Positions 1-64,000 of a stretch of 64,000 nt of DNA are shown here, in pieces. Source of the DNA: Blastopirellula retiformator (GTDB taxonomy: Bacteria; Planctomycetota; Planctomycetia; Pirellulales; Pirellulaceae); NCBI RefSeq assembly GCF_007859755.1, contig NZ_SJPF01000005.1, forward strand, positions 310,001-374,000. Reading direction: 5' to 3'. The notes under the pieces were generated by a model. The model worked only from the letters and a program-made list of their open reading frames with translations. It did not search any database and had not been told where the DNA came from. Within the stretch, counting starts at the first letter, position 1. Every line of letters starts with the position of its first letter. Both the position numbers and the translations under genes were made by a program.

Positions 1-24
1 AAAACTTGCTAAGGAGCAAAGCTC

Positions 25-1062
25 GTGTCTCGATCAGCACTACTGTCGTTGGCATTTTGTTTGACGCTCGCTAGCGTCGCTTCGGCGCAGGACTGGGCTC
101 GGAAGATGTTCAACGTCACGTCGCATGACTTTGGCACCGTCGCTCGCGGCGCTGATGCGATCTACGAGTTCGATCTGCAAAATATCTACGAAGAAGACGT
201 CCACGTCGCCTCGGTTCGCTCCAGCTGCGGCTGCACCTCGCCATCGGTCAAAAACGGCGATCTCAAGACCTGGGAAAAGGGCGCCATCGTCTGCAAGTTC
301 AATACCGACAGCTTCCTGGGCGAAAAAAGCGCCACCGTCACGGTGACGATCGATAAGCCTTACTACGCGGAAGTGCAACTCAACGTCCGCGGTCACATTC
401 GCGGCGATGTTGTTTTTCAGCCCGGCGCTGTGAAGCTGGGCTCGGTTGATCAGGGCGAGCCTTCTTCGGCCAAAGTCAACGTTGCCTATGCTGGCAGCAG
501 CAACTGGCAGATTGTCGACGTCCGCAGCGACAACCCGCACTTGGCGGTCGAAATGTCCGATCCGATGCGAGCCGGCGGTCGCGTTTCGTACGACCTGACC
601 GTCAAACTGAAGGACGACGCCCCGGTTGGTTACATCCAAGATCATCTGACCCTGGTCACCACCGACGCCCGCAACCCGAACATCACGCTGCCGGTCGAAG
701 GTAAAGTCGCCCCGGCGGTGACGGTCAGCCCGGCCGCGTTGGCTTTGGGCGAACTGACCCCGGGCGAATCGATCGAAAAGAAGTTGATCGTGCGAGCCAA
801 AAAGCCGTTCAAGATCACTTCGATCCAGTGCGAAGACAAGTCGTTCCAATTCGCCCAGCCTTCGGAAGAAGCGAAGCTGCTACATTTCATTCCGCTGACC
901 TATACCGCTGGCGGTAAGACCGGCCCGCAGACGCAGAAAATCGTGATCGAAACCGACATCGCCGGCGGCGCCTCGGGCGAAACGATCGCCACGGTCAACG
1001 TGAAAGCGGACCAGGTCAAAGAAGACGCTGCCGTCACGCTGAACGAAAAAGCGGTTCGCTAG
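25..1062 (+). CDS. Exported DUF1573 domain protein
   Basis: A 345-residue exported protein. It starts at a GTG at 25 with an AAGGAG ribosome-binding site at 11-16. Residues 1-21 form a signal peptide ending in ASVASA. The N-terminal third matches the DUF1573 pattern: 'HDFGTVARG', then a strand-rich segment with the paired cysteines of 'SSCGCTSP' near residue 67. The remainder looks like further Ig-like/ASH-type beta domains. Such proteins are abundant in Planctomycetes and Bacteroidetes and have no firm biochemical role. A strong terminator follows at 1082. Family assignment is good; function is unknown. Confidence 0.85.
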   Translation: MSRSALLSLAFCLTLASVASAQDWARKMFNVTSHDFGTVARGADAIYEFDLQNIYEEDVHVASVRSSCGCTSPSVKNGDLKTWEKGAIVCKFNTDSFLGEKSATVTVTIDKPYYAEVQLNVRGHIRGDVVFQPGAVKLGSVDQGEPSSAKVNVAYAGSSNWQIVDVRSDNPHLAVEMSDPMRAGGRVSYDLTVKLKDDAPVGYIQDHLTLVTTDARNPNITLPVEGKVAPAVTVSPAALALGELTPGESIEKKLIVRAKKPFKITSIQCEDKSFQFAQPSEEAKLLHFIPLTYTAGGKTGPQTQKIVIETDIAGGASGETIATVNVKADQVKEDAAVTLNEKAVR

Positions 1063-1081
1063 AACAGCCTAAAAAATCATG

Positions 1082-1113
1082 AAGGCGCTCTGCCATGCAG
1101 GGCGCCTTTTTTT
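1082..1113 (+). terminator. Rho-independent terminator after the DUF1573 gene
   Basis: A stem of AAGGCGC (1082-1088) with GCGCCTT (1102-1108), followed by a run of T, lies 20 bp after the stop codon of the upstream gene. Confidence 0.85.
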
Positions 1114-1124
1114 ATGCGCGACGT

Positions 1125-1284
1125 TAGAGCGGTTTTCTTCAATCTTTAGCGTTCTGGCTGGTTGCGGCCACGCTGGTCGGCGTTGACCTGCATCGACGAA
1201 TCTTGAGGGTTCGCCTGCTCGGCCGCCTTGACCAGCTTGCCTCACCAACGCCAGAAACGCTACTGCTATCAGAAAAACGCTCTA
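1125..1284 (-). mobile_element. MITE-like repeat, copy 1 (TA-flanked, imperfect terminal inverted repeats)
   Basis: A 160-bp intergenic element with near-identical copies at 12147-12307 and 22662-22822. It is in the opposite orientation to those two. The ends read TA-GAGCGGTTTTC and, inverted, TA-GAGCGTTTTTC. Imperfect terminal inverted repeats extend about 40 bp inward. The flanking TA is the duplication expected of IS630/Tc1-mariner-type transposition. The TA at 1283-1284 is part of the amidase stop codon: on the minus strand ATC is followed by TAG, where the G is the first base of the element. It encodes no protein. Confidence 0.85.
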
Positions 1285-2859
1285 GATCGGCAGCCGCGTC
1301 ACATCCGGATAATCGTCACGCTCGCGAAAATGGTCTTCGATTTTCGCCATGATCGCCAGCACTTGGTCCTCGCGCCAGGGACGCCCGGCGACTTGCAGCC
1401 CAACCGGCATGCCGCTGCTGGCCAGCTCCACCTTTTGCGCGCTGCGATCAACCGGGTCGGCAAGATCGGTGCGATCCGAAAGTTCGTCGTCGCTGACGCG
1501 CGAACAGGCGACCGTTCCGCACGGAACGCCGAGCAAATTGAACAGCAATGCGTAACTGGCGGACGGCAACAACTCGACCGCCATCCCATGCAAGAACGCC
1601 GGCAGGGCATGGGGCGGCGTGATCACCGCATCGATCTGTTCGGCGTCCCAGGTATCCTGAATCTCCGCTACATAATCGCCGGCAGCGGCAGTCGCTCGCC
1701 ACAGCGAACTGGCCGAGCGAGGCCCCGCCGCAACGAACAGTTCAGCCAGCTTCTTTTCCCCCTTCATTCGCAGAATTGCCGCCAACAGCGGGCGAATCCA
1801 GCGGGGCGTCTTCGCGAGGCCGACGACCCGTGCGACTTCGGGGTCTTTCTTGCTGCCGCGTAGTAGCTCGCGAAAATCGGCGCCTCCATCGGCGCTGATC
1901 ATGGCGAAGTAGTGCTGCAGCGCTTCGGCGATCTTCGGCGGGCGAAGTTCGATCAGTTGGGCGCCGCATTCCTTCAGCGCCGAGACCGACTCGCGCACCA
2001 CGCGTCGAATCGCCGGCGCGGCGCTGAAGTAACCGTCGTAATCCCAATATCCGATTCGCAATTTTGTGAGATCTACGTCAGCGCTCGAGCCAATTGGCAT
2101 CGGCGTCACGTCGCCATGTCGCCAGCCATACTGGGCCGAAGAAATCACCCGCAACGCCAGTTCCAGGTCCTCGACATGCCGGGCCATCGGGCCCGTTTGG
2201 TATTCAAGCCCCTGCATACCGCGCAAGTTGGCGAACGCGCCGGCCCGGGCCAAGCGGCGGTTGGTAGGTTTCAGGCCATGGACGCCGCAGAAGTGCGACG
2301 GCAAGCGAATACTGCCGCCGAGATCGCTGCCCAGGCCAAGCGGCGATCCGCCGGCTGCGATGATCGCCGCCTCGCCGCCGCTCGATCCGCCGACGCCATG
2401 CTGCAGATCCCAAGGGTTTTTGGTCAGTCCATAAACCGGGTTGTCTGTCTCATGGACGATCATCAACTGCGGCACGTTGGTCAGCCCCAGCGGGATCGCC
2501 CCGGCGGCCCGCATCCGGGCGACGTGCGGACTGTCGTGCTGCGAAATCTTGCGCTGGTTGGTCAGGCCAATCGTCGATGGCGCCCCTTCAACAAAGAAGC
2601 ATTCTTTGACCGTGAAGGGCACGCCATGCAAAAGACTCGTTTCGGCCGAGGCGCCAGCCGCGTCGAGCGCCTGCGCGGTTTCTCGCGCTTGATCCAGCAT
2701 CGGAACGGCGAGGGCGTTCACTTGCGGATTGACCGCCTCGATCCGCTGGGCGTATTGATCGATCACTTCGGTGACCGAGAACTGGCCGGCGGTGACGCCA
2801 GCGACGATCTGCGCGGCGCTTTGTTGGCACAGGGGCGGAATCTTGCGGTGGGCATCCAT
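1282..2859 (-). CDS. Amidase signature family hydrolase
   Basis: An amidase-signature enzyme of 525 residues from the ATG at 2859; an upstream in-frame TTG at 2883 is less likely. It hydrolyses carboxylic amides. The Ser-cisSer-Lys triad is visible: Lys in 'VPFTVKE', Ser in 'GGSSGGE' and Ser in 'GSDLGGSIRLP'. There is no gatB neighbour, so it is probably a stand-alone amidase rather than the GatA subunit of the tRNA amidotransferase. The substrate cannot be read from sequence. Its TAG stop is made by the MITE-like element at 1125-1284. It is transcribed divergently from the cytochrome c peroxidase gene. Confidence 0.85.
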   Translation of the reverse strand: MDAHRKIPPLCQQSAAQIVAGVTAGQFSVTEVIDQYAQRIEAVNPQVNALAVPMLDQARETAQALDAAGASAETSLLHGVPFTVKECFFVEGAPSTIGLTNQRKISQHDSPHVARMRAAGAIPLGLTNVPQLMIVHETDNPVYGLTKNPWDLQHGVGGSSGGEAAIIAAGGSPLGLGSDLGGSIRLPSHFCGVHGLKPTNRRLARAGAFANLRGMQGLEYQTGPMARHVEDLELALRVISSAQYGWRHGDVTPMPIGSSADVDLTKLRIGYWDYDGYFSAAPAIRRVVRESVSALKECGAQLIELRPPKIAEALQHYFAMISADGGADFRELLRGSKKDPEVARVVGLAKTPRWIRPLLAAILRMKGEKKLAELFVAAGPRSASSLWRATAAAGDYVAEIQDTWDAEQIDAVITPPHALPAFLHGMAVELLPSASYALLFNLLGVPCGTVACSRVSDDELSDRTDLADPVDRSAQKVELASSGMPVGLQVAGRPWREDQVLAIMAKIEDHFRERDDYPDVTRLPI

Positions 2860-2943
2860 ACGGCGGCGGCTCTGGCTTGGCAACTCGGTCGTGGGTGGCG
2901 TTTGCTGTATGATAGACGATGTCCCTCCTTTTCGTGCACGCCG

Positions 2944-3918
2944 ATGGTTTCTCGCCTATTCAGTCTGACCTTGCTCCTGCTCGCGCCGCTGTGCGCCGCG
3001 AGGGGGGATGACTTTATCTCGGACGTGCCGCTGGGGCTCGATTGGGTTCGCGTTCCCGCTGAGAATCCGCAAACCGACGCCAAGTTGAAGCTGGGGCGGC
3101 GATTGTTTTTTGATCCGCAGTTGTCGCGTGATCGGACGATCAGCTGTGCGTCGTGTCACGATCCCCAGCAAGGCTGGAGCGTCAGCACGCCGGTCGCTAA
3201 AGGCGTGAATGGTCGCCAGGGAGAACGCAATCCGCCGTCCATCATCAACACCGGCCTGCAGCATTTGCTCTTCTGGGATGGCCGGGCGCGGACGTTGGAA
3301 GAGCAGGTCTTGGAGCCGATTCAAAACCGCGTCGAAATGGACATGGACCTGGGCGAGCTTGAGCAGCGTCTGGCTGCCGATGCAAGCTATGTCGCGCAGT
3401 TTCAAACCGCGTTTGCGGGGCCAATCAGCGCCGAGCGGATCGCCCAGGCGATTGCCGCATTTGAACGAACCTTGCTGGCGGCTGAGACGCCATACGACCT
3501 GTTTCGCAATGGCCGCGCGACGGCGCTAGATGACCAAATGTCGCGCGGATCGAGCGTCTTTTTCAGCCGCGCGAATTGCGGCGACTGTCACATCGCCAAG
3601 GTGCTGACCGATCATCAGCTCCACGATACGGGGATCGGCGCATCCCCCCAGAAAATTCGAACTCCAATGCTCCGCGATTTGGAGCGAACAGCTCCCTATA
3701 TGCATGATGGAAGTATCGCGACCCTAAAGGAAGTGATCGACTACTACGACCGTGGCGGCAACCGACGCGAAGGTCTAGATGTTCGGATGCGTCCCTTAGG
3801 GCTCAGTGAAGCCGAGAAGGCGGATCTCCTCTATTTCCTGGAAGCAGGACTGCGGAGTCGTCATTATCCTGTTACTGCCGGTGGCGGCGATCTTGGCGAG
3901 GAAACATCCGCGGGGTAG
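2944..3918 (+). CDS. Di-heme cytochrome c peroxidase (MauG/CcpA family)
   Basis: An exported 324-residue di-heme protein that would reduce H2O2, or act as a MauG-like oxidase, in the periplasm. The ATG at 2944 starts a signal peptide (residues 1-20, Leu-rich, ending CAAR). Two heme c attachment motifs are present: CASCH (68-72) and CGDCH (212-216). The family 'LGRRLFFDPQLS' segment precedes the first heme, and 'PYMHDGS' lies near the C-terminus. The length matches the family. The open frame continues upstream over the amidase gene, but the signal peptide fixes the start. Confidence 0.88.
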   Translation: MVSRLFSLTLLLLAPLCAARGDDFISDVPLGLDWVRVPAENPQTDAKLKLGRRLFFDPQLSRDRTISCASCHDPQQGWSVSTPVAKGVNGRQGERNPPSIINTGLQHLLFWDGRARTLEEQVLEPIQNRVEMDMDLGELEQRLAADASYVAQFQTAFAGPISAERIAQAIAAFERTLLAAETPYDLFRNGRATALDDQMSRGSSVFFSRANCGDCHIAKVLTDHQLHDTGIGASPQKIRTPMLRDLERTAPYMHDGSIATLKEVIDYYDRGGNRREGLDVRMRPLGLSEAEKADLLYFLEAGLRSRHYPVTAGGGDLGEETSAG

Positions 3919-4075
3919 CGTCGCCGGTAAACTCTCCGTAAAACGGGGAATCCTCGCCAGCGGCGTGAAGCTTTGGCGGAATCTGGGTGATTTAGCCGGA
4001 ATCGTTTTCCGCAGCCAGGGATTGTTCGTTACAATACCGAGCGGATCTGAACGTAAATCATTGCTAGTATTGGGT

Positions 4076-4091
4076 CTCCGCCGCGGCGGAG
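4076..4091 (+). promoter_or_regulatory. Perfect palindrome containing the ribosome-binding site of the App1-like gene
   Basis: CTCCGCCGCGGCGGAG is a perfect 16-bp palindrome. Its right arm ends in GGAG (4088-4091), the only Shine-Dalgarno-like sequence before the ATG at 4099. In mRNA the hairpin would pair the ribosome-binding site with its left arm. Alternatively it is a protein-binding dyad. Confidence 0.45.
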
Positions 4092-4098
4092 CGTCGTC

Positions 4099-5184
4099 AT
4101 GCAGCCAGACGACATGGCCGTATCAGACTTTACCGTCAATCAGTCGGTAGTGGTCTATCCAACCTACGGTTACCCGTCTGCAGACGGCAGACGCTGGGTA
4201 GTGGAGGTCCATGGCTGCGTCTTTGAAAAGGTCCCGGATAACCTTCCCCGCTGGATCTTGCTGCGGCTGTTGGCCCGATTGATGGACGCCACGCCCGATG
4301 ATTTGCAGACCGAGATCTTCCAAGAGCGGATACTCGGGTTCACCGTCTACAAGCACCGGAACAAGCAGATCGTCGTCCAAATCGGGGAGCGGCGGTATCG
4401 TCTGACCGAGCGATCGGCCAAGAACGGGCAATTCCGCGGCCGAGTCGAACTCAACCGGGACGAAGTCGAGCCGCTGATCGAGACCACCCCCGCCGGCACG
4501 TTCTTGCCGTTTCAGGTGGTGGTCGACGCCGATGACGATCGAGCGTTTCCGGCGCGGATTCGTTTGCTCGAACATGCCGGACTGTCGATCATCTCGGATA
4601 TCGACGACACGGTCAAACATACCGACGTGGCCACGCGTAAGTCGATGCTGGCCAACACGTTCCTGCGTGAGTTCAGCACCGTTCCCGGCATTACGGAGCT
4701 GTTCAAAACCTGGGAAGAGCAGGGCGCCGCGTTCCACTATGTGACGTCGTCCCCTTGGCAGCTTTACTCGCCGCTGTCCGAGCTGTTTTTGACGGAAGGT
4801 CTGCCCGGCGGCACTTTTCATATGAAATCAATCCGCTTTCGCGATCCGAGCGTCTTGCGGCTGTTTATTGCCCGGCGGTGGGGGAAACGGAAGGCGATCA
4901 AGCACATTTTGCAGACCTTTCCGTCGCGGAAGTTCGTGCTGGTTGGCGATTCCGGCGAAAAAGATCCGGAAACCTACGGCCTGATCGCCCGTAAGTTCCC
5001 CGAGCAGGTCGAGCGGATCTATATCCGCGATTTGAGTGGGAAAAACTCGCATCCGGCGCGGTATTCCAGGGCATTTAACGGGTTGCCGAAGCGGTTGTGG
5101 CAGGTCTTCCGAGAGCCGAGCGAGATTGGCGATCGGGGGCTTTCTGCGGCCGACTTGCCGCAGATCTCACGTCGCTTTGCGTGA
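4099..5184 (+). CDS. App1-family (DUF2183) phosphatidate phosphatase-like protein
   Basis: A 361-residue cytosolic protein of the App1 family, HAD-like phosphatases named for the yeast actin-patch Mg2+-dependent phosphatidate phosphatase. The catalytic DxDxT-type motif is seen in 'SDIDDTVKHTD' (about 166-176). The conserved 'YVTSSPWQLY' and 'LVGDSGEKDPE' segments follow. The N-terminal ~150 residues are a beta-rich domain. The ATG at 4099 follows a GGAG inside a palindrome. Bacterial substrates are unknown; phosphatidate is the family-based guess. Confidence 0.82.
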   Translation: MQPDDMAVSDFTVNQSVVVYPTYGYPSADGRRWVVEVHGCVFEKVPDNLPRWILLRLLARLMDATPDDLQTEIFQERILGFTVYKHRNKQIVVQIGERRYRLTERSAKNGQFRGRVELNRDEVEPLIETTPAGTFLPFQVVVDADDDRAFPARIRLLEHAGLSIISDIDDTVKHTDVATRKSMLANTFLREFSTVPGITELFKTWEEQGAAFHYVTSSPWQLYSPLSELFLTEGLPGGTFHMKSIRFRDPSVLRLFIARRWGKRKAIKHILQTFPSRKFVLVGDSGEKDPETYGLIARKFPEQVERIYIRDLSGKNSHPARYSRAFNGLPKRLWQVFREPSEIGDRGLSAADLPQISRRFA

Positions 5185-5361
5185 AGTCGACAAAAAGGGG
5201 ATCTGGCCTCTTGCCAGGGCGGAGTCTTTGTGGCACGATATGCGGTTTATCTGTGGGCCCGCCGCGAGGCCAGGAGAACTTCGAGTTCCCGCCCGCAGAG
5301 AACCGAATTTACATTTCGATCGCCTATGCGGTCGCCGTCGAACCGAAATCAGGAGTAGTTG

Positions 5362-5970
5362 ATGGGCCATTATACCGGTCCTAAGGCCAGGATTAACCGT
5401 CGCTTGGGCGGCGTGATATACGAGAACCGTGGCGCGATCAAGGCTTACGATCGCCGTGCGACTCCGCCTGGCATGCACAACCGTCCTCGACGCCCGTCCA
5501 ACTACGGCGCCGCGTTGATGGAAAAGCAGAAGATCAAGCATTATTATGGCTTGGGCGAACGCCAGCTGCGTCGCTACTTTGAGCACGCCAAGCACATGAA
5601 GGGCAACACTGGCGAACAGTTGTTGATCCTGTGCGAGCGTCGCTTGGACAACTTCGTCCGTCGCGCTGGTCTGGCTCTGACCCGTCCGCAAGCTCGCCAG
5701 GGGATCGTTCACGGTCACTTCCTGGTCAATGGCGCCAAGGTCGACAAGCCGTCGTACCAACTGCGTCCGGGCGACATCGTCAGCGTTCGCAACCGCGAAA
5801 AGCTGCAAGTCATGTATCGCAGCATCTTGGGCGAAAATGGCAGCCAAATCGCCGCCTTCGCTTCGCAAGATCAGGAAACGCTGTCGGCCACCTTCGACTC
5901 GATTCCGACGGCCGAAGACGTCAGCTTGCCGGTAGACGTCAACATCGTGGTCGAATTTATGTCGCGCTAA
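5362..5970 (+). CDS. rpsD: 30S ribosomal protein S4
   Basis: Ribosomal protein S4 binds 16S rRNA early in 30S assembly. The 202-residue product has the S4 RNA-binding domain ('RRLDNFVRRAG', 'ARQGIVHGHFLVNGAKVD'). The ATG at 5362 follows AGGAG at 5351-5355. The N-terminus lacks a zinc-binding cysteine cluster, so it is a zinc-free form. The gene stands alone with its own terminator rather than beside rpsK and rpoA. Confidence 0.96.
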   Translation: MGHYTGPKARINRRLGGVIYENRGAIKAYDRRATPPGMHNRPRRPSNYGAALMEKQKIKHYYGLGERQLRRYFEHAKHMKGNTGEQLLILCERRLDNFVRRAGLALTRPQARQGIVHGHFLVNGAKVDKPSYQLRPGDIVSVRNREKLQVMYRSILGENGSQIAAFASQDQETLSATFDSIPTAEDVSLPVDVNIVVEFMSR

Positions 5971-6006
5971 CCCGACGACTCGCTGGCCAAGCAATTACGA
6001 ATTTCC

Positions 6007-6052
6007 AAAGGGATTTTTAGGTGTGACCCACATCGAAGAATCCCTTTTTTTT
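6007..6052 (+). terminator. Rho-independent terminator after rpsD
   Basis: AAAGGGATT (6007-6015) pairs with AATCCCTTT (6039-6047), followed by a T run to 6052. Confidence 0.85.
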
Positions 6053-6061
6053 ATGTCCCAG

Positions 6062-6088
6062 CGATCGAAAGAAGACTCGCTTCGATCG
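6062..6088. promoter_or_regulatory. Inverted repeat upstream of lpdA
   Basis: CGATCGAA (6062-6069) and TTCGATCG (6081-6088) form a perfect 8-bp inverted repeat with an 11-bp spacer, between the rpsD terminator and the lpdA start. It could be an operator for the PDH genes or an RNA hairpin. No partner is known. Confidence 0.3.
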
Positions 6089-6113
6089 TTAGACAAGCGC
6101 TGAAAGAAACGAC

Positions 6114-7538
<1,425 letters not shown>

Positions 7539-7867
7539 TCGGCGTAAGTCTTTACGGTTAAGCGGATTACGCTGGGCTCCCGTTTTCGGCGCGGAGCCCT
7601 TTTCTAACTCGACGTTTCGGCGGAGAATACCGGAACGTCTGATTGTGTGGATTTTGCCGCAGGATCTGGTGAGGCGACTGCCGCCTCCCTAGCGTCCAAA
7701 GTGAATGGCGGCCTATACTTAAGACTCGTTCGGGGATTGGCGCAGGCAGCGCCGGTCTCGAATCCGACTGCTGGATCGGATTTTCCGCCTTCCGTGCGAA
7801 GGTGGGCGGTCGTGGCGCCCCAAGTTGGCGCCTCCGCAGTTTCCAAAATGCAAGCGAGGAAAGATTG
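7539..7867 (+). other. lpdA-aceE intergenic region
   Basis: A 329-bp gap holding the terminator at 7574-7603 and the aceE leader. TATACT at 7714-7719 could be a -10 element for aceE, but no good -35 is placed correctly. No gene is seen here. Confidence 0.5.
7574..7603 (+). terminator. Terminator after lpdA
   Basis: GGGCTCC (7574-7580) pairs with GGAGCCC (7593-7599), followed by TTTT. The stem is short but GC-rich. Confidence 0.65.
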
Positions 7868-10585
<2,718 letters not shown>

Positions 10586-10640
10586 GCGGCCGTTCGCGAA
10601 CTCTCCCTAATATCGATATCGACTCCGCCGGAGCAGCATC

Positions 10641-12077
10641 ATGGCGACAGAAGTTAAATTGCCCGAATTGGGCGATGGCATTGAATCAGGCGACATTCTC
10701 TCGGTCTACGTCTCGGAAGGAGACGTCGTCTCGAAGAATCAAAATATTCTCGAACTCGAAACCGACAAAGCGACCGTCGAAATCCCGACCACCGTCGCCG
10801 GTAAGGTAACCAAGGTTCATATCTCGGCCGGCGACAGCGTGCCGATCGGCGGAGCGCTCATCTCGGTCGAAGCGTCCGATGGCGCTGCGACCGAATCGAA
10901 GCCCGCCCCGGAAGCGCCGAAAGAGGAAGCCCCCAAGGCCGAAGAGCCGAAGAAAGAAGAGCCCGCTCCGAAGGCGGAAGCTCCCAAGCCCGAGCCGCCG
11001 AAACCGGCGCCTGCTCCGGCCGCGCCCAAACCGGCCGCTCCGGCCCCCGAACCGGTCGTCGCCTACGAAGCTCCGGCTCCGGTCGCCACCGCGACTTCGA
11101 CCGAAGGGCTGATCTACGCCGAGGAAGATGACGTTCCGGCTGGTCCGGCGATTCGTCGCTTCGCTCGCGAAGTTGGCGTCGATCTGCGTCGCGTTCAAGG
11201 TACCGGCAACAACGGTCGCATCACTCGCGACGACGTCCTGGCGACCGTTCGCAAGCTGAGCCAAGGGGGCGGAACCGCCACTCAGGCCGCGCCTGCCGCA
11301 GCTCCGGCCAAGGCCGACAAGCCGGTCACGACCGCAGCCGTCGTGCCGCCGGGCGAGCAGGGCGAAGACGCTTTCGGCCCGGTCCGCATCGAAAAGATGG
11401 CGAAGATCCGCAAGACGATCGCCAACCAGATGAGCCTGTCGTGGACGACCGCGCCGCGCGTCACCAACTTTGACGACGCCGACGTCACCGCGCTCGAGAC
11501 GCTCCGCAAGCAAAGCAAAGACGACTACGCCGAAGCGGGCATCAAGCTGACCTCGATGGCCTTCCTGGTTAAAGCGGTCGCCATCGCCCTGCGTAACAAT
11601 CCGGCTTTGAACGCCGTGATCGACATGGAAAACGGCCAGGTCATCTACAAGGAATACGTCAACGTCGGCATCGCCGTCGACTCGGAACGTGGCCTGGTGG
11701 TGCCGAACATCCGCAGTGCTGATCGCCTGCCGATTCCCGATATCGCCCGCGACGTGATGAAGCTGGCTAACGATGTTCGCACCGGTTCGTTCTCGATGGA
11801 TCAGATCCGCGGCGGAACCTTCACGATCAGCAACCTGGGCGCGATCGGCGGGACCTACTCGACCCCGATCATCAACGTGCCGGAAGTGGCGATCCTGTTG
11901 GTCGGCCGCAGCCGCAAGATGCCGGTCGTCGTCAATGACGAGATCGTGCCGCGGATGATGATGCCGCTCAGCCTGTCGTACGACCATCGCCTGGTCGACG
12001 GCGCCACGGCCGCTCGCTTCCTAAACGAAGTGAAGACGCTGCTGGAAGCCCCGAGCCGCCTGTTGTTGGCTCCGTAA
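10641..12077 (+). CDS. aceF: Dihydrolipoamide acetyltransferase (E2) of pyruvate dehydrogenase
   Basis: E2 is the core of the PDH complex and transfers acetyl groups to CoA. The 478-residue chain has one lipoyl domain with the lipoylated Lys43 in 'ETDKATVEIP'. A long Pro/Ala/Glu/Lys swinging linker follows (about 85-160), then the E1/E3-binding domain (about 168-200, 'AIRRFAREVGVDL') and the catalytic domain with 'DHRLVDG' near 447. E. coli AceF has three lipoyl domains; this one has one. It follows aceE closely and is followed by a strong terminator. Confidence 0.94.
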   Translation: MATEVKLPELGDGIESGDILSVYVSEGDVVSKNQNILELETDKATVEIPTTVAGKVTKVHISAGDSVPIGGALISVEASDGAATESKPAPEAPKEEAPKAEEPKKEEPAPKAEAPKPEPPKPAPAPAAPKPAAPAPEPVVAYEAPAPVATATSTEGLIYAEEDDVPAGPAIRRFAREVGVDLRRVQGTGNNGRITRDDVLATVRKLSQGGGTATQAAPAAAPAKADKPVTTAAVVPPGEQGEDAFGPVRIEKMAKIRKTIANQMSLSWTTAPRVTNFDDADVTALETLRKQSKDDYAEAGIKLTSMAFLVKAVAIALRNNPALNAVIDMENGQVIYKEYVNVGIAVDSERGLVVPNIRSADRLPIPDIARDVMKLANDVRTGSFSMDQIRGGTFTISNLGAIGGTYSTPIINVPEVAILLVGRSRKMPVVVNDEIVPRMMMPLSLSYDHRLVDGATAARFLNEVKTLLEAPSRLLLAP

Positions 12078-12102
12078 GGCTTTGCCGAACGTAAAAAGAA
12101 CA

Positions 12103-12129
12103 GCTCGCCCTCGTCGGCGAGCTTTTTTT
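12103..12129 (+). terminator. Rho-independent terminator after aceF
   Basis: GCTCGCC (12103-12109) pairs with GGCGAGC (12116-12122), followed by seven T. An A-rich stretch precedes the stem. Confidence 0.9.
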
Positions 12130-12146
12130 ATGGCAAAGCGGAACGC

Positions 12147-12307
12147 TAGAGCGTTTTTCTGATAGCAGTAGCGTTTCTGGCGTTGGTGAGGCCAGCTGGT
12201 CAAGGCGACCGAAGCAGGCAAATCCTCAAGATTCGTCGATGCAGGTCAACGCCGACCGGCGCGGACGCAACCAGCCAGAACGATACTGATGGAGGAAAAC
12301 CGCTCTA
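12147..12307 (+). mobile_element. MITE-like repeat, copy 2
   Basis: A 161-bp copy of the element at 1125-1284 and 22662-22822, differing from the third copy by a handful of substitutions. It has TA at each end, then GAGCGTTTTTC on the left and GAGCGGTTTTC (inverted) on the right. The right TA (12306-12307) plus the element's G forms the TAG stop of the minus-strand gene that begins at 12877. Confidence 0.85.
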
Positions 12308-12877
12308 ACGAAGCCGTTCGTGCGTTTCCAGGCGGATGATCGCCTGACGTTCTTGCGGAGCCACAAAGACGATCGCATGGACCGTGATCGATGGATCCCC
12401 GTCGACAAAGCGATAGTCGTTGGCCATCTGGACCATGCCGACGGCACAGCCGGGCGAGCCAGGTCCGCGAAAGCCGAGCTTCTCGAGATCTTGCAGGTAG
12501 TGCTCGAGCAAGACGGTCGCCATCATCGACTGCGAATCGCCTTGCGGGTGTTGCGCAAGGAATTGCTCGTCGAGATTCAAGATAATGTTGGCGCTTGTGC
12601 CGCCGCTCCAGTCGCGCTGCTTGAGGGTATGCTCAATGAAATCACGATCAGGAAAGAGTTGAAGCGTCAGCGCCAAATGTTCGTCGACCGGTAATGCCCG
12701 CGTGGTGCCGGGGAGTGGAGCGGCGATTCGTGCAAGTAGATGCTTGTTGACTTCTTCTCGAAGGGCGAAAAAGGAATCACGCGATTTCAGCGATTGGTCG
12801 GCCGAGATTAGCGTTACCGAGATAACGACTAACAATGAAGCTAGAACCGCAAGCAGGCTCAGTCGAGATGGTTTCAT
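12305..12877 (-). CDS. Hypothetical membrane-anchored or exported protein
   Basis: A 190-residue protein not assigned to a family. Residues 5-25 are a hydrophobic helix, either an uncleaved anchor or a signal peptide. The rest is a soluble mixed alpha/beta segment without recognised catalytic motifs; it has one Cys in 'GSPGCAVGMVQMAND'. The ATG at 12877 opens the frame. The stop codon is contributed by the MITE-like element; removing the element restores TAG from the target TA plus the following base. Confidence 0.65.
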   Translation of the reverse strand: MKPSRLSLLAVLASLLVVISVTLISADQSLKSRDSFFALREEVNKHLLARIAAPLPGTTRALPVDEHLALTLQLFPDRDFIEHTLKQRDWSGGTSANIILNLDEQFLAQHPQGDSQSMMATVLLEHYLQDLEKLGFRGPGSPGCAVGMVQMANDYRFVDGDPSITVHAIVFVAPQERQAIIRLETHERLR

Positions 12878-13187
12878 GATCCTCTGGTTCCGTAGTGTTA
12901 AGGTGAATCTGCGCTAATGTCTTCCCGGTTTTCTCGCTTGAAGGCAACATGAAGTTTGACCCGTGATTAGCGGCCCACTTAAATACAGGATACCGCGGCT
13001 ACAAGCCAATATCGATTAGCGAAATCTCGACGCTTCGCTAGCGGTGATCTTAAGAAACATCGTCGACGGAAAGAAGTTTGACGCGGCGGCGGTTCTTCCG
13101 CTAAATTCGGAGATTGTTCTAGCGCCGGCGAGGGGCCCAGCCAGTCGCGTGGTTTCCTTGGTTCAGCAAGCGTGGGAGGATTCCATC
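12878..13187. other. Divergent intergenic region
   Basis: 310 bp between two divergently oriented genes, so it must hold both promoters. It is somewhat more AT-rich than its surroundings. I see no convincing -35/-10 pair, RNA gene or repeat in it. Confidence 0.4.
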
Positions 13188-14144
13188 GTGTTCCAATCGT
13201 TCTCCGTAACCTGTCGACGCCTGTTTGCGGTGGCCGCTGCCTGCATGCTGATGATGACCGCCGCGGCGACGGCCAGCGCAGGCTACGAGCTGGAGCTGAA
13301 CAAGATCCGGAAAACGGCAGGCGACTCCGGCGACGTTTCGATGGCGGCCGACCTGCTAAATGAAGAACTGGAAGAACTCTTCGCGCAGGTCGATGACGAT
13401 CTCGACGCCGCTGTCGAACAGGCGGTCATCGAGCGGCTGACCAAGTTGCAATCGGAAATCGCTCAGGCCCGCACCTCCAAGTACCGGACGGCCTATCTCG
13501 CCGTCCGCATTCTCGAACTGACCAGCAAGCTGCACGCCTTTGCCGATCGGCCGATGGAAGCGACGCCGGAGGGACGCGCTGCGGCGGCTGAGCACTACGG
13601 CAAAATCCTGGAAGAGTTCCAAGCCCAGGTCGCCAAACGGAATCTCGACAAGCGGGCCGATTCGTTTCTGAAAACCCAGATCCCGCGGCTATTTACCGAA
13701 ACCCGCGAGAATCCGCTCGCACCAGGCTACGGCGTGCTGCTGACCGATAGCGAAACGGACGAACTCAACCGACTGCTGCAGGCAACCTTGCCGGAAGAAA
13801 AAGAAGACGAAGCCGAAGAGCCGATGGAAGCGCTCTCGAAAGAAGAGAAGGCGAAGAAACAGATGGAGGAGTTCCGCACCCTGGCGACCGCCTACCACAA
13901 AGTCTATTTCTTTATCGTCAACCTCGAACGCTCACGCGGCAATGGCGTAATCCAGGTCGACCTGCAGGTCTCGCTGCTCGGCAAGACGCAGCGGATCCTC
14001 AGCGAAAAACTGCGCGACGCCTCCAAACTAGAGTCGGAAGCCCGCCGCGAACATTCGCGGCAAGAAGCGGAGCGCCGCCAGCGAGAGAACATGACGGCGG
14101 AATTGGAAGTGCGAAAAAAGCTGCTCCAGAAGCAGGCGAATTAG
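13188..14144 (+). CDS. Hypothetical exported, charged helical protein
   Basis: I do not recognise this 318-residue protein. The GTG at 13188 has GGGAGGA at 13174-13180 and starts a clear signal peptide ending 'TAAATASA'. In-frame codons back to 13044 lack a ribosome-binding site and are not signal-like. The mature part is almost entirely helical and charged. An acidic stretch (EEKEDEAEEP) lies near residue 207, and the Glu/Arg/Lys-rich C-terminus is probably coiled coil. It runs tail to tail with the gene remnant at 14163. Confidence 0.65.
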   Translation: MFQSFSVTCRRLFAVAAACMLMMTAAATASAGYELELNKIRKTAGDSGDVSMAADLLNEELEELFAQVDDDLDAAVEQAVIERLTKLQSEIAQARTSKYRTAYLAVRILELTSKLHAFADRPMEATPEGRAAAAEHYGKILEEFQAQVAKRNLDKRADSFLKTQIPRLFTETRENPLAPGYGVLLTDSETDELNRLLQATLPEEKEDEAEEPMEALSKEEKAKKQMEEFRTLATAYHKVYFFIVNLERSRGNGVIQVDLQVSLLGKTQRILSEKLRDASKLESEARREHSRQEAERRQRENMTAELEVRKKLLQKQAN

Positions 14145-14162
14145 GCGGCCGGCGGATCGCGG

Positions 14163-14624
14163 TTACTTCGACTCCGACTTTCTCATTTCTTCGTCGATCT
14201 CGATGCTCCATTCGGCGTGTGTGAGCGGCTTCTCAACCTGAAAAGGAATCGGGCGACGCGGAAAACGGACGACCAGATCCGAATTTTCGCGGTTACGCTG
14301 CTGGCCTTCCTTGGCCACCCATTCGCCAAGCAGGATGTCGCCCGATAGCGAACTTCCTCCATCGTCCAGATAGCGGCTGTAGAGCAGGAAACCATCTTCT
14401 TTACGTTCGTAACGCAGTAGGCTCCCCTCCTGATAAGGATCTTCGAGTACGACCGGATCGACTCGCATCCGCAGGGCTTCGAGCGAGTTCGGATATTCTC
14501 CTTCGTCCATTCGGTATTGCTTCAGCGCCAACGTAACAAGCAGCAAACGATGCCGTTGGCGAGTGCGAAATTCGGAGAGCTTGCGAATGTCATAAATGTA
14601 AGCGCTAGCAGTCCGTTGATTTTC
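14163..14624 (-). pseudogene. C-terminal remnant of a planctomycete protein
   Basis: The frame is open from about 14624, where a TGA lies inside a hairpin repeat, down to 14163. It has no plausible start: the first candidate is a TTG at 14546 within what looks like continuous homologous sequence. The segment 'LALKQYRMDEGEYPNSLEAL' followed by 'DPYQEGSLLRYERKEDGFLLYS' is typical of the C-terminus of larger planctomycete membrane proteins. The N-terminal part is missing where the hairpin array at 14607-14708 begins, so I read this as a truncated gene. Confidence 0.6.
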
Positions 14625-14708
14625 TCAACGGGCTGCTGAATCGCAGGGATGCGATCCCAAAATAGCGACGCAAGTCGTTATTTTGCGAGACGCGAAGAGC
14701 TATGCTCT
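14607..14708. repeat. Array of four consecutive hairpins between two truncated genes
   Basis: Four adjacent inverted repeats. AGCAGTCCGTTGA (14607-14619) pairs with 14625-14637 with one mismatch. GGGAT/ATCCC lies at 14646-14658. A 12-bp stem with a GCAA loop lies at 14658-14685, CAAAATAGCGAC against its complement with one G-T. AGAGC/GCTCT lies at 14696-14708. This looks like a REP/BIME-type element or a transposon end. It sits exactly between the C-terminal remnant at 14163 and the N-terminal FkbM remnant at 14700. Confidence 0.7.
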
Positions 14709-15098
14709 GACCCTGGCAACGCGGTTTTGCAAATTGTTGAGCAGCAGATTGGTTTGAATCATCCGCAGGTTTTCAGGCATGTATTCGTAAACCTGAATCT
14801 GCGCTTGCGGCAACAAAGTCGCGGCGATCGAACTGAAGCCGCCGATGTGCCCGCCGATGTCGATGATCGTCGAGGGACGCCCCGACAACTGTTGGCTGAT
14901 CTCTTCCAGTTGGTATTCGCGAAAGATCCCCTGATAGATCCCTTCATCCATCATGCCGTAACGAAACGCGGCGCTGACGGACTGGCCGCAATAGTGGAAG
15001 TCTTTCACATAGAAGCGATTGGAAGTCGATCCCCGTTTGGATGAATGAGAATCGTCGGCTCGAAAGCCGCGGTACATCTTTCCCAGCGTCTTGATCAT
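14700..15098 (-). pseudogene. N-terminal fragment of an FkbM-type methyltransferase
   Basis: 132 residues from an ATG at 15098. It contains SAM-binding motif I ('IDIGGHIGGFSSIAA') and the following 'VYEYMPENLRMIQTN' segment of FkbM-family methyltransferases. It then stops at TAG (14700-14702) inside the last hairpin of the repeat array. Family members are about twice as long, so the C-terminal half is lost and activity is unlikely. Confidence 0.7.
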
Positions 15099-15274
15099 TG
15101 ATTGGTTTCCCCACCCCGGCAGGCATGAAATACAGGACTTGAAGTTGTGTCCTAGATTGGCGGGGGGGCATAGCGGTAAAGCTGATTTTGGATCTCGTTC
15201 AAATAGAGGGCTAGGCGTTTTCAGGAAAAGGGGTTCCCAAAAAACGATCGTTTTGTTTTTGAAGTACTGTTTCA

Positions 15275-17182
15275 CTAGTTTGTCAGCGTCAGCGGCCAAA
15301 CCAGCGGAATCAGCACCAGCGCCGTGGCGGCGACGATCAACGCCAACGGAATGCCGGCAACCAGATAGTCTCGCGGCTTGTAACCGCCGGGGCCCATCAC
15401 CATCAGGTTGGTTTGGTAGCCGATCGGCGTCAGGAACGAGAGCGACGCCGCCAAAGCGATCGCCATGATAAATGGCCGGGGGTTCAAATCGCCGGCTAGC
15501 GCCACGGCGATCGCGATCGGCAGCAGCAGCGCGGCGACGGCCGCGTTGGTGATCATCTCGGTAAAGATCATCGCCAGCAGGTAGATCACAATCAGCAGCA
15601 AGTAAGGACGTTGGCCGACCAGGTGCACCAGCGACTGGGCAATCATTTCGGCGGCGCCGCTTTGCCATAAGGCGCTGCCCAATCCAAGCGCCGCGGCGAT
15701 GGTGACCACGACCTGCAGGTCGACGGCCGCCCGGGCGTCGGACGATTTGACGCATTGCGTCAGCACCATCAGCGCGGCGATCGAGAGGGCCGCGATCGCC
15801 GGATCAGCTAGGCCCCCTCCGCCAAAGATCGAGGCCAACGTCATCCACAAGATCAACACGCTCATCAGTCCGGCGGCTAGCCAACTGCGATCGTGGCGCC
15901 GCGGCTCGGCGCCTTCGACGCTGCTGACCAGGTAAAAGTCGCGGCTGTTCCGCTGCTGGGCGATAAAGTCGCCGCGGGTTTGCAGCAGCAGCGTATCGCC
16001 AGGCTCCAGTTCGATGTTGCCGATCTTGTTGGTCAGCCGCATGCCGTTACGATGCACCGCGATCACCGCCGCGTTGTAAAGAGCGCGAAAGTTTGCCTTC
16101 CGCACCGTGCTGCCAATCAGCGGCGAGGTCCGCGACAGCACTACTTCGGTCAGATGCCGCTGTTGCCGCGAGCTGGGATGAAACTCGTACGTTTGATCGG
16201 CGGCCGGAACGAGGCCAGGGATCTTCTCCAGATCAACGATCGTCGACACGACGCCGGTAAAGACCAGTCGATCGCCGGCGCGAATCTGATCGCCCGGGGC
16301 GACCGGCGTGATGATGTCGCCGCTGCGGTCGATTTCGATCAGGTAGAGCCCGTGCAGGTTTCGCAGGCCCGCCTCTTCGACCGTCTTGCCGACCAGGCGG
16401 CACTCGGGCAGCACTTGCATCTCGACCAGGTACTCGCGAGTTTTCTCTCCCAATTGCTCGATCAGGTCCGGCGAGCCCGGCAGCAACTTCTGACCGACCA
16501 AGACCAGAAAGAAGGAGCCTGCCAGCGCGCAGGGCAACCCGACCAGGCCGATCTCGAAAAAGCCCATCGGCGCTACTTGCGGCAAGGCGGTTTGACGCTG
16601 CGTGATGGCGGTCGCATTTTCGGGTGCGTTTTCCTGTAGCGCGACGACCTCGGCCTGCATCGCGGCGTGGCTGAGACGCAGCTGATCATTGACCACCAGC
16701 GTGGTGCTGGTGCCGATCAACGTGCAAACGCCGCCCAGGATCGTCAGATAGCTGAGCGGCAGCAGCAGCTTGGAAGGGGAGAGATTCCGCTGGCGGCACC
16801 AATCGATCAGCACCGGCATCATCATGGCGACCAGCGCCGTATTCAGGACGAACGCGCTGGCGGCGACGATCGGCCCGGCAATCCGGCGCAGCGCCGTCTG
16901 CTCGGTCTTCACATCGCCCAGCAGCATGTTGCCGACCCAGTCGAGCACGCCGGTGCTGCGCAGTCCGGCTGCGACCACCAACAGGGCGCTAATCGCCAGT
17001 ACCGCCCGACTGGCGAAGCCGGCGATGGCGACCGCCGGAGCAAGCACGCCGGTCAGGACCAAGAAGACGAGCGCCAACAGAAACAGCAGGTCGATTGGGA
17101 TTCGTCGCGTGACTTGTAGCGTCACGAAGACGGCGATGGTCGTCGCAATCGCAAGCCACGGATGCAGAATTTCGGGAATCAT
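15275..17182 (-). CDS. SLC13/DASS-type transporter with internal RCK_C (TrkA-C) domains
   Basis: A 635-residue inner-membrane transporter of the divalent anion:Na+ symporter superfamily. An N-terminal transmembrane half (about 1-240) and a C-terminal half (about 425-635) flank a soluble insert. The insert carries two TrkA-C/RCK_C-like domains ('VLPECRLVGKTVEEAGLR', 'GDQIRAGDRLVFTG', 'IELEPGDTLLLQ'). The 'FTEMITNAAVAALLLPIA' segment and a C-terminal 'LTPIGYQTNLMV' match the family's substrate/Na+ motifs. Bacterial members with this layout are annotated as sulfate, dicarboxylate or citrate carriers; the substrate here is not determinable. Confidence 0.85.
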   Translation of the reverse strand: MIPEILHPWLAIATTIAVFVTLQVTRRIPIDLLFLLALVFLVLTGVLAPAVAIAGFASRAVLAISALLVVAAGLRSTGVLDWVGNMLLGDVKTEQTALRRIAGPIVAASAFVLNTALVAMMMPVLIDWCRQRNLSPSKLLLPLSYLTILGGVCTLIGTSTTLVVNDQLRLSHAAMQAEVVALQENAPENATAITQRQTALPQVAPMGFFEIGLVGLPCALAGSFFLVLVGQKLLPGSPDLIEQLGEKTREYLVEMQVLPECRLVGKTVEEAGLRNLHGLYLIEIDRSGDIITPVAPGDQIRAGDRLVFTGVVSTIVDLEKIPGLVPAADQTYEFHPSSRQQRHLTEVVLSRTSPLIGSTVRKANFRALYNAAVIAVHRNGMRLTNKIGNIELEPGDTLLLQTRGDFIAQQRNSRDFYLVSSVEGAEPRRHDRSWLAAGLMSVLILWMTLASIFGGGGLADPAIAALSIAALMVLTQCVKSSDARAAVDLQVVVTIAAALGLGSALWQSGAAEMIAQSLVHLVGQRPYLLLIVIYLLAMIFTEMITNAAVAALLLPIAIAVALAGDLNPRPFIMAIALAASLSFLTPIGYQTNLMVMGPGGYKPRDYLVAGIPLALIVAATALVLIPLVWPLTLTN

Positions 17183-17499
17183 TCAATCAATGTTGGCGAC
17201 AGGGGGACAAACAGTCGGGCAGTAGAGATTCTGAGGTTTCTAGGGCCGCTTGGGAATGTGGCCTCGCGCCTTGCTGGCCAACCGCTGCGGAAACGAACCA
17301 TTGTAAACGGCAAATCGAGCAACCTCGCCTTCATATATCGCATAATCTGCATCTCTACTAGTCTGCCTGGTTTTCCTGACGTGTCATGTCGTGATTGACC
17401 GATACGAACTTGTGTCACGCCGAGTACGGGCGAGTCGCGAATGGAGATTCGCCCTCCCCTCTCAAACTCAATCAATCACCGCCCCGCTGGAGACAACGG
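17183..17499. other. Divergent intergenic region
   Basis: 317 bp between the SLC13 transporter gene and the exported hypothetical gene starting at 17500. It must contain promoters for both. No RNA gene, repeat or further gene could be supported. Confidence 0.4.
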
Positions 17500-18513
17500 A
17501 TGTCGTTCTTGGGCCTACGCTCGCTTTGCGTCCTGCTGGTTTGCCTTCCCACCCTCTCGTTTGCCGAGAATCTGCCCGGGTCGTGCGTGCTCGCCGCAAT
17601 TGCGGTCCCGTCATCCACCCCGGTCCAACTGCAAGATCCGGTGGCGAAATTCGCCAACACCGACTGGGTTCAGGCTGCCCTGCGGGATTGCGTCGAGCCA
17701 AACCGAACCAAGCCGGCCGGCGAGAGCACGTTTGCAATTAACGTCGCCCAAGACCGCTTCGGTGGGGGGAACAGTGAAGCGGTGCAGTTCGAGCTGGAGA
17801 AAACCTGGCGGCATCTGAGCCAGTTGTTCTGGAACAGCCCCGAAAACTCAGAGACGTTTCGCGTTGGGCAGTTCGACGTCTGGATGAAAAGCGTCTCGAC
17901 GCGAGCCCTCGCGGGTTGGCTGCCCATCGCTATCCCCACCTCGGAAACCGTTACCGAGAAAGAACTTGCGGAGATTGATCAGTTTATCCTGGACGAAGAT
18001 TACGCGGCGGCAGTGGCGGCTCGCCCGGTCATCGCCAAGGCGATCGAAGACGATTGTCCTCCCATTCCACCGGTGGTCAACCAACCGCTCGTGAAGACGG
18101 AAACCATTGCCCCGCAAGTGGTTGAGGAAATCGTGACGCTGCTGGAGGATGAGGACGCCCCGCTGACCGACGAGGAAATTGCCTACCTGCACAGCGGCCC
18201 GTCCGACTTCGTCATCTCGCTCGATCCGTACGGCTACTCGGAATACAACGATTATCTGGCGGAAGAGAAGTCGGCGACGCCTGAGGTCGAGCAAGGCGCC
18301 GCCTGGACGGGCGTGATTGCGACGCAGATCATCGTCCTGACGCAGCAATCGGACGCCGGGATCGAGTGGCTCGGCTCGCTGGATCTGTCCCCCGCACTGC
18401 GGACTGCCCGACAGTTTCAGCAACAGCAAGAGATCCGTCGCTATCGGATGGCCGAGCGTCAATTGCTGGAACGTTGGGACGCGGTGATCGACGGCTTTCA
18501 GGTGGTTCGCTAG
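17500..18513 (+). CDS. Hypothetical exported protein
   Basis: An unrecognised 337-residue protein. The ATG at 17500 has GGAG at 17489-17492 and begins a standard signal peptide (Leu-rich, ending 'LSFA'). The open frame to 17395 upstream is not signal-like. The mature protein is acidic, with a run of Asp/Glu in 'TLLEDEDAPLTDEEIAY' near residue 215 and no clear catalytic motif. Confidence 0.6.
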   Translation: MSFLGLRSLCVLLVCLPTLSFAENLPGSCVLAAIAVPSSTPVQLQDPVAKFANTDWVQAALRDCVEPNRTKPAGESTFAINVAQDRFGGGNSEAVQFELEKTWRHLSQLFWNSPENSETFRVGQFDVWMKSVSTRALAGWLPIAIPTSETVTEKELAEIDQFILDEDYAAAVAARPVIAKAIEDDCPPIPPVVNQPLVKTETIAPQVVEEIVTLLEDEDAPLTDEEIAYLHSGPSDFVISLDPYGYSEYNDYLAEEKSATPEVEQGAAWTGVIATQIIVLTQQSDAGIEWLGSLDLSPALRTARQFQQQQEIRRYRMAERQLLERWDAVIDGFQVVR

Positions 18514-18776
18514 AGGGGCGAGTAGTTGGGTGATGTCCGGCAATCTGAGGATCGGGGTAAGGGTGTGCCGATTCTCCGGAAATGTTAATCCAGCTAAACT
18601 TGCGACAATCGGTAGATTTTTGTAGCGTCTATTTCTGGCGGGAAATAGAATACAAGTTCAGTTGCGGCTAGCAATTCTGCGCCTTCTGAATCCCGCATCT
18701 GCTACAACAGTGGGTATTCGCTGGAACAGGGAATCCCCTCCTCGACACATCCTTTCGACGGTTTTGGAGTCTGAAT

Positions 18777-21700
18777 ATGCCCAAAGGTGAGCGCATGGCA
18801 CGATGCGTCCTCGCATCGCTCGCAATCATGTTGGGTTCGAGCGTCGCTAGCTTGGCCACGGCCGAAGAAGCGAAGCTGGCCACGTACGAAGCGACGGGCG
18901 GACCAACCTACTTTGCAATGAGCATCTCCCCCGGACAGCTCAAAGCAGCGCCGGGTGAAGTGGTCATCCTGGTCGACACCTCCGCGAGCCAGACCGGCAT
19001 CTATCGCGAAGACTCGCTAAAAACCTTGAAGGCGTTGTTGGCCTCGCTGTCGCCGGAAACGCGCGTCAAAGTGATGGGCGGCGACCTGCACGCGGTGGCG
19101 ATGAACGACGGTTTCGTCGCTCCGACCGGCGCCGCGGCCGATGCGGCGGTTGCGAAGTTGACCAAGCGGGCTCCGCTCGGCTCGACCGACCTGCCGACGA
19201 TGCTGACCGAAGCGGCCGCTCAATTTGAAGGCGGACTCGATACGCCTCGCTCGATCGTCTACCTGGGTGACGGCGCCAGCCGCGCTCGGATGCTGGAAGA
19301 CGCCGAACTAAAGTCGCTGGTCGGCACGCTGACCAAGGCCCGCACCGCCGTCAACGCGTTTGCGATCGGTCCGGAACGTGACATTCAACTGCTGGCCGTC
19401 TTGGCGAATCAAACCGGCGGCGACGTGATCGCCGACACCAATCAATCGGCTGCGGCGGACGTTGGCGCGTTGATCGCCACGGCTGCCGAAACCCCGGTCA
19501 TCTGGCCGACCGACGTTCAGTTCTCGAAGAACGTCACGGCCCACTTCCCGAAACAAACTCCGCCGCTGCGGGGCGATCGCGACACGATCGTCGTCGGTCA
19601 ATTGGCCGAAGCGGGCGACGTCACCGTCAAGTTCACCGGCATGTCCGACGGCAAGTCGGTACAGATGAACTTCTCGGCCAAGCCGGAAGCCTCGGACGAT
19701 CAGGCCTACCTGCCTGAACTGATCAAGTTGGCCGAGAAAGATGGCGGCATGAGCATGCCGACCGTCGGTTCGGTTGGTCTGCGGGAAACGGCCCGCGTCT
19801 TGTTGGCTGCGGCCGACACCTTCTCGCAGATGAGCGGACAAGCCTTGGCCACCGGCGACGCTCTGGGCGCCCAACGATTGGCCGACGCCGCGCTGCAGCG
19901 TGACCCGAACAACCCGCAAGCCGCGCTCGTCAAGAAAGCGGCCGTCGCGCAGATTGGCGACGACGACTCGCTGCGGATGGTCAACGCTCAGGCTCAGCCG
20001 GGCGCCGATCTGGCCGCCGACGAAGGAAACTTCCTGAACGAAGTCCAGCGTCAGCAGATTCGCCAGGCCGAAGTGATCAAGATTGAAGTCGAAAACGCCC
20101 TCTCCAACGCTCGCGAACAAATGGGCGTGCAGCCGGAGATGGTCAAAGACTCGCTGAAGCTGTTGCTGGAGAGCGTCGATCGCGCTCCGGAACTGCAGGC
20201 CGACGTCCGCCGCAACCTGCGAAACCGCATCGTCTCGGCCATCCAGATGGCCGATCGCCGAGCGGTTCAGGTCGAATCGGAACGTCTGGAACGGGACGAG
20301 AACGCGGCGATCGCCGCCGAACGGATCCGGATCACCGAGACGCTCCTTCGCGATCAAGAACGCGTCCGCAGCATCATGGAAATGTTCAACGCCCTGATGG
20401 ACGAAAACAAGTACGTTGAAGCCGAAGAAGCGGCCTTCGCGGCTCGTGAAATCGATCCGGGCAACCTGGCCACCCACGCCGCCGTCTACAACGCCGAGCT
20501 GGTTGGCAACTTCTACAACATCGAACGCATTCGCGAACTTCGCTACAAGGGCGTGATCGATACGCTCTGGTTGGTCGAAGAGTCGCACGTGCCGTTCCCG
20601 GATGAACCGCCGATCATCTACCCCGATCGCGAGTTCTGGGAAGACATCACCCGCCGTCGTAAGAAGTACGCTTCGGTCGACTTGGCGACGACCGGCGAAG
20701 CCGAAAAGAAGATCTTCGAGCAGCTCAACGAGCCGACCAAGATCGCCTTTATCGACACGCCGCTGGTCGAAGTGGTCGAATACCTGAAGACCCTGCACGG
20801 CATCGAAATCCAGTTGAACAACCGCGCTCTGGAAGACGTTGGTCTTTCGCCGGACGTGCCGGTTACCCGGAACCTGGAAGGGATCAGCCTTCGCTCGGCG
20901 CTTCGCCTGCTGCTGAAAGAACTGGAACTGACTTACGTGGTCGCCAACGAAGTGTTGGAAATCACCACGCCGGAAGATGCTGAATCGGAACTGGTTACCA
21001 AGGTGTATCCGGTGGCGGACCTCGTCATGCCGATTCCCTCGGGCGGCGGCGGCTTTGGCTCGCAAGTCGGCGGCGGCCAGAACGGCGCCTTCGGCGGCGG
21101 CCAAGGTGGCGGCGGGTTTGGCGGCGGTGGCGGTGGATTCGGCGGCGGCCAAGGTGGCGGCGGCGGCGGTTTCTTTGCCGTCGATGACGACAAGTCGGTC
21201 CTGAAACTCGGCCCGACCGTCGAAGAAAAGCAAGCCGAAATCCAAATCGAAGCTCAGCCGGCGGTTGCCCCGCAGCCGAAGGCCGAACTGAAGCTGGAAG
21301 TTCGCGAAGGCGAAACTCGCGCTGACGCTTGGGAGCGTTTGCTGGATGCGGGCGCCGATATTCCGGCCTCCGACGTCCGCAGCGAAGTTCGTCGCATGAT
21401 GAACTCGAAGCAATACGATCAGGTGACCGCGTTGATCCAGGCTTTCCTACGTCATGGCCAACCGCAGCCGTGGATGTACGAGGCGCTGGGCATGGCGATG
21501 CAGCTGAATCACGCTCCGAAAGAAGAGATTGAACGGAGCCTGATGTCGGCGATCGACTTCACCTCCGGTCCCGAGCACATGCTGTACGTCGCGATCTACA
21601 TGACCCGCGTTGGACTGGATGAGCGAGCCCTGAAGCTCTTTCAGGAAGTGGCGAAGATTGAGCCGCTCCGACCCGAACCGTATGCGTTGGGGTTGGCGGC

Positions 21701-22664
21701 CGCCAAGAGACTGGATGACTTCGACGGCATCCAATGGGCCTGCGTCGGAGCGCTAAAGCAAGCCTGGCCGACCGAAAGCGTCAAAATCAAAACCGATGCG
21801 TTCCTCTCGGCCAAAGCCGCCTTGGGACGTCTGCAAAAAGAAGGTCGCATCGACGAAGCGAAAGAGTTCAGCAAGGCTTTGAACGAAGCGCTGATTCGCG
21901 ACTGCATCGTCAACGTCACCTGGACCGGCGACGCCGATCTCGACATCGCGGTGGAAGAGCCGACCGGTTCGGTTTGCTCGCTCCGTAATCCGCGCACCGT
22001 CGGCGGCGGCGTCCTGTTGGGCGACACCGCTTCTTCGCTCAACCAGCAGGACGATCAGGGTTTCTCGGAAACCTACGTTTGCCCCGTTGGTTTCCCGGGC
22101 GAATACAAGTTGCTGGTCCGCCGTATCTGGGGCGAAGTGACCGCCGGCAAAGTGACCGTCGACGTCTACACCTCGTACGGCGCCAAGCAGCAACAACACG
22201 TTCGTCGTCAGATTCCGCTGGGCGATTCGGCCGCGATCGTTAACTTCACCCTGAACGAAGGGCGTCGTACCGACAACCTGGAAGAAAACCAGGTTCAGGT
22301 CGCCGCCAAGGCCCATGTCGAAATGGGACGTGCGGTTCTGGCTCAGGCGCTGAACAACTACTCCGATTCGTACACCAGTGAATCGTATCAGACCGCCCGT
22401 CAGGAAATGGCCAATAACCGGCCGTTCATTCGCAATCGCAGCGCCGTCGGTTTCCGCCCGGAAATCACCGTGTTGCCCGAAGGCGTTCAGTTCCAGGCGT
22501 TTGCCGTCATCTCGGCCGACCGCCGCTACGTTCGCTTTACCGGTTTCCCGAGCTTCACGCAGATCGGTAACGTGACGACCTTCAACATCGGTAACGGCGA
22601 CTTCAATACGATTGAAGACGGTACCAGCGGCGGAACCGCGGACGATGACGACGCTGCCAACTAG
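18777..22664 (+). CDS. Giant exported VWA / TPR / STN-like multidomain protein
   Basis: A 1295-residue exported protein. The ATG at 18777 has GGAG at 18766-18769; a second ATG at 18795 is possible. A signal peptide ends at 'SLATA'. A von Willebrand A domain follows (about 45-205) with the MIDAS-like 'VDTSASQTG'. Helical repeat-like segments come next. A secretin N-terminal (STN)-like domain lies at about 644-748 ('IAFIDTPLVEVVEYLK', 'NNRALEDVGLSPDVPVT'). Then come a Gly-rich linker (about 755-800), more TPR-like helices and a beta domain near 1040-1165 resembling DUF2135 ('VTWTGDADLDIAVEEPTG'). Its TAG stop comes from the MITE-like element. Function is unknown; a role in envelope assembly or adhesion is a guess. 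Confidence 0.8.
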   Translation: MPKGERMARCVLASLAIMLGSSVASLATAEEAKLATYEATGGPTYFAMSISPGQLKAAPGEVVILVDTSASQTGIYREDSLKTLKALLASLSPETRVKVMGGDLHAVAMNDGFVAPTGAAADAAVAKLTKRAPLGSTDLPTMLTEAAAQFEGGLDTPRSIVYLGDGASRARMLEDAELKSLVGTLTKARTAVNAFAIGPERDIQLLAVLANQTGGDVIADTNQSAAADVGALIATAAETPVIWPTDVQFSKNVTAHFPKQTPPLRGDRDTIVVGQLAEAGDVTVKFTGMSDGKSVQMNFSAKPEASDDQAYLPELIKLAEKDGGMSMPTVGSVGLRETARVLLAAADTFSQMSGQALATGDALGAQRLADAALQRDPNNPQAALVKKAAVAQIGDDDSLRMVNAQAQPGADLAADEGNFLNEVQRQQIRQAEVIKIEVENALSNAREQMGVQPEMVKDSLKLLLESVDRAPELQADVRRNLRNRIVSAIQMADRRAVQVESERLERDENAAIAAERIRITETLLRDQERVRSIMEMFNALMDENKYVEAEEAAFAAREIDPGNLATHAAVYNAELVGNFYNIERIRELRYKGVIDTLWLVEESHVPFPDEPPIIYPDREFWEDITRRRKKYASVDLATTGEAEKKIFEQLNEPTKIAFIDTPLVEVVEYLKTLHGIEIQLNNRALEDVGLSPDVPVTRNLEGISLRSALRLLLKELELTYVVANEVLEITTPEDAESELVTKVYPVADLVMPIPSGGGGFGSQVGGGQNGAFGGGQGGGGFGGGGGGFGGGQGGGGGGFFAVDDDKSVLKLGPTVEEKQAEIQIEAQPAVAPQPKAELKLEVREGETRADAWERLLDAGADIPASDVRSEVRRMMNSKQYDQVTALIQAFLRHGQPQPWMYEALGMAMQLNHAPKEEIERSLMSAIDFTSGPEHMLYVAIYMTRVGLDERALKLFQEVAKIEPLRPEPYALGLAAAKRLDDFDGIQWACVGALKQAWPTESVKIKTDAFLSAKAALGRLQKEGRIDEAKEFSKALNEALIRDCIVNVTWTGDADLDIAVEEPTGSVCSLRNPRTVGGGVLLGDTASSLNQQDDQGFSETYVCPVGFPGEYKLLVRRIWGEVTAGKVTVDVYTSYGAKQQQHVRRQIPLGDSAAIVNFTLNEGRRTDNLEENQVQVAAKAHVEMGRAVLAQALNNYSDSYTSESYQTARQEMANNRPFIRNRSAVGFRPEITVLPEGVQFQAFAVISADRRYVRFTGFPSFTQIGNVTTFNIGNGDFNTIEDGTSGGTADDDDAAN
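21040..21175 (+). repeat. Low-complexity Gly-rich coding repeat
   Basis: GGC-rich sequence encodes a run of Gly with sparse Phe, Gln and Ala. The block GGCGGCGGCCAAGGTGGC recurs, and the reading frame is kept. It links the STN-like domain to the C-terminal half of the large exported protein. Confidence 0.8.
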
Positions 22665-22822
22665 AGCGTTTTTCTGATAGCAGTAGCGTTTCTGGCGTTG
22701 GTGAGGCAAGCTGGTCAAGGTGGCCGAAGCAGGCGAATCCTCAAGATTCGTCGATGCAGGTCAACGCCGACCAGCGCGGCCGCAACCAGCCAGAACGCTA
22801 AAGATGGAAGAAAACCGCTCTA
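22662..22822 (+). mobile_element. MITE-like repeat, copy 3, between two convergent genes
   Basis: A 161-bp copy of the elements at 1125 and 12147, in the same orientation as copy 2. The left TA plus G forms the TAG stop of the 1295-residue protein gene. The right TA plus G forms, on the minus strand, the TAG stop of tsaD. Deleting the element and one TA gives AAC-TAA on the plus strand and GCT-TAG on the minus strand. The two convergent genes therefore once shared a single TA in overlapping stop codons, and the insertion kept both genes intact. Confidence 0.9.
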
Positions 22823-23857
22823 AGCGTTGTTAACGTTTTCCCGAATTAAGCCGGGAGTTGCGTCGAGCGAAAGATCGTCGTAGCTCCCGGCTTTTATTTT
22901 TTCCCAAGCGATCGCCCCCATTACCGCGTTGTCGGTGCAGAGCGAAAACGGGGCGATGATCAATTCGATCTGATTGCGTGCAGCCAGCTCTTCGAGTGCC
23001 GTGCGCAGCTTGCGATTGGCGGCGACGCCCCCGCCGACGCAAAGCCGACCGCGGCCTGATTTACGCACCGCCAATTCCGCCTTGCCGACCAGGCAGTCGA
23101 CGACCGCTTGCTCGAAGCTGGCCGCGATGTCGGCCCGGCGCTGGTCGGAGATCTCGACCGCCGAAAAGTCAGGCCTTCCCGGTCCGGCGATCTCGTACCG
23201 AACCGCCGTCTTCAGGCCGCTAAAGCTAAAGTCGAGCCGGCTCTGATCTTGCAGAAATGGCCGCGGAAACGGGATCCCCTGCGGATCGCCATCGGCCGCG
23301 CACTTCGAGATCGACGGACCGCCCGGGTAGGGCAATCCGAGCATCGACGCCACTTTGTCGAACGCCTCGCCGGCGGCGTCGTCGATTGTCCCGCCCAGCG
23401 GGACAAATTCCGACGGCCCCAGGCAGTCGTACAAGCTGGAATGCCCGCCGCTGACGATCAGCCCCACGCACGGAAAGATGTCGCGTCCCGCCGCCAACCG
23501 GCAGGCGTAGATGTGCCCGTGCAGATGATTGACCCCGACCAGCGGCACGCCCAGCGACCAGGCGAGCGTCTTGGCGACCGAGACGCCAACCAGCAGCGAA
23601 CCTGCCAAACCAGGCGTGTGGGCCACGGCGACCGCGTCGATGTCGGCCAACTTCAGCTGCGCCTTGGCCAGCGTTTCGTCGATCACCGGCATGATCCGCT
23701 CGAGATGGGCTCTGGCGGCGATCTCCGGCACGACGCCGTTGAATCGCTCGTGCAGCTTCTCTTGCGAGGCGACGACGCTCGCCAGCGGCTCCAGGTTCTC
23801 GTTGATGATCGCGGCGGCGGTTTCGTCGCAGGTCGACTCGATGGTCAGCAGGTTCAT
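22820..23857 (-). CDS. tsaD: tRNA threonylcarbamoyladenosine biosynthesis protein TsaD
   Basis: TsaD transfers the threonylcarbamoyl group to A37 of ANN-decoding tRNAs. The 345-residue product is of standard length. It has the ASKHA fold and the metal-binding His111 and His115 in 'HLHGH'. 'ESTCDETAAAI', 'VSGGHSSLYDC' and 'GGGVAANRKLR' are TsaD hallmarks. It lies 24 bp after the S41 protease gene on the same strand, so the two are probably co-transcribed. The stop codon comes from the adjacent MITE-like element. Confidence 0.95.
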   Translation of the reverse strand: MNLLTIESTCDETAAAIINENLEPLASVVASQEKLHERFNGVVPEIAARAHLERIMPVIDETLAKAQLKLADIDAVAVAHTPGLAGSLLVGVSVAKTLAWSLGVPLVGVNHLHGHIYACRLAAGRDIFPCVGLIVSGGHSSLYDCLGPSEFVPLGGTIDDAAGEAFDKVASMLGLPYPGGPSISKCAADGDPQGIPFPRPFLQDQSRLDFSFSGLKTAVRYEIAGPGRPDFSAVEISDQRRADIAASFEQAVVDCLVGKAELAVRKSGRGRLCVGGGVAANRKLRTALEELAARNQIELIIAPFSLCTDNAVMGAIAWEKIKAGSYDDLSLDATPGLIRENVNNA

Positions 23858-23881
23858 AGGGGAGGATGTAGCAGGGAGGGG

Positions 23882-25240
23882 TTAGGGTTTGGCTGGATCG
23901 GCGAGTTGCGACTCAAGATACTCGAGCCCTTTCGCCAGCACTGGATCGACGTCTTGCAGCGGCGGTTCCGGAGCCGGCGGATGCGGGACGAGCGTCGCCA
24001 TATCGCGATTTCGGCGATACCGCTGAAACGCCGCCAGTTGCTTGGGCGACATCTTAACCTCCATGCCGGGCGAGGGAGAGACGCCCCACTCGTCCGTTTC
24101 TTTCGCATCGGGAAGCCGATGGATGTTTTTCCCGCTGGGGCGATGATAGGCGGCCGTCGTCAACTTCATCGCGCTTTTGCCTTCTTCCAGATTGATGATG
24201 TTCTGGACGCTCCCTTTGCCCCACGAACGCTGGCCAATTACCACCGCCCGGTCGTGATCCTGCAGGCAGGCCGACACAATCTCGCTGGCGCTGGCGCTAA
24301 AATGGTCGACCAGCACGGCGACTGGCACGTCAATCAGCGTGGTGTCTTTCACGGCGCTCCACTCCCGTTTGGGGGTGTTTCGTCCTTCGACGCTGACGAT
24401 TTTGCCTTCGTCGATAAAGCGATCGGCGATCTCAATCGCGGCGCTCAGCAGACCGCCCGGGTTCGAACGCAGGTCGAGAATCAGGCCGCGTACGCCGTCC
24501 GCTTTCAGCTCTTCCAGGACGGTGGCGAGCTCTTCGGCCGTATTGCGGCTGAAAATCGTGATCCGCACGTAGGCGATCTTCTGGTCGTGGTCGTAGATGT
24601 AATCCCAGTCGTTGTTTTCGAGCCGCTGGTCTCCCAGCACCGTCTGTAGCTGGATCATCTCGCGCTGCAGTTCGACCGTTTCGGTCTTGAACTCGGCCGG
24701 GTGATAGATCACCAGCGAAACGGTATCGCCGGCTTCCCCTTTCAGCCGTTCGATGGCGGCGTCCAGGTTCATTCCCTTGGTGCTCTCGCCGTTGATCTCC
24801 AAGATCCGATCGCCGGCGCCGACGCCAGCGTCATAGGCGGGGCCGCCCACCAGCGGACTGGCGATAATCAGCTGTCCATCCCGGGCGTCGATCTGAATGC
24901 CGATGCCGCCAAACTGCTGATCGATGTTGGTGCGGAAGCGAGCTAGTTCTTCCTGGGGGATGTAGGTCGAATGGGGATCGAGCTCCGTAATCACCCCCCG
25001 AATCGCCGCTTCGATCAACTTCCGCCGATCAAGCTTCTTGACGTAGTTCCGATCGACCTGGTCCAAGGCGTCGGCAAACATCGTAATCAGCTCAACATAG
25101 TCGTCGTCGATCTCCGCGTAGGGACTGGGCGAGTCAGCGGCCGTCTCGCTAGAAGTCGCCTCGGCGGCCCCAGCGAAAGAAAAGGGATTCGCACAGACGA
25201 TCAACGCGACCAGCGCGTAACGAACGGGAGATTTCCACAT
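23882..25240 (-). CDS. S41 C-terminal (tail-specific) processing protease with PDZ domain
   Basis: A 452-residue exported serine protease of the CtpA/Prc family. The signal peptide spans 1-26. A PDZ domain lies at about 100-180 ('FGGIGIQID', 'GVGAGDRILEINGE'). The S41 domain follows, with 'LILDLRSNPGGLL' near 253 and the catalytic Ser in 'SASASE' near 317, 25 residues before Lys342 in 'SWGKGSVQ', as in Prc. The family recognises non-polar C-termini, often ending Ala-Ala, through the PDZ domain and cleaves processively. It lies next to a locus whose proteins nearly all end in Ala-Ala, although this enzyme should be periplasmic. Confidence 0.9.
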   Translation of the reverse strand: MWKSPVRYALVALIVCANPFSFAGAAEATSSETAADSPSPYAEIDDDYVELITMFADALDQVDRNYVKKLDRRKLIEAAIRGVITELDPHSTYIPQEELARFRTNIDQQFGGIGIQIDARDGQLIIASPLVGGPAYDAGVGAGDRILEINGESTKGMNLDAAIERLKGEAGDTVSLVIYHPAEFKTETVELQREMIQLQTVLGDQRLENNDWDYIYDHDQKIAYVRITIFSRNTAEELATVLEELKADGVRGLILDLRSNPGGLLSAAIEIADRFIDEGKIVSVEGRNTPKREWSAVKDTTLIDVPVAVLVDHFSASASEIVSACLQDHDRAVVIGQRSWGKGSVQNIINLEEGKSAMKLTTAAYHRPSGKNIHRLPDAKETDEWGVSPSPGMEVKMSPKQLAAFQRYRRNRDMATLVPHPPAPEPPLQDVDPVLAKGLEYLESQLADPAKP

Positions 25241-25376
25241 AGGCGTAACTGCTCGCAGAAGATGCGGTTATCGAAACTCAAGAGCGGCCGCCGATGACGA
25301 TGCAGCCTACTCAAGTATAGGGAACGATAGCAGTTACGGCAATTGTTGGTCCGCGCGCGACGAACTAGTCCAGACG

Positions 25377-26330
25377 TCACGCAGCGCGAAGCTTAACGCC
25401 TTGGCCGCCGCGGCAGAGCATCGACACGGCATTCTTGAAACGTCGCGAAATCGGCTGCGGTTCCCACAGGTGAGCGATCGGGGCGCCCATCGCCGCTTCT
25501 TCCAGCGTCCACTGCGTGTAGGCCAGGTCGTACAGCCATTGCGTCCGATCGGGCTTCAGCGGCGACTCAATGCGTCGCAGGTCTTTGTTCAGCAGCGAAT
25601 ATCCCATGGCGCCTTCGTCACAGACGAAAGACGGGATGCCGGCCAGCGTCGCCTCAACGCCGGCGTTAGAACTGAACGTGACGACTGCCCACGCGTTTTT
25701 CATGTCCTCTTGCAGGCTGTCGGCCTGAGAGAGAATGACGTCGACACCGGTCCCTTGCATGTCGACCGCATCTTTGGCAAGCGGATGGGGGCGAAATATG
25801 ATTGGCCGCGACGTCAGCTGGCGAAGGGTCTTGGCGGTTTCACGGCACCACTGGACATGATCGACGTGCTGAACCGACGCGTCCCAGGGAACCTGGCCGC
25901 AGAGTACGATGTGCTCGCCATCAGCCCGCCACGGCGCGACCGGAACTTCAAGCTGGTTCCAGCGGTTTGCTGGGCTAAATCGATTGAGGTACTTCGCCCG
26001 GCCGTTCAAGCCGCCCCAGCCAATCATGAAGTAGCGATCGCGATGGATGAATCCCCGTTCGATGACCAGATGGCACTTCTTGCGCAGCTCCCGCGTGTAA
26101 TGAGCGGTAGCGACGCTGTGGGCCGCGATGATTTCGCCCACCATGCGGCCGCGACCAGTGCGACGTTTTTCAATGCCAAAGGTGACGGCGACGTCGCACG
26201 GGCGATACTCCTTTTCCAGCGGATACATGACGAAGGGAATGTCGCGTCGGTGCAAACCTTCGGCGAAGGCGAACATAGCATCGATGTGCATCGCCGGTTC
26301 TTTAGGTACGAATAGTCCGAAGGTCTGCAT
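25377..26330 (-). CDS. Capsule/polysaccharide synthesis-like glycosyltransferase
   Basis: A 317-residue protein from the ATG at 26330, which has GGAG 9 bp upstream; an in-frame ATG at 26360 lacks one. The pattern is that of GT-B-like surface polysaccharide transferases: 'RPIIFRPHPLAKDA' and a C-terminal donor-site-like 'WAVVTFSSNAGVEATLAGIPSFV', as seen in KpsC/KpsS-type and related proteins. The sugar is unknown. It is the last gene of the minus-strand glycan locus. It ends in -LRAA. Confidence 0.7.
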   Translation of the reverse strand: MQTFGLFVPKEPAMHIDAMFAFAEGLHRRDIPFVMYPLEKEYRPCDVAVTFGIEKRRTGRGRMVGEIIAAHSVATAHYTRELRKKCHLVIERGFIHRDRYFMIGWGGLNGRAKYLNRFSPANRWNQLEVPVAPWRADGEHIVLCGQVPWDASVQHVDHVQWCRETAKTLRQLTSRPIIFRPHPLAKDAVDMQGTGVDVILSQADSLQEDMKNAWAVVTFSSNAGVEATLAGIPSFVCDEGAMGYSLLNKDLRRIESPLKPDRTQWLYDLAYTQWTLEEAAMGAPIAHLWEPQPISRRFKNAVSMLCRGGQGVKLRAA

Positions 26331-26372
26331 TTCTTCACGCTCCGAATTCTCATGCCGCAACGCGGCGCTTGC

Positions 26373-26969
26373 CTAAGCAGCAGCTCGCTGGCAGATCGCA
26401 ATAATAAACTTGCCGGCGGTGCCCGCGTGAATTTCCGGCTTCGCGCCGCTTCGCTGGCACTGCCAGCTTTCGACGTGCAAGCGATGCTTACCGAGGGCGT
26501 CACTTAATTCAGTGGGGCGAAAGTGACGAAAGTGAAACGGATTGACCGGCTCTTGCAAATGTGGTCTTACCTCCTCATTCGGCGTAGAGATTATGAGAAA
26601 TTCACTCCACTCCGAAAACTTCTTAATGGCGGCGTCGTAAAACTCAACGTGTTCTATGAATTCGAAGCAAACTACCGCATCTACCCGCTCTTTCGGCTCA
26701 AATGAGAGCAGATCGGCGTTGTGGAACGTGATGTTGGGACGCTGCCAATGCTTGCGATAGATGTCATGCGCCTCTTCGTTGATCTCGATCGAGATCACGT
26801 TGTCGACCGCTTGTGATAGCATCCACGAGCCATAGCCAACCCCACAGCCGGCGTCGATAACCGTGCCGGTCTTACCGCGCCGTTTTAGCTCTTCAATCGC
26901 TAGTTCGTAACGGAGGCGATGGTCGGCGCGAACTTCTTCCATCGTGGTCGCCATTTGCCGTTCAGACAT
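26373..26969 (-). CDS. Class I SAM-dependent methyltransferase (glycan locus)
   Basis: 198 residues. Motif I is 'VIDAGCGVGYGSWML' (about 38-52), followed by the acidic 'ISIEINEEA' and a 'DAVVCFEFIEHV' motif IV region. This is a Methyltransf_11/23-type fold, probably methylating a sugar or glycan precursor, given its neighbours. AGGAAA lies just upstream of the ATG at 26969. It ends in -QRAAA. Confidence 0.85.
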   Translation of the reverse strand: MSERQMATTMEEVRADHRLRYELAIEELKRRGKTGTVIDAGCGVGYGSWMLSQAVDNVISIEINEEAHDIYRKHWQRPNITFHNADLLSFEPKERVDAVVCFEFIEHVEFYDAAIKKFSEWSEFLIISTPNEEVRPHLQEPVNPFHFRHFRPTELSDALGKHRLHVESWQCQRSGAKPEIHAGTAGKFIIAICQRAAA

Positions 26970-27033
26970 TGTAAGTTTCCTGGATAAGCGTTGTTGGGGG
27001 CGGATTCTCCATCGACTCGGGCGCGGCCAACAG

Positions 27034-27759
27034 CTAGGCGGCGGAGGCGACGCTTTGGTTGTGTCGGTTGGTGGCTTCGAGCGCTCCCTGGCGTTTCCGC
27101 GCGGTGGCGATCAAGTGGCAGTCGTCGCTAGCATTGGGATGAATCTTGCGACGGGCGATCTGTTTGTCGGTGAACCGGTCGAATTGAATTTCGATATCCT
27201 CGAAACCTGCCTGCGTCAGAAAGTAACGCATCGACTCGCCAGTGAAGCCGGACTTGTGGACGTCCCAATAGCTTTGGTTGTAGTCGGGCGCCGTCGGATC
27301 GCATTCGCGTTGCCAGCCAAACAGTCCGGCAAAGCCCCAGCAGGCGTCCGAGTATCGATCAGCGAACGGTTCGCCGGTCCACTCGGCTTGTTGCCATTGG
27401 GCGATCACAAAGGCCAAATTGGGGACTTCGATCCGAACTTGCCCACCTTCCGCCAAAGCCTTGTGCCAATCCTGCAGCGCCAGCTTGACTTCGCCCAACG
27501 TCAGATGCTCAAGCATGTGCCGGCTGTAGATCTCTCCTAGGCCTTGGCAGAACTGCGAGACTTCCCAGGCTTTGCAGGCGAGTTGTACGTGAGGCAACGG
27601 GCGAATGTCGCTGTAACAATAGCCTTCCCGCCGATCTTCGCCGCAGCCGACGTAGAGCTTTGAGCCCGGTGGAATGGGCGCTCGCAGCTGGCTACGGCGC
27701 CGCTTCGTCAGCTCGTAGCCCATCAGCGACGCTAGTTTGTGTAGTACGGGAAATAACAT
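27034..27759 (-). CDS. SAM-dependent methyltransferase-like protein (glycan locus)
   Basis: 241 residues. 'KLYVGCGEDRREGYCYSDI' is a shortened motif I, and 'EIYSRHMLEHLTLGEVKLAL' with 'ALAEGGQVRIEVPN' are the methyltransferase-type segments found in many predicted glycan methyltransferases. The acceptor is unknown. It ends in -VASAA. Confidence 0.78.
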   Translation of the reverse strand: MLFPVLHKLASLMGYELTKRRRSQLRAPIPPGSKLYVGCGEDRREGYCYSDIRPLPHVQLACKAWEVSQFCQGLGEIYSRHMLEHLTLGEVKLALQDWHKALAEGGQVRIEVPNLAFVIAQWQQAEWTGEPFADRYSDACWGFAGLFGWQRECDPTAPDYNQSYWDVHKSGFTGESMRYFLTQAGFEDIEIQFDRFTDKQIARRKIHPNASDDCHLIATARKRQGALEATNRHNQSVASAA

Positions 27760-27857
27760 AGGATGACTCTCTTGCGATGGATAAATGGATTTAGGGAGCG
27801 ATGGGAGGTGAGAACTTCGCCGGCCAGCGAGTCCGCCACGTTTCGATCGTCGCCGCG

Positions 27858-28829
27858 CTAGGCCGCTTTAAACAATTGTTCATGACTACATGCGTACTCA
27901 TCCCATGTGTACGGCAGCACGCTTTGACGCACATCCGCGGTCAGCGTCTTGGCTCGGCGAATCAGGTCGACGATGACGTCAGGGTCGGTCTCGTCAGCCG
28001 GATAGAGGAAGCCGTTCTCGCCATGCTGGATGACGTCTGGTGCGAAGCCGGTATCGCTGGCCACCGGTACGACGTTGCTCATCATCGACTCAAGCAGCGG
28101 AATCGGGCCCCCTTCCAACTGAGAAGCGGAGACGAAGACGTCCAGTTCGGCGTAGTAGTCCGGATATTGAGCGTACTTCGCCTGGCGATACTCGAGGTTG
28201 CCGAGCCCGAACAACTCGTTGAACCGCGGGTAGTCTTGCCAGTTGCGACCCATAAGAATGAACTCTTGGTCGGGCATGCGGCGGACGATCTCAAAGATCC
28301 GATCCGGGTTTTTTCGTTCGTAGTAGGCGGTACAGAAGCCAATCTTTCCACCGCCACGCTGGTGCGGCGAAAAGAAGTTGAGGTCGGCCGCCCCAACGAT
28401 CGTGGAGATGCGATGCTCCTCGACTCCCAGGTCGACTAGGTACCGTCTCCACTTCGAGCACATGGTGACGACCTTCGCCGTATTCAGCACGTCAATCGTC
28501 TCTTGGCCCCCCAGGTCTTCTTCCTTGGGATGCGTAAACCAGACGATCGCGTTCTTCTCTCGCAGCCACGGATTGATTTGGAGCGCCGACTTGTAGAAAT
28601 GGTAGTGACAAAAGAAGTAGGCGCTGGCGAGCGGCATTCCCTTGTAGTCGCCGCAGAAAATGTAAGGAGATTCCAGTCGCTGGGCGATCTCGCGACACGC
28701 CGCTTCCAAGATCCAACCCTTGCTTTTGTCGGGAATGAAAAAGCAGACGCGCCCCTTGGTTCGGGAAATCAACGGTTGCAGCCAATGAGCTCTGGCGATC
28801 TTGCGGCGAATCTTGTCGATCAAGTTCAT
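27858..28829 (-). CDS. Family 4-type glycosyltransferase
   Basis: A 323-residue GT-B glycosyltransferase. The C-terminal donor-binding part has 'IGFCTAYYERKNPDRIFEI', 'ILMGRNWQDY' and the EX7E-like 'VSASQLEGGPIPLLESMMSN'. The ATG at 28829 is preferred over a TTG at 28835. The donor sugar is unknown. It ends in -LFKAA. Confidence 0.85.
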   Translation of the reverse strand: MNLIDKIRRKIARAHWLQPLISRTKGRVCFFIPDKSKGWILEAACREIAQRLESPYIFCGDYKGMPLASAYFFCHYHFYKSALQINPWLREKNAIVWFTHPKEEDLGGQETIDVLNTAKVVTMCSKWRRYLVDLGVEEHRISTIVGAADLNFFSPHQRGGGKIGFCTAYYERKNPDRIFEIVRRMPDQEFILMGRNWQDYPRFNELFGLGNLEYRQAKYAQYPDYYAELDVFVSASQLEGGPIPLLESMMSNVVPVASDTGFAPDVIQHGENGFLYPADETDPDVIVDLIRRAKTLTADVRQSVLPYTWDEYACSHEQLFKAA

Positions 28830-28863
28830 TTCCAACTCACTTTAAGAACGTCCGCGGAGGCGA

Positions 28864-30138
28864 TTACGCCGCCTGACGGGGACGGATTGAATTCTGTTTG
28901 CGAATGGACCGTACGATTCTCTGCAGATCGGCTTCGTGAACTTGCCGAAGCGGCGCCCAGAGCGGAACGAACTCACGCTCGACAAAGTTTTCGCCGAACC
29001 CCAGCAGGCACTCTTGGCCGTATAGCAACTCTAGCGAGATGCACGCGCTGCTTACTGAGGCGACATAGGTCGGACGCTGCGAAGCGGCGAGGTACTTCGC
29101 GTACAACGATTCGAACGGGAGGTAAAACGTCCAGGGATCGTTCAAGCAAATGGTCCGCTCATAGCGAGCGGACGCGGCCGCCTTGATGCGATCGATCTTC
29201 TCGTACGAGTCGCGCGGATGCGGCTTGATGATCAACGCGACGCCGTCTCCCTGCGGCAGCTGGTCAAGTAACTGGAGGTAGCCGTCGACCTCTCCGTCAA
29301 GGCTGGTGCGTCCCGTCTCGGCGAAGTTGGACGTGAGGAGAGCTACGTTCGAGCCGGCATGTTGCTCAAGTTCGCGCAGCTGTTCGTCGGCGACCGGCGC
29401 CTGGTCGGGAAGGTGCGTTGCGAACGAATTGAACAGCTCAACGAACAACTCCGGATCGAGCGAACCCACATCGGAGAGCCGTTGGTCGAACATGTTCTTC
29501 AGGAGAAGGCGATATTCGTCGGGCTTCGGCGGCGCATAGATCGGGGTGAACGGACGACCTCGCAGGCGTTTCCACTGCACTTTCAATTGTGCTATCGCTC
29601 GTTTGCCGTAGCGACGCAGCTTTCCCTTGTGAAACTCACGCGGGTTGTAATAGATATTGGAGAAATTTAATGCGATTCCATCGCCATACGAAATCTGCCG
29701 AGACCCCGACAATAGGCAGCGCATCGCAACGGAGAACGGCTTCTCCACTTGACCCACGTAAAGTTCGTCACAAGCATGGATGTCAAAGATATCGGCCAAA
29801 GCCTGCATGCTAGGGACGCTAGGCCTGCGCATTGCGGCTTGAAACTCGGGAACGGTCGGAGGCTGAACGTATTGAATCGACTTCCACTTCTCCACCTGTT
29901 CGGCGAGAGTCCGAATGCAGGCGGCGAACTCTTCGCGCTGCTCGGCGGGGGCGGCGAGATCATGAATCAGCAGATGATTCTCGCAGGTTCGATTGCGCTC
30001 GGAACGACCGCTGGTCGACCACATGGCGGCGATCGCTGATGCTAGCTGCACCGCGCCGGTGCATATGACCACTCGCGTGGTTCGCTCCGAAGTTGATCCT
30101 GTGATTTGCACTGGCTTGCCCTTTATTGTCGCGACCAA
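28864..30138 (-). CDS. Polysialyltransferase-like glycosyltransferase
   Basis: 424 residues in the style of the alpha-2,8-polysialyltransferase (POLYST) family: 'VVICTGAVQLASAIAA' at the N-terminus, 'ISYGDGIA' near 150 and 'GVALIIKPHPRDSYEKI' near 306. Family members usually use CMP-activated acidic sugars; no sialic acid genes are visible here, so the donor is open. The start is uncertain: a TTG at 30138 opens the frame and a GTG at 30111 is possible. It ends in -RPRQAA. Confidence 0.72.
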   Translation of the reverse strand: MVATIKGKPVQITGSTSERTTRVVICTGAVQLASAIAAMWSTSGRSERNRTCENHLLIHDLAAPAEQREEFAACIRTLAEQVEKWKSIQYVQPPTVPEFQAAMRRPSVPSMQALADIFDIHACDELYVGQVEKPFSVAMRCLLSGSRQISYGDGIALNFSNIYYNPREFHKGKLRRYGKRAIAQLKVQWKRLRGRPFTPIYAPPKPDEYRLLLKNMFDQRLSDVGSLDPELFVELFNSFATHLPDQAPVADEQLRELEQHAGSNVALLTSNFAETGRTSLDGEVDGYLQLLDQLPQGDGVALIIKPHPRDSYEKIDRIKAAASARYERTICLNDPWTFYLPFESLYAKYLAASQRPTYVASVSSACISLELLYGQECLLGFGENFVEREFVPLWAPLRQVHEADLQRIVRSIRKQNSIRPRQAA

Positions 30139-30153
30139 GCGGCCGTCGGCCGG

Positions 30154-31014
30154 TTAGGCCGCCTTTTTCTCACCGCGCCACAGCTTCTTGATCTTGCGTT
30201 CCAGACGCTTCAGGATGTTCTTCTTTTTCCCTTGGCCATGCATCGGGATGGTGTAGGCGCTGGGGTTCAAGATGTCTTGGCGGCAATAGGCCCGCGACAA
30301 CGTCTTCTTGAGATCGAATTGCGTGATCAGGCCAGACTCGCGAGCTTCCTGGAAGTGATCGAACCAGAGCTGCTCGTGCGGGTGTCCTGGGAACTTCCAG
30401 GGCTGAGTACCCAGATTGGTATAGTGGATCAGCTTGGTGTTTTCGTCGCACTTGTCGAAGACGTTCCAGTTCGAGTCGTACGCGCCCAGGCTGTAGGGAT
30501 GCTTGGCGAGAAATGGCGGACGCATCTGGTGGAAGTCGATGTTGGCGAATTCGCCCGCTTCCATTTCTCGGAAGATTTGCTCGACGTCGAAGCGGCACTT
30601 CGAGCAGTCGAACAGGATTTGGCTCATGCCCCAGCACGATTCGCCTTGGTAGGCTTCCGCTTTGGCCAGCATGTCGTGCCCGTTCATCGGCTGATCGAAG
30701 AACTCGGCGATGTCGGACAGGCAGACCATGTCGGAATCGAGGAAGATCGCACGACCTTCGTGCCCGCAGATTTCCGGAATCAAGAATCGGTAGTTGCTGA
30801 ATTCGGTGAAGTTCTGGTACTTGATCCAGAGGGGCAAGTTGGCCAGAACCGGCTCTTCGTCATTGCGCTCAATCGAGTTGTGCGTACCGTTGAAGACGTA
30901 GATGTCGAGCTCACGCGAGCAAGTCTTGCGGAGCGAGTGTATCAGCGTCTTGCGCTCCAGGCAGCTCGCTTCGCCGGAACCGATGAACACGCGAACGGGG
31001 GGGAGTTGTGTCAT
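30154..31014 (-). CDS. GT8-like glycosyltransferase
   Basis: 286 residues from the ATG at 31014, which has GAGGA 7 bp upstream; earlier in-frame codons to 31035 lack this. It is GT-A fold, with the metal-binding DxD in 'AIFLDSDMVCLSDIAEFF' and the C-terminal 'KLIHYTNLGTQPWKFPG', as in glycogenin/LgtC-like GT8 enzymes. It ends in a basic tail, -RGEKKAA. Confidence 0.82.
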   Translation of the reverse strand: MTQLPPVRVFIGSGEASCLERKTLIHSLRKTCSRELDIYVFNGTHNSIERNDEEPVLANLPLWIKYQNFTEFSNYRFLIPEICGHEGRAIFLDSDMVCLSDIAEFFDQPMNGHDMLAKAEAYQGESCWGMSQILFDCSKCRFDVEQIFREMEAGEFANIDFHQMRPPFLAKHPYSLGAYDSNWNVFDKCDENTKLIHYTNLGTQPWKFPGHPHEQLWFDHFQEARESGLITQFDLKKTLSRAYCRQDILNPSAYTIPMHGQGKKKNILKRLERKIKKLWRGEKKAA

Positions 31015-31078
31015 GTCAAAATCCTCGATCACCAAAAGCGGTTAGGGAGATGAACGGATCGGCGGCCTAAGCGTCGAC

Positions 31079-32242
31079 TTAAGCGACCTTCTTTCTCAGG
31101 CCTATCTTGTGCAGGAAGCTCTTGAAACGATGTTTCATCGGGCGAGAGCTGGGAGTCGGGAAGACGAGCGCGGGGTTGAGCCGCCAGTCGTTTCGCCATT
31201 TATGCGAATTGCCCTCGATCGCACGGAACTTCGCCAGGATCTGGGGATCCGACTGAACGTCGAACGGGTCTTCGACGCCCTCGAAAAATGGATCGTTGCG
31301 GCGAATTGCCTCGCGCCAGCCAGGGTGAATCTGCGAGCCGTCGTTGACTTGCGTGAACGCACAGCCCCAGTCGTCGCACTGCAGCTCATTTTTTGCCGCC
31401 ACCACGGCGTGATATTCCGCCACCATCGGAATCAGCGGCGGCAACGAATCGAGCGTGAATCGAGTCTGGCAGCGGTTGAACTCTTCCGGCGTGCTTGGAT
31501 TGAAGTTGCTGAAATGGAACAACACGATCGGGCGTCCGCCAATCAGCGGTTGACCGTCTGAATCTGTGGTCAACGCAAATTGCGGAAATGTCCAATGTCC
31601 CGTGTTGTAGCCAGGGTTGCGGAGCAACATGACGTTGTCGAACAGCCCCGGCACCAGGCTTAGCCACTTTTGATCGGTGAAGATCGAACCGGTCAGGTCT
31701 TTGTGACCGTCCGACATCATGCGGGCCCGCCACCAGGCGATAAACTGGTTGGAGTTGTCATCATTGCGAACCGCGAAGAAGCCGCCGTTGTAGGTGCCGG
31801 CCATCAGAAACAGTTTTTCGCCCGGCAGCTTGTCGTCTTCTGGGAATGGCTTGAGCAAATGCGGAGTCAGCACGATCGAGTGTTGCGACAGGGCGGCGAA
31901 GACTTCGTCCAGGCGGCCGTAGATTCGCATGTCAGAGTCAAGATAAATGACTTCCTCGTAGCCTTTGGCGAGCACATGCTGGACGGCGAACGGCTTCAGT
32001 GAACACGACAATTCAAACGGCGTGTACTGAAAACAGAATCGCCGCCATTGCGGGATCTCCAGTTCGTCCGCGAAGAAGAACGTGACGTCTTCGTTCAGGC
32101 TCGCCAAATCGACCGGCGGGCGATCCGCCAAACAGACGTAGATGTCGACGTCGTCATGATGACGCCGAGCCGAATCGGCCAGCGCCAAGGCGAAGTGCAG
32201 ATAATTGCGGGTAACGACCGTGACTATCGCTTTACGATTCAT
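31079..32242 (-). CDS. GT8-like glycosyltransferase
   Basis: 387 residues. 'IVTVVTRNYLHFALALADS' starts a GT-A fold. The DxD motif is 'VIYLDSDMRIYGRLDEVF' near 97-115, and 'YNGGFFAVRND' follows near 153. 'IVLFHFSNFNPSTPEEF' is a planctomycete-type acceptor region. It is a paralogue in fold, but not a close copy, of the gene at 30154. It ends in -LRKKVA, close to the MuA ClpX signal RRKKAI. Confidence 0.82.
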   Translation of the reverse strand: MNRKAIVTVVTRNYLHFALALADSARRHHDDVDIYVCLADRPPVDLASLNEDVTFFFADELEIPQWRRFCFQYTPFELSCSLKPFAVQHVLAKGYEEVIYLDSDMRIYGRLDEVFAALSQHSIVLTPHLLKPFPEDDKLPGEKLFLMAGTYNGGFFAVRNDDNSNQFIAWWRARMMSDGHKDLTGSIFTDQKWLSLVPGLFDNVMLLRNPGYNTGHWTFPQFALTTDSDGQPLIGGRPIVLFHFSNFNPSTPEEFNRCQTRFTLDSLPPLIPMVAEYHAVVAAKNELQCDDWGCAFTQVNDGSQIHPGWREAIRRNDPFFEGVEDPFDVQSDPQILAKFRAIEGNSHKWRNDWRLNPALVFPTPSSRPMKHRFKSFLHKIGLRKKVA

Positions 32243-32285
32243 ACTCAGATTCTCTTAGCCGGAAAGATATTTGTCGCGTAGGACG

Positions 32286-33101
32286 TCAAGCGGCCGCTTT
32301 TTCGGCGGCGTCGACCAATTGCGGCAGATGAACGGCGAAACGCGTGCCGGCAATCTGTCGGCACCCACCATGCTCCTCCCAGAACTCATTGACAGTTTGG
32401 GTGACGCCCACGCATTCTTTGGCGTCCGGTTCCCAGGTGTAGTCGTGCCATAGCAACGCTGCGCCCGGCTTGACGAACGTGAGTGCAGTTTGGGTGTCGC
32501 GTTTGACAAATTCGTAGGTATGGTCGGCGTCGACAAAGACCAGATCAGCCGACTTCAGCAGGTCGTGGTCGGTGAACTCGATAGTGTTGGCGAAGCGTTG
32601 TTCGATCTGGCTCTCGTAGCGAGTGCCCTGGAAGAGGCAACCGACGTCGAAATTGGAGAGCCCGACTCCTTGGCCGTGCACATGCGTCGTACGCACGCCG
32701 GGATCCAAGTCGATCGTCACGATCCGGCCATCGGCGGGCATGTTCGCCGCCATCGTCAGCGTTGAGCCGCCCATGAACGTCCCAAACTCGACGATCATCT
32801 TCGGCTGCAACATCTTGATCAGACCGCCCAAGGTCAGCAATTCGTGTTCCGGCATCGCCCAGCGATGCGAACGAATCAGCCGAGGCAGCATGACCACTTC
32901 GGCTTGATCGGCGCCGGCGAAAATGTCGGAGAGCTTCGCTTCGGGAACGATGAAGGGAACGTGATCTGGAACGTTCCGGTTGCCCGCAGCGACCGGCTTT
33001 ACTTTGGCAGGTTTGGCCTTTTCCGCCGGAGGAGACGATGTTGCCGGCAATCGTTTGGCAATAGACCGTCCCAGCCGCTTTGCAAATCGCTTGAGTCCCA
33101 C
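32286..33101 (-). CDS. Class I SAM-dependent methyltransferase, CmcI/Methyltransf_24-like
   Basis: 271 residues from a GTG at 33101 that follows a near-perfect AGGAGG; the ATG at 33119 overlaps that site and is less likely. 'MIVEFGTFMGGSTLTMA' is motif I, 'IVTIDLDPG' follows, and 'SADLVFVDADHTYEFVKRD' is the Methyltransf_24 acidic motif. The N-terminal ~45 residues are Lys/Ala/Pro-rich and probably unstructured. It is the first of a tightly spaced run of minus-strand genes. It ends in -EKAAA. Confidence 0.83.
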   Translation of the reverse strand: MGLKRFAKRLGRSIAKRLPATSSPPAEKAKPAKVKPVAAGNRNVPDHVPFIVPEAKLSDIFAGADQAEVVMLPRLIRSHRWAMPEHELLTLGGLIKMLQPKMIVEFGTFMGGSTLTMAANMPADGRIVTIDLDPGVRTTHVHGQGVGLSNFDVGCLFQGTRYESQIEQRFANTIEFTDHDLLKSADLVFVDADHTYEFVKRDTQTALTFVKPGAALLWHDYTWEPDAKECVGVTQTVNEFWEEHGGCRQIAGTRFAVHLPQLVDAAEKAAA

Positions 33102-33325
33102 AGAGTGCCCTCCTGGCATCTTTGGTTAAAGTTCCTTCTTTGGCGATCGATCAGCGGGCAGTTTAGACCAATGTTTTGGCGGGTCACAATAGCAGTTTTC
33201 GCTTCCGCCAAGCCGGGAAAAGGGGCCAATTTCCCTAGTTTTTACGGCAGATACGCGTTGCGTACTTTGACGGTTCCGCGTCTGACGCCGTGCGGGAAAC
33301 CGCCATGGCGCGAAGGGCCCAAACG

Positions 33326-35302
33326 CTACGCCGCTTGGCGGTCTTGTATCACCTCTTCGCGGTATAGTTCGTGGTAGGTGCGGCTTCGTTTCAGCAGTTC
33401 TTCGTGACTGCCGATCGCTTCGACCTGGCCGGCGTTCATGACGATGATGCGATCGGCAAGTTCCAGCGCGGCGGGGCGGTGGGTGATCAAGATTGCTGTG
33501 CTGTCGCCGACACATCGCTCAAAAGCGGCGTGAATCTGGCGTTCGCTCTCCAGGTCGATCTGACTGGTCGCCTCGTCGAAGATGAAGATGTCAGGGTTCT
33601 TCAGCAGCGCCCGGGCGATCGCGATCCGCTGGCGCTGGCCGCCGGAAAGTGCCGAGCCGAGCTCGCCGCACGCCGATTTGTAGCCATGCGTCGTATGCGT
33701 GTGGACGAAGGCGTCGACTTCCGCCAGTTTGCCGGCGGCGGCGACTTCTTCGTCGGTGGCGGTCAGCCGACCATAGCGGATGTTCTCTTCGATCGAGTCG
33801 TTAAACAGGACTGTGTTCTGGTTAACCAGGCCGATTCGTCGCCGCAGATCGTGCTGTTTGGCGTCGCGGATGTTGGTGCCGCCAATCGTCACAGCTCCTT
33901 CATCGGGATCGTAAAAGCGGAGCAGCAGATTGATCAGCGTGCTCTTGCCGCAGCCGTTGGGGCCGACGATCGCCACTTTTTCGCCTTGGCGAATGGTCAG
34001 GTCCAGGTTTTCGAGGACGGTCACGTTTTCGTTATACCGAAACGAGACGTTGTTGAAGTGGATGTCCCCATCGTGCAGCGGGACTGGGTTTTCGGGGTCC
34101 TTGATGGCTGGTTCGGCGGCGAGAATGGAGAAAACTCGCTCCGAACCGGCGATGCCCGCTTGGATTGAACCGAACACGTCCCCTAGCTTGCGAATCGGGT
34201 CGGCGGCGGCGATCAGCGAAGCGTAGAAAGTCATGATGCCGCCAAAGTCCATCGCTTTGTCGGCCAGTCGAATGCCGAAGATGTGGGTCGCCTGGTTCAA
34301 AACCAAGTAACCGCCGGCGATCAGCGACAAGCAAACCATGCCGATGCCCAGCAATTCGTTGTTCGATCGAATCAGCGATCCGTAGACTTCCAGCTTCATT
34401 TGTTGGCGGAGAACCTCTTCCGTCTTGCGATAAAACCGCTCGTTTTCCAGCTCTTCATTGCCAAACGCTTTGACGACCTGGTAGCCGTTGTGGATTTGCA
34501 GGAAGAAGCTGATCACCCGGCCGTTGGCCTCCAGCACGCGGACGCTGGTGCGCTTGATCGATTTGGCGAGCGTCATCAGCAAGTACGCGGCGATCGGGCA
34601 GACCAGCAGCGACAGGAGCAAGAGACGCCAGTTGATATAGGCGGCCAGCGCGACGCAGGCGATCATCTTCGCCGGTTCACGTAGCGATTTGCCGAGCAGG
34701 ATCGAAATGGCGTTGCCAATCGAGTTGATATCGCCGCCAACGCGGGTCGCCGAGTCGCCGGTTTCCCCTTGGGGAACCTTGCCCAGTCGCAGCTCTAGCA
34801 TCTTGGCGAAGAACTGTCGCTGCAGCGACTTTGACGTGCGGAACGCCGCCCGGGCCATCAAGGTGGTGCTGATCGCCAGGAACAGGCACTTCAGCGCCGT
34901 ACCAACTAACAAGAACGCTACGATGCATAGCAGCGTGTTGAACGGGCTGGTCGGCGCGTAGTTTTCAATCCAGGGACGGGTTTTGTTGACGCTTTTCAGG
35001 CGGCCTTGCCATCCTTCGATCTCTTGCCGTTTCGAGGCGACATCGGCGTCATCGGCATTGGCGGCGACCAGGGCCGCCACTTCGGCTTCCCCTTCGCGGA
35101 TCGCGGTCTCGCACGCTTCCGTTTCGCGATCGATCCACTGCTGCAGGTTCTGTCCTTTGAAGATCACTTCGGCGAATGGGTAGACCGCGCCGACGTTGGC
35201 GCCCCACAGAACGCCGACCAGCAGCGAGCTGATGATGGAGAGGACGATGGACCACTTGTAGTCGCGCCAGGCCAGCCAGATTGCTTTGTTTAAATATCGC
35301 AT
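33326..35302 (-). CDS. ABC-type exporter, fused permease-ATPase (MsbA-like)
   Basis: A 658-residue half-transporter. The N-terminal membrane domain (about 15-380) has six predicted helices; a Glu/Ala-rich insert lies at about 55-100 between the first two. The ATPase domain has Walker A 'GPNGCGKST' (about 446), signature 'LSGGQRQR' (about 551) and Walker B 'IFIFDEATS' (about 574). Within a glycan locus it probably exports a lipid-linked glycan or precursor across the inner membrane. It ends in -DRQAA. Confidence 0.9.
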   Translation of the reverse strand: MRYLNKAIWLAWRDYKWSIVLSIISSLLVGVLWGANVGAVYPFAEVIFKGQNLQQWIDRETEACETAIREGEAEVAALVAANADDADVASKRQEIEGWQGRLKSVNKTRPWIENYAPTSPFNTLLCIVAFLLVGTALKCLFLAISTTLMARAAFRTSKSLQRQFFAKMLELRLGKVPQGETGDSATRVGGDINSIGNAISILLGKSLREPAKMIACVALAAYINWRLLLLSLLVCPIAAYLLMTLAKSIKRTSVRVLEANGRVISFFLQIHNGYQVVKAFGNEELENERFYRKTEEVLRQQMKLEVYGSLIRSNNELLGIGMVCLSLIAGGYLVLNQATHIFGIRLADKAMDFGGIMTFYASLIAAADPIRKLGDVFGSIQAGIAGSERVFSILAAEPAIKDPENPVPLHDGDIHFNNVSFRYNENVTVLENLDLTIRQGEKVAIVGPNGCGKSTLINLLLRFYDPDEGAVTIGGTNIRDAKQHDLRRRIGLVNQNTVLFNDSIEENIRYGRLTATDEEVAAAGKLAEVDAFVHTHTTHGYKSACGELGSALSGGQRQRIAIARALLKNPDIFIFDEATSQIDLESERQIHAAFERCVGDSTAILITHRPAALELADRIIVMNAGQVEAIGSHEELLKRSRTYHELYREEVIQDRQAA

Positions 35303-35486
35303 ATTCGAGTTCGGAGTCCGTTCGCGAAGTCGCCGAAAGTGCGACTGGTCCGCGTCGTTGATCGCAAAAAGTTAAGGCTGCGGTGTTTTCAGAGCAAGAG
35401 GAAAACATCGCGTTAGGGAATTGGCATTGTCGGATTCCATCAAGTGGTGGGGGCAAACGCGGTGCAGGCGGCAAGAAGGTCGCCTG

Positions 35487-36827
35487 CTATGCCGCTTGAC
35501 TTTGCTTGGCGGTCGATTCGCCCAGCCGCTGCGAAATCGTCTCGCACTCTCGCACAATCTTCTCAAAGGTCAGCGACCAGGGATGGTTGACCGGAGGCGC
35601 CTCGATCGGGATTCGCCAGCCTTGTTCCGCTTCAAAGTTGCGAATCAATTCGGCCAACTCTTCCGGCTGGTGCGGCGAAAAGTAGTTGCAATGGGGGCCG
35701 CCCACTTCCTGGTGAATTTTTAGATCGCTGGCGAACACGTGCAGGCCATGGTGCAGCGCTTCGGCGATCGGCAGGCCAAAGCCCTCGGCCAGCGAGGGGA
35801 ATATAAACGCCTTGCTATTTTGATAGATGTAGGCCAGCTCGGCGTCGCCGATATCGGTCAACAGCAGCAGCCGGTGACCATACTGCGGATGTTGTTTGAT
35901 CCGTTTCAACAGATCGTTGCACTTCCAGCCGATTCGCCCTACGAGCGCGACCGAGGCTTCGCTGCCCGAGGCCCAGAGCTGATCAAAGGCGTCGAGCAGC
36001 AATTTGTGGTTCTTGCGGACTTCGATGGTCGAGACCATCAAGTACGGGGCGGTGTCGCGGTCGACGAAGTGTTGGCGAACGCGGGGCGCGATTTGCTCGC
36101 CGTCGACCGTCGCGTGCGATTCGAGATCGCAGCCCAGGCGTACCGGGCGAACTTGCCAATCAGCGAGTGGGGCGTTTTCTTTGGCGATGAAGTCCCACAG
36201 GTCGTTGCGGGTCGTTTGCGAGTTGCCGAGGATGAAGTCGACGGAGCAAATCGCTCGCTTGATCCACCGCTGGAACGAAGGGGCGAACTTGTCGTGGCAT
36301 AGCTCGGGATGATGGACCGGGATCAAGTCCTGGATCATCGTGCCGACTACCGCGCCATCGCGTCTCGCCGCGGAGAGCGCATCATACATCGGGATATCCC
36401 ACCACGCGTCGAGCAACAACAACACGTCGCCGGCGCCGGGATTGGCGGGCTTGCGCGGCTCGTCATTGCGGGCGAAGAAACGTTCGATCGCCCGGGCGAT
36501 GGTGCGGGGATAAAGTAGTTTGCGGGCGCGGACGAACGCTTGCTCCAGACCGACCGCCGATTGCGGCACGAATTTCCGTAACAGTTTTTTGCGGCGACGC
36601 AGAACGTCGGGATGGGTCTTGCGAAACCCCCGCCCGATACAGGCCTCGTCGACTTCGACAAACTGGCCGTTCTCAAACATCACCGGCACGCACTGCAGGG
36701 CATGAGATTCTCCGTAGGCGAGTGCATGTTTGGCGATATTACGCACGACGCGCTGAATGCCATGATTGACGTCTCCCTTGGCGGTCTGGGTGACGTCGAT
36801 CAATAGTCTGCGGATTGGAGAGCTCAT
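35487..36827 (-). CDS. Family 4-type glycosyltransferase
   Basis: 446 residues from the ATG at 36827. The frame is open further upstream, but 'MSSPIRRLLIDVTQTAKGD' is the natural N-terminus. The C-terminal GT-B domain has 'LMVSTIEVRKNHKLLLDAF', 'VALVGRIGWK' and the EX7E motif 'FPSLAEGFGLPIAEALHHG'. It is divergent from gmd. It ends in -KQSQAA. Confidence 0.88.
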   Translation of the reverse strand: MSSPIRRLLIDVTQTAKGDVNHGIQRVVRNIAKHALAYGESHALQCVPVMFENGQFVEVDEACIGRGFRKTHPDVLRRRKKLLRKFVPQSAVGLEQAFVRARKLLYPRTIARAIERFFARNDEPRKPANPGAGDVLLLLDAWWDIPMYDALSAARRDGAVVGTMIQDLIPVHHPELCHDKFAPSFQRWIKRAICSVDFILGNSQTTRNDLWDFIAKENAPLADWQVRPVRLGCDLESHATVDGEQIAPRVRQHFVDRDTAPYLMVSTIEVRKNHKLLLDAFDQLWASGSEASVALVGRIGWKCNDLLKRIKQHPQYGHRLLLLTDIGDAELAYIYQNSKAFIFPSLAEGFGLPIAEALHHGLHVFASDLKIHQEVGGPHCNYFSPHQPEELAELIRNFEAEQGWRIPIEAPPVNHPWSLTFEKIVRECETISQRLGESTAKQSQAA

Positions 36828-38148
<1,321 letters not shown>

Positions 38149-38244
38149 TCGCGCCAAGTGTGGCTGTCTAGCGTTCGCTTCGTCTCACTGCATCCCGCCG
38201 TGCGACGTAAGTGATCGTTCCTACCTCCATTTCGCTAGAGCTTC

Positions 38245-39354
38245 ATGTTGCAAGTCGTACTGGATCTCGAAAAACTGCGTCAGCCGTACTGCGGCTTGGG
38301 GCAGTTTGCGCAGTATCTGGGAGACGCGATCGTCGAAGAGCTCAAATCGCGCGGGTTGGAGCCGATCATCCTCGCTCGGAAACCGCAACTGGAGCGATTT
38401 CCCAACGAGCGATCGCTCGAAGCGAACCTCTGGCGAAAAGAGCTGCTGCAGCGTCCTTCGCGGTTCTTCTACTCCGGCACGCTGGAGAAGCACCTGCTGT
38501 GGCACGCGACCCATCAACAGACTCGCTTCTTGCCGCGACATCCGCGCACGCCGATGTTGCTGACCATTCATGACTTGAACTTCTTGCGTGAGAAAGCGTC
38601 TTCCAAGATTGCTCGCGAGCGTCGGCGTCATCAACTGATCGTCGATCGGGCGACCGAGATTGTAGCGATCTCCAAGTTCGTCGCCCAAGAAGTCCGCGAA
38701 GAGCTGAACGTCGGCGACAAGCCGGTGCACGTCATCTACAACGGCGTCTCTCGCAAGGAGACCGAGCCGGTTCGTCCCGACTTTATCAAGGACGATCGCC
38801 CGTTTCTGTTTTCGATCGGATTGGTGCAGCGGAAGAAGAACTTCCATGTATTGATCGACTTGCTGGAGCGAGCCGAGCAGTATCGGATGATCCTGGCAGG
38901 CATCAAGACCGACGCCTATGCCGCCGAAATCGAAGAGGAAGTTCGCACCCGCGGGCTGGGGGAACGCTTTTTTCTGCCTGGCCCGGTCAGCGAAGGGGAA
39001 CGCGAATGGCTCTATCAAAACTGCGCCGCGTTCCTGTTCCCATCGATCACCGAAGGTTTTGGACTGCCGCCGATTGAAGCGATGTTGGGCGGAAAGCCAA
39101 CCTTTTTATCACGTCGTACCAGCTTGCCGGAGATTGGCGGAAAGCTCGCCTTTTATTGGGACGCCTTTGACGGCGACCATCTCTATCAACGGTTTGTCGA
39201 CGGGATGCGCCGCTATGCGCAAGATCCGTTGTATGGCGAACGCTTGAAGGCTCATGCCGGTCAATTCTGCTGGAAAACGGCGGCGCAGCAATACGTCGAT
39301 CTGTATGAAACGATTGGTGGCGTCAATCGCTCACGCAGCTCTTCTGCGGCCTGA
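38245..39354 (+). CDS. Family 4-type glycosyltransferase
   Basis: 369 residues, 96 bp downstream of gmd and probably in its transcript. The GT-B donor site includes 'LFSIGLVQRKKNFHVLIDL', 'MILAGIKTDAY' and the EX7E motif 'FPSITEGFGLPPIEAMLGG'. It may use the GDP-6-deoxysugar made through Gmd, by proximity only. It ends in -SSSAA. Confidence 0.88.
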   Translation: MLQVVLDLEKLRQPYCGLGQFAQYLGDAIVEELKSRGLEPIILARKPQLERFPNERSLEANLWRKELLQRPSRFFYSGTLEKHLLWHATHQQTRFLPRHPRTPMLLTIHDLNFLREKASSKIARERRRHQLIVDRATEIVAISKFVAQEVREELNVGDKPVHVIYNGVSRKETEPVRPDFIKDDRPFLFSIGLVQRKKNFHVLIDLLERAEQYRMILAGIKTDAYAAEIEEEVRTRGLGERFFLPGPVSEGEREWLYQNCAAFLFPSITEGFGLPPIEAMLGGKPTFLSRRTSLPEIGGKLAFYWDAFDGDHLYQRFVDGMRRYAQDPLYGERLKAHAGQFCWKTAAQQYVDLYETIGGVNRSRSSSAA

Positions 39355-39750
39355 CAAACGACTTGCTAACGAACCGTTAGGCAATCGTTCGCGTTATTGT
39401 CAACTTCTAATGCGAAAAACTCTTGTCGGATCTCGCTATCAGTTTTATAGTGGCGAGTGTTCAAGAAACGGTTCCCGCTAACTAGCATTTGAACCTCTGG
39501 GGCAGGGCGTCACGAACGTGATTTTTTTTCACGACAGTGATACCAGGGGTTCGCCAGACGACGCAATTATTCATTGCATTGATCACGCGGTTCGATCTTC
39601 AAGTCGGTTTAGCTAGCGGGAACTTTTTTTGCGCTTTGCCGTTTTCTCGCGCGGCTTGAACCTTTCTTTCAATCAGCGTCAACTTGGCGCGATTACGCTG
39701 CCGATACTAGAGATATCGGGGGGGCTCGATTCGATTTCTGTGGAAGCGTT
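39355..39750. other. AT-richer intergenic region
   Basis: 396 bp without a supportable gene. It is richer in A/T tracts than its surroundings. Small inverted repeats are present, for example CCGATA/TATCGG at 39701-39719. A TCACGAACGTGA followed by eight T near 39510-39530 could be a weak terminator for the glycosyltransferase gene upstream. Confidence 0.4.
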
Positions 39751-40359
39751 ATGAATCCATTGGTCCTTACGCCGTTGGCTCTCGGAGCCGCAGGCATCGC
39801 CGCCCAGGCGGCGTCCAAAATCTCCAGCGCCAATTTCGGTCAACTCCTCTCACTGGGAGACAAGTCGGCCGATGTCGCCGACCAATCGGACGAGTCCGCC
39901 GCCAACGACGCTTCGGCGCTCGACGCTCTCTTCGCTTCCTCGGGACAGCTAGACGGATCGCTCGATCAGCTTTCCGCTTCTACCGAGAGCCTGGTGAAGG
40001 AGATCGAAACGGCGATTCGCCAACTGCTGCAAGACGAAGGAATCAATCCGAGTTCGCAGTTTCAATGGACGATCAACGAGCAGGGCGAAATCGAAGTTGA
40101 TGGCGCCGGAACGGCCGATGATGAGATCGCCCGCTTGATTAACGGCGATGCGGCGCTGGCCAACAAGATTCGTCAAGCGGCCGCCAATCGTAGTCTGCTG
40201 GAAGCGGCCGCCGACCATCAAGATTTCTCGGCCGCTTACGATCAAAACGCTCAACAGTCGATCGACGCTTATCAGTCGCTGTTTCAGGGCAACACGCCGG
40301 CTGGGCGTCCTCAGTTCACCTTTCGCGCCGACAGCGGTCTAACGCTCGATCTCGCTTAG
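39751..40359 (+). CDS. Hypothetical protein
   Basis: A 202-residue protein I do not recognise. It starts at the ATG at 39751 with an Ala/Leu-rich N-terminus that is only weakly hydrophobic. A Ser/Asp/Ala-rich middle and a helical 'SLVKEIETAIRQLLQDEGI' segment near 85 follow. Its 3' end overlaps the 3' end of the protoporphyrinogen oxidase gene by 21 bp, tail to tail. Confidence 0.55.
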   Translation: MNPLVLTPLALGAAGIAAQAASKISSANFGQLLSLGDKSADVADQSDESAANDASALDALFASSGQLDGSLDQLSASTESLVKEIETAIRQLLQDEGINPSSQFQWTINEQGEIEVDGAGTADDEIARLINGDAALANKIRQAAANRSLLEAAADHQDFSAAYDQNAQQSIDAYQSLFQGNTPAGRPQFTFRADSGLTLDLA

Positions 40360-41769
40360 TTCCAGCTGCGCGACCAGCTTGGCCGCCGCTTCTTCGGCCG
40401 TCCGAATGCAGAGCGGAACGCCGACGCCATGATACGCGTTGCCAACCAGTTGCAGACCGGGCAATTCGGCCGCGCGGCGCTCGATCCGCTCGACCAGTTC
40501 CAGGTGTCCGACATGGTACTGCGGCATCTGTGCCGACCATCGCCGCACGGCGAATAGTTCCGGCTCGCCGGTCAAGCCAACCAGATCGGCAAGTTCTGCG
40601 GTCACAATCTTCCGCAACTCTTCTTCCGGCAGTTCGTTTCGCTCTGGATGACAGGCGCCCCCGACAAACGTGCGGATCAATACGGAGTCTTCTGGCGCAC
40701 GTCCCGGGAACTTGTAACTGGCGAAGCTGGAAGCGAGGATCTGGCGATTCTCCACCTCCGGCGCCACAAAACCGAACCCGGCGATCGGGCGAGTAATCTG
40801 CTCGCGTCGCACCCCGAGCAACACAATCGCACAGCCAGCATATTGAATTTGCGCCAGGTCGGCGGCCAACGCCGCGTCGCCGCTTTGCATGATTTGCGCA
40901 GCCGCCGGAGCGGGCGCGGCCATGATCACGCCATCGAAGGCGGTAGCTCCTTCGTCGGTCGTCACTTGCCAGCGGTCGTTCTCCAAACGTTCGACCGATC
41001 GAACCGGGGTATTCAGCCGAATTGATTCGCCTGGCAAGCAGGCTGAGATCGCATCGACGATCGCCGACATCCCGCCGCGGGGCGCGACGAACATCGAATA
41101 GCGAGCGCCGCCATCCGATTTCTCTGCGCTGGCCGACCGCTTCCGCATGCCGCGGATCAGCCCGCCATGTTTGCGCTCCATCTCGACGAACTGTTTCATC
41201 GTGGCGGCGACGCTCAGCTTTTTGGGATCGGCCGTATAGATGCCGCCGATCAGCGGTTGCACCAGTCGCTCGTAGGTCTCTTGCCCCAAACGCCGCACGA
41301 CAAAATCTTGTAAGCACTCGTCGCTCGTTTCTTTGCGAGCCGGCACGAAGTACTCCCAGGCGAGTCGCAACTTGCCCCGCCACGAAAGAATCGGCGAAGT
41401 CAAAATCGGCCAGGCTCTGCCCGGCGCCATCAACAGAAACCCGGCCGGCACTTCGATCAGTTTGCCGCGGTTGACGACGTACGCCTTGCGGAGGGCGTCG
41501 TTGGTCTGCAGCAGTTCGCTCTCGATCCCCAGTCGGCGGCAGAGATCGAGTCCCCAAGGAACGTTCGTGATGAAGTTGTCGGCGCTTTGTTCGACCAGGT
41601 AATCGCCGCACTGTTGCGTCTCGAGCACGCCGCCAAGTCGCTCGCCTGCCTCGTAGAGGGTGATCTCGGTCGCCGGCGCCAGTTCTTGCAAGCGATGGGC
41701 GGCCGCAAGTCCGCTAATTCCGCCGCCGATGATGGCGATTTTCGATGGTTTGGCTGCGGCGGCGTCCAA
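40339..41769 (-). CDS. hemG: Protoporphyrinogen/coproporphyrinogen oxidase, FAD type
   Basis: Oxidises protoporphyrinogen IX (or coproporphyrinogen III) in heme synthesis. The 476-residue flavoprotein has the FAD dinucleotide fold 'IAIIGGGISGLAAAHRL' near residue 11 and the 'YEAGERLGG' motif. 'ADNFITNVPWGLDLCRRLG' and 'PLIGGIYTADPKKLSV' are typical of this oxidase family (also called hemY/cgoX). A C-terminal 'VGNAYHGVGVPLCI' completes the FAD site. hemL at the window's end belongs to the same pathway but is not linked in an operon. Confidence 0.9.
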   Translation of the reverse strand: MDAAAAKPSKIAIIGGGISGLAAAHRLQELAPATEITLYEAGERLGGVLETQQCGDYLVEQSADNFITNVPWGLDLCRRLGIESELLQTNDALRKAYVVNRGKLIEVPAGFLLMAPGRAWPILTSPILSWRGKLRLAWEYFVPARKETSDECLQDFVVRRLGQETYERLVQPLIGGIYTADPKKLSVAATMKQFVEMERKHGGLIRGMRKRSASAEKSDGGARYSMFVAPRGGMSAIVDAISACLPGESIRLNTPVRSVERLENDRWQVTTDEGATAFDGVIMAAPAPAAAQIMQSGDAALAADLAQIQYAGCAIVLLGVRREQITRPIAGFGFVAPEVENRQILASSFASYKFPGRAPEDSVLIRTFVGGACHPERNELPEEELRKIVTAELADLVGLTGEPELFAVRRWSAQMPQYHVGHLELVERIERRAAELPGLQLVGNAYHGVGVPLCIRTAEEAAAKLVAQLELSEIER

Positions 41770-41995
41770 GGTGAGATCTCCAGGCGGGTTACGTAATCTT
41801 TTAGTGTACCAGATCGGCTGGGCGATGCCTTGAATCCGGAAAAGATAGGGGAAAAGCGACCAATTGGTTGCGTCATGATCGCCGCCTGGGTAGGTTGCAG
41901 AATACTCCTCTAGCGGAAAGTTCGCTCCACCCTCAGCGGCGGGCTCTTGGGCTGGGAACCAGTGCCGGCGATCGCTGACTTTTCAAGGTTTCTCC

Positions 41996-43903
41996 ATGTT
42001 CCGGTTGCGCGTTTGGATGTTGTGGACCGTGGCGATTGTGATCGCCCCGCTGGCGCCAGCTTCGGCTCAATTTGGCGGCGGTGGTCTTGAGGACGGGTTT
42101 GGCGGTGGGTACGGCTATGTGCCGCCGGCGCCACAGCCGCAACTGCCCGCCGTGCAACTGGCGGCCGACTATGTCAACCAGCCGATGCCGCAGTTGGAAG
42201 AGCGCCGCGCCGTCGAAGCGATCTTACAAAAGCGGGTCCACTGCCAGTTTGTCGATACGCCGCTCGACGTGGCGCTGTCGCGAATCGGCGCCCAGGCGAA
42301 CGTGACGATGTTTGTGAACAACCGGGCGCTCGAAGACGTCGGTTTATCTACCGATACGCCGGTGACGTTCCAGGTCCGCAATACGCGGCTTCGCACGGCG
42401 CTGCAGTTGATGTTGCGCGAGATGGATCTTACGTTTCGCGTCGAGCCGGGCCGGATCGAAGTGACGACGCCGGAAGAGGCGGAGTCCGATTTGCGAACCG
42501 CCTACTATCCGTGCGATGATCTGCTGACTATCTACAATGGCAACCAACCTGACTTCGACCCACTGATTCAACTAGTCACCACCACCGTCGAACCGGAAGA
42601 CTGGGAAGAGTTGGGCGGTCCCGGTTCGGTTCAACCAGCCAATGGGGGCCTGGTCGTCTCGCAGATGGATCATGTCCATTACAAGGTGCGGCTGCTGTTG
42701 GCGGCGCTGCGGCAGGCCAGGGCTCTCTCGAGCGATAACTACGATCCAACGCCGATCGAAATGGGAAGCCAGCGGTTCTTTCGCGAGCAGACGCAAGCCC
42801 GACTGTCGGTTATCTATTCCGACTTCAACGTGCGCGATACGCCGCTGGAAAAGGTGGTGCAGATGCTGAGTCAGAGAACCGGCGTGCAGATTTTGATCAA
42901 CAACCGGTCGCTGGAGGACGTGGGCCTGTCGACCGACGTGCCGGTCACCGGCGACTGGCGCGAGACGACGGCGCTGACGGCGCTGGGAGACATTCTTACC
43001 GAGCTCGACCTGGCGCCGCAGTACTACGACGAGCTGTTGGTGATCACGACGCCGGAAGAGGCCGAACGCGAGCTGGTGCGGAAGGTCTATCCGATTCGCG
43101 ACTTCTTTGCGAAGGAGAGCTGGATGCCCGGCGGCGATCCGTTTGAGGGCGATTCGACCCAGCGACAAAAAGCGTCGCGGCATTATGTGGCCGACTACGA
43201 TTCGGTGATCCAGTTGCTGACGACGACGATCGAACCGGAATCGTGGGAAGAGTTGGGCGGACCAGGCGCCATCCAGCCGCTCGCCGAATCGGACGCGTTG
43301 GTGATCAGTACGGTCGAAGAGATCCACGCCAAGGTTGAGCAGCTATTGCGCGAGGTCCGAGCGGGCCGCATCGCCCCGGTTCCCTCTCCCGAAGAAACGA
43401 CCGGGTTGGGAAGTTACATGCCGCTGCCACTGCCGGTCAGCGATCAGACAGTTGATCGGACGCATCGTGTGGAAGGGGTCGATGATGGTCGCCGCCTGGC
43501 CCAAATCGCCCAAGATTTGCAGCAAGGGATCGCCCCAGGCTCGTGGGATGGGCAGAAGCGGTACATCGTCACGCTGGGAACCAATCAGCTAGTGGTGCGC
43601 CACAACGCCCAAGTGCAACGCGAAATCAGCGGCCAGCTGCGCCGCATCGCCCGGGAAAATGGCGCCGGGCAAACGGTACGAGCCAACCGTTATGACGAAC
43701 CGACCATCGCTCCTAGGACGACGCCACACGGAGGCGGCGGGTTCTTTCAAGCCGACGGCGCTAATTCCGCCGATCCCTTTGCCGCACCGCCGAACGCTGA
43801 TCCATTTGATGGCAGTCAAGACCCGTTTGGCAGTGGCGATCCGTTCGGAGGACCAGATAATCGTTTCGCCGGACCTGGTGACGACGATCCTTTTGGCTCC
43901 TGA
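41996..43903 (+). CDS. Exported protein with duplicated STN-like modules
   Basis: 635 residues with a signal peptide (1-23, ending 'PASAQ'). It contains two tandem modules, each an STN-like domain ('NNRALEDVGLSTDTPVT' near 105; 'NNRSLEDVGLSTDVPVT' near 303). Each is followed by a 'TTTVEPEDWEELGGPGS' / 'TTTIEPESWEELGGPGA' unit ending in a VH-KV-LL helix. A decayed third unit lies near 500-560 ('GIAPGSWDG'). The C-terminus is Asp/Pro/Phe/Gly-rich. STN domains elsewhere occur at the N-terminus of secretins and TonB receptors, but no secretin barrel is present. Function is unknown. Confidence 0.75.
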   Translation: MFRLRVWMLWTVAIVIAPLAPASAQFGGGGLEDGFGGGYGYVPPAPQPQLPAVQLAADYVNQPMPQLEERRAVEAILQKRVHCQFVDTPLDVALSRIGAQANVTMFVNNRALEDVGLSTDTPVTFQVRNTRLRTALQLMLREMDLTFRVEPGRIEVTTPEEAESDLRTAYYPCDDLLTIYNGNQPDFDPLIQLVTTTVEPEDWEELGGPGSVQPANGGLVVSQMDHVHYKVRLLLAALRQARALSSDNYDPTPIEMGSQRFFREQTQARLSVIYSDFNVRDTPLEKVVQMLSQRTGVQILINNRSLEDVGLSTDVPVTGDWRETTALTALGDILTELDLAPQYYDELLVITTPEEAERELVRKVYPIRDFFAKESWMPGGDPFEGDSTQRQKASRHYVADYDSVIQLLTTTIEPESWEELGGPGAIQPLAESDALVISTVEEIHAKVEQLLREVRAGRIAPVPSPEETTGLGSYMPLPLPVSDQTVDRTHRVEGVDDGRRLAQIAQDLQQGIAPGSWDGQKRYIVTLGTNQLVVRHNAQVQREISGQLRRIARENGAGQTVRANRYDEPTIAPRTTPHGGGGFFQADGANSADPFAAPPNADPFDGSQDPFGSGDPFGGPDNRFAGPGDDDPFGS

Positions 43904-43957
43904 CAACACTTGCTCCCACAAGCAAAGCCCTCTCGCCACGTGCTCGGAAGAAAACCT

Positions 43958-44773
43958 ATGCCCTCACGTCTGTTAATGCTGACGCTCTCGGCAATCGTTG
44001 CGTTTGTCTCTTGGACCCAGGCCTAAGAGCCGCCGGTGACGTTAGTCGACGGCTACTTTGATACCCTCAATCAACAGCAAGCGGCCGCCGAGGAGACGCA
44101 AAAAAAATTGCAGACGCCAGTCAGCTGCAACTTTTCGGTCTTCCCGCTGACCGAAGTGGCGAAATTTCTGGGAGAGAAAGCGGGAGTCGAGATCCGTATC
44201 GACAAGCGCTCGCTGGAAGATATGGGCCCGCTGATTTATCCGCTGGCGGACTTGCCGAAAAAGTTGAACTTTGCCACCGATCGAGACCCCGTCGGCGGCG
44301 CGCCGGCGGAACGTTCGCTGGACGAGTTGATCACGGCGGTGTCGCTGCCATCAACCGACGAGTCGGCGGAGCAGGAGAACTCGCTGCTCGGTTCGGCCGA
44401 TTGCCGGATGATCATCCAGACCGAAGCGGAACATCGCAAGCTGGTGCAGTTTCTGACAGCGCTGCGCAAGAGTCATAGCCAACTGCAACCAGGCACGCCA
44501 GGACGACGAACGATTGAGTATCGTCTGTTCGACTCCAACGGCGATCAGTTGTCGCCGAACCGACTCGGCGTCGTCGCGATTCGCCTGCAGGCCGAACTGC
44601 GGCAGTTGGACTGGGACGATAACGAACATTTCATCGTCGTCGACAAAGAGCTGGTGATCTCGCAAACCGACGCTGGCCACAAGGCGATTTACCGCAAACT
44701 CATCGAGTGGTGGATCACCGCCAAGACCGACGCGCCCCTCTTTCCGCCTGCCGAGCCGCAAGGTGCGAAGTAG
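43958..44773 (+). pseudogene. STN-like exported protein gene interrupted by a nonsense codon
   Basis: An ATG at 43958 starts a good 22-residue signal peptide (SRLLMLTLSAIVAFVSWTQA). The next codon is TAA (44024-44026). The frame then continues open for 249 codons in the same register. The downstream part has an STN-like segment ('VEIRIDKRSLEDMG') related to the preceding gene. A single substitution, for example CAA or GAA to TAA, explains this. A GTG at 44036 could restart translation without a signal peptide. Sequencing error cannot be excluded. Confidence 0.7.
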
Positions 44774-44863
44774 TTCCCTTCTTGCGTTTCTGGCGGCAAC
44801 CGGGGAGACTGGGCTTTTCGCTGTTTCTTTACTGCGGCGGCCTAGATTGCAAAGTCAAACCTC

Positions 44864-45751
44864 GTGAAGCTTGGGCCTACAGAAATCGTCGACACTTTCG
44901 CCGAGGCGTTCGGCATGCGGTATTGCCGCGTGATCGTCACGGCGCATGACCCCCATTGGTTAGACGCGGCGGTGCGCGAGCTGTGCGGCTATGGCACTTC
45001 GGTGATTGCCTGCGACGCCGAAGTGGGCGTCGACCAGTGGCTCTCCACCGACGAGTCGCCCGATGGACGCGTTGGCGCGGTCGTGCTGGCGTTCGGCTTT
45101 TCGACCGACGCCCTGGGCAAAGCGATCGCCAACCGGATCGGTCAGTGCGTAATGACTTGTCCCTCGACCGCGGTTTTCGATGGCATGCCGCAGGCGGAAG
45201 AGAAGGTACCGCTTGGCAAGCGGCTTCGCTTCTTTGGGGACGGCTTTCAAAAGAGCAAGGTGATCGCCGGGCGTCGCTATTGGCGGATCCCGGTGATGGA
45301 TGGCGAGTTTCTGTGCGAAGAGTCGCTCGGCGTCGCAAAAGGAGTCGCCGGCGGCAACATCTTGATCCAAGGCGCCACGCAACCGACGACGCTCGACGCT
45401 GCCCGGCGCGGCGTGGAAGCGATCCAGCAGGTGACCAACTCCATCACCCCGTTCCCCGGCGGCGTCGCCCGCAGCGGCAGCAAAGTGGGATCGAAGTACA
45501 AAGCGCTGAAGGCGTCGACCTCCGACCCGTACTGTCCGACGCTCCGCAGCCGCGTCGAATCGCAGGTAGTCGAAGGCGCGAGTTGCGTGCTGGAGATCGT
45601 CATTGACGGCACCACCGAAGCGTCCGTCGCCGCCGCCATGACCGCGGCAACCAACGCCGCCGCCGGCGAAGGCGTCCTGGCAATTTCAGCCGGCAACTAC
45701 GGCGGCAAACTCGGCAAGTTCCACTTCCATTTGCACCAGCTCCTAGCGTAG
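44864..45751 (+). CDS. ftr: Formylmethanofuran--tetrahydromethanopterin formyltransferase
   Basis: Transfers the formyl group between methanofuran-type carrier and tetrahydromethanopterin; in bacteria it works in formaldehyde oxidation with the Fhc complex. The 295-residue length and 'NRIGQCVMTCPSTAVFDG', 'GGNILIQGATQPTTLDAA' and 'SNKVGSKYKAL'-like ('SGSKVGSKYKALKAST') segments match Ftr/FhcD. The GTG at 44864 is the frame start with no strong ribosome-binding site. Other C1 genes are not in view. H4MPT-linked C1 genes are established in Planctomycetes. Confidence 0.9.
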   Translation: MKLGPTEIVDTFAEAFGMRYCRVIVTAHDPHWLDAAVRELCGYGTSVIACDAEVGVDQWLSTDESPDGRVGAVVLAFGFSTDALGKAIANRIGQCVMTCPSTAVFDGMPQAEEKVPLGKRLRFFGDGFQKSKVIAGRRYWRIPVMDGEFLCEESLGVAKGVAGGNILIQGATQPTTLDAARRGVEAIQQVTNSITPFPGGVARSGSKVGSKYKALKASTSDPYCPTLRSRVESQVVEGASCVLEIVIDGTTEASVAAAMTAATNAAAGEGVLAISAGNYGGKLGKFHFHLHQLLA

Positions 45752-45826
45752 GGCAGGCCATGCCTGCCGAGGGCAAACACCCCGAAAAAAAGCCGAGACC
45801 CGAAAGCGGCCAGAAGCCACCTCCGG

Positions 45827-45858
45827 CGTAGGGTCCGCTGTGCGGACCAGGAACCTGC
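45827..45858 (+). repeat. 32-bp repeat, left copy
   Basis: A 32-bp sequence beginning CGTAGGGTCCGCTGTGCGG. It is present inverted at 48075-48106 with 31 of 32 identical positions. It contains the hairpin GGTCCGC-TGT-GCGGACC. The two copies bracket the AAA ATPase gene and surrounding repeats. Confidence 0.85.
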
Positions 45859-45913
45859 CCACACGCAATTTTCTCTCACCGCGTGGCAACGCAAGTGAGC
45901 CGCGCATCGGTCC

Positions 45914-46005
45914 GTAGGCTGTGTCAAGACCCAGCAGATCTCACTCGCCGGTTGGCCATTCTCGGCGCTTCCGACCGCATTTTGCTGGGTCTCGACCCAG
46001 CCTAC
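45914..46005. repeat. Inverted repeat pair (BIME-like)
   Basis: 23 bp at 45914-45936 starting GTAGGCTG is inverted at 45983-46005 with 21 of 23 matches, separated by 46 bp. It could form a long cruciform or an RNA hairpin. Confidence 0.75.
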
Positions 46006-46204
46006 CCAGGACCTACGAAGCGTCAAAAAAGGCTTGCAAAAATGCCTGGCATTTCGTACACTACATCCCTCAAAGTTGCGGGCGTCTGATCAATCGCCCG
46101 CCGAGCCAAAATTCTTCGCGCCCTGCATGGCGGCAAGGCGAATTTTCCAAGCACGCAGGTCGCTGATAGCCCTCCCTGCGCGCTGAGCGAAGCAACTTCC
46201 CACC

Positions 46205-46313
46205 GGGCGCCACTGGCCTTCCGCCAGTGTTCTTCATGATCGAAGTGACGCGGTTGAAGTATGGAGCTGGATATCGATTCACGGAAGACACTGGCTGAAG
46301 GCCAGTGGCACCC
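46205..46313. repeat. Inverted repeat pair (BIME-like) upstream of the ATPase gene
   Basis: About 30 bp at 46205-46235 (starting GGGCGCCACTGG) is inverted, imperfectly, at 46284-46313 (ending CCAGTGGCACCC). Each arm itself contains a short dyad (CTGGCC..GGCCAG type). It ends 32 bp before the ATG of the AAA ATPase gene, so it is part of its leader. Confidence 0.75.
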
Positions 46314-46345
46314 AAATTTTGTTTTCACAAACCAAGGGAAATCTC

Positions 46346-47644
46346 ATGCGCCGAGCCCGAATTCAGAAGTTTCAAACCCGGATGCGTCAGTTGCGAAAGG
46401 AACTGCGAGCGAAGGAAACCGCCGAGCAACTCGCCGCCGACCGAACGAAAATCATCGAGCGGCTCGACGCGCTGACCACCGACGATTCCGCTTCCAAGGA
46501 TATCGACTTCTTCCGCAGCGATGTCGGCGGCGGTGATGAAGCGAAAGAGACGCATCGCACGCTCTCGACTGCCGAACTAATCGCCGAGCGAAAGCCGCAA
46601 GAGTGGCTCTTCCCGAATTTGCTCACCAAGAACGAACCGGCCGTGATCGTTGGGCCGAGCAAGACATTAAAGTCGTCGCTGGCGGTCGATCTCTGCGCGG
46701 CGCTCGCGACCGGCGGCAAGTTTTTGGGAGAGTTCGCCGCTGAAAAAGTGTTCCGCGTCGGTTTCGTCGGCGCCGACAACAAGCAATCGCAGCTCACCGA
46801 CTTGGCGGTGCGGTGGAGCGCCGCGCGCAAAGAAAACCCGTCGCTCGAAAACCTGCAGTGGTTCATGGCGGTCGAGGAGCCGGCGGCTCCGGAGAACCTG
46901 GAGAGCCTGCGTCAGTGGATCGAGAAGTTTGAACTAGAAGTGGTCGTGATCGATCCGCTGAAGCTCGGTTCCACCAACAAACGCAAGCAGGCCGAAGCAA
47001 TTCAAACGCTGGTGAAAACCATTTCGAAAGCCGGCGCCACGCCGATCCTCTGCGTGCAGACTCGCAAAGAAATGAAGCCGGGAAAACTCGATGCGTCGAT
47101 CCTGGCCGGCAGTCTCGACTTCGCCCAGCAATGGTTATTGGTGAATCGTCGCGAAGCGTTTGAGTCGGGTAGCGGAAAGCACAAACTCTGGCTCTCGATC
47201 GGCGGCTACGCCGGGCAAGGTGGCGAGTGGGGCGTCGATATCGACGAAGGCAAACTGACCGATGAGGGGGGCCGGCGGTGGAACGTCACTCTTCGGGAAG
47301 CGACCGAGATCGAAGCCGCCGCGAAGCAGGCGAAAGAAGACGTGAAGTTCGAAAAGCTGGAGTCCCAACTCCGCCGCGTCTTGATCGACGCTGGTGAAAA
47401 CGGCCTGTGCAAATACAACATCCGCAGCAACAGCGGCATGAGCGGCAGCAAATTCGGCCCGACCTGGGACCGGATGATGACCGCGGGGAAGATCGTCGAG
47501 ATGCCGAAAGAACCCCATTCGACGCTCAAGCGATATACGTTGCCGCCGGAGAACGAAAAAAATGAAAACGATCGGTCCAGTCCGCCAGTCGACGCCACGC
47601 ACGAAACACGAACCCGAGGCGCGAGCCGAGGAAATGCGGTGTGA
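46346..47644 (+). CDS. AAA family ATPase of the RepA/AAA_25 type
   Basis: A 432-residue RecA-fold ATPase like hexameric RepA/AAA_25 proteins found in plasmid, phage and island replication modules. The ATG at 46346 follows AAGGGAA. A charged helical N-terminus (1-45) precedes the ATPase with Walker A 'GPSKTLKSS' (103-111). Walker B is 'VVVIDPLKLGS' near 199, and 'PILCVQTRKEM' near 232 is sensor-like. A C-terminal winged-helix-like segment follows ('NGLCKYNIRSNSGM'). The last ~15 codons run into degenerate repeats, so the original C-terminus may have been altered. No primase or integrase is adjacent. Confidence 0.75.
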   Translation: MRRARIQKFQTRMRQLRKELRAKETAEQLAADRTKIIERLDALTTDDSASKDIDFFRSDVGGGDEAKETHRTLSTAELIAERKPQEWLFPNLLTKNEPAVIVGPSKTLKSSLAVDLCAALATGGKFLGEFAAEKVFRVGFVGADNKQSQLTDLAVRWSAARKENPSLENLQWFMAVEEPAAPENLESLRQWIEKFELEVVVIDPLKLGSTNKRKQAEAIQTLVKTISKAGATPILCVQTRKEMKPGKLDASILAGSLDFAQQWLLVNRREAFESGSGKHKLWLSIGGYAGQGGEWGVDIDEGKLTDEGGRRWNVTLREATEIEAAAKQAKEDVKFEKLESQLRRVLIDAGENGLCKYNIRSNSGMSGSKFGPTWDRMMTAGKIVEMPKEPHSTLKRYTLPPENEKNENDRSSPPVDATHETRTRGASRGNAV

Positions 47645-48145
47645 AGCCAAGCGAAACCATCGTAGCCCGACGCGCGAGCGAGGGAAATGCGGTCGGAAGA
47701 AAGGTCGAACACCGAGGCCACGGACGAGCCGGGAGAAGTGCGGTCAAAAAAAACGTGCGCTGCGGTCCAGTGTCGCACTTGCAAAAAGCCCCAACGGGGC
47801 GACCTAAAGTAGCCCTGGGTATTCGTTGGGTAATTAGATCGTTAGCCCTGAAGGGGCACGCTAAAAAAAGGCGCGGCGGTGGTCCAGTCCCGATCGACGT
47901 CGGCGAGCGAAAAAAATGCAAACCATCGGTCCAGTCCATCGCAGGATACGAACCGACATTCCGCGCCATTGTTAGATCGCCCCGGTGGGGCTGATGACGA
48001 TGCGGGCTGTTTGCCAATTCGGAAATTTTGAAGCTGGCGGTCCAGTTGGTGTTGTTTGCCAAACGGGCATTGGCGCAGGTTCTTGGTCCGCACAGCGGAC
48101 CCTACGGGGATGGGGGATCAAAAAACGTGCGGGCTGCGGTCCGGT
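47573..48145 (+). repeat. Array of degenerate CGGTCCAGT units
   Basis: The 9-mer CGGTCCAGT or a one-base variant occurs at 47573, 47762, 47880, 47927, 48038 and 48137. At least four copies follow a run of six to eight A and a GC-rich spacer, for example AAAAAACGTGCGGGCTG before the last. The spacing is irregular (47-189 bp). The first copy is inside the 3' end of the ATPase gene. Confidence 0.55.
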
Positions 48146-48278
48146 TTGTTGGCTTGCGGGCGGATTCCCTCGGCTTGCGCACTCGGGCTACGTGTTTGTC
48201 TGCTTTCGGCTTTTCTTTCCACATTCGCAGCTCGGCGGATACGGTCGACTTACCGTATCCGCCGGCTGCCGAGTTGCC
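47645..48278. other. Non-coding, repeat-rich region
   Basis: 634 bp without a supportable gene. Besides the CGGTCCAGT units it holds the hairpins GCCCCAACGGGGC (47787-47799) and GCCCCGGTGGGGC (47979-47991), an imperfect AGCCCTGAAGGGGC near 47844, two GCGAGC-GAGGGAAATGCGGT-like blocks near 47620 and 47680, and the right 32-bp repeat. It looks like a graveyard of small planctomycete dispersed repeats. Confidence 0.6.
48075..48106 (-). repeat. 32-bp repeat, right copy (inverted)
   Basis: The inverted partner of 45827-45858, identical at 31 of 32 positions. It is centred on GGTCCGC-ACA-GCGGACC (48085-48101). Confidence 0.85.
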
Positions 48279-48740
48279 TTATTCGACTTCGAAGATCGCT
48301 TCGACTTCGACGATCATGTTGCCGGGCAGGCCGCTGACGCCGATGGCGCTGCGGGCGGCGACGCCGTTGTCCGCGCCGAAGACTTCGGCCATCAGTTCGC
48401 TGAAGCCGTTGATCACGGCCGGGTGCGCGGCGAAGTCGTCGACGGCGTTGACCATGGCGAACGTTTTGACCAGACGCTTCACCTTGTCGAGGCTGCCGAG
48501 GTGGGCCTTGAGGGTCGAGAGCATCGCCAGGCCGGTTTGCCGGGCGGCGTCGTAGCCTGCCTGTTGATCGACGTCTTTGCCGATCTTGCCGGTGGAGAGG
48601 CTGCCGTCCATTTGCAGGGGGCCGTGACCCGAGATGTACGCCAGGCCGTCGTGGATCAGGACCGGCTTGTACAAGCCCATCGCTTTCGGAGCAGGGGGGA
48701 GTTCCAACTTCAGTTCGGCGATTTTGGCTTCAGCGCTCAT
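48279..48740 (-). CDS. RidA/YjgF/UK114 family protein
   Basis: RidA proteins hydrolyse reactive enamine/imine intermediates of amino-acid metabolism. The 153-residue product from the ATG at 48740 carries 'LAYISGHGPLQMDGSLSTGKIG' features early and 'GVAARSAIGVSGLPGNMIVE' at the end, with the conserved Arg in 'AARSAIGV' and an acidic 'VEVEAIFEV' C-terminus. It is longer than the classic ~128 residues, as in the YjgF-like subgroup. Substrate specificity is unknown. Confidence 0.88.
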   Translation of the reverse strand: MSAEAKIAELKLELPPAPKAMGLYKPVLIHDGLAYISGHGPLQMDGSLSTGKIGKDVDQQAGYDAARQTGLAMLSTLKAHLGSLDKVKRLVKTFAMVNAVDDFAAHPAVINGFSELMAEVFGADNGVAARSAIGVSGLPGNMIVEVEAIFEVE

Positions 48741-49021
48741 CGTCTTTGCTCGCTCAATAGTGATCGAAAATAGTTTGAGGGGAAGCCGGGAGTATAACAT
48801 TGCCGGCGATGGGCAGAAACGGGCCGCCAGCCGGGGTTTGCCGAAGCTGGGCGGTAGTTTGCGCGGGGCGCCGTGTGAGGGAAAACTGCCGTAGTTTTCG
48901 GAGCAAAATCAGCGACGGACATTGCGGCGATTCTTCACCTTGCTGGCTACGCAGGCTAGAATGCGACCTCCTCTGTAGCCGCATCCGTGCCCTCCATTTG
49001 TGAACCCTCGGGGATTGTTGA

Positions 49022-50566
49022 ATGAACGTATCGATCTTTTTGCGCCTTTGTTTGATGATGTTCATTCAGTTTTTCGTCTGGGGATCTTGGTACGTAACCG
49101 CCTACCTCTATTTAGGGAAGGTTGGCTTTGGCGGCCCCGAAATTGCCTGGACCTACTCGGTTGGTCCGATCGCGGCGATCATCTCGCCGTTTGTGGTCGG
49201 GATCTTCGCGGATCGCTTTTTTGCGACCGAGAGGGTGCTGGGGACGTTGCACATCGCAGGGGGACTGTTCATGTTTGCTGCGGCGACGGTGATGAACGTG
49301 GGAGATCCGGCGACGGCCGATCCAGCGGCTCTGCCGGCGCCCTGGCTGGTGAATCTGCTCTTCTTTGGTCACATGTTGTGCTACATGCCGACACTGTCGC
49401 TGACCAACACGTTGGCGCTGCATAACATGACCAACCCCGAGACCGAGTTCCCGCCGATTCGCGTGTTTGGCACGATCGGCTGGATCGTCGCCGGGGTGTT
49501 GGTCAGCTTTCAAGCTTGGGACGCGGCGATCAACCTGTTTTACCTGGCGGCGTTGGCGGGGATTATCATGGGCCTGTATTGCTTCTCGTTGCCGCATACG
49601 CCGCCGCCGGCGAAGGGGACCGAGCTGCGGATTGGCGCGCTGATCGGAATCGACGCGTGGGGCATGTTGAAGAACCGTTCGTTCCTCGTCTTTATTCTCA
49701 GCTCGTTTTTGATCTGCATTCCGCTGGCGTTCTACTACCAGTTGGCGGGCAAGTACGTCGACGCGTGCGGGATTCCCAACCCTGCTTTCAAGATGAGCTT
49801 CGGTCAGATGTCGGAAATCATCTTCATGATCTTGATGCCGCTCTTCTTCGCCCGGTTAGGAGTGAAGTGGATGTTGATCTTCGGCATGTTCGCCTGGGTT
49901 GTGCGTTATGGTCTGTTTGCGGGCGCTTCGTTTGACGGGACGTTCTGGATGGTGATTGTCGGCGTGGCGCTGCACGGCATCTGCTACGACTTCTTCTTCG
50001 TCACCGGTCAGATTTATACCGACAAAGCGGCGAAGCCGGCGATTCGAGGACAGGCCCAAGGCTTGTTGGTGTTGTTTACTCTGGGCTTGGGAATGTTCGT
50101 CGGCGCCCAGATTGGCGGCCAGGTAGAGAGCGCGTTGACCGCTCCGGCCGAGCAGAAGGATGAACTGTTGGCCAATGCCGCCAAGATTGAAACTGGCATG
50201 AAGTCGTTGGCAATCGCCGAGAGCGCCGCGACGCAGGTCGCCGCTCAGGCGGGCACGTTGGCCCATGAAGTCGCGCCAACCACGATGACCGTTGAAATCG
50301 GCGGGGACGTCACGCCGTTCGACGCGACTTTCTCGACCTCAGACGGGCAAGAGAAGCTGCAGGGCGAAATCGCGGAGATTGGAACGAAGCTCGACGAAGC
50401 TCGCCAAGAACGTTCGAAACTGCTGTTGCAAACCTTGAATTGGTTCTGGGTGTGGGCGATTCCGTGCATCTTCGCCGGGTTGATCATGGTGATGTTCGGG
50501 TTAATCTTCAAGGATGTGCCGGCGACGCCCAAGGAAGAGGAAGAGTCGGCCCCGGCGGCCCATTAA
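49022..50566 (+). CDS. MFS transporter, nucleoside:H+ symporter-like (NupG type)
   Basis: A 514-residue, 12-helix inner-membrane protein. The start 'RLCLMMFIQFFVWGSWYVTA' and 'FGTIGWIVAGVLVSF' near 150 match the nucleoside permease (NupG/XapB) branch. It has an unusual ~100-residue hydrophilic Ala/Glu/Thr-rich insert (about 368-473) before the last membrane segment. Nucleoside uptake is the family guess. The ATG at 49022 has only a weak upstream GGGGA. Confidence 0.82.
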   Translation: MNVSIFLRLCLMMFIQFFVWGSWYVTAYLYLGKVGFGGPEIAWTYSVGPIAAIISPFVVGIFADRFFATERVLGTLHIAGGLFMFAAATVMNVGDPATADPAALPAPWLVNLLFFGHMLCYMPTLSLTNTLALHNMTNPETEFPPIRVFGTIGWIVAGVLVSFQAWDAAINLFYLAALAGIIMGLYCFSLPHTPPPAKGTELRIGALIGIDAWGMLKNRSFLVFILSSFLICIPLAFYYQLAGKYVDACGIPNPAFKMSFGQMSEIIFMILMPLFFARLGVKWMLIFGMFAWVVRYGLFAGASFDGTFWMVIVGVALHGICYDFFFVTGQIYTDKAAKPAIRGQAQGLLVLFTLGLGMFVGAQIGGQVESALTAPAEQKDELLANAAKIETGMKSLAIAESAATQVAAQAGTLAHEVAPTTMTVEIGGDVTPFDATFSTSDGQEKLQGEIAEIGTKLDEARQERSKLLLQTLNWFWVWAIPCIFAGLIMVMFGLIFKDVPATPKEEEESAPAAH

Positions 50567-50631
50567 GAAGAGTATCGGCAGTGGGCCAAACGACGTTTTG
50601 ACCCGCTTCGGCGCTAAAAAAGCGAGGCGAA

Positions 50632-50667
50632 AAAGAGGCTGGCCTGCTGGGGCGAGCCTCTTTTTTT
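50632..50667 (+). terminator. Rho-independent terminator after the MFS gene
   Basis: AAAGAGGCT (50632-50640) pairs with AGCCTCTTT (50655-50663), followed by more T. Confidence 0.88.
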
Positions 50668-50784
50668 GCGGGGGCTTTCTGCGCTGCGAAGGGCGAAAAG
50701 CCTATTTTCCCCGAGAAAAACGAGGGAAACAGGCCTTGGCCGAAAACTTGGCGGATTTTCTCCAGATTTTCTAAAGCGTGCGAT

Positions 50785-50812
50785 TTGACTCAGATCGGAT
50801 CCGACCTAGGTT
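50785..50812 (+). promoter_or_regulatory. Possible sigma-70-type promoter of flp
   Basis: TTGACT (50785-50790) and TAGGTT (50807-50812) are 16 bp apart, about 150 bp upstream of the riboswitch. The -35 is good and the -10 weak; planctomycete consensus sequences are not well known to me. Confidence 0.35.
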
Positions 50813-50961
50813 TCAAGTGAACGGGGGAGTAGCCGAACAGGCCAAACCTTGCTCGGCGACACAACGTCGCCGTCATTTCCTGTCGCTTCCGGAATTCTCC
50901 GAGCATTCGAAAAACTCGTTATTTCGGTCAGACAGGCGATGGCCTGCTGCCAATCGTCCTC

Positions 50962-51034
50962 GAAAAGGCAAACCGATCGTGAGGTCGGGACGCAAAGCCA
51001 AGGGCCATGCAAATGGTCGCCAGGCTGCCGAAGG
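50962..51034 (+). ncRNA. Cyclic-di-GMP class I riboswitch aptamer (GEMM-I)
   Basis: The sequence carries the GEMM-I core in order. GGCAAACC is at 50967-50974. A six-pair stem CCGATC/GGTCGG is closed by a GNRA loop, GTGA. The hallmark GGGACGCAAAGCC (50987-50999) follows. A second stem, GGCCAT/ATGGTC, has a GCAA loop. It ends in CCAGGCTGCCGA, whose TGCC pairs back with GGCA to form P1. In GEMM-I the GNRA loop docks into a receptor in the other arm. It lies ~180 nt upstream of the Flp pilin ATG on the same strand, so it should control flp in response to c-di-GMP. No terminator lies directly after the aptamer, so the expression platform is unclear. Confidence 0.88.
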
Positions 51035-51038
51035 GTGT

Positions 51039-51056
51039 GGTGCGAACGTTCGCACC
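51039..51056. promoter_or_regulatory. Perfect palindrome between riboswitch and flp
   Basis: GGTGCGAACGTTCGCACC is an 18-bp perfect dyad that starts four bases after the aptamer. In RNA it could form a hairpin competing with aptamer folding; in DNA it could bind a dimeric regulator. Confidence 0.5.
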
Positions 51057-51216
51057 GCGAATGAGCCTAGATGGCGAAACGAAGGACGTGGCGAAATTCG
51101 TCGTAGGTTGATTTTCAGTTGCAGCTTGCAGGCCGACGTCGGAGACAACGTCAGCGACTGAGAGTCAAAATCGCATCCTTGTTAAATGCCGCTTTTAGGC
51201 ACTGTGGAGAGATCTC

Positions 51217-51420
51217 ATGAACGTTCTCGCTCAAAAGATTCAGAATTTCCTGGTATCCGAAGATGGCCCGACCGCGGTTGAGTACGCCGTGATGTTGGCC
51301 CTGATCGTCATCGTATGCTTGACGGCCATTCAGGCCATCGGTACGCAGGCGAACGCCACGTTTACCAAGATTGGTAACGACATGTCGACCGCCAACGCCA
51401 CCGGCGGCGCCACTCCGTAG
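51217..51420 (+). CDS. flp: Flp-type (type IVb) pilin
   Basis: The 67-residue major pilin of the Tad pilus. It has a short leader ending in Gly17, then PTAVE with Glu at +5 and Tyr at +6 (the Flp 'EY' motif), followed by one hydrophobic helix (about 23-43). Cleavage by the CpaA-type peptidase encoded downstream is expected after Gly17. GGAGAG lies just before the ATG at 51217. A strong terminator follows, so it is a separate, probably highly expressed unit. Confidence 0.92.
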   Translation: MNVLAQKIQNFLVSEDGPTAVEYAVMLALIVIVCLTAIQAIGTQANATFTKIGNDMSTANATGGATP

Positions 51421-51436
51421 TCGACCGACGACCAGC

Positions 51437-51464
51437 AGGGCGTGCGAGTTAAATCGCACGCCCT
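51437..51464 (+). other. Stable hairpin at the end of the flp transcript
   Basis: AGGGCGTGCGA (51437-51447) pairs perfectly with TCGCACGCCCT (51454-51464) across a six-base loop, 16 bp after the flp stop. It has no T run, so it is more likely a 3' stabiliser than a terminator. Confidence 0.6.
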
Positions 51465-51477
51465 ACCCGTTTATTCG

Positions 51478-51530
51478 AAAAGCCCCTTTGACGTCCTCAG
51501 CTGGTCGACGCCAAAGCGGGCTTTTTTTTT
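51478..51530 (+). terminator. Rho-independent terminator after flp
   Basis: AAAAGCCCCTTTG pairs, with one or two mismatches, with CAAAGCGGGCTTTT across a loop, followed by nine T. Confidence 0.85.
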
Positions 51531-51745
51531 CGCCGCCGATCGACGGCTGGCGATGGGGAAAAGGTAGTGACGCGGCGGAGCGACTCGCCACCGTCGTGAA
51601 AAGTAGCGGAAAACCTGCGGCTGCGTCCGTCGTCACGTGCGGCGCATGCTACGTTTTCTGACCAGTCCGCGCAGGCCGCGCGGATCGACACGATTCATGA
51701 GAAGACCGAGAAGCGATCTCGGCGGGGAGCACTCAGGAGAGAACC

Positions 51746-52312
51746 ATGGAATACGTAAACGATTTGGGCGCCGCGATCGCGGAGCATTGGCCGGTTTGGG
51801 TTGTGACCATCACCTTGATCGTCGCTGCGGTGATTGACGGCTTTCAGCTGAAGGTCCCCAACTGGATCACGTTCCCCTTCATCATCGCCGGCTGGATCTA
51901 CAGCGTGGCGGCGTTCGGCTGGGAAGGTCTCGGCTGGAGCATGCTGGGCACGGTCGTCGGTTTGGCGCTGTTGCTGCCGGCTTATGCGATCGGCGGCATG
52001 GGCGCGGGCGACGTCAAGCTGCTAGCTGGCGTTGGCGCCTGGATGTATGGCACGACCACGTTCTACGCATTCTGCATTTCGGCCGTTGTCGGCGCGGTGC
52101 TGGCGATCGGCATGGTCTTGTTCCGAGGGGCTTGGGAAAAGCACTCGAACCAGGCCTGGATGATTTTGAACGAAATTCTGACGATTCGTGACCCGAATCA
52201 GCTTTCGGCGATCGCCGCAGAACGGAAGCCGACCATGATGTTGCTTCCGTACGGCATCCCGATCGCGATCGGCTCGATCGCCTACTTCATTTGGATGGGA
52301 ATGCTGGTATGA
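51746..52312 (+). CDS. cpaA: Prepilin peptidase CpaA/TadV
   Basis: A 188-residue integral-membrane aspartic peptidase (A24 family) that processes Flp prepilins. It consists of about five or six membrane helices with the GxGD motif in 'GGMGAGDVKLL' near 84; the partner Asp is in 'AAVIDGFQLKVPNW' near 30. It lacks the N-terminal methylase domain, as in TadV/CpaA. Its stop overlaps the tadE start (ATGA at 52309-52312), so the two are translationally coupled. Confidence 0.9.
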   Translation: MEYVNDLGAAIAEHWPVWVVTITLIVAAVIDGFQLKVPNWITFPFIIAGWIYSVAAFGWEGLGWSMLGTVVGLALLLPAYAIGGMGAGDVKLLAGVGAWMYGTTTFYAFCISAVVGAVLAIGMVLFRGAWEKHSNQAWMILNEILTIRDPNQLSAIAAERKPTMMLLPYGIPIAIGSIAYFIWMGMLV

Positions 52313-52833
52313 CCCCCACACGAACCGTCTCTGCGGAAGCTGACGTAAATCTCGAGACCTGGACGCCATGTAAAGATGGGTCGACTTTAACGACGCATCA
52401 GTTCAGGTTACATCGACCTTGCCGATTGTACCGATCAAAACGAACGGGAGCGGCTGTCGTCGAATTCGCGATCGTCGCGCCGCTCTTCTTCCTGTTGGTG
52501 TTCGGCATGATCGAATACGGCCGGATGGTGATGGTTCAGCAGGTGATTACGAACGCGTCGCGCGAAGGAGCTCGCCGAGCGGTTCTCGATGGGACGACCA
52601 CTAGCGAAGTGGTCGCCGCGGTCGAAGAATTTCTCGACCAGGCTTCGGTCAACGGACCGAACCTGCAGGTCCGTGTGACGCCGGATCCCCCTGGTACCGC
52701 CGAAAATGGCGACCCAGTGGGAGTGACGATTTCCGTTCCGTTTAGCGACGTCAGTTGGATCCCTTCCCCGATGTATCTCGGGGGAACGACGTTGGAAGCG
52801 AAGACGGTAATGCGTCGCGAAGGAATCAAATAA
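52309..52833 (+). CDS. tadE: TadE-type minor pseudopilin
   Basis: 174 residues from the ATG overlapping the cpaA stop. After a basic ~45-residue N-terminus comes the TadE domain: 'RTGAAVVEFAIVAPLFFLLV', with Glu in the helix start and 'GMIEYGRMVMVQQVITNASR' following. TadE-like proteins are processed like pilins and help initiate the pilus. The N-terminus is longer than usual, and an internal start is possible. No tadF or tadG follows. Confidence 0.85.
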   Translation: MTPTRTVSAEADVNLETWTPCKDGSTLTTHQFRLHRPCRLYRSKRTGAAVVEFAIVAPLFFLLVFGMIEYGRMVMVQQVITNASREGARRAVLDGTTTSEVVAAVEEFLDQASVNGPNLQVRVTPDPPGTAENGDPVGVTISVPFSDVSWIPSPMYLGGTTLEAKTVMRREGIK

Positions 52834-53019
52834 ACGACTCCAGATGGCGCCAGATGCGACAGTGGAATCGACTGAATCGGTTGTAGTGGTGCGCTGGCGT
52901 GGGTTGGCTTCGCATCGAAAGTACGCCGATGAAGGAATTAACTATTTTGCGCTATGGCCAAGCGCTCATTGCTAGCACGTTTACGACGGCACGGAGGCTA
53001 GCAAACTAAGGAAACATTC

Positions 53020-54180
53020 ATGCGTCCCAAATCGTTAATTCTGATCGTATTCGCCCTGGGCTGTGGGCTGGTAGCCTCGATCGGCATCAGCCAGGTTCTG
53101 GAAAGCAAAAGCCAGCAGGCCGCCGCTCCCCAGATAGAGATGGAGAACATCTTCGTCGCGATCGAAGATATCGACATCAACGAGCCGCTGACCCCGGAAC
53201 TGATCAAGCTTGAGCCGTGGCCCAAAGACAAAGTGCCCGAAGGCGCGGTCACCAACCTGGAAGAGCTCGAGAATCGTCGCCCCCGCGTGCGTCTGTACGC
53301 TGGTGAGCCGATTCTGGAACGCAAGCTGTTTGGGTCGAACGAAGACAAGGGCGCCTCGAAGATGATTCCGTCGGGCTACCGCGTGCACTCGGTTCGCGTG
53401 ACCGCCGAGAGCTCGGCCTCTGGGCTGATCTTGCCGGGCGACCGCGTCGATGTGCTGGTTTACCTGCGTAGCTCGGGCGCAATCAACAAGACGCTGACCC
53501 GCACCATTTTGGAGAACGTGCGCGTCTTCGCGGTGAACGAACAAACGCATCGCGAAACCGACTCGGAAGGAAACACGATCAACGCCAAGACGGTTTCGCT
53601 GCTGGTGAAGCCGAGCCAGGTCGAGATTTTGATGTTGGCGAGCCAACTGGGCCAATTGAGCCTGTCGCTACGTCCGCCGAACGAACAAGTGACCGACGCC
53701 GACGAAACCGACGACGCCACGGTTGAGGAGCTGTTGGGCATCGACGAAGACGCTGACCCGAAGAAGACGGAACGCAAGCCGATCGCCAAGAAGGAGTCGG
53801 ACTCTGGCGGCGGGTTCCTTGGTTTCCTGCAGAACTACGGCGGCAGCAAACCGCTGGAAGTTCCGGTCGCCGAGACCGGCCCGCAGTGGACGATGGACCT
53901 GCTCGACCCGAACGGCGTGCGTCGCTTTGAGTTTGGTGAAGAAGGCAAGCTTCCGACCGAAGTCGCACCGGGCGCCGCCAGCGCACCGTCGCCGGCTCCG
54001 GTTTCCGTCCCAATGCAAGGATTGGGCGCTCCGGCGATGCCGCTGGGACCGGGCTTCGCTCCGAATGGAGCGGGCGCCGCGGGCGGTCTTGGACTGCCGA
54101 GCGGAATGACCGGAAGCGGCGATTTGAGAATGGATGACGCGTCGCCTGACGACGCGGCTCCGCAGGGCCTGGATGACTAA
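53020..54180 (+). CDS. cpaB: Flp pilus assembly protein CpaB/RcpC
   Basis: 386 residues. An N-terminal hydrophobic segment (4-22) is followed by an SAF domain ('VAIEDIDINEPLTPELIKL', 'GEPILERKLF') and the RcpC region with 'SGLILPGDRVDVLVYLRS'. It sits in the periplasm near the secretin and is thought to modulate it. The C-terminal ~140 residues are acidic then Pro/Gly/Ala-rich and look lineage-specific. The preceding gap (52834-53019) shows no gene. Confidence 0.88.
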   Translation: MRPKSLILIVFALGCGLVASIGISQVLESKSQQAAAPQIEMENIFVAIEDIDINEPLTPELIKLEPWPKDKVPEGAVTNLEELENRRPRVRLYAGEPILERKLFGSNEDKGASKMIPSGYRVHSVRVTAESSASGLILPGDRVDVLVYLRSSGAINKTLTRTILENVRVFAVNEQTHRETDSEGNTINAKTVSLLVKPSQVEILMLASQLGQLSLSLRPPNEQVTDADETDDATVEELLGIDEDADPKKTERKPIAKKESDSGGGFLGFLQNYGGSKPLEVPVAETGPQWTMDLLDPNGVRRFEFGEEGKLPTEVAPGAASAPSPAPVSVPMQGLGAPAMPLGPGFAPNGAGAAGGLGLPSGMTGSGDLRMDDASPDDAAPQGLDD

Positions 54181-54259
54181 GTAAGCAGACAACGGAATTC
54201 GATTCGGGCAAGTGGGTTCACGGATTGAACGCACGCCCAATACGCAAGGATGTTCACGG

Positions 54260-55882
54260 ATGATCACTTTTCGCCGCCCTCTGGGGTTTCTGTATCGCTG
54301 TGCGGTCGCTTGTATGCTGACCGCACTGGCGACCGCCGCCCACGCCCAAAATCCGGGCGCCGTGCCGAGCGTTAACTTTTCGGTCGACGCTCCCAATCAG
54401 CGATTGGAGATGATGGTCAACTCCAGTCGCATCTTCACGCTGGACGCCAAGATTCCGAAGGCGCAGGTCAACAACCCTGACTTGCTGCGGTTGACCCCGC
54501 TGGCCCCGAACAAGATCCAAGTCTCGGCCCTCAAGCCGGGCGTGACGCAGGTCAACCTGTGGAACGAGGACGGCAATATCCACACGATCGACGTGATCAT
54601 CATCGGCGACGGTCGCGAATTGCAGCTGTTGCTCGAGACGGAGTTCCCCAACTCCTCGATCAAGGTGCGTCCGCTGGCCAGCAGCGTCGTGCTCTCGGGC
54701 TATGTCGATCGCCCGGAAGCGGTCAGCCGAATCGTGGCGATTGCCGAAGATTACTACCCGAAAGTCATTAACAACATCAACGTCGGCGGCGTGCAGCAGG
54801 TGATGCTGAAGGTGAAGGTATACGAAGTCTCGCGCACCAAGTTGCGTCAGCTCGGCATCGACTGGGCCTCGATCGGCAGCGAGTACTTCGTCAGCTCGAC
54901 CGCCTCCAGCATCCTGGGCCCGGCCGGCGTGTTGACCAGCGGCGCCCGCGACGGCCTGGAAGCGACCGCCCAAACGGTTCAGTTTGGCGTGCTCGGCTCG
55001 CAAACGCAGTTTTACGGTTTTATGGAAGCCCTGCGGCAAAAAAACGTCGCCAAATTGACGTCGGAACCGACGCTGACCACCATTAGCGGACGACCAGCGA
55101 GCTTTCTGTCGGGCGGTGAAGTGCCGATTCAAGTCGCCTCCGGCCTCGGTACTACCTCGATTGAGTTCAAAGACTTTGGTACGCGAGTCGACTTTGTGCC
55201 GATCGTCTTGGGTAATGGCAATCTGAAGTTGGAGGTGCGGCCAGAAGTGAGCGAAGTCGACGCCAGTTTGGCGGTCGGTGGCACGCCTGGTTTCCGGACG
55301 CGACGGGCCGACACCGCCGTCGAGATGAAAGCGGGACAGTCGATGGCGTTGGCCGGATTGATTCAGGAAAAGATCGAAACGGAAAGCCGCGGTGTACCGT
55401 ACTTGGCCGATTTGCCGTGGGTTGGCGCCGCGTTCCGCCGCAACGTCGATCGTCGCAACGAAGTAGAACTGTTGATCATCGTGACGCCCGAGTTGATTGG
55501 CCCGCTCAATCCGGAAGAAGTGCCGTGCGAATACCCCGGCTCGAACACCGGCATCGTCAACGACTGCGAACTGTATGGTCGCGGTTATGTCGAAGTTCCG
55601 GCTTGCCCGCCGGGCGGCGCCTGCATCGATGGCGGCATGCCGGGGATGATCGGCCCGTACGACGGCGAAAACATCGCCCCGGGACCGCCGGTGATCGAGA
55701 TGTCGGAACCGGTGATTCAGGGTCAGATGATGCATTCGCCGGCTCCGGCGCATCAGCCGGCCCCAGCCCCGAGCCCCGCTCCGGCCAAGCCGGCGATGGT
55801 GGAAACGTCAAATCCGCTGCAGCCGGCGCTGTCGGAACCAGCGTTGATCGGACCGGTCGGTTATGACGCTTTGAGATTTTAA
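54260..55882 (+). CDS. cpaC: Tad pilus secretin CpaC/RcpA
   Basis: The outer-membrane channel of the Tad system. 540 residues from the ATG at 54260, with AAGGA upstream; the frame is open to 54212. A signal peptide ends at 'AAHAQ'. The pilus-secretin N-terminal domain ('RIFTLDAKIPKAQVNNPDLL') and a BON-like part ('LASSVVLSGYVDRPEAV') precede the secretin domain ('TSEPTLTTISGRPASFLSGG', 'VEMKAGQSMALAGLI'). A Pro/Ala/Gly-rich tail follows after residue ~430. Confidence 0.92.
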   Translation: MITFRRPLGFLYRCAVACMLTALATAAHAQNPGAVPSVNFSVDAPNQRLEMMVNSSRIFTLDAKIPKAQVNNPDLLRLTPLAPNKIQVSALKPGVTQVNLWNEDGNIHTIDVIIIGDGRELQLLLETEFPNSSIKVRPLASSVVLSGYVDRPEAVSRIVAIAEDYYPKVINNINVGGVQQVMLKVKVYEVSRTKLRQLGIDWASIGSEYFVSSTASSILGPAGVLTSGARDGLEATAQTVQFGVLGSQTQFYGFMEALRQKNVAKLTSEPTLTTISGRPASFLSGGEVPIQVASGLGTTSIEFKDFGTRVDFVPIVLGNGNLKLEVRPEVSEVDASLAVGGTPGFRTRRADTAVEMKAGQSMALAGLIQEKIETESRGVPYLADLPWVGAAFRRNVDRRNEVELLIIVTPELIGPLNPEEVPCEYPGSNTGIVNDCELYGRGYVEVPACPPGGACIDGGMPGMIGPYDGENIAPGPPVIEMSEPVIQGQMMHSPAPAHQPAPAPSPAPAKPAMVETSNPLQPALSEPALIGPVGYDALRF

Positions 55883-55981
55883 AAGCGTCGCGCCGATCGC
55901 GTACTACACTTACTTAACTTGCACTTTGGCTAAGTCCGTCTGTAGTAGCGCCTTGGCGACGCATTAAGAAGAAAAGCGGCT

Positions 55982-57238
55982 ATGAACAACGTATTACGAG
56001 TCGCGTTGGTGGATCCAACCGACTCGACGAGAGAAATGCTGAAGTCGACGCTGCTCGGCATGGAAGTAATCTGGCTCGAAGCCGAGTGCTCTCGGTACGA
56101 GTTCTTTGCGGACGTGGTCGGGCAAACCAATCCCGACATTGGCGTCGTCTCCCTGGACGGCAATCCCGAGAAAGCGCTGGCCCTGATCGAAGAGCTGCAC
56201 GACGTGAATCCGGAGTGCAGCATCCTGGTCGTCAGCGCCTCGACCGATGGCAACATGATCTTGCGCTCCATGCGCGCCGGCGCCAAAGAGTTTCTGACCC
56301 ACCCCGTGGTGCTGGAAGACCTGGTCGCCGCCCTCGAGCGAATCAGCAATCAGAAGTTCGGCAAGGGCGAATCACGCTCGCGCGGTTGTCGGGTGATCAC
56401 CGTTGGCGGCGCCACCGGCGGCGTCGGCGCGACTAGCCTGGCAGTCAATCTCGGCTGTATCCTGGCGTCGAACGAGAAGAACAACGTGGTGCTGATCGAC
56501 CTCGATCTCGCCTTGGGCGACGCCGACGTGTTCCTTGACACCATTCCCGACTACACGTTGGTCGACGTCGCGCAGAACATCCAGCGACTCGACTTCAACT
56601 TGCTAAAGCGATCGTTGACCAAGCACTCGTCCGGTCTGTACCTGCTGCCGCGACCGGTGCAGTTGCATGACGACTCGCTGATCAGCCCAGCCGACTTCTC
56701 TCGCGTGATCGGCTTGCTTAAGGCGACCTTCACGCACCTGATCATCGACCTGTCGAAGGGGTTCCGTCCGCTCGACTTCGTCGCGATGCGAGAAGCGCAT
56801 GACAACCTGATGGTGATTCAGCTTGATCTTCCCTGTCTGCGCAACGTCGTGCGGCTGATGATGTCGTTTGCCGAAACCGACGGTTTGAAAGAGAAGACCC
56901 GCATCGTGGTTAATCGCGTCGGCCTCGACTCGGGCCAGATCAGCCTGAAGAAGGCGCAGGAGACGATCGGCAGCGAGATCTATTGGCAGATCCCCAACGA
57001 CTATCGTGTGATGGTCGAGGTGCGCAACAACGGCGTGCCGCTGATCGAACAGGCTCCTCGGGCCGGCATCACGCAGGCGATTTCGAGCCTGGCCGATGCG
57101 TTGTCAGGCGACAGCAAGAAGGCGGCCGCGGCCGGCAAGGCGGGAATCAGCCGTTGGTTTGGCTTCCTCGGCGGCAGCAAGCAGGCCGGCGAAAAGCAAG
57201 CTTCGGCCGAAGAGGGCGAAGAGACCGTCTCGAAGTAG
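55982..57238 (+). CDS. cpaE: Tad pilus ATPase CpaE/TadZ
   Basis: 418 residues with an N-terminal receiver-like domain (1-120) and a MinD/ParA-type ATPase with a deviant P-loop in 'VGGATGGVGATSLAVNL' near 141. TadZ/CpaE localises the pilus machinery at the pole. 'VLIDLDLALGDADVFLD' is the ParA-like box. The C-terminus is Ala/Lys-rich. Confidence 0.9.
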   Translation: MNNVLRVALVDPTDSTREMLKSTLLGMEVIWLEAECSRYEFFADVVGQTNPDIGVVSLDGNPEKALALIEELHDVNPECSILVVSASTDGNMILRSMRAGAKEFLTHPVVLEDLVAALERISNQKFGKGESRSRGCRVITVGGATGGVGATSLAVNLGCILASNEKNNVVLIDLDLALGDADVFLDTIPDYTLVDVAQNIQRLDFNLLKRSLTKHSSGLYLLPRPVQLHDDSLISPADFSRVIGLLKATFTHLIIDLSKGFRPLDFVAMREAHDNLMVIQLDLPCLRNVVRLMMSFAETDGLKEKTRIVVNRVGLDSGQISLKKAQETIGSEIYWQIPNDYRVMVEVRNNGVPLIEQAPRAGITQAISSLADALSGDSKKAAAAGKAGISRWFGFLGGSKQAGEKQASAEEGEETVSK

Positions 57239-57478
57239 CCGTTGGCTCGCATTCTCGTGAAACAAGGCCCCGCCAATCTCGAGCCGGGCGTGGGTCGCAG
57301 TTGCCGCAAAATCGGTACGACCCGATCGGTGCGCAAGGTCGCCGAAATTCTTCCGACATTGTCAATCGTATGACGTATATTTTCCACGAGGTCCAGTGGC
57401 CGTCGCCCCTGACGGTATGCGCTCGATTTCTAGAACATCCGCATATAGCGTCGCATGAAGCCGACGCGGAGAAAAGAC

Positions 57479-58804
<1,326 letters not shown>

Positions 58805-58843
58805 CCCCTAGTTCCAGGAAGGCGCCAAACGAGGTAAGCCCCC

Positions 58844-59806
58844 ATGTTGTCAATTGTAATCCCTATCGTCGTCTTTGTAGGCATCGCCGCCTTGGTAGGC
58901 GGCGTAGCGCTCAGTTTCCGGGGCGCCGGGAGCGAAGAAGCGGAAATGCGGCTCGATGCGCTGACCGGCGCTGGTCAGCCGCACGGAAAAGAGGCGGAGC
59001 AGAACACCGGGTTGCTCTCCGGTTTTCAGGACGAAGGAAACGCCCTGGAAGCCTACATCATGCAGTTCTTCAATCTCCGGTTGTTTCTCGATCAGGCCGA
59101 CATGTCGATGTCGGTCGCCAACCTGGTGATGATTTGCGGCGGCATCGGCGCTGCCGGCGGCATCCTGCCGATCTTGCTGGGGGCGCCAATCTGGATCGCA
59201 CCGATTACCGCGCTGTTATTGGCCGGCATTCCGATCCTGGTCGTCCACTTCAAACGCAAATCGCGGCTCAACAAGTTCGGCAAGCAGTTGCCCGACGCGC
59301 TGGAGTTGATCTCGCGGGCCCTTCGCGCTGGTCATAGCTTGGGCGCCGGTTTTCGCCTGGTGAGCGAAGAAATGGATGACCCGATCGGGCGCGAGTTTCA
59401 AAAGGTGTTTGAGGCCCAAAACCTGGGCGTTTCGCTGGAAGACGCGATCACCGACATGACCGAGCGGGTGCCGAACCTCGACCTGAAGTTCTTTGGCACC
59501 GCGATTATCTTGCAGCGCCAAACGGGCGGCGACTTGGCCGAAATCTTGGATAAGATCGGCCGCCTGGTTCGTCAACGTCTCGAACTGTTCGGCACCATTC
59601 AGGCGCTGACCGGCGAAGGTCGTATCTCTGGCATCGTGCTGCTAGGTTTGCCGCCGGCGCTGTTTGTGGCGCTGTGGCGACTCAACCCAGGCTACGTCAT
59701 GACGCTGTTCACCGACCCGCTTGGCAACAAGATGCTGGCCGGGGCGATTCTGATGCAGCTGATCGGCGCGTACGTCATCCAAAAAATCATCGATATCAAA
59801 GTGTAG
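58844..59806 (+). CDS. tadB: Tad pilus inner-membrane protein TadB
   Basis: A 320-residue platform protein with membrane helices near the N-terminus, at about 90-135 and at the C-terminus, around a T2SSF domain ('LPDALELISRALRAGHSLGA', 'QRQTGGDLAEILDKIGRL'). With TadC it forms the inner-membrane platform acted on by CpaF. It ends eight bases before tadC. Confidence 0.92.
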   Translation: MLSIVIPIVVFVGIAALVGGVALSFRGAGSEEAEMRLDALTGAGQPHGKEAEQNTGLLSGFQDEGNALEAYIMQFFNLRLFLDQADMSMSVANLVMICGGIGAAGGILPILLGAPIWIAPITALLLAGIPILVVHFKRKSRLNKFGKQLPDALELISRALRAGHSLGAGFRLVSEEMDDPIGREFQKVFEAQNLGVSLEDAITDMTERVPNLDLKFFGTAIILQRQTGGDLAEILDKIGRLVRQRLELFGTIQALTGEGRISGIVLLGLPPALFVALWRLNPGYVMTLFTDPLGNKMLAGAILMQLIGAYVIQKIIDIKV

Positions 59807-59814
59807 GCGAAACC

Positions 59815-60774
59815 ATGGAATCATTATTCAGTTGGACCTTGTTGGTACCGCTGGCCGTCTTTGGTCTAATCGCTGCCGGCGTCTGGTGGTTGGTCGACGC
59901 GATGTCGGCGAGCGGTTCTCGCGCCGAAGATCGTCTGGACGAATTCAAAGACCCGGTCGGCAAGAAGGCTCGCGAAGATCGCGCTGGCAATGCGGTCTCG
60001 AAAGTGCTCGAGAAAGCGACGCCGGCGCTGGCCGCTCCGCTACAACCGAAAAACGTCAAAGACGCCAACGCGCTGAAAGAAGCATTGACCCACGCCGGTT
60101 TCCGTAGCGAGTCGGCCCCGCAGGTTTTCCTCGGGCTGAAGTTCGCCAGCTTGATGCTGGGCTTGATCGCCGGCGGCGGGTTGGTTCTTTTCCTGGGCAA
60201 CTACACGCAAAGCGACCTGTTTAAGGGGATCGCCATCGCGGGCGTCTCGTTCTACATTCCGTCGATCGGTTTGTGGTACCTGGGCAAGAAGCGAAAAGAA
60301 CAGATCTTCCGCGGTCTGCCGGACGCGCTCGACCTGATGGTCGTCTGCGTCGAGGCGGGGCTTGGTCTCGACCAGGCGATGCGCCGCGTTTCGGAAGAAA
60401 TGAAAAAGACCTATCGCGTCATCGCCGAAGAGTTCGGCCTCTGTAACTTCCAACTGCAAGTCGGTCGCGCCCGTACCGACGTGTTGCACGAATTGGGAAG
60501 TCGCACCGGCGTCGAAGACTTGCGTTCGCTCGCGGCGATCTTGATTCAGGCCGATAAGTTCGGTTCCAGTATCGCTCAGGCGCTTCGCGTGCAAAGCGAT
60601 GCGATGCGTACACGTCGTCGCCAGATCGCGGAAGAAAAAGCGGCCAAGACCGCGGTCAAGATGATCTTCCCGCTGGTGTTCTTCATCTTCCCCGGCATCT
60701 TTGTGGTGCTGGTCGGACCGGCCGCGATTACCGTGATCCGCGAGATGTTGCCGATGATGGCCGCCAACAGCTAA
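59815..60774 (+). CDS. tadC: Tad pilus inner-membrane protein TadC
   Basis: 319 residues from the ATG at 59815. It is a T2SSF-family partner of TadB: 'GLPDALDLMVVCVEAGLGLD' near 165 and 'LGSRTGVEDLRSLAAILIQA', followed by two C-terminal helices. It is the last gene of the Tad operon, ended by a strong terminator. Confidence 0.92.
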   Translation: MESLFSWTLLVPLAVFGLIAAGVWWLVDAMSASGSRAEDRLDEFKDPVGKKAREDRAGNAVSKVLEKATPALAAPLQPKNVKDANALKEALTHAGFRSESAPQVFLGLKFASLMLGLIAGGGLVLFLGNYTQSDLFKGIAIAGVSFYIPSIGLWYLGKKRKEQIFRGLPDALDLMVVCVEAGLGLDQAMRRVSEEMKKTYRVIAEEFGLCNFQLQVGRARTDVLHELGSRTGVEDLRSLAAILIQADKFGSSIAQALRVQSDAMRTRRRQIAEEKAAKTAVKMIFPLVFFIFPGIFVVLVGPAAITVIREMLPMMAANS

Positions 60775-60802
60775 TCGGCACAACCGGCAAAGCTTGACAT
60801 GC

Positions 60803-60838
60803 AAAGCCTGGTCTCCCCCGCGGAGACCAGGCTTTTTT
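60803..60838 (+). terminator. Rho-independent terminator of the Tad operon
   Basis: AAAGCCTGGTCTCC (60803-60816) pairs perfectly with GGAGACCAGGCTTT (60822-60835), with T to 60838. Confidence 0.93.
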
Positions 60839-61015
60839 CAGAGGCTGCCGGGGGGAGGAATGTGAATCTGTACCGGCGCCGCGGCGACGATTGGCTGCGC
60901 TTGTCGCCACTGGCCGATAAGCCCTACAGCACCGGGCCACGGGCATGCGCGCCGCCAGCGCGCTTGAGAATACACCTAGCTAGTTGGACTAGCCCCCATC
61001 GCAGGAGATTGACGG

Positions 61016-61552
61016 ATGAATCGAGGTCAGGGAATCGCGCTTGCCATTGCGGCCGCCTTCGCCATGGTGGGCTCTTGCGACGCCGGGTGGAGCGAATTCT
61101 GGGAACGTACCCATCTCGACTACGCGCGAAACAAGTGCTGGCCGGAACCGTTCGTCACCTACGACCGGAATGCGACCCGCAACTATCTGTCGCAGATGAC
61201 CGCCAACGGCATCCGCCTGCAGAACACGCTGGGCGAAGCGCACTTCAACTCCGAAACCAACCAGATCACCCATGGCGGCGAGATGAAGATTCGCCAGATT
61301 CTGGAAGGTTTACCCGATCGTCGTGCGGTGTTCGTTCGCCGTGGTCTGACGCAGCAAATTACCGAGGCCCGCATGGTTTCGGTACAAGAGGCGATGACGC
61401 GGATCTTGGGCCCCAACGCCCATCCGGAAATCTACGAAACCGGATCGGAACCGTATGGTCGGCCGGCCGACTTCATCGACGACATCTACCGAGCCGAACG
61501 GAGTTCGATTCCGGCGCCGCGGCTCCCCGAGACGCAGTCCTCCAACAATTAG
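61016..61552 (+). CDS. Hypothetical exported protein
   Basis: A 178-residue protein that I cannot assign. The signal peptide spans 1-22 (ending 'SCDA'), possibly a lipoprotein-like Cys21. The mature part is mixed alpha/beta, with an 'ALPDRRAVFVRRGLTQQITEARM'-type stretch ('LEGLPDRRAVFVRRGLT') and a conserved-looking 'SYLSQ'-like turn. It lies between the Tad terminator and the TPR gene; a role in the pilus system is only suggested by position. Confidence 0.6.
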   Translation: MNRGQGIALAIAAAFAMVGSCDAGWSEFWERTHLDYARNKCWPEPFVTYDRNATRNYLSQMTANGIRLQNTLGEAHFNSETNQITHGGEMKIRQILEGLPDRRAVFVRRGLTQQITEARMVSVQEAMTRILGPNAHPEIYETGSEPYGRPADFIDDIYRAERSSIPAPRLPETQSSNN

Positions 61553-61757
61553 TGGGGGACTCGCCAACGAAAGCGGCGCCGGCAGGGGGGCGTCGCTTTT
61601 CCGGAAAAAGAGGCCAGTTTGCGACTTGGTTGCCGCTCGGCGCCATTTTCGGTGCAGAGCGACGGCAACTTGCGTCGAAAAGAAAACGGGCAGGTTATTC
61701 CGATTATGAGTGTGGCTGGTGCTAGCAGTCGCATACGCGTTCGCACGGAGGTGTCGC

Positions 61758-62801
61758 GTGGCCCTGAACAAGTCAGTTTTTCAATCTAAACCGCTGTGTG
61801 CCGGCATCGCCTCGCTTGCGCTGGCGGGCGCCGTGTGGACTTCGCCCCTTGCGGCTGAAGAAAACAGCGTCGGCCTGCTCAACAAGCTCCCCAGTTTCAA
61901 CGTTCGTCAGGTGCAATTCACCAGCGAGAAGAGCGACTCGGATTCTCTGGAAGAGTACATTCGCGAGACCGAAGAGCGCAACAGCAAGAAGTCGAGCGGC
62001 AACAGCTTCACCCGGACGCTCAAGAACGCTGGCAAGAGCATCTCGGACGCCTTCACGACTAAATCGCAATCGACGGCTGTCGATGACCCGCTGAGCCTGT
62101 CGAACATGCCTGATCAGTTGGGCCCGACCATTTATCTAAGCGCCGGGCGTATGCTGGAACAGCAAGGCAAGTTCGAGGAAGCGGCCAAGCAATATCAGAC
62201 CGCGCTTCAAGAGCAACCGGACAAACTGTTCGCCCTGCTCAGCGTCGCTCGGTTGATGGATCGTCAAGGGAAGTCGACTGCGGCCCTGGAGTACTACCAG
62301 AAAGCGGCTGAAGCGCACCCCGACAGTGCGATTGCGATGAACGATCTGGGGCTTTGCTACCTGAAGCTGAAGCGCTTTGACGATGCGATGGCGTCGATCT
62401 TCAAAGCGACCACGATCGAGCCCGAGAACAAGCGCTATCGCAACAACATGTCCAGCGCCCTGGTCGATGCGAATCGTTTGGAAGAAGCGTTTTCGCAGCT
62501 TGAATACGCCCATGGCGCCGCGGTGGCTCACTACAACCTCGGCTATCTCCTCTTCAAGAAAGGGGACGGGCACCTGGCTCGGCTCCACTTGAACCTGGCG
62601 ATCGAGAAAGACCCCGACTTGGAATCGGCCCGCCAGTTGTTGATCATCATTGATCGGAATCAGCCGGAAGTCGCCGCTCGTCCGAACTACGGACAGCAGC
62701 CGAATCTTCGCCGGCTGCCTGCCGCGCCCAGCCCGCCGCAGCTGAACTTCAATCAGAAGTCTGTCGGCAACATGCAAACGCTGCCGCCAATCCGCCGCTA
62801 G
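61758..62801 (+). CDS. Exported TPR protein (TadD-like)
   Basis: 347 residues from a GTG at 61758 with GGAGG at 61747-61751; the signal peptide ends 'SPLAAEE'. A charged linker precedes three or four tetratricopeptide repeats (about 120-265: 'AKQYQTALQEQPDKLFAL', 'YYQKAAEAHPDSAIAMNDLG', 'SIFKATTIEPENKRY'). TadD of Tad loci is also an exported TPR protein, so this may be its counterpart, although a terminator separates it from tadC. Confidence 0.75.
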   Translation: MALNKSVFQSKPLCAGIASLALAGAVWTSPLAAEENSVGLLNKLPSFNVRQVQFTSEKSDSDSLEEYIRETEERNSKKSSGNSFTRTLKNAGKSISDAFTTKSQSTAVDDPLSLSNMPDQLGPTIYLSAGRMLEQQGKFEEAAKQYQTALQEQPDKLFALLSVARLMDRQGKSTAALEYYQKAAEAHPDSAIAMNDLGLCYLKLKRFDDAMASIFKATTIEPENKRYRNNMSSALVDANRLEEAFSQLEYAHGAAVAHYNLGYLLFKKGDGHLARLHLNLAIEKDPDLESARQLLIIIDRNQPEVAARPNYGQQPNLRRLPAAPSPPQLNFNQKSVGNMQTLPPIRR

Positions 62802-62827
62802 TTGCGATCAGTTGAAGTACGAATCAA

Positions 62828-62864
62828 AAAGGACGCCGACCAGATAGGTCGGCGTCCTTTGTTT
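62828..62864. terminator. Bidirectional terminator between the TPR gene and hemL
   Basis: AAAGGACGCCGACC (62828-62841) pairs perfectly with GGTCGGCGTCCTTT (62847-62860). A and T tracts on both sides suit the two convergent genes. Confidence 0.88.
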
Positions 62865-62886
62865 CTTGCTCTATCGGAACGGCGAC

Positions 62887-64000
62887 TTAGGCGCCGAGAG
62901 CTTCTCGGGCGGCGGCGATCGTCGCATCGATGTCGGCCTCGGTATGCGTAACCGACAGAAAAAGCGCCTCGAACTGACTGCAGGGGAAATAGACGCCTCG
63001 GTCGATCAGCCCCCAGAAGAAGTCGGCGTATCGCTTGGTGTCGCTCTTGGCGGCGGTGTCCCAGTCGACGACAGGGCCTTCGCCAAAGAAGAGGGTCGCC
63101 ATGCTGCCAACCCGGGCAACCGAGTGGGCGACGCCGGCATCAGTCGCCGCTTGTCCTAAGCCGGTCATCAGTCGCTCGCTCAGCTTGTCGAGTTGCGGAT
63201 ACGGGTTGGTCTCTTGCAAGATCGACAGGGTCGCGATTCCGGCCGCGGTCGCCAGGGGATTGCCGCTGAGCGTCCCCGCCTGAAACACCTTCCCGGCCGG
63301 CAGCACATGATTCAGAATATCGGCCCGACCGCCATACGCGGCGATCGGCAATCCGCCGCCGACGATCTTGCCCATCGTCGTCAGGTCTGGCGTCACGCCA
63401 AACAACTCTTGGGCGCCGCCCAGCGCCACGCGGAAGCCCGTCATCACTTCGTCCATCAGCATCACGGCGCCATGCTTGGTGCACAGGTCGCGGATTGCGG
63501 CCAAGAAATCAGGCGTCGGCACGACCGTTCCCATGTTGCCGACGATCGGCTCAAAGATCACGCAGGCCAGTTGATCACCATGTTGTTCAAATGCGGCGGT
63601 AAGCGTTTCGACGTCGTTGTAAGGCAGCACGATCGTGTCGGCGGTTGTGCCGGCCGTCACGCCAGGCGAGTTGGGCACGCCGAGCGTCGCTGCTGCGCTG
63701 CCGGCGGCGACCAGTAGGCTGTCGACATGCCCGTGATAATTGCCGGCGAATTTGATGATCTTGTCGCGACCGGTATAGCCGCGGGCCAGGCGAATTGCGC
63801 TCATCGTCGCTTCGGTGCCGCTGTTCACTAGGCGAACTTTCTCGACCGACGGGACGATGTCGATGATCAGTTCGGCTAAGTGGTTCTCTCGTTCGGTCGG
63901 CGCGCCGAAGCTGGTTCCTTGATCGACCGCCGCATGAATCGCCGCGCGAACCTTGTCGTTGCCATGTCCCAGAATCATCGGCCCCCACGACCCGATGTAG
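62887..64000 (-). CDS. hemL: Glutamate-1-semialdehyde 2,1-aminomutase (partial at window end)
   Basis: Converts glutamate-1-semialdehyde to 5-aminolevulinate, an early step of tetrapyrrole synthesis. At least 370 residues are visible; the N-terminus lies beyond base 64000, where the frame continues as YIGSWGPM. Hallmarks are 'VNSGTEATMSAIRLARGYTG', the PLP-binding region 'GAVMLMDEVMTGFR', and the Schiff-base Lys in 'TTMGKIVGGGLPIAAYGG'. It converges with the TPR gene. Confidence 0.94.
   Translation of the reverse strand, partial: YIGSWGPMILGHGNDKVRAAIHAAVDQGTSFGAPTERENHLAELIIDIVPSVEKVRLVNSGTEATMSAIRLARGYTGRDKIIKFAGNYHGHVDSLLVAAGSAAATLGVPNSPGVTAGTTADTIVLPYNDVETLTAAFEQHGDQLACVIFEPIVGNMGTVVPTPDFLAAIRDLCTKHGAVMLMDEVMTGFRVALGGAQELFGVTPDLTTMGKIVGGGLPIAAYGGRADILNHVLPAGKVFQAGTLSGNPLATAAGIATLSILQETNPYPQLDKLSERLMTGLGQAATDAGVAHSVARVGSMATLFFGEGPVVDWDTAAKSDTKRYADFFWGLIDRGVYFPCSQFEALFLSVTHTEADIDATIAAAREALGA

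Follow-up and report, generated by a model that had tools for sequence, protein, structure and literature searches.

Among the described systems that the locus reported here most resembles, the Vc2 riboswitch of Vibrio cholerae is a translational switch that depends on the P1 helix of its aptamer, and without P1 it loses c-di-GMP binding (PMC9262584). The cGAMP-sensing GEMM-I variants, found at Geobacter pilM (also studied in PMC9262584) and elsewhere, have a related aptamer, also control pilus genes and carry an A where Vc2 has G20. The Tad/Flp system of Caulobacter combines a Flp-type pilin with Tad machinery, and its pili are affected by c-di-GMP, which acts there on the activity of the pilus and leaves the amount of pilin unchanged (PMC6581867). 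Building on an aptamer conserved before flp, two co-varying pairings around it and the overlap of one of them with P1, all of which we observe, we propose that a c-di-GMP-I (GGC) riboswitch controls only flp, and that its expression platform straddles the aptamer and adopts two mutually exclusive states. An anti-P1 helix and a loop-bulge pseudoknot would form this platform, and c-di-GMP-dependent strand competition would set pilin supply in the Pirellulales; we give this reading a probability of about 0.6. To our knowledge, the c-di-GMP biology of Planctomycetes has hardly been explored.

We analysed a stretch of 64,000 nucleotides from Blastopirellula retiformator (the window), in which a cmscan search against 4227 Rfam families returned c-di-GMP-I-GGC (RF03167) as the sole match at or above its gathering threshold, on the forward strand (64.4 bits, cut-off 59, E 6.6e-13; Table 1). 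A first-pass annotation made from the sequence had called a GEMM-I riboswitch and named the RF01051 covariance-model score as a check; in a whole-genome scan, this c-di-GMP-I model scores 64.3 bits at the same place, above its cut-off of 35. Judged by sequence and structure models, the aptamer is confirmed as a genuine member of the known c-di-GMP-I class. Its best sub-family is the GGC variant rather than plain GEMM-I, and the best match is slightly shifted from the span of 50962-51034 first given for what is nonetheless the right site. The aptamer strings quoted there are present in the sequence, including P2 with its GNRA tetraloop cap (here GUGA, GTGA in the DNA) and P3 with its GCAA cap.

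Positions 50965, 50967, 50994 and 51028 are what we take to be the equivalents of the Vc2 ligand contacts A18, G20, A47 and C92, and G50967, A50994 and C51028 are the residues expected at the last three. Because the aptamer belongs to this family and has a G where cGAMP riboswitches (GEMM-Ib) have an A, its ligand is predicted to be c-di-GMP. The 6.2-Mb genome holds no second copy of the aptamer, with just weak, chance-like matches of 17-20 bits elsewhere, and it contains 11 GGDEF matches. Close to the 3' side of the aptamer lies an 18-nt perfect palindrome, GGTGCGAACGTTCGCACC (51039-51056), which varies within the genus and stays a hairpin.

Table 1. Positions of the aptamer, its flanking arms and neighbouring genes in the window
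Feature	Position	Strand	Basis or remark
5' element GGCCTGC, candidate 5' strand of P0a, 17 nt upstream of aptamer	50941-50947	+	De novo motif, 69 non-redundant leaders
5' arm TGCCAATCGTCCTCG, last 5 nt (50958-50962) shared with P1 5' strand	50948-50962	+	Predicted duplex with 51080-51093
c-di-GMP-I-GGC aptamer	50958-51033	+	RF03167 64.4 bits, RF01051 64.3 bits
Aptamer P1 5' strand CCUCG	50958-50962	+	Last 5 nt of the 5' arm
Aptamer P1 3' strand CGAAGG	51029-51034	+	Sequence and aptamer model; predicted ligand-bound partner of 50958-50962
3' arm CGAAGGACGTGGCG, putative anti-P1 strand (RNA CGAAGGACGUGGCG)	51080-51093	+	Conserved GGRRNGAGGCA element
Bulged hairpin: outer stem 51108-51122/51154-51168, apical stem 51135-51139/51148-51152	51108-51168	+	z -4.25 in the window
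GCAGGCC, candidate 3' strand of P0a, in 5'-side bulge of hairpin	51128-51134	+	Exact complement of 50941-50947
Putative flp Shine-Dalgarno GGAGAG	51206-51211	+	Sequence; 5 nt before ATG
flp, Flp/Fap pilin, 67 aa	51217-51420	+	PF04964 38.2 bits, cut-off 32.2
Intrinsic terminator 3' of flp	51477-51531	+	Hairpin 51477-51526, then U run
Tad pilus genes: prepilin peptidase, TadE, RcpC/CpaB, secretin, TadZ-like, TadA ATPase, TadB	51746-59806	+	Pfam scan

The aptamer had been placed in the leader of flp, and the PF04964 gene indeed begins 183 nt downstream of it. The terminator described between flp and the rest of the Tad operon is also there, as a hairpin of -24 kcal/mol (z -3.3) followed by a U run, and the Tad genes start about 325 nt past the flp stop; among relatives, 50 of 69 have terminator-like sites within 150 nt after flp, against 11 in shuffles. 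From this arrangement it may reasonably be inferred that c-di-GMP control at the window locus is confined to the pilin. The idea of control over pilin rather than machinery fails as a general rule, since the same aptamer class elsewhere also precedes TadG-like, CheY-like and CheW-like genes. A second Flp-like frame elsewhere in the window's own genome (L064, G000:C1:1389121-1389219) scores a sub-threshold 25.2 bits and has no aptamer nearby.

The aptamer-flp arrangement is widespread in the order and is no one-off. RF03167 is found in 104 of 294 genomes sampled across the phylum and in 132 of 296 sampled across the order, where flp is the next gene at 89 of 134 aptamer loci and, by inspection of the downstream sequence, always lies 137-340 nt past the aptamer. 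The remaining loci of the order include those with TadG-like, CheY-like and CheW-like next genes (translations judged by eye), ten of which we recorded individually. Among 60 relatives, 52 have flp above the cut-off and 35 have RF03167; relatives from the order include Blastopirellula marina DSM 3645, the closest, and cultured Adhaeretor, Botrimarina and Bythopirellula. In a sample assembled from flp outwards (flp-first), Rfam scans placed a c-di-GMP-I aptamer, by either model, in 36 of 77 flp leaders, so the link between aptamer and flp is common and not universal. A tandem flp pair follows one aptamer at 12 of the 89 flp loci, and nine genomes of one family of the phylum (f44) carry at least 15 c-di-GMP-I-GGC copies each, several of them before prepilin-like genes and some in tandem, as at C1:2195099 and 2195216 in genome G217.

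Absent from the first-pass annotation are arms, specific to flp, on both sides of the aptamer. Without reference to downstream sequence, a de novo search for motifs upstream of the aptamer at 69 non-redundant loci recovered GGCCTGC, mostly at -16 to -24. An alignment of leaders revealed a conserved hairpin between aptamer and flp that carries GCAGGCC in a 5'-side bulge, and this hairpin, when located through the 5' complement alone, has a mean z of -3.5 over 31 relatives. At 31 of the 62 loci with a confident motif, the exact 7-nt complement occurs in the locus's own downstream leader, whereas permuting 5' elements among loci gave a mean of 10.8 complements and a maximum of 19 in 5000 trials, and shuffled leaders gave 1.25. 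Cores other than GGCCTGC have an exact complement in 13 of 40 cases against 0.42 expected, and the two strands of this pairing (P0a) change together: the complementary variants include GGTCTGC/GCAGACC, AGCCTGC/GCAGGCT, AGCCCGC/GCGGGCT, GGCCTGT/ACAGGCC, GGCCCGC/GCGGGCC, CGCCTGC/GCAGGCG, GGCCTGA/TCAGGCC, TGCCTGC/GCAGGCA and CGCCTGT/ACAGGCG.

The 3' strand of P0a was located by complementarity or by its hairpin context, as a motif search for this strand alone drifted to T-rich sequence, and the MAFFT alignment of the bulged hairpin is poor on the 3' side. No Rfam family matches the arm region or the bulged hairpin. About a quarter of flp-linked loci, including those of several genera of the same family, are without the standard 5' element. 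Another upstream element, of the GGTCAGCC type or CCAGCC, stands at nine loci from genera of the window's own family; this may be a variant form of P0a in which AGGCTG is the downstream partner.

The second pairing involves a conserved GGRRNGAGGCA element, located in 36 of 42 loci at 44-57 nt ahead of the bulge. It is complementary to the nucleotides that separate the 5' element from the aptamer, in a duplex that continues through the CCUCG of P1. In the window, the 3' arm contains an exact copy of CGAAGG, the P1 3' strand, and extends beyond it, and the duplex between the two arms is calculated at -16.3 to -17.0 kcal/mol. Across the 42 loci, matched arms give -18.3 kcal/mol against -15.7 for mismatched ones, with none of 5000 permutations as strong, and a control segment gives -11.9. 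In 41 of 42 loci this anti-P1 duplex exceeds the P1-type duplex in strength (-18.3 versus -10.7 kcal/mol), and in 40 of 42 it takes up three to five of the five P1 nucleotides. The first permutation test for P0b, in which the P1 strand was included, was not significant; p was 0.004 once the test was confined to the 9 nt that follow the 5' element. Since anti-P1 reuses nucleotides of P1, and since binding by Vc2 needs P1, the two folds should exclude each other.

The discovery set was screened with several pairing hypotheses, which makes tests on held-out leaders the more trustworthy; near-duplicate leaders were dropped by shared 12-mers, and residual shared ancestry may inflate the permutation results. 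A first held-out sample, drawn from genomes outside the discovery set, comprised 21 non-redundant flp leaders, 13 of which have the 5' element where 3.6% would be expected from other windows. Of these 13, six contain the exact P0a complement (permuted 1.6, p 0.0012), and the matched anti-P1 duplex was again the better one (p 0.012). The flp-first sample yielded the exact complement in seven of nine new leaders (permuted 1.56, p<0.0001), and for anti-P1 a p of 0.08, just short of significance. The held-out samples back P0a clearly and anti-P1 moderately.

The arms also have a restricted distribution. In the order, 66 of the 89 flp loci have the 5' element, as against none of the 45 non-flp aptamer loci, and in held-out non-flp loci it scores in 3 of 33. 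A scan for the arm pair was positive in 17 of 36 aptamer-bearing flp leaders and found none in aptamer-less flp leaders (0/20 and 0/41, together 0/61). Being missing both at those 45 non-flp aptamer loci and in flp leaders that have no aptamer, the arms are specific to the combination of aptamer and flp.

In the switch that we propose, CCUCG would pair with CGAAGG when ligand is present, forming P1 and holding c-di-GMP. When ligand is absent, the same CCUCG and the preceding 10 nt would instead pair with CGAAGGACGUGGCG over about 13 bp, giving the anti-P1 helix, and the 7-bp P0a, joining GGCCUGC to GCAGGCC in the hairpin bulge, would lock this fold as a pseudoknot. P1 would presumably form first during transcription, with ligand deciding whether the later strand displaces it. 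The locked fold would then lower flp expression and c-di-GMP would switch the pilin ON, a direction that we hold to be slightly more likely than not. Higher c-di-GMP is the usual companion of surface pili and sessile life, and because surface structures usually follow the messenger in this way we lean towards a switch in which c-di-GMP raises flp.

How either fold might reach expression was addressed by several calculations. Intrinsic terminators between aptamer and flp are not enriched in the leaders (16/69 versus 12/69 in shuffled sequence), and the Shine-Dalgarno and start region is predicted to be equally accessible in the two states (0.419 versus 0.414, p 0.32) in a nested model that leaves out the pseudoknot. 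Complementarity of the Shine-Dalgarno to the leader shows no excess over a mismatched control across loci. Two more candidate pairings were rejected: one between the aptamer 3' strand and a CAUCCUU-type stretch near the start codon, which had no excess over mismatched controls across loci, and one between a P2 strand and the start codon, taken from the minimum-free-energy fold of the window's full leader, which did not generalise and left state-constrained accessibility equal. The aptamer 3' strand of the window, AAGGGUGUGGU (51032-51042), does match AUCGCAUCCUU (51170-51180) by 11 bp of complementarity, and the genus keeps this match. No promoter was recognised, so inclusion of position 50941 onward in the transcript is putative.

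The same two states could carry the reverse sign, with the anti-P1/pseudoknot fold being the expressed one and c-di-GMP turning flp OFF. This would follow Vc2, which is described as an OFF switch of the translational kind (PMC9262584); high c-di-GMP also promotes retraction of Tad pili in Caulobacter (PMC6581867). The accessibility calculation is neutral between the signs. Nothing direct speaks against OFF, and it is the general tendency of pili and sessility to track higher c-di-GMP that leads us to regard this sign as possible but rather doubtful. A different reading of the arms is that they do not compete with P1 at all: P0a and the outer 5' arm would close a larger domain that stabilises the aptamer or protects the 5' end of the mRNA, and the CCUCG part of anti-P1 would be a by-product of conserved P1 sequence. 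P0a and P1 do not overlap, the third, flp-first sample gives P0a firmer support than anti-P1, and the terminator and accessibility tests made no downstream expression platform evident, all as such a domain would have it. We nevertheless consider it unlikely, as the co-varying duplex crosses the P1 strand, for example as UUCUCG:CGAGAA at locus L095 and UCCUCG:CGAGGA at L067, and anti-P1 beats P1 in nearly every locus compared.

The remaining alternatives dispense with a role for the arms in RNA switching. Conserved inverted 7-mers about 190 bp apart and specific to flp are what one would expect if GGCCTGC and GCAGGCC were operator half-sites of a flp-controlling protein, unrelated to RNA folding. 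Yet the hairpin whose bulge contains the 3' copy has a strongly negative mean z, the arms occur only alongside the aptamer and a third element extends the pairing into the aptamer itself, which together make a DNA-level explanation very improbable. We give even less credence to the view that this c-di-GMP-I riboswitch is an ordinary one, its 3' platform unremarkable and its arms an artefact of the many pairings searched: several other candidate pairings did test negative, but P0a was replicated in two independent held-out samples.

Placed beside known systems, the aptamer is like those described by RF03167 and RF01051 in sequence and structure and passes both cut-offs; those models have no arms, whereas flp loci carry conserved ones on both sides. 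We found no description of the arms or of the aptamer-flp case in Rfam or the searchable literature, though an earlier account of the GGC family may exist, and what we describe appears to be a flp-specific arrangement wrapped around the aptamer, conserved across the order and undescribed in the sources searched. If true, it would provide a direct RNA link from a second messenger to the subunit of a surface pilus in Planctomycetes, conserved across an order with cultured strains, and an unusual wiring of that messenger to pilus supply. From the cGAMP-sensing variants the aptamer differs by the G at the Vc2 G20 equivalent. Caulobacter shares the pilin type and the machinery, but pilin supply, rather than pilus activity, is the predicted target of c-di-GMP at the flp leader. 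Switching in Vc2 likewise depends on P1; in the flp leader, the competing strand would pair both with P1 and with nucleotides that precede the aptamer on its 5' side, and another co-varying helix would extend to the bulged hairpin. The result would be a riboswitch that has its switching strand upstream of the aptamer and a long-range pseudoknot to lock that strand, a design for which the compensatory mutants are clear.
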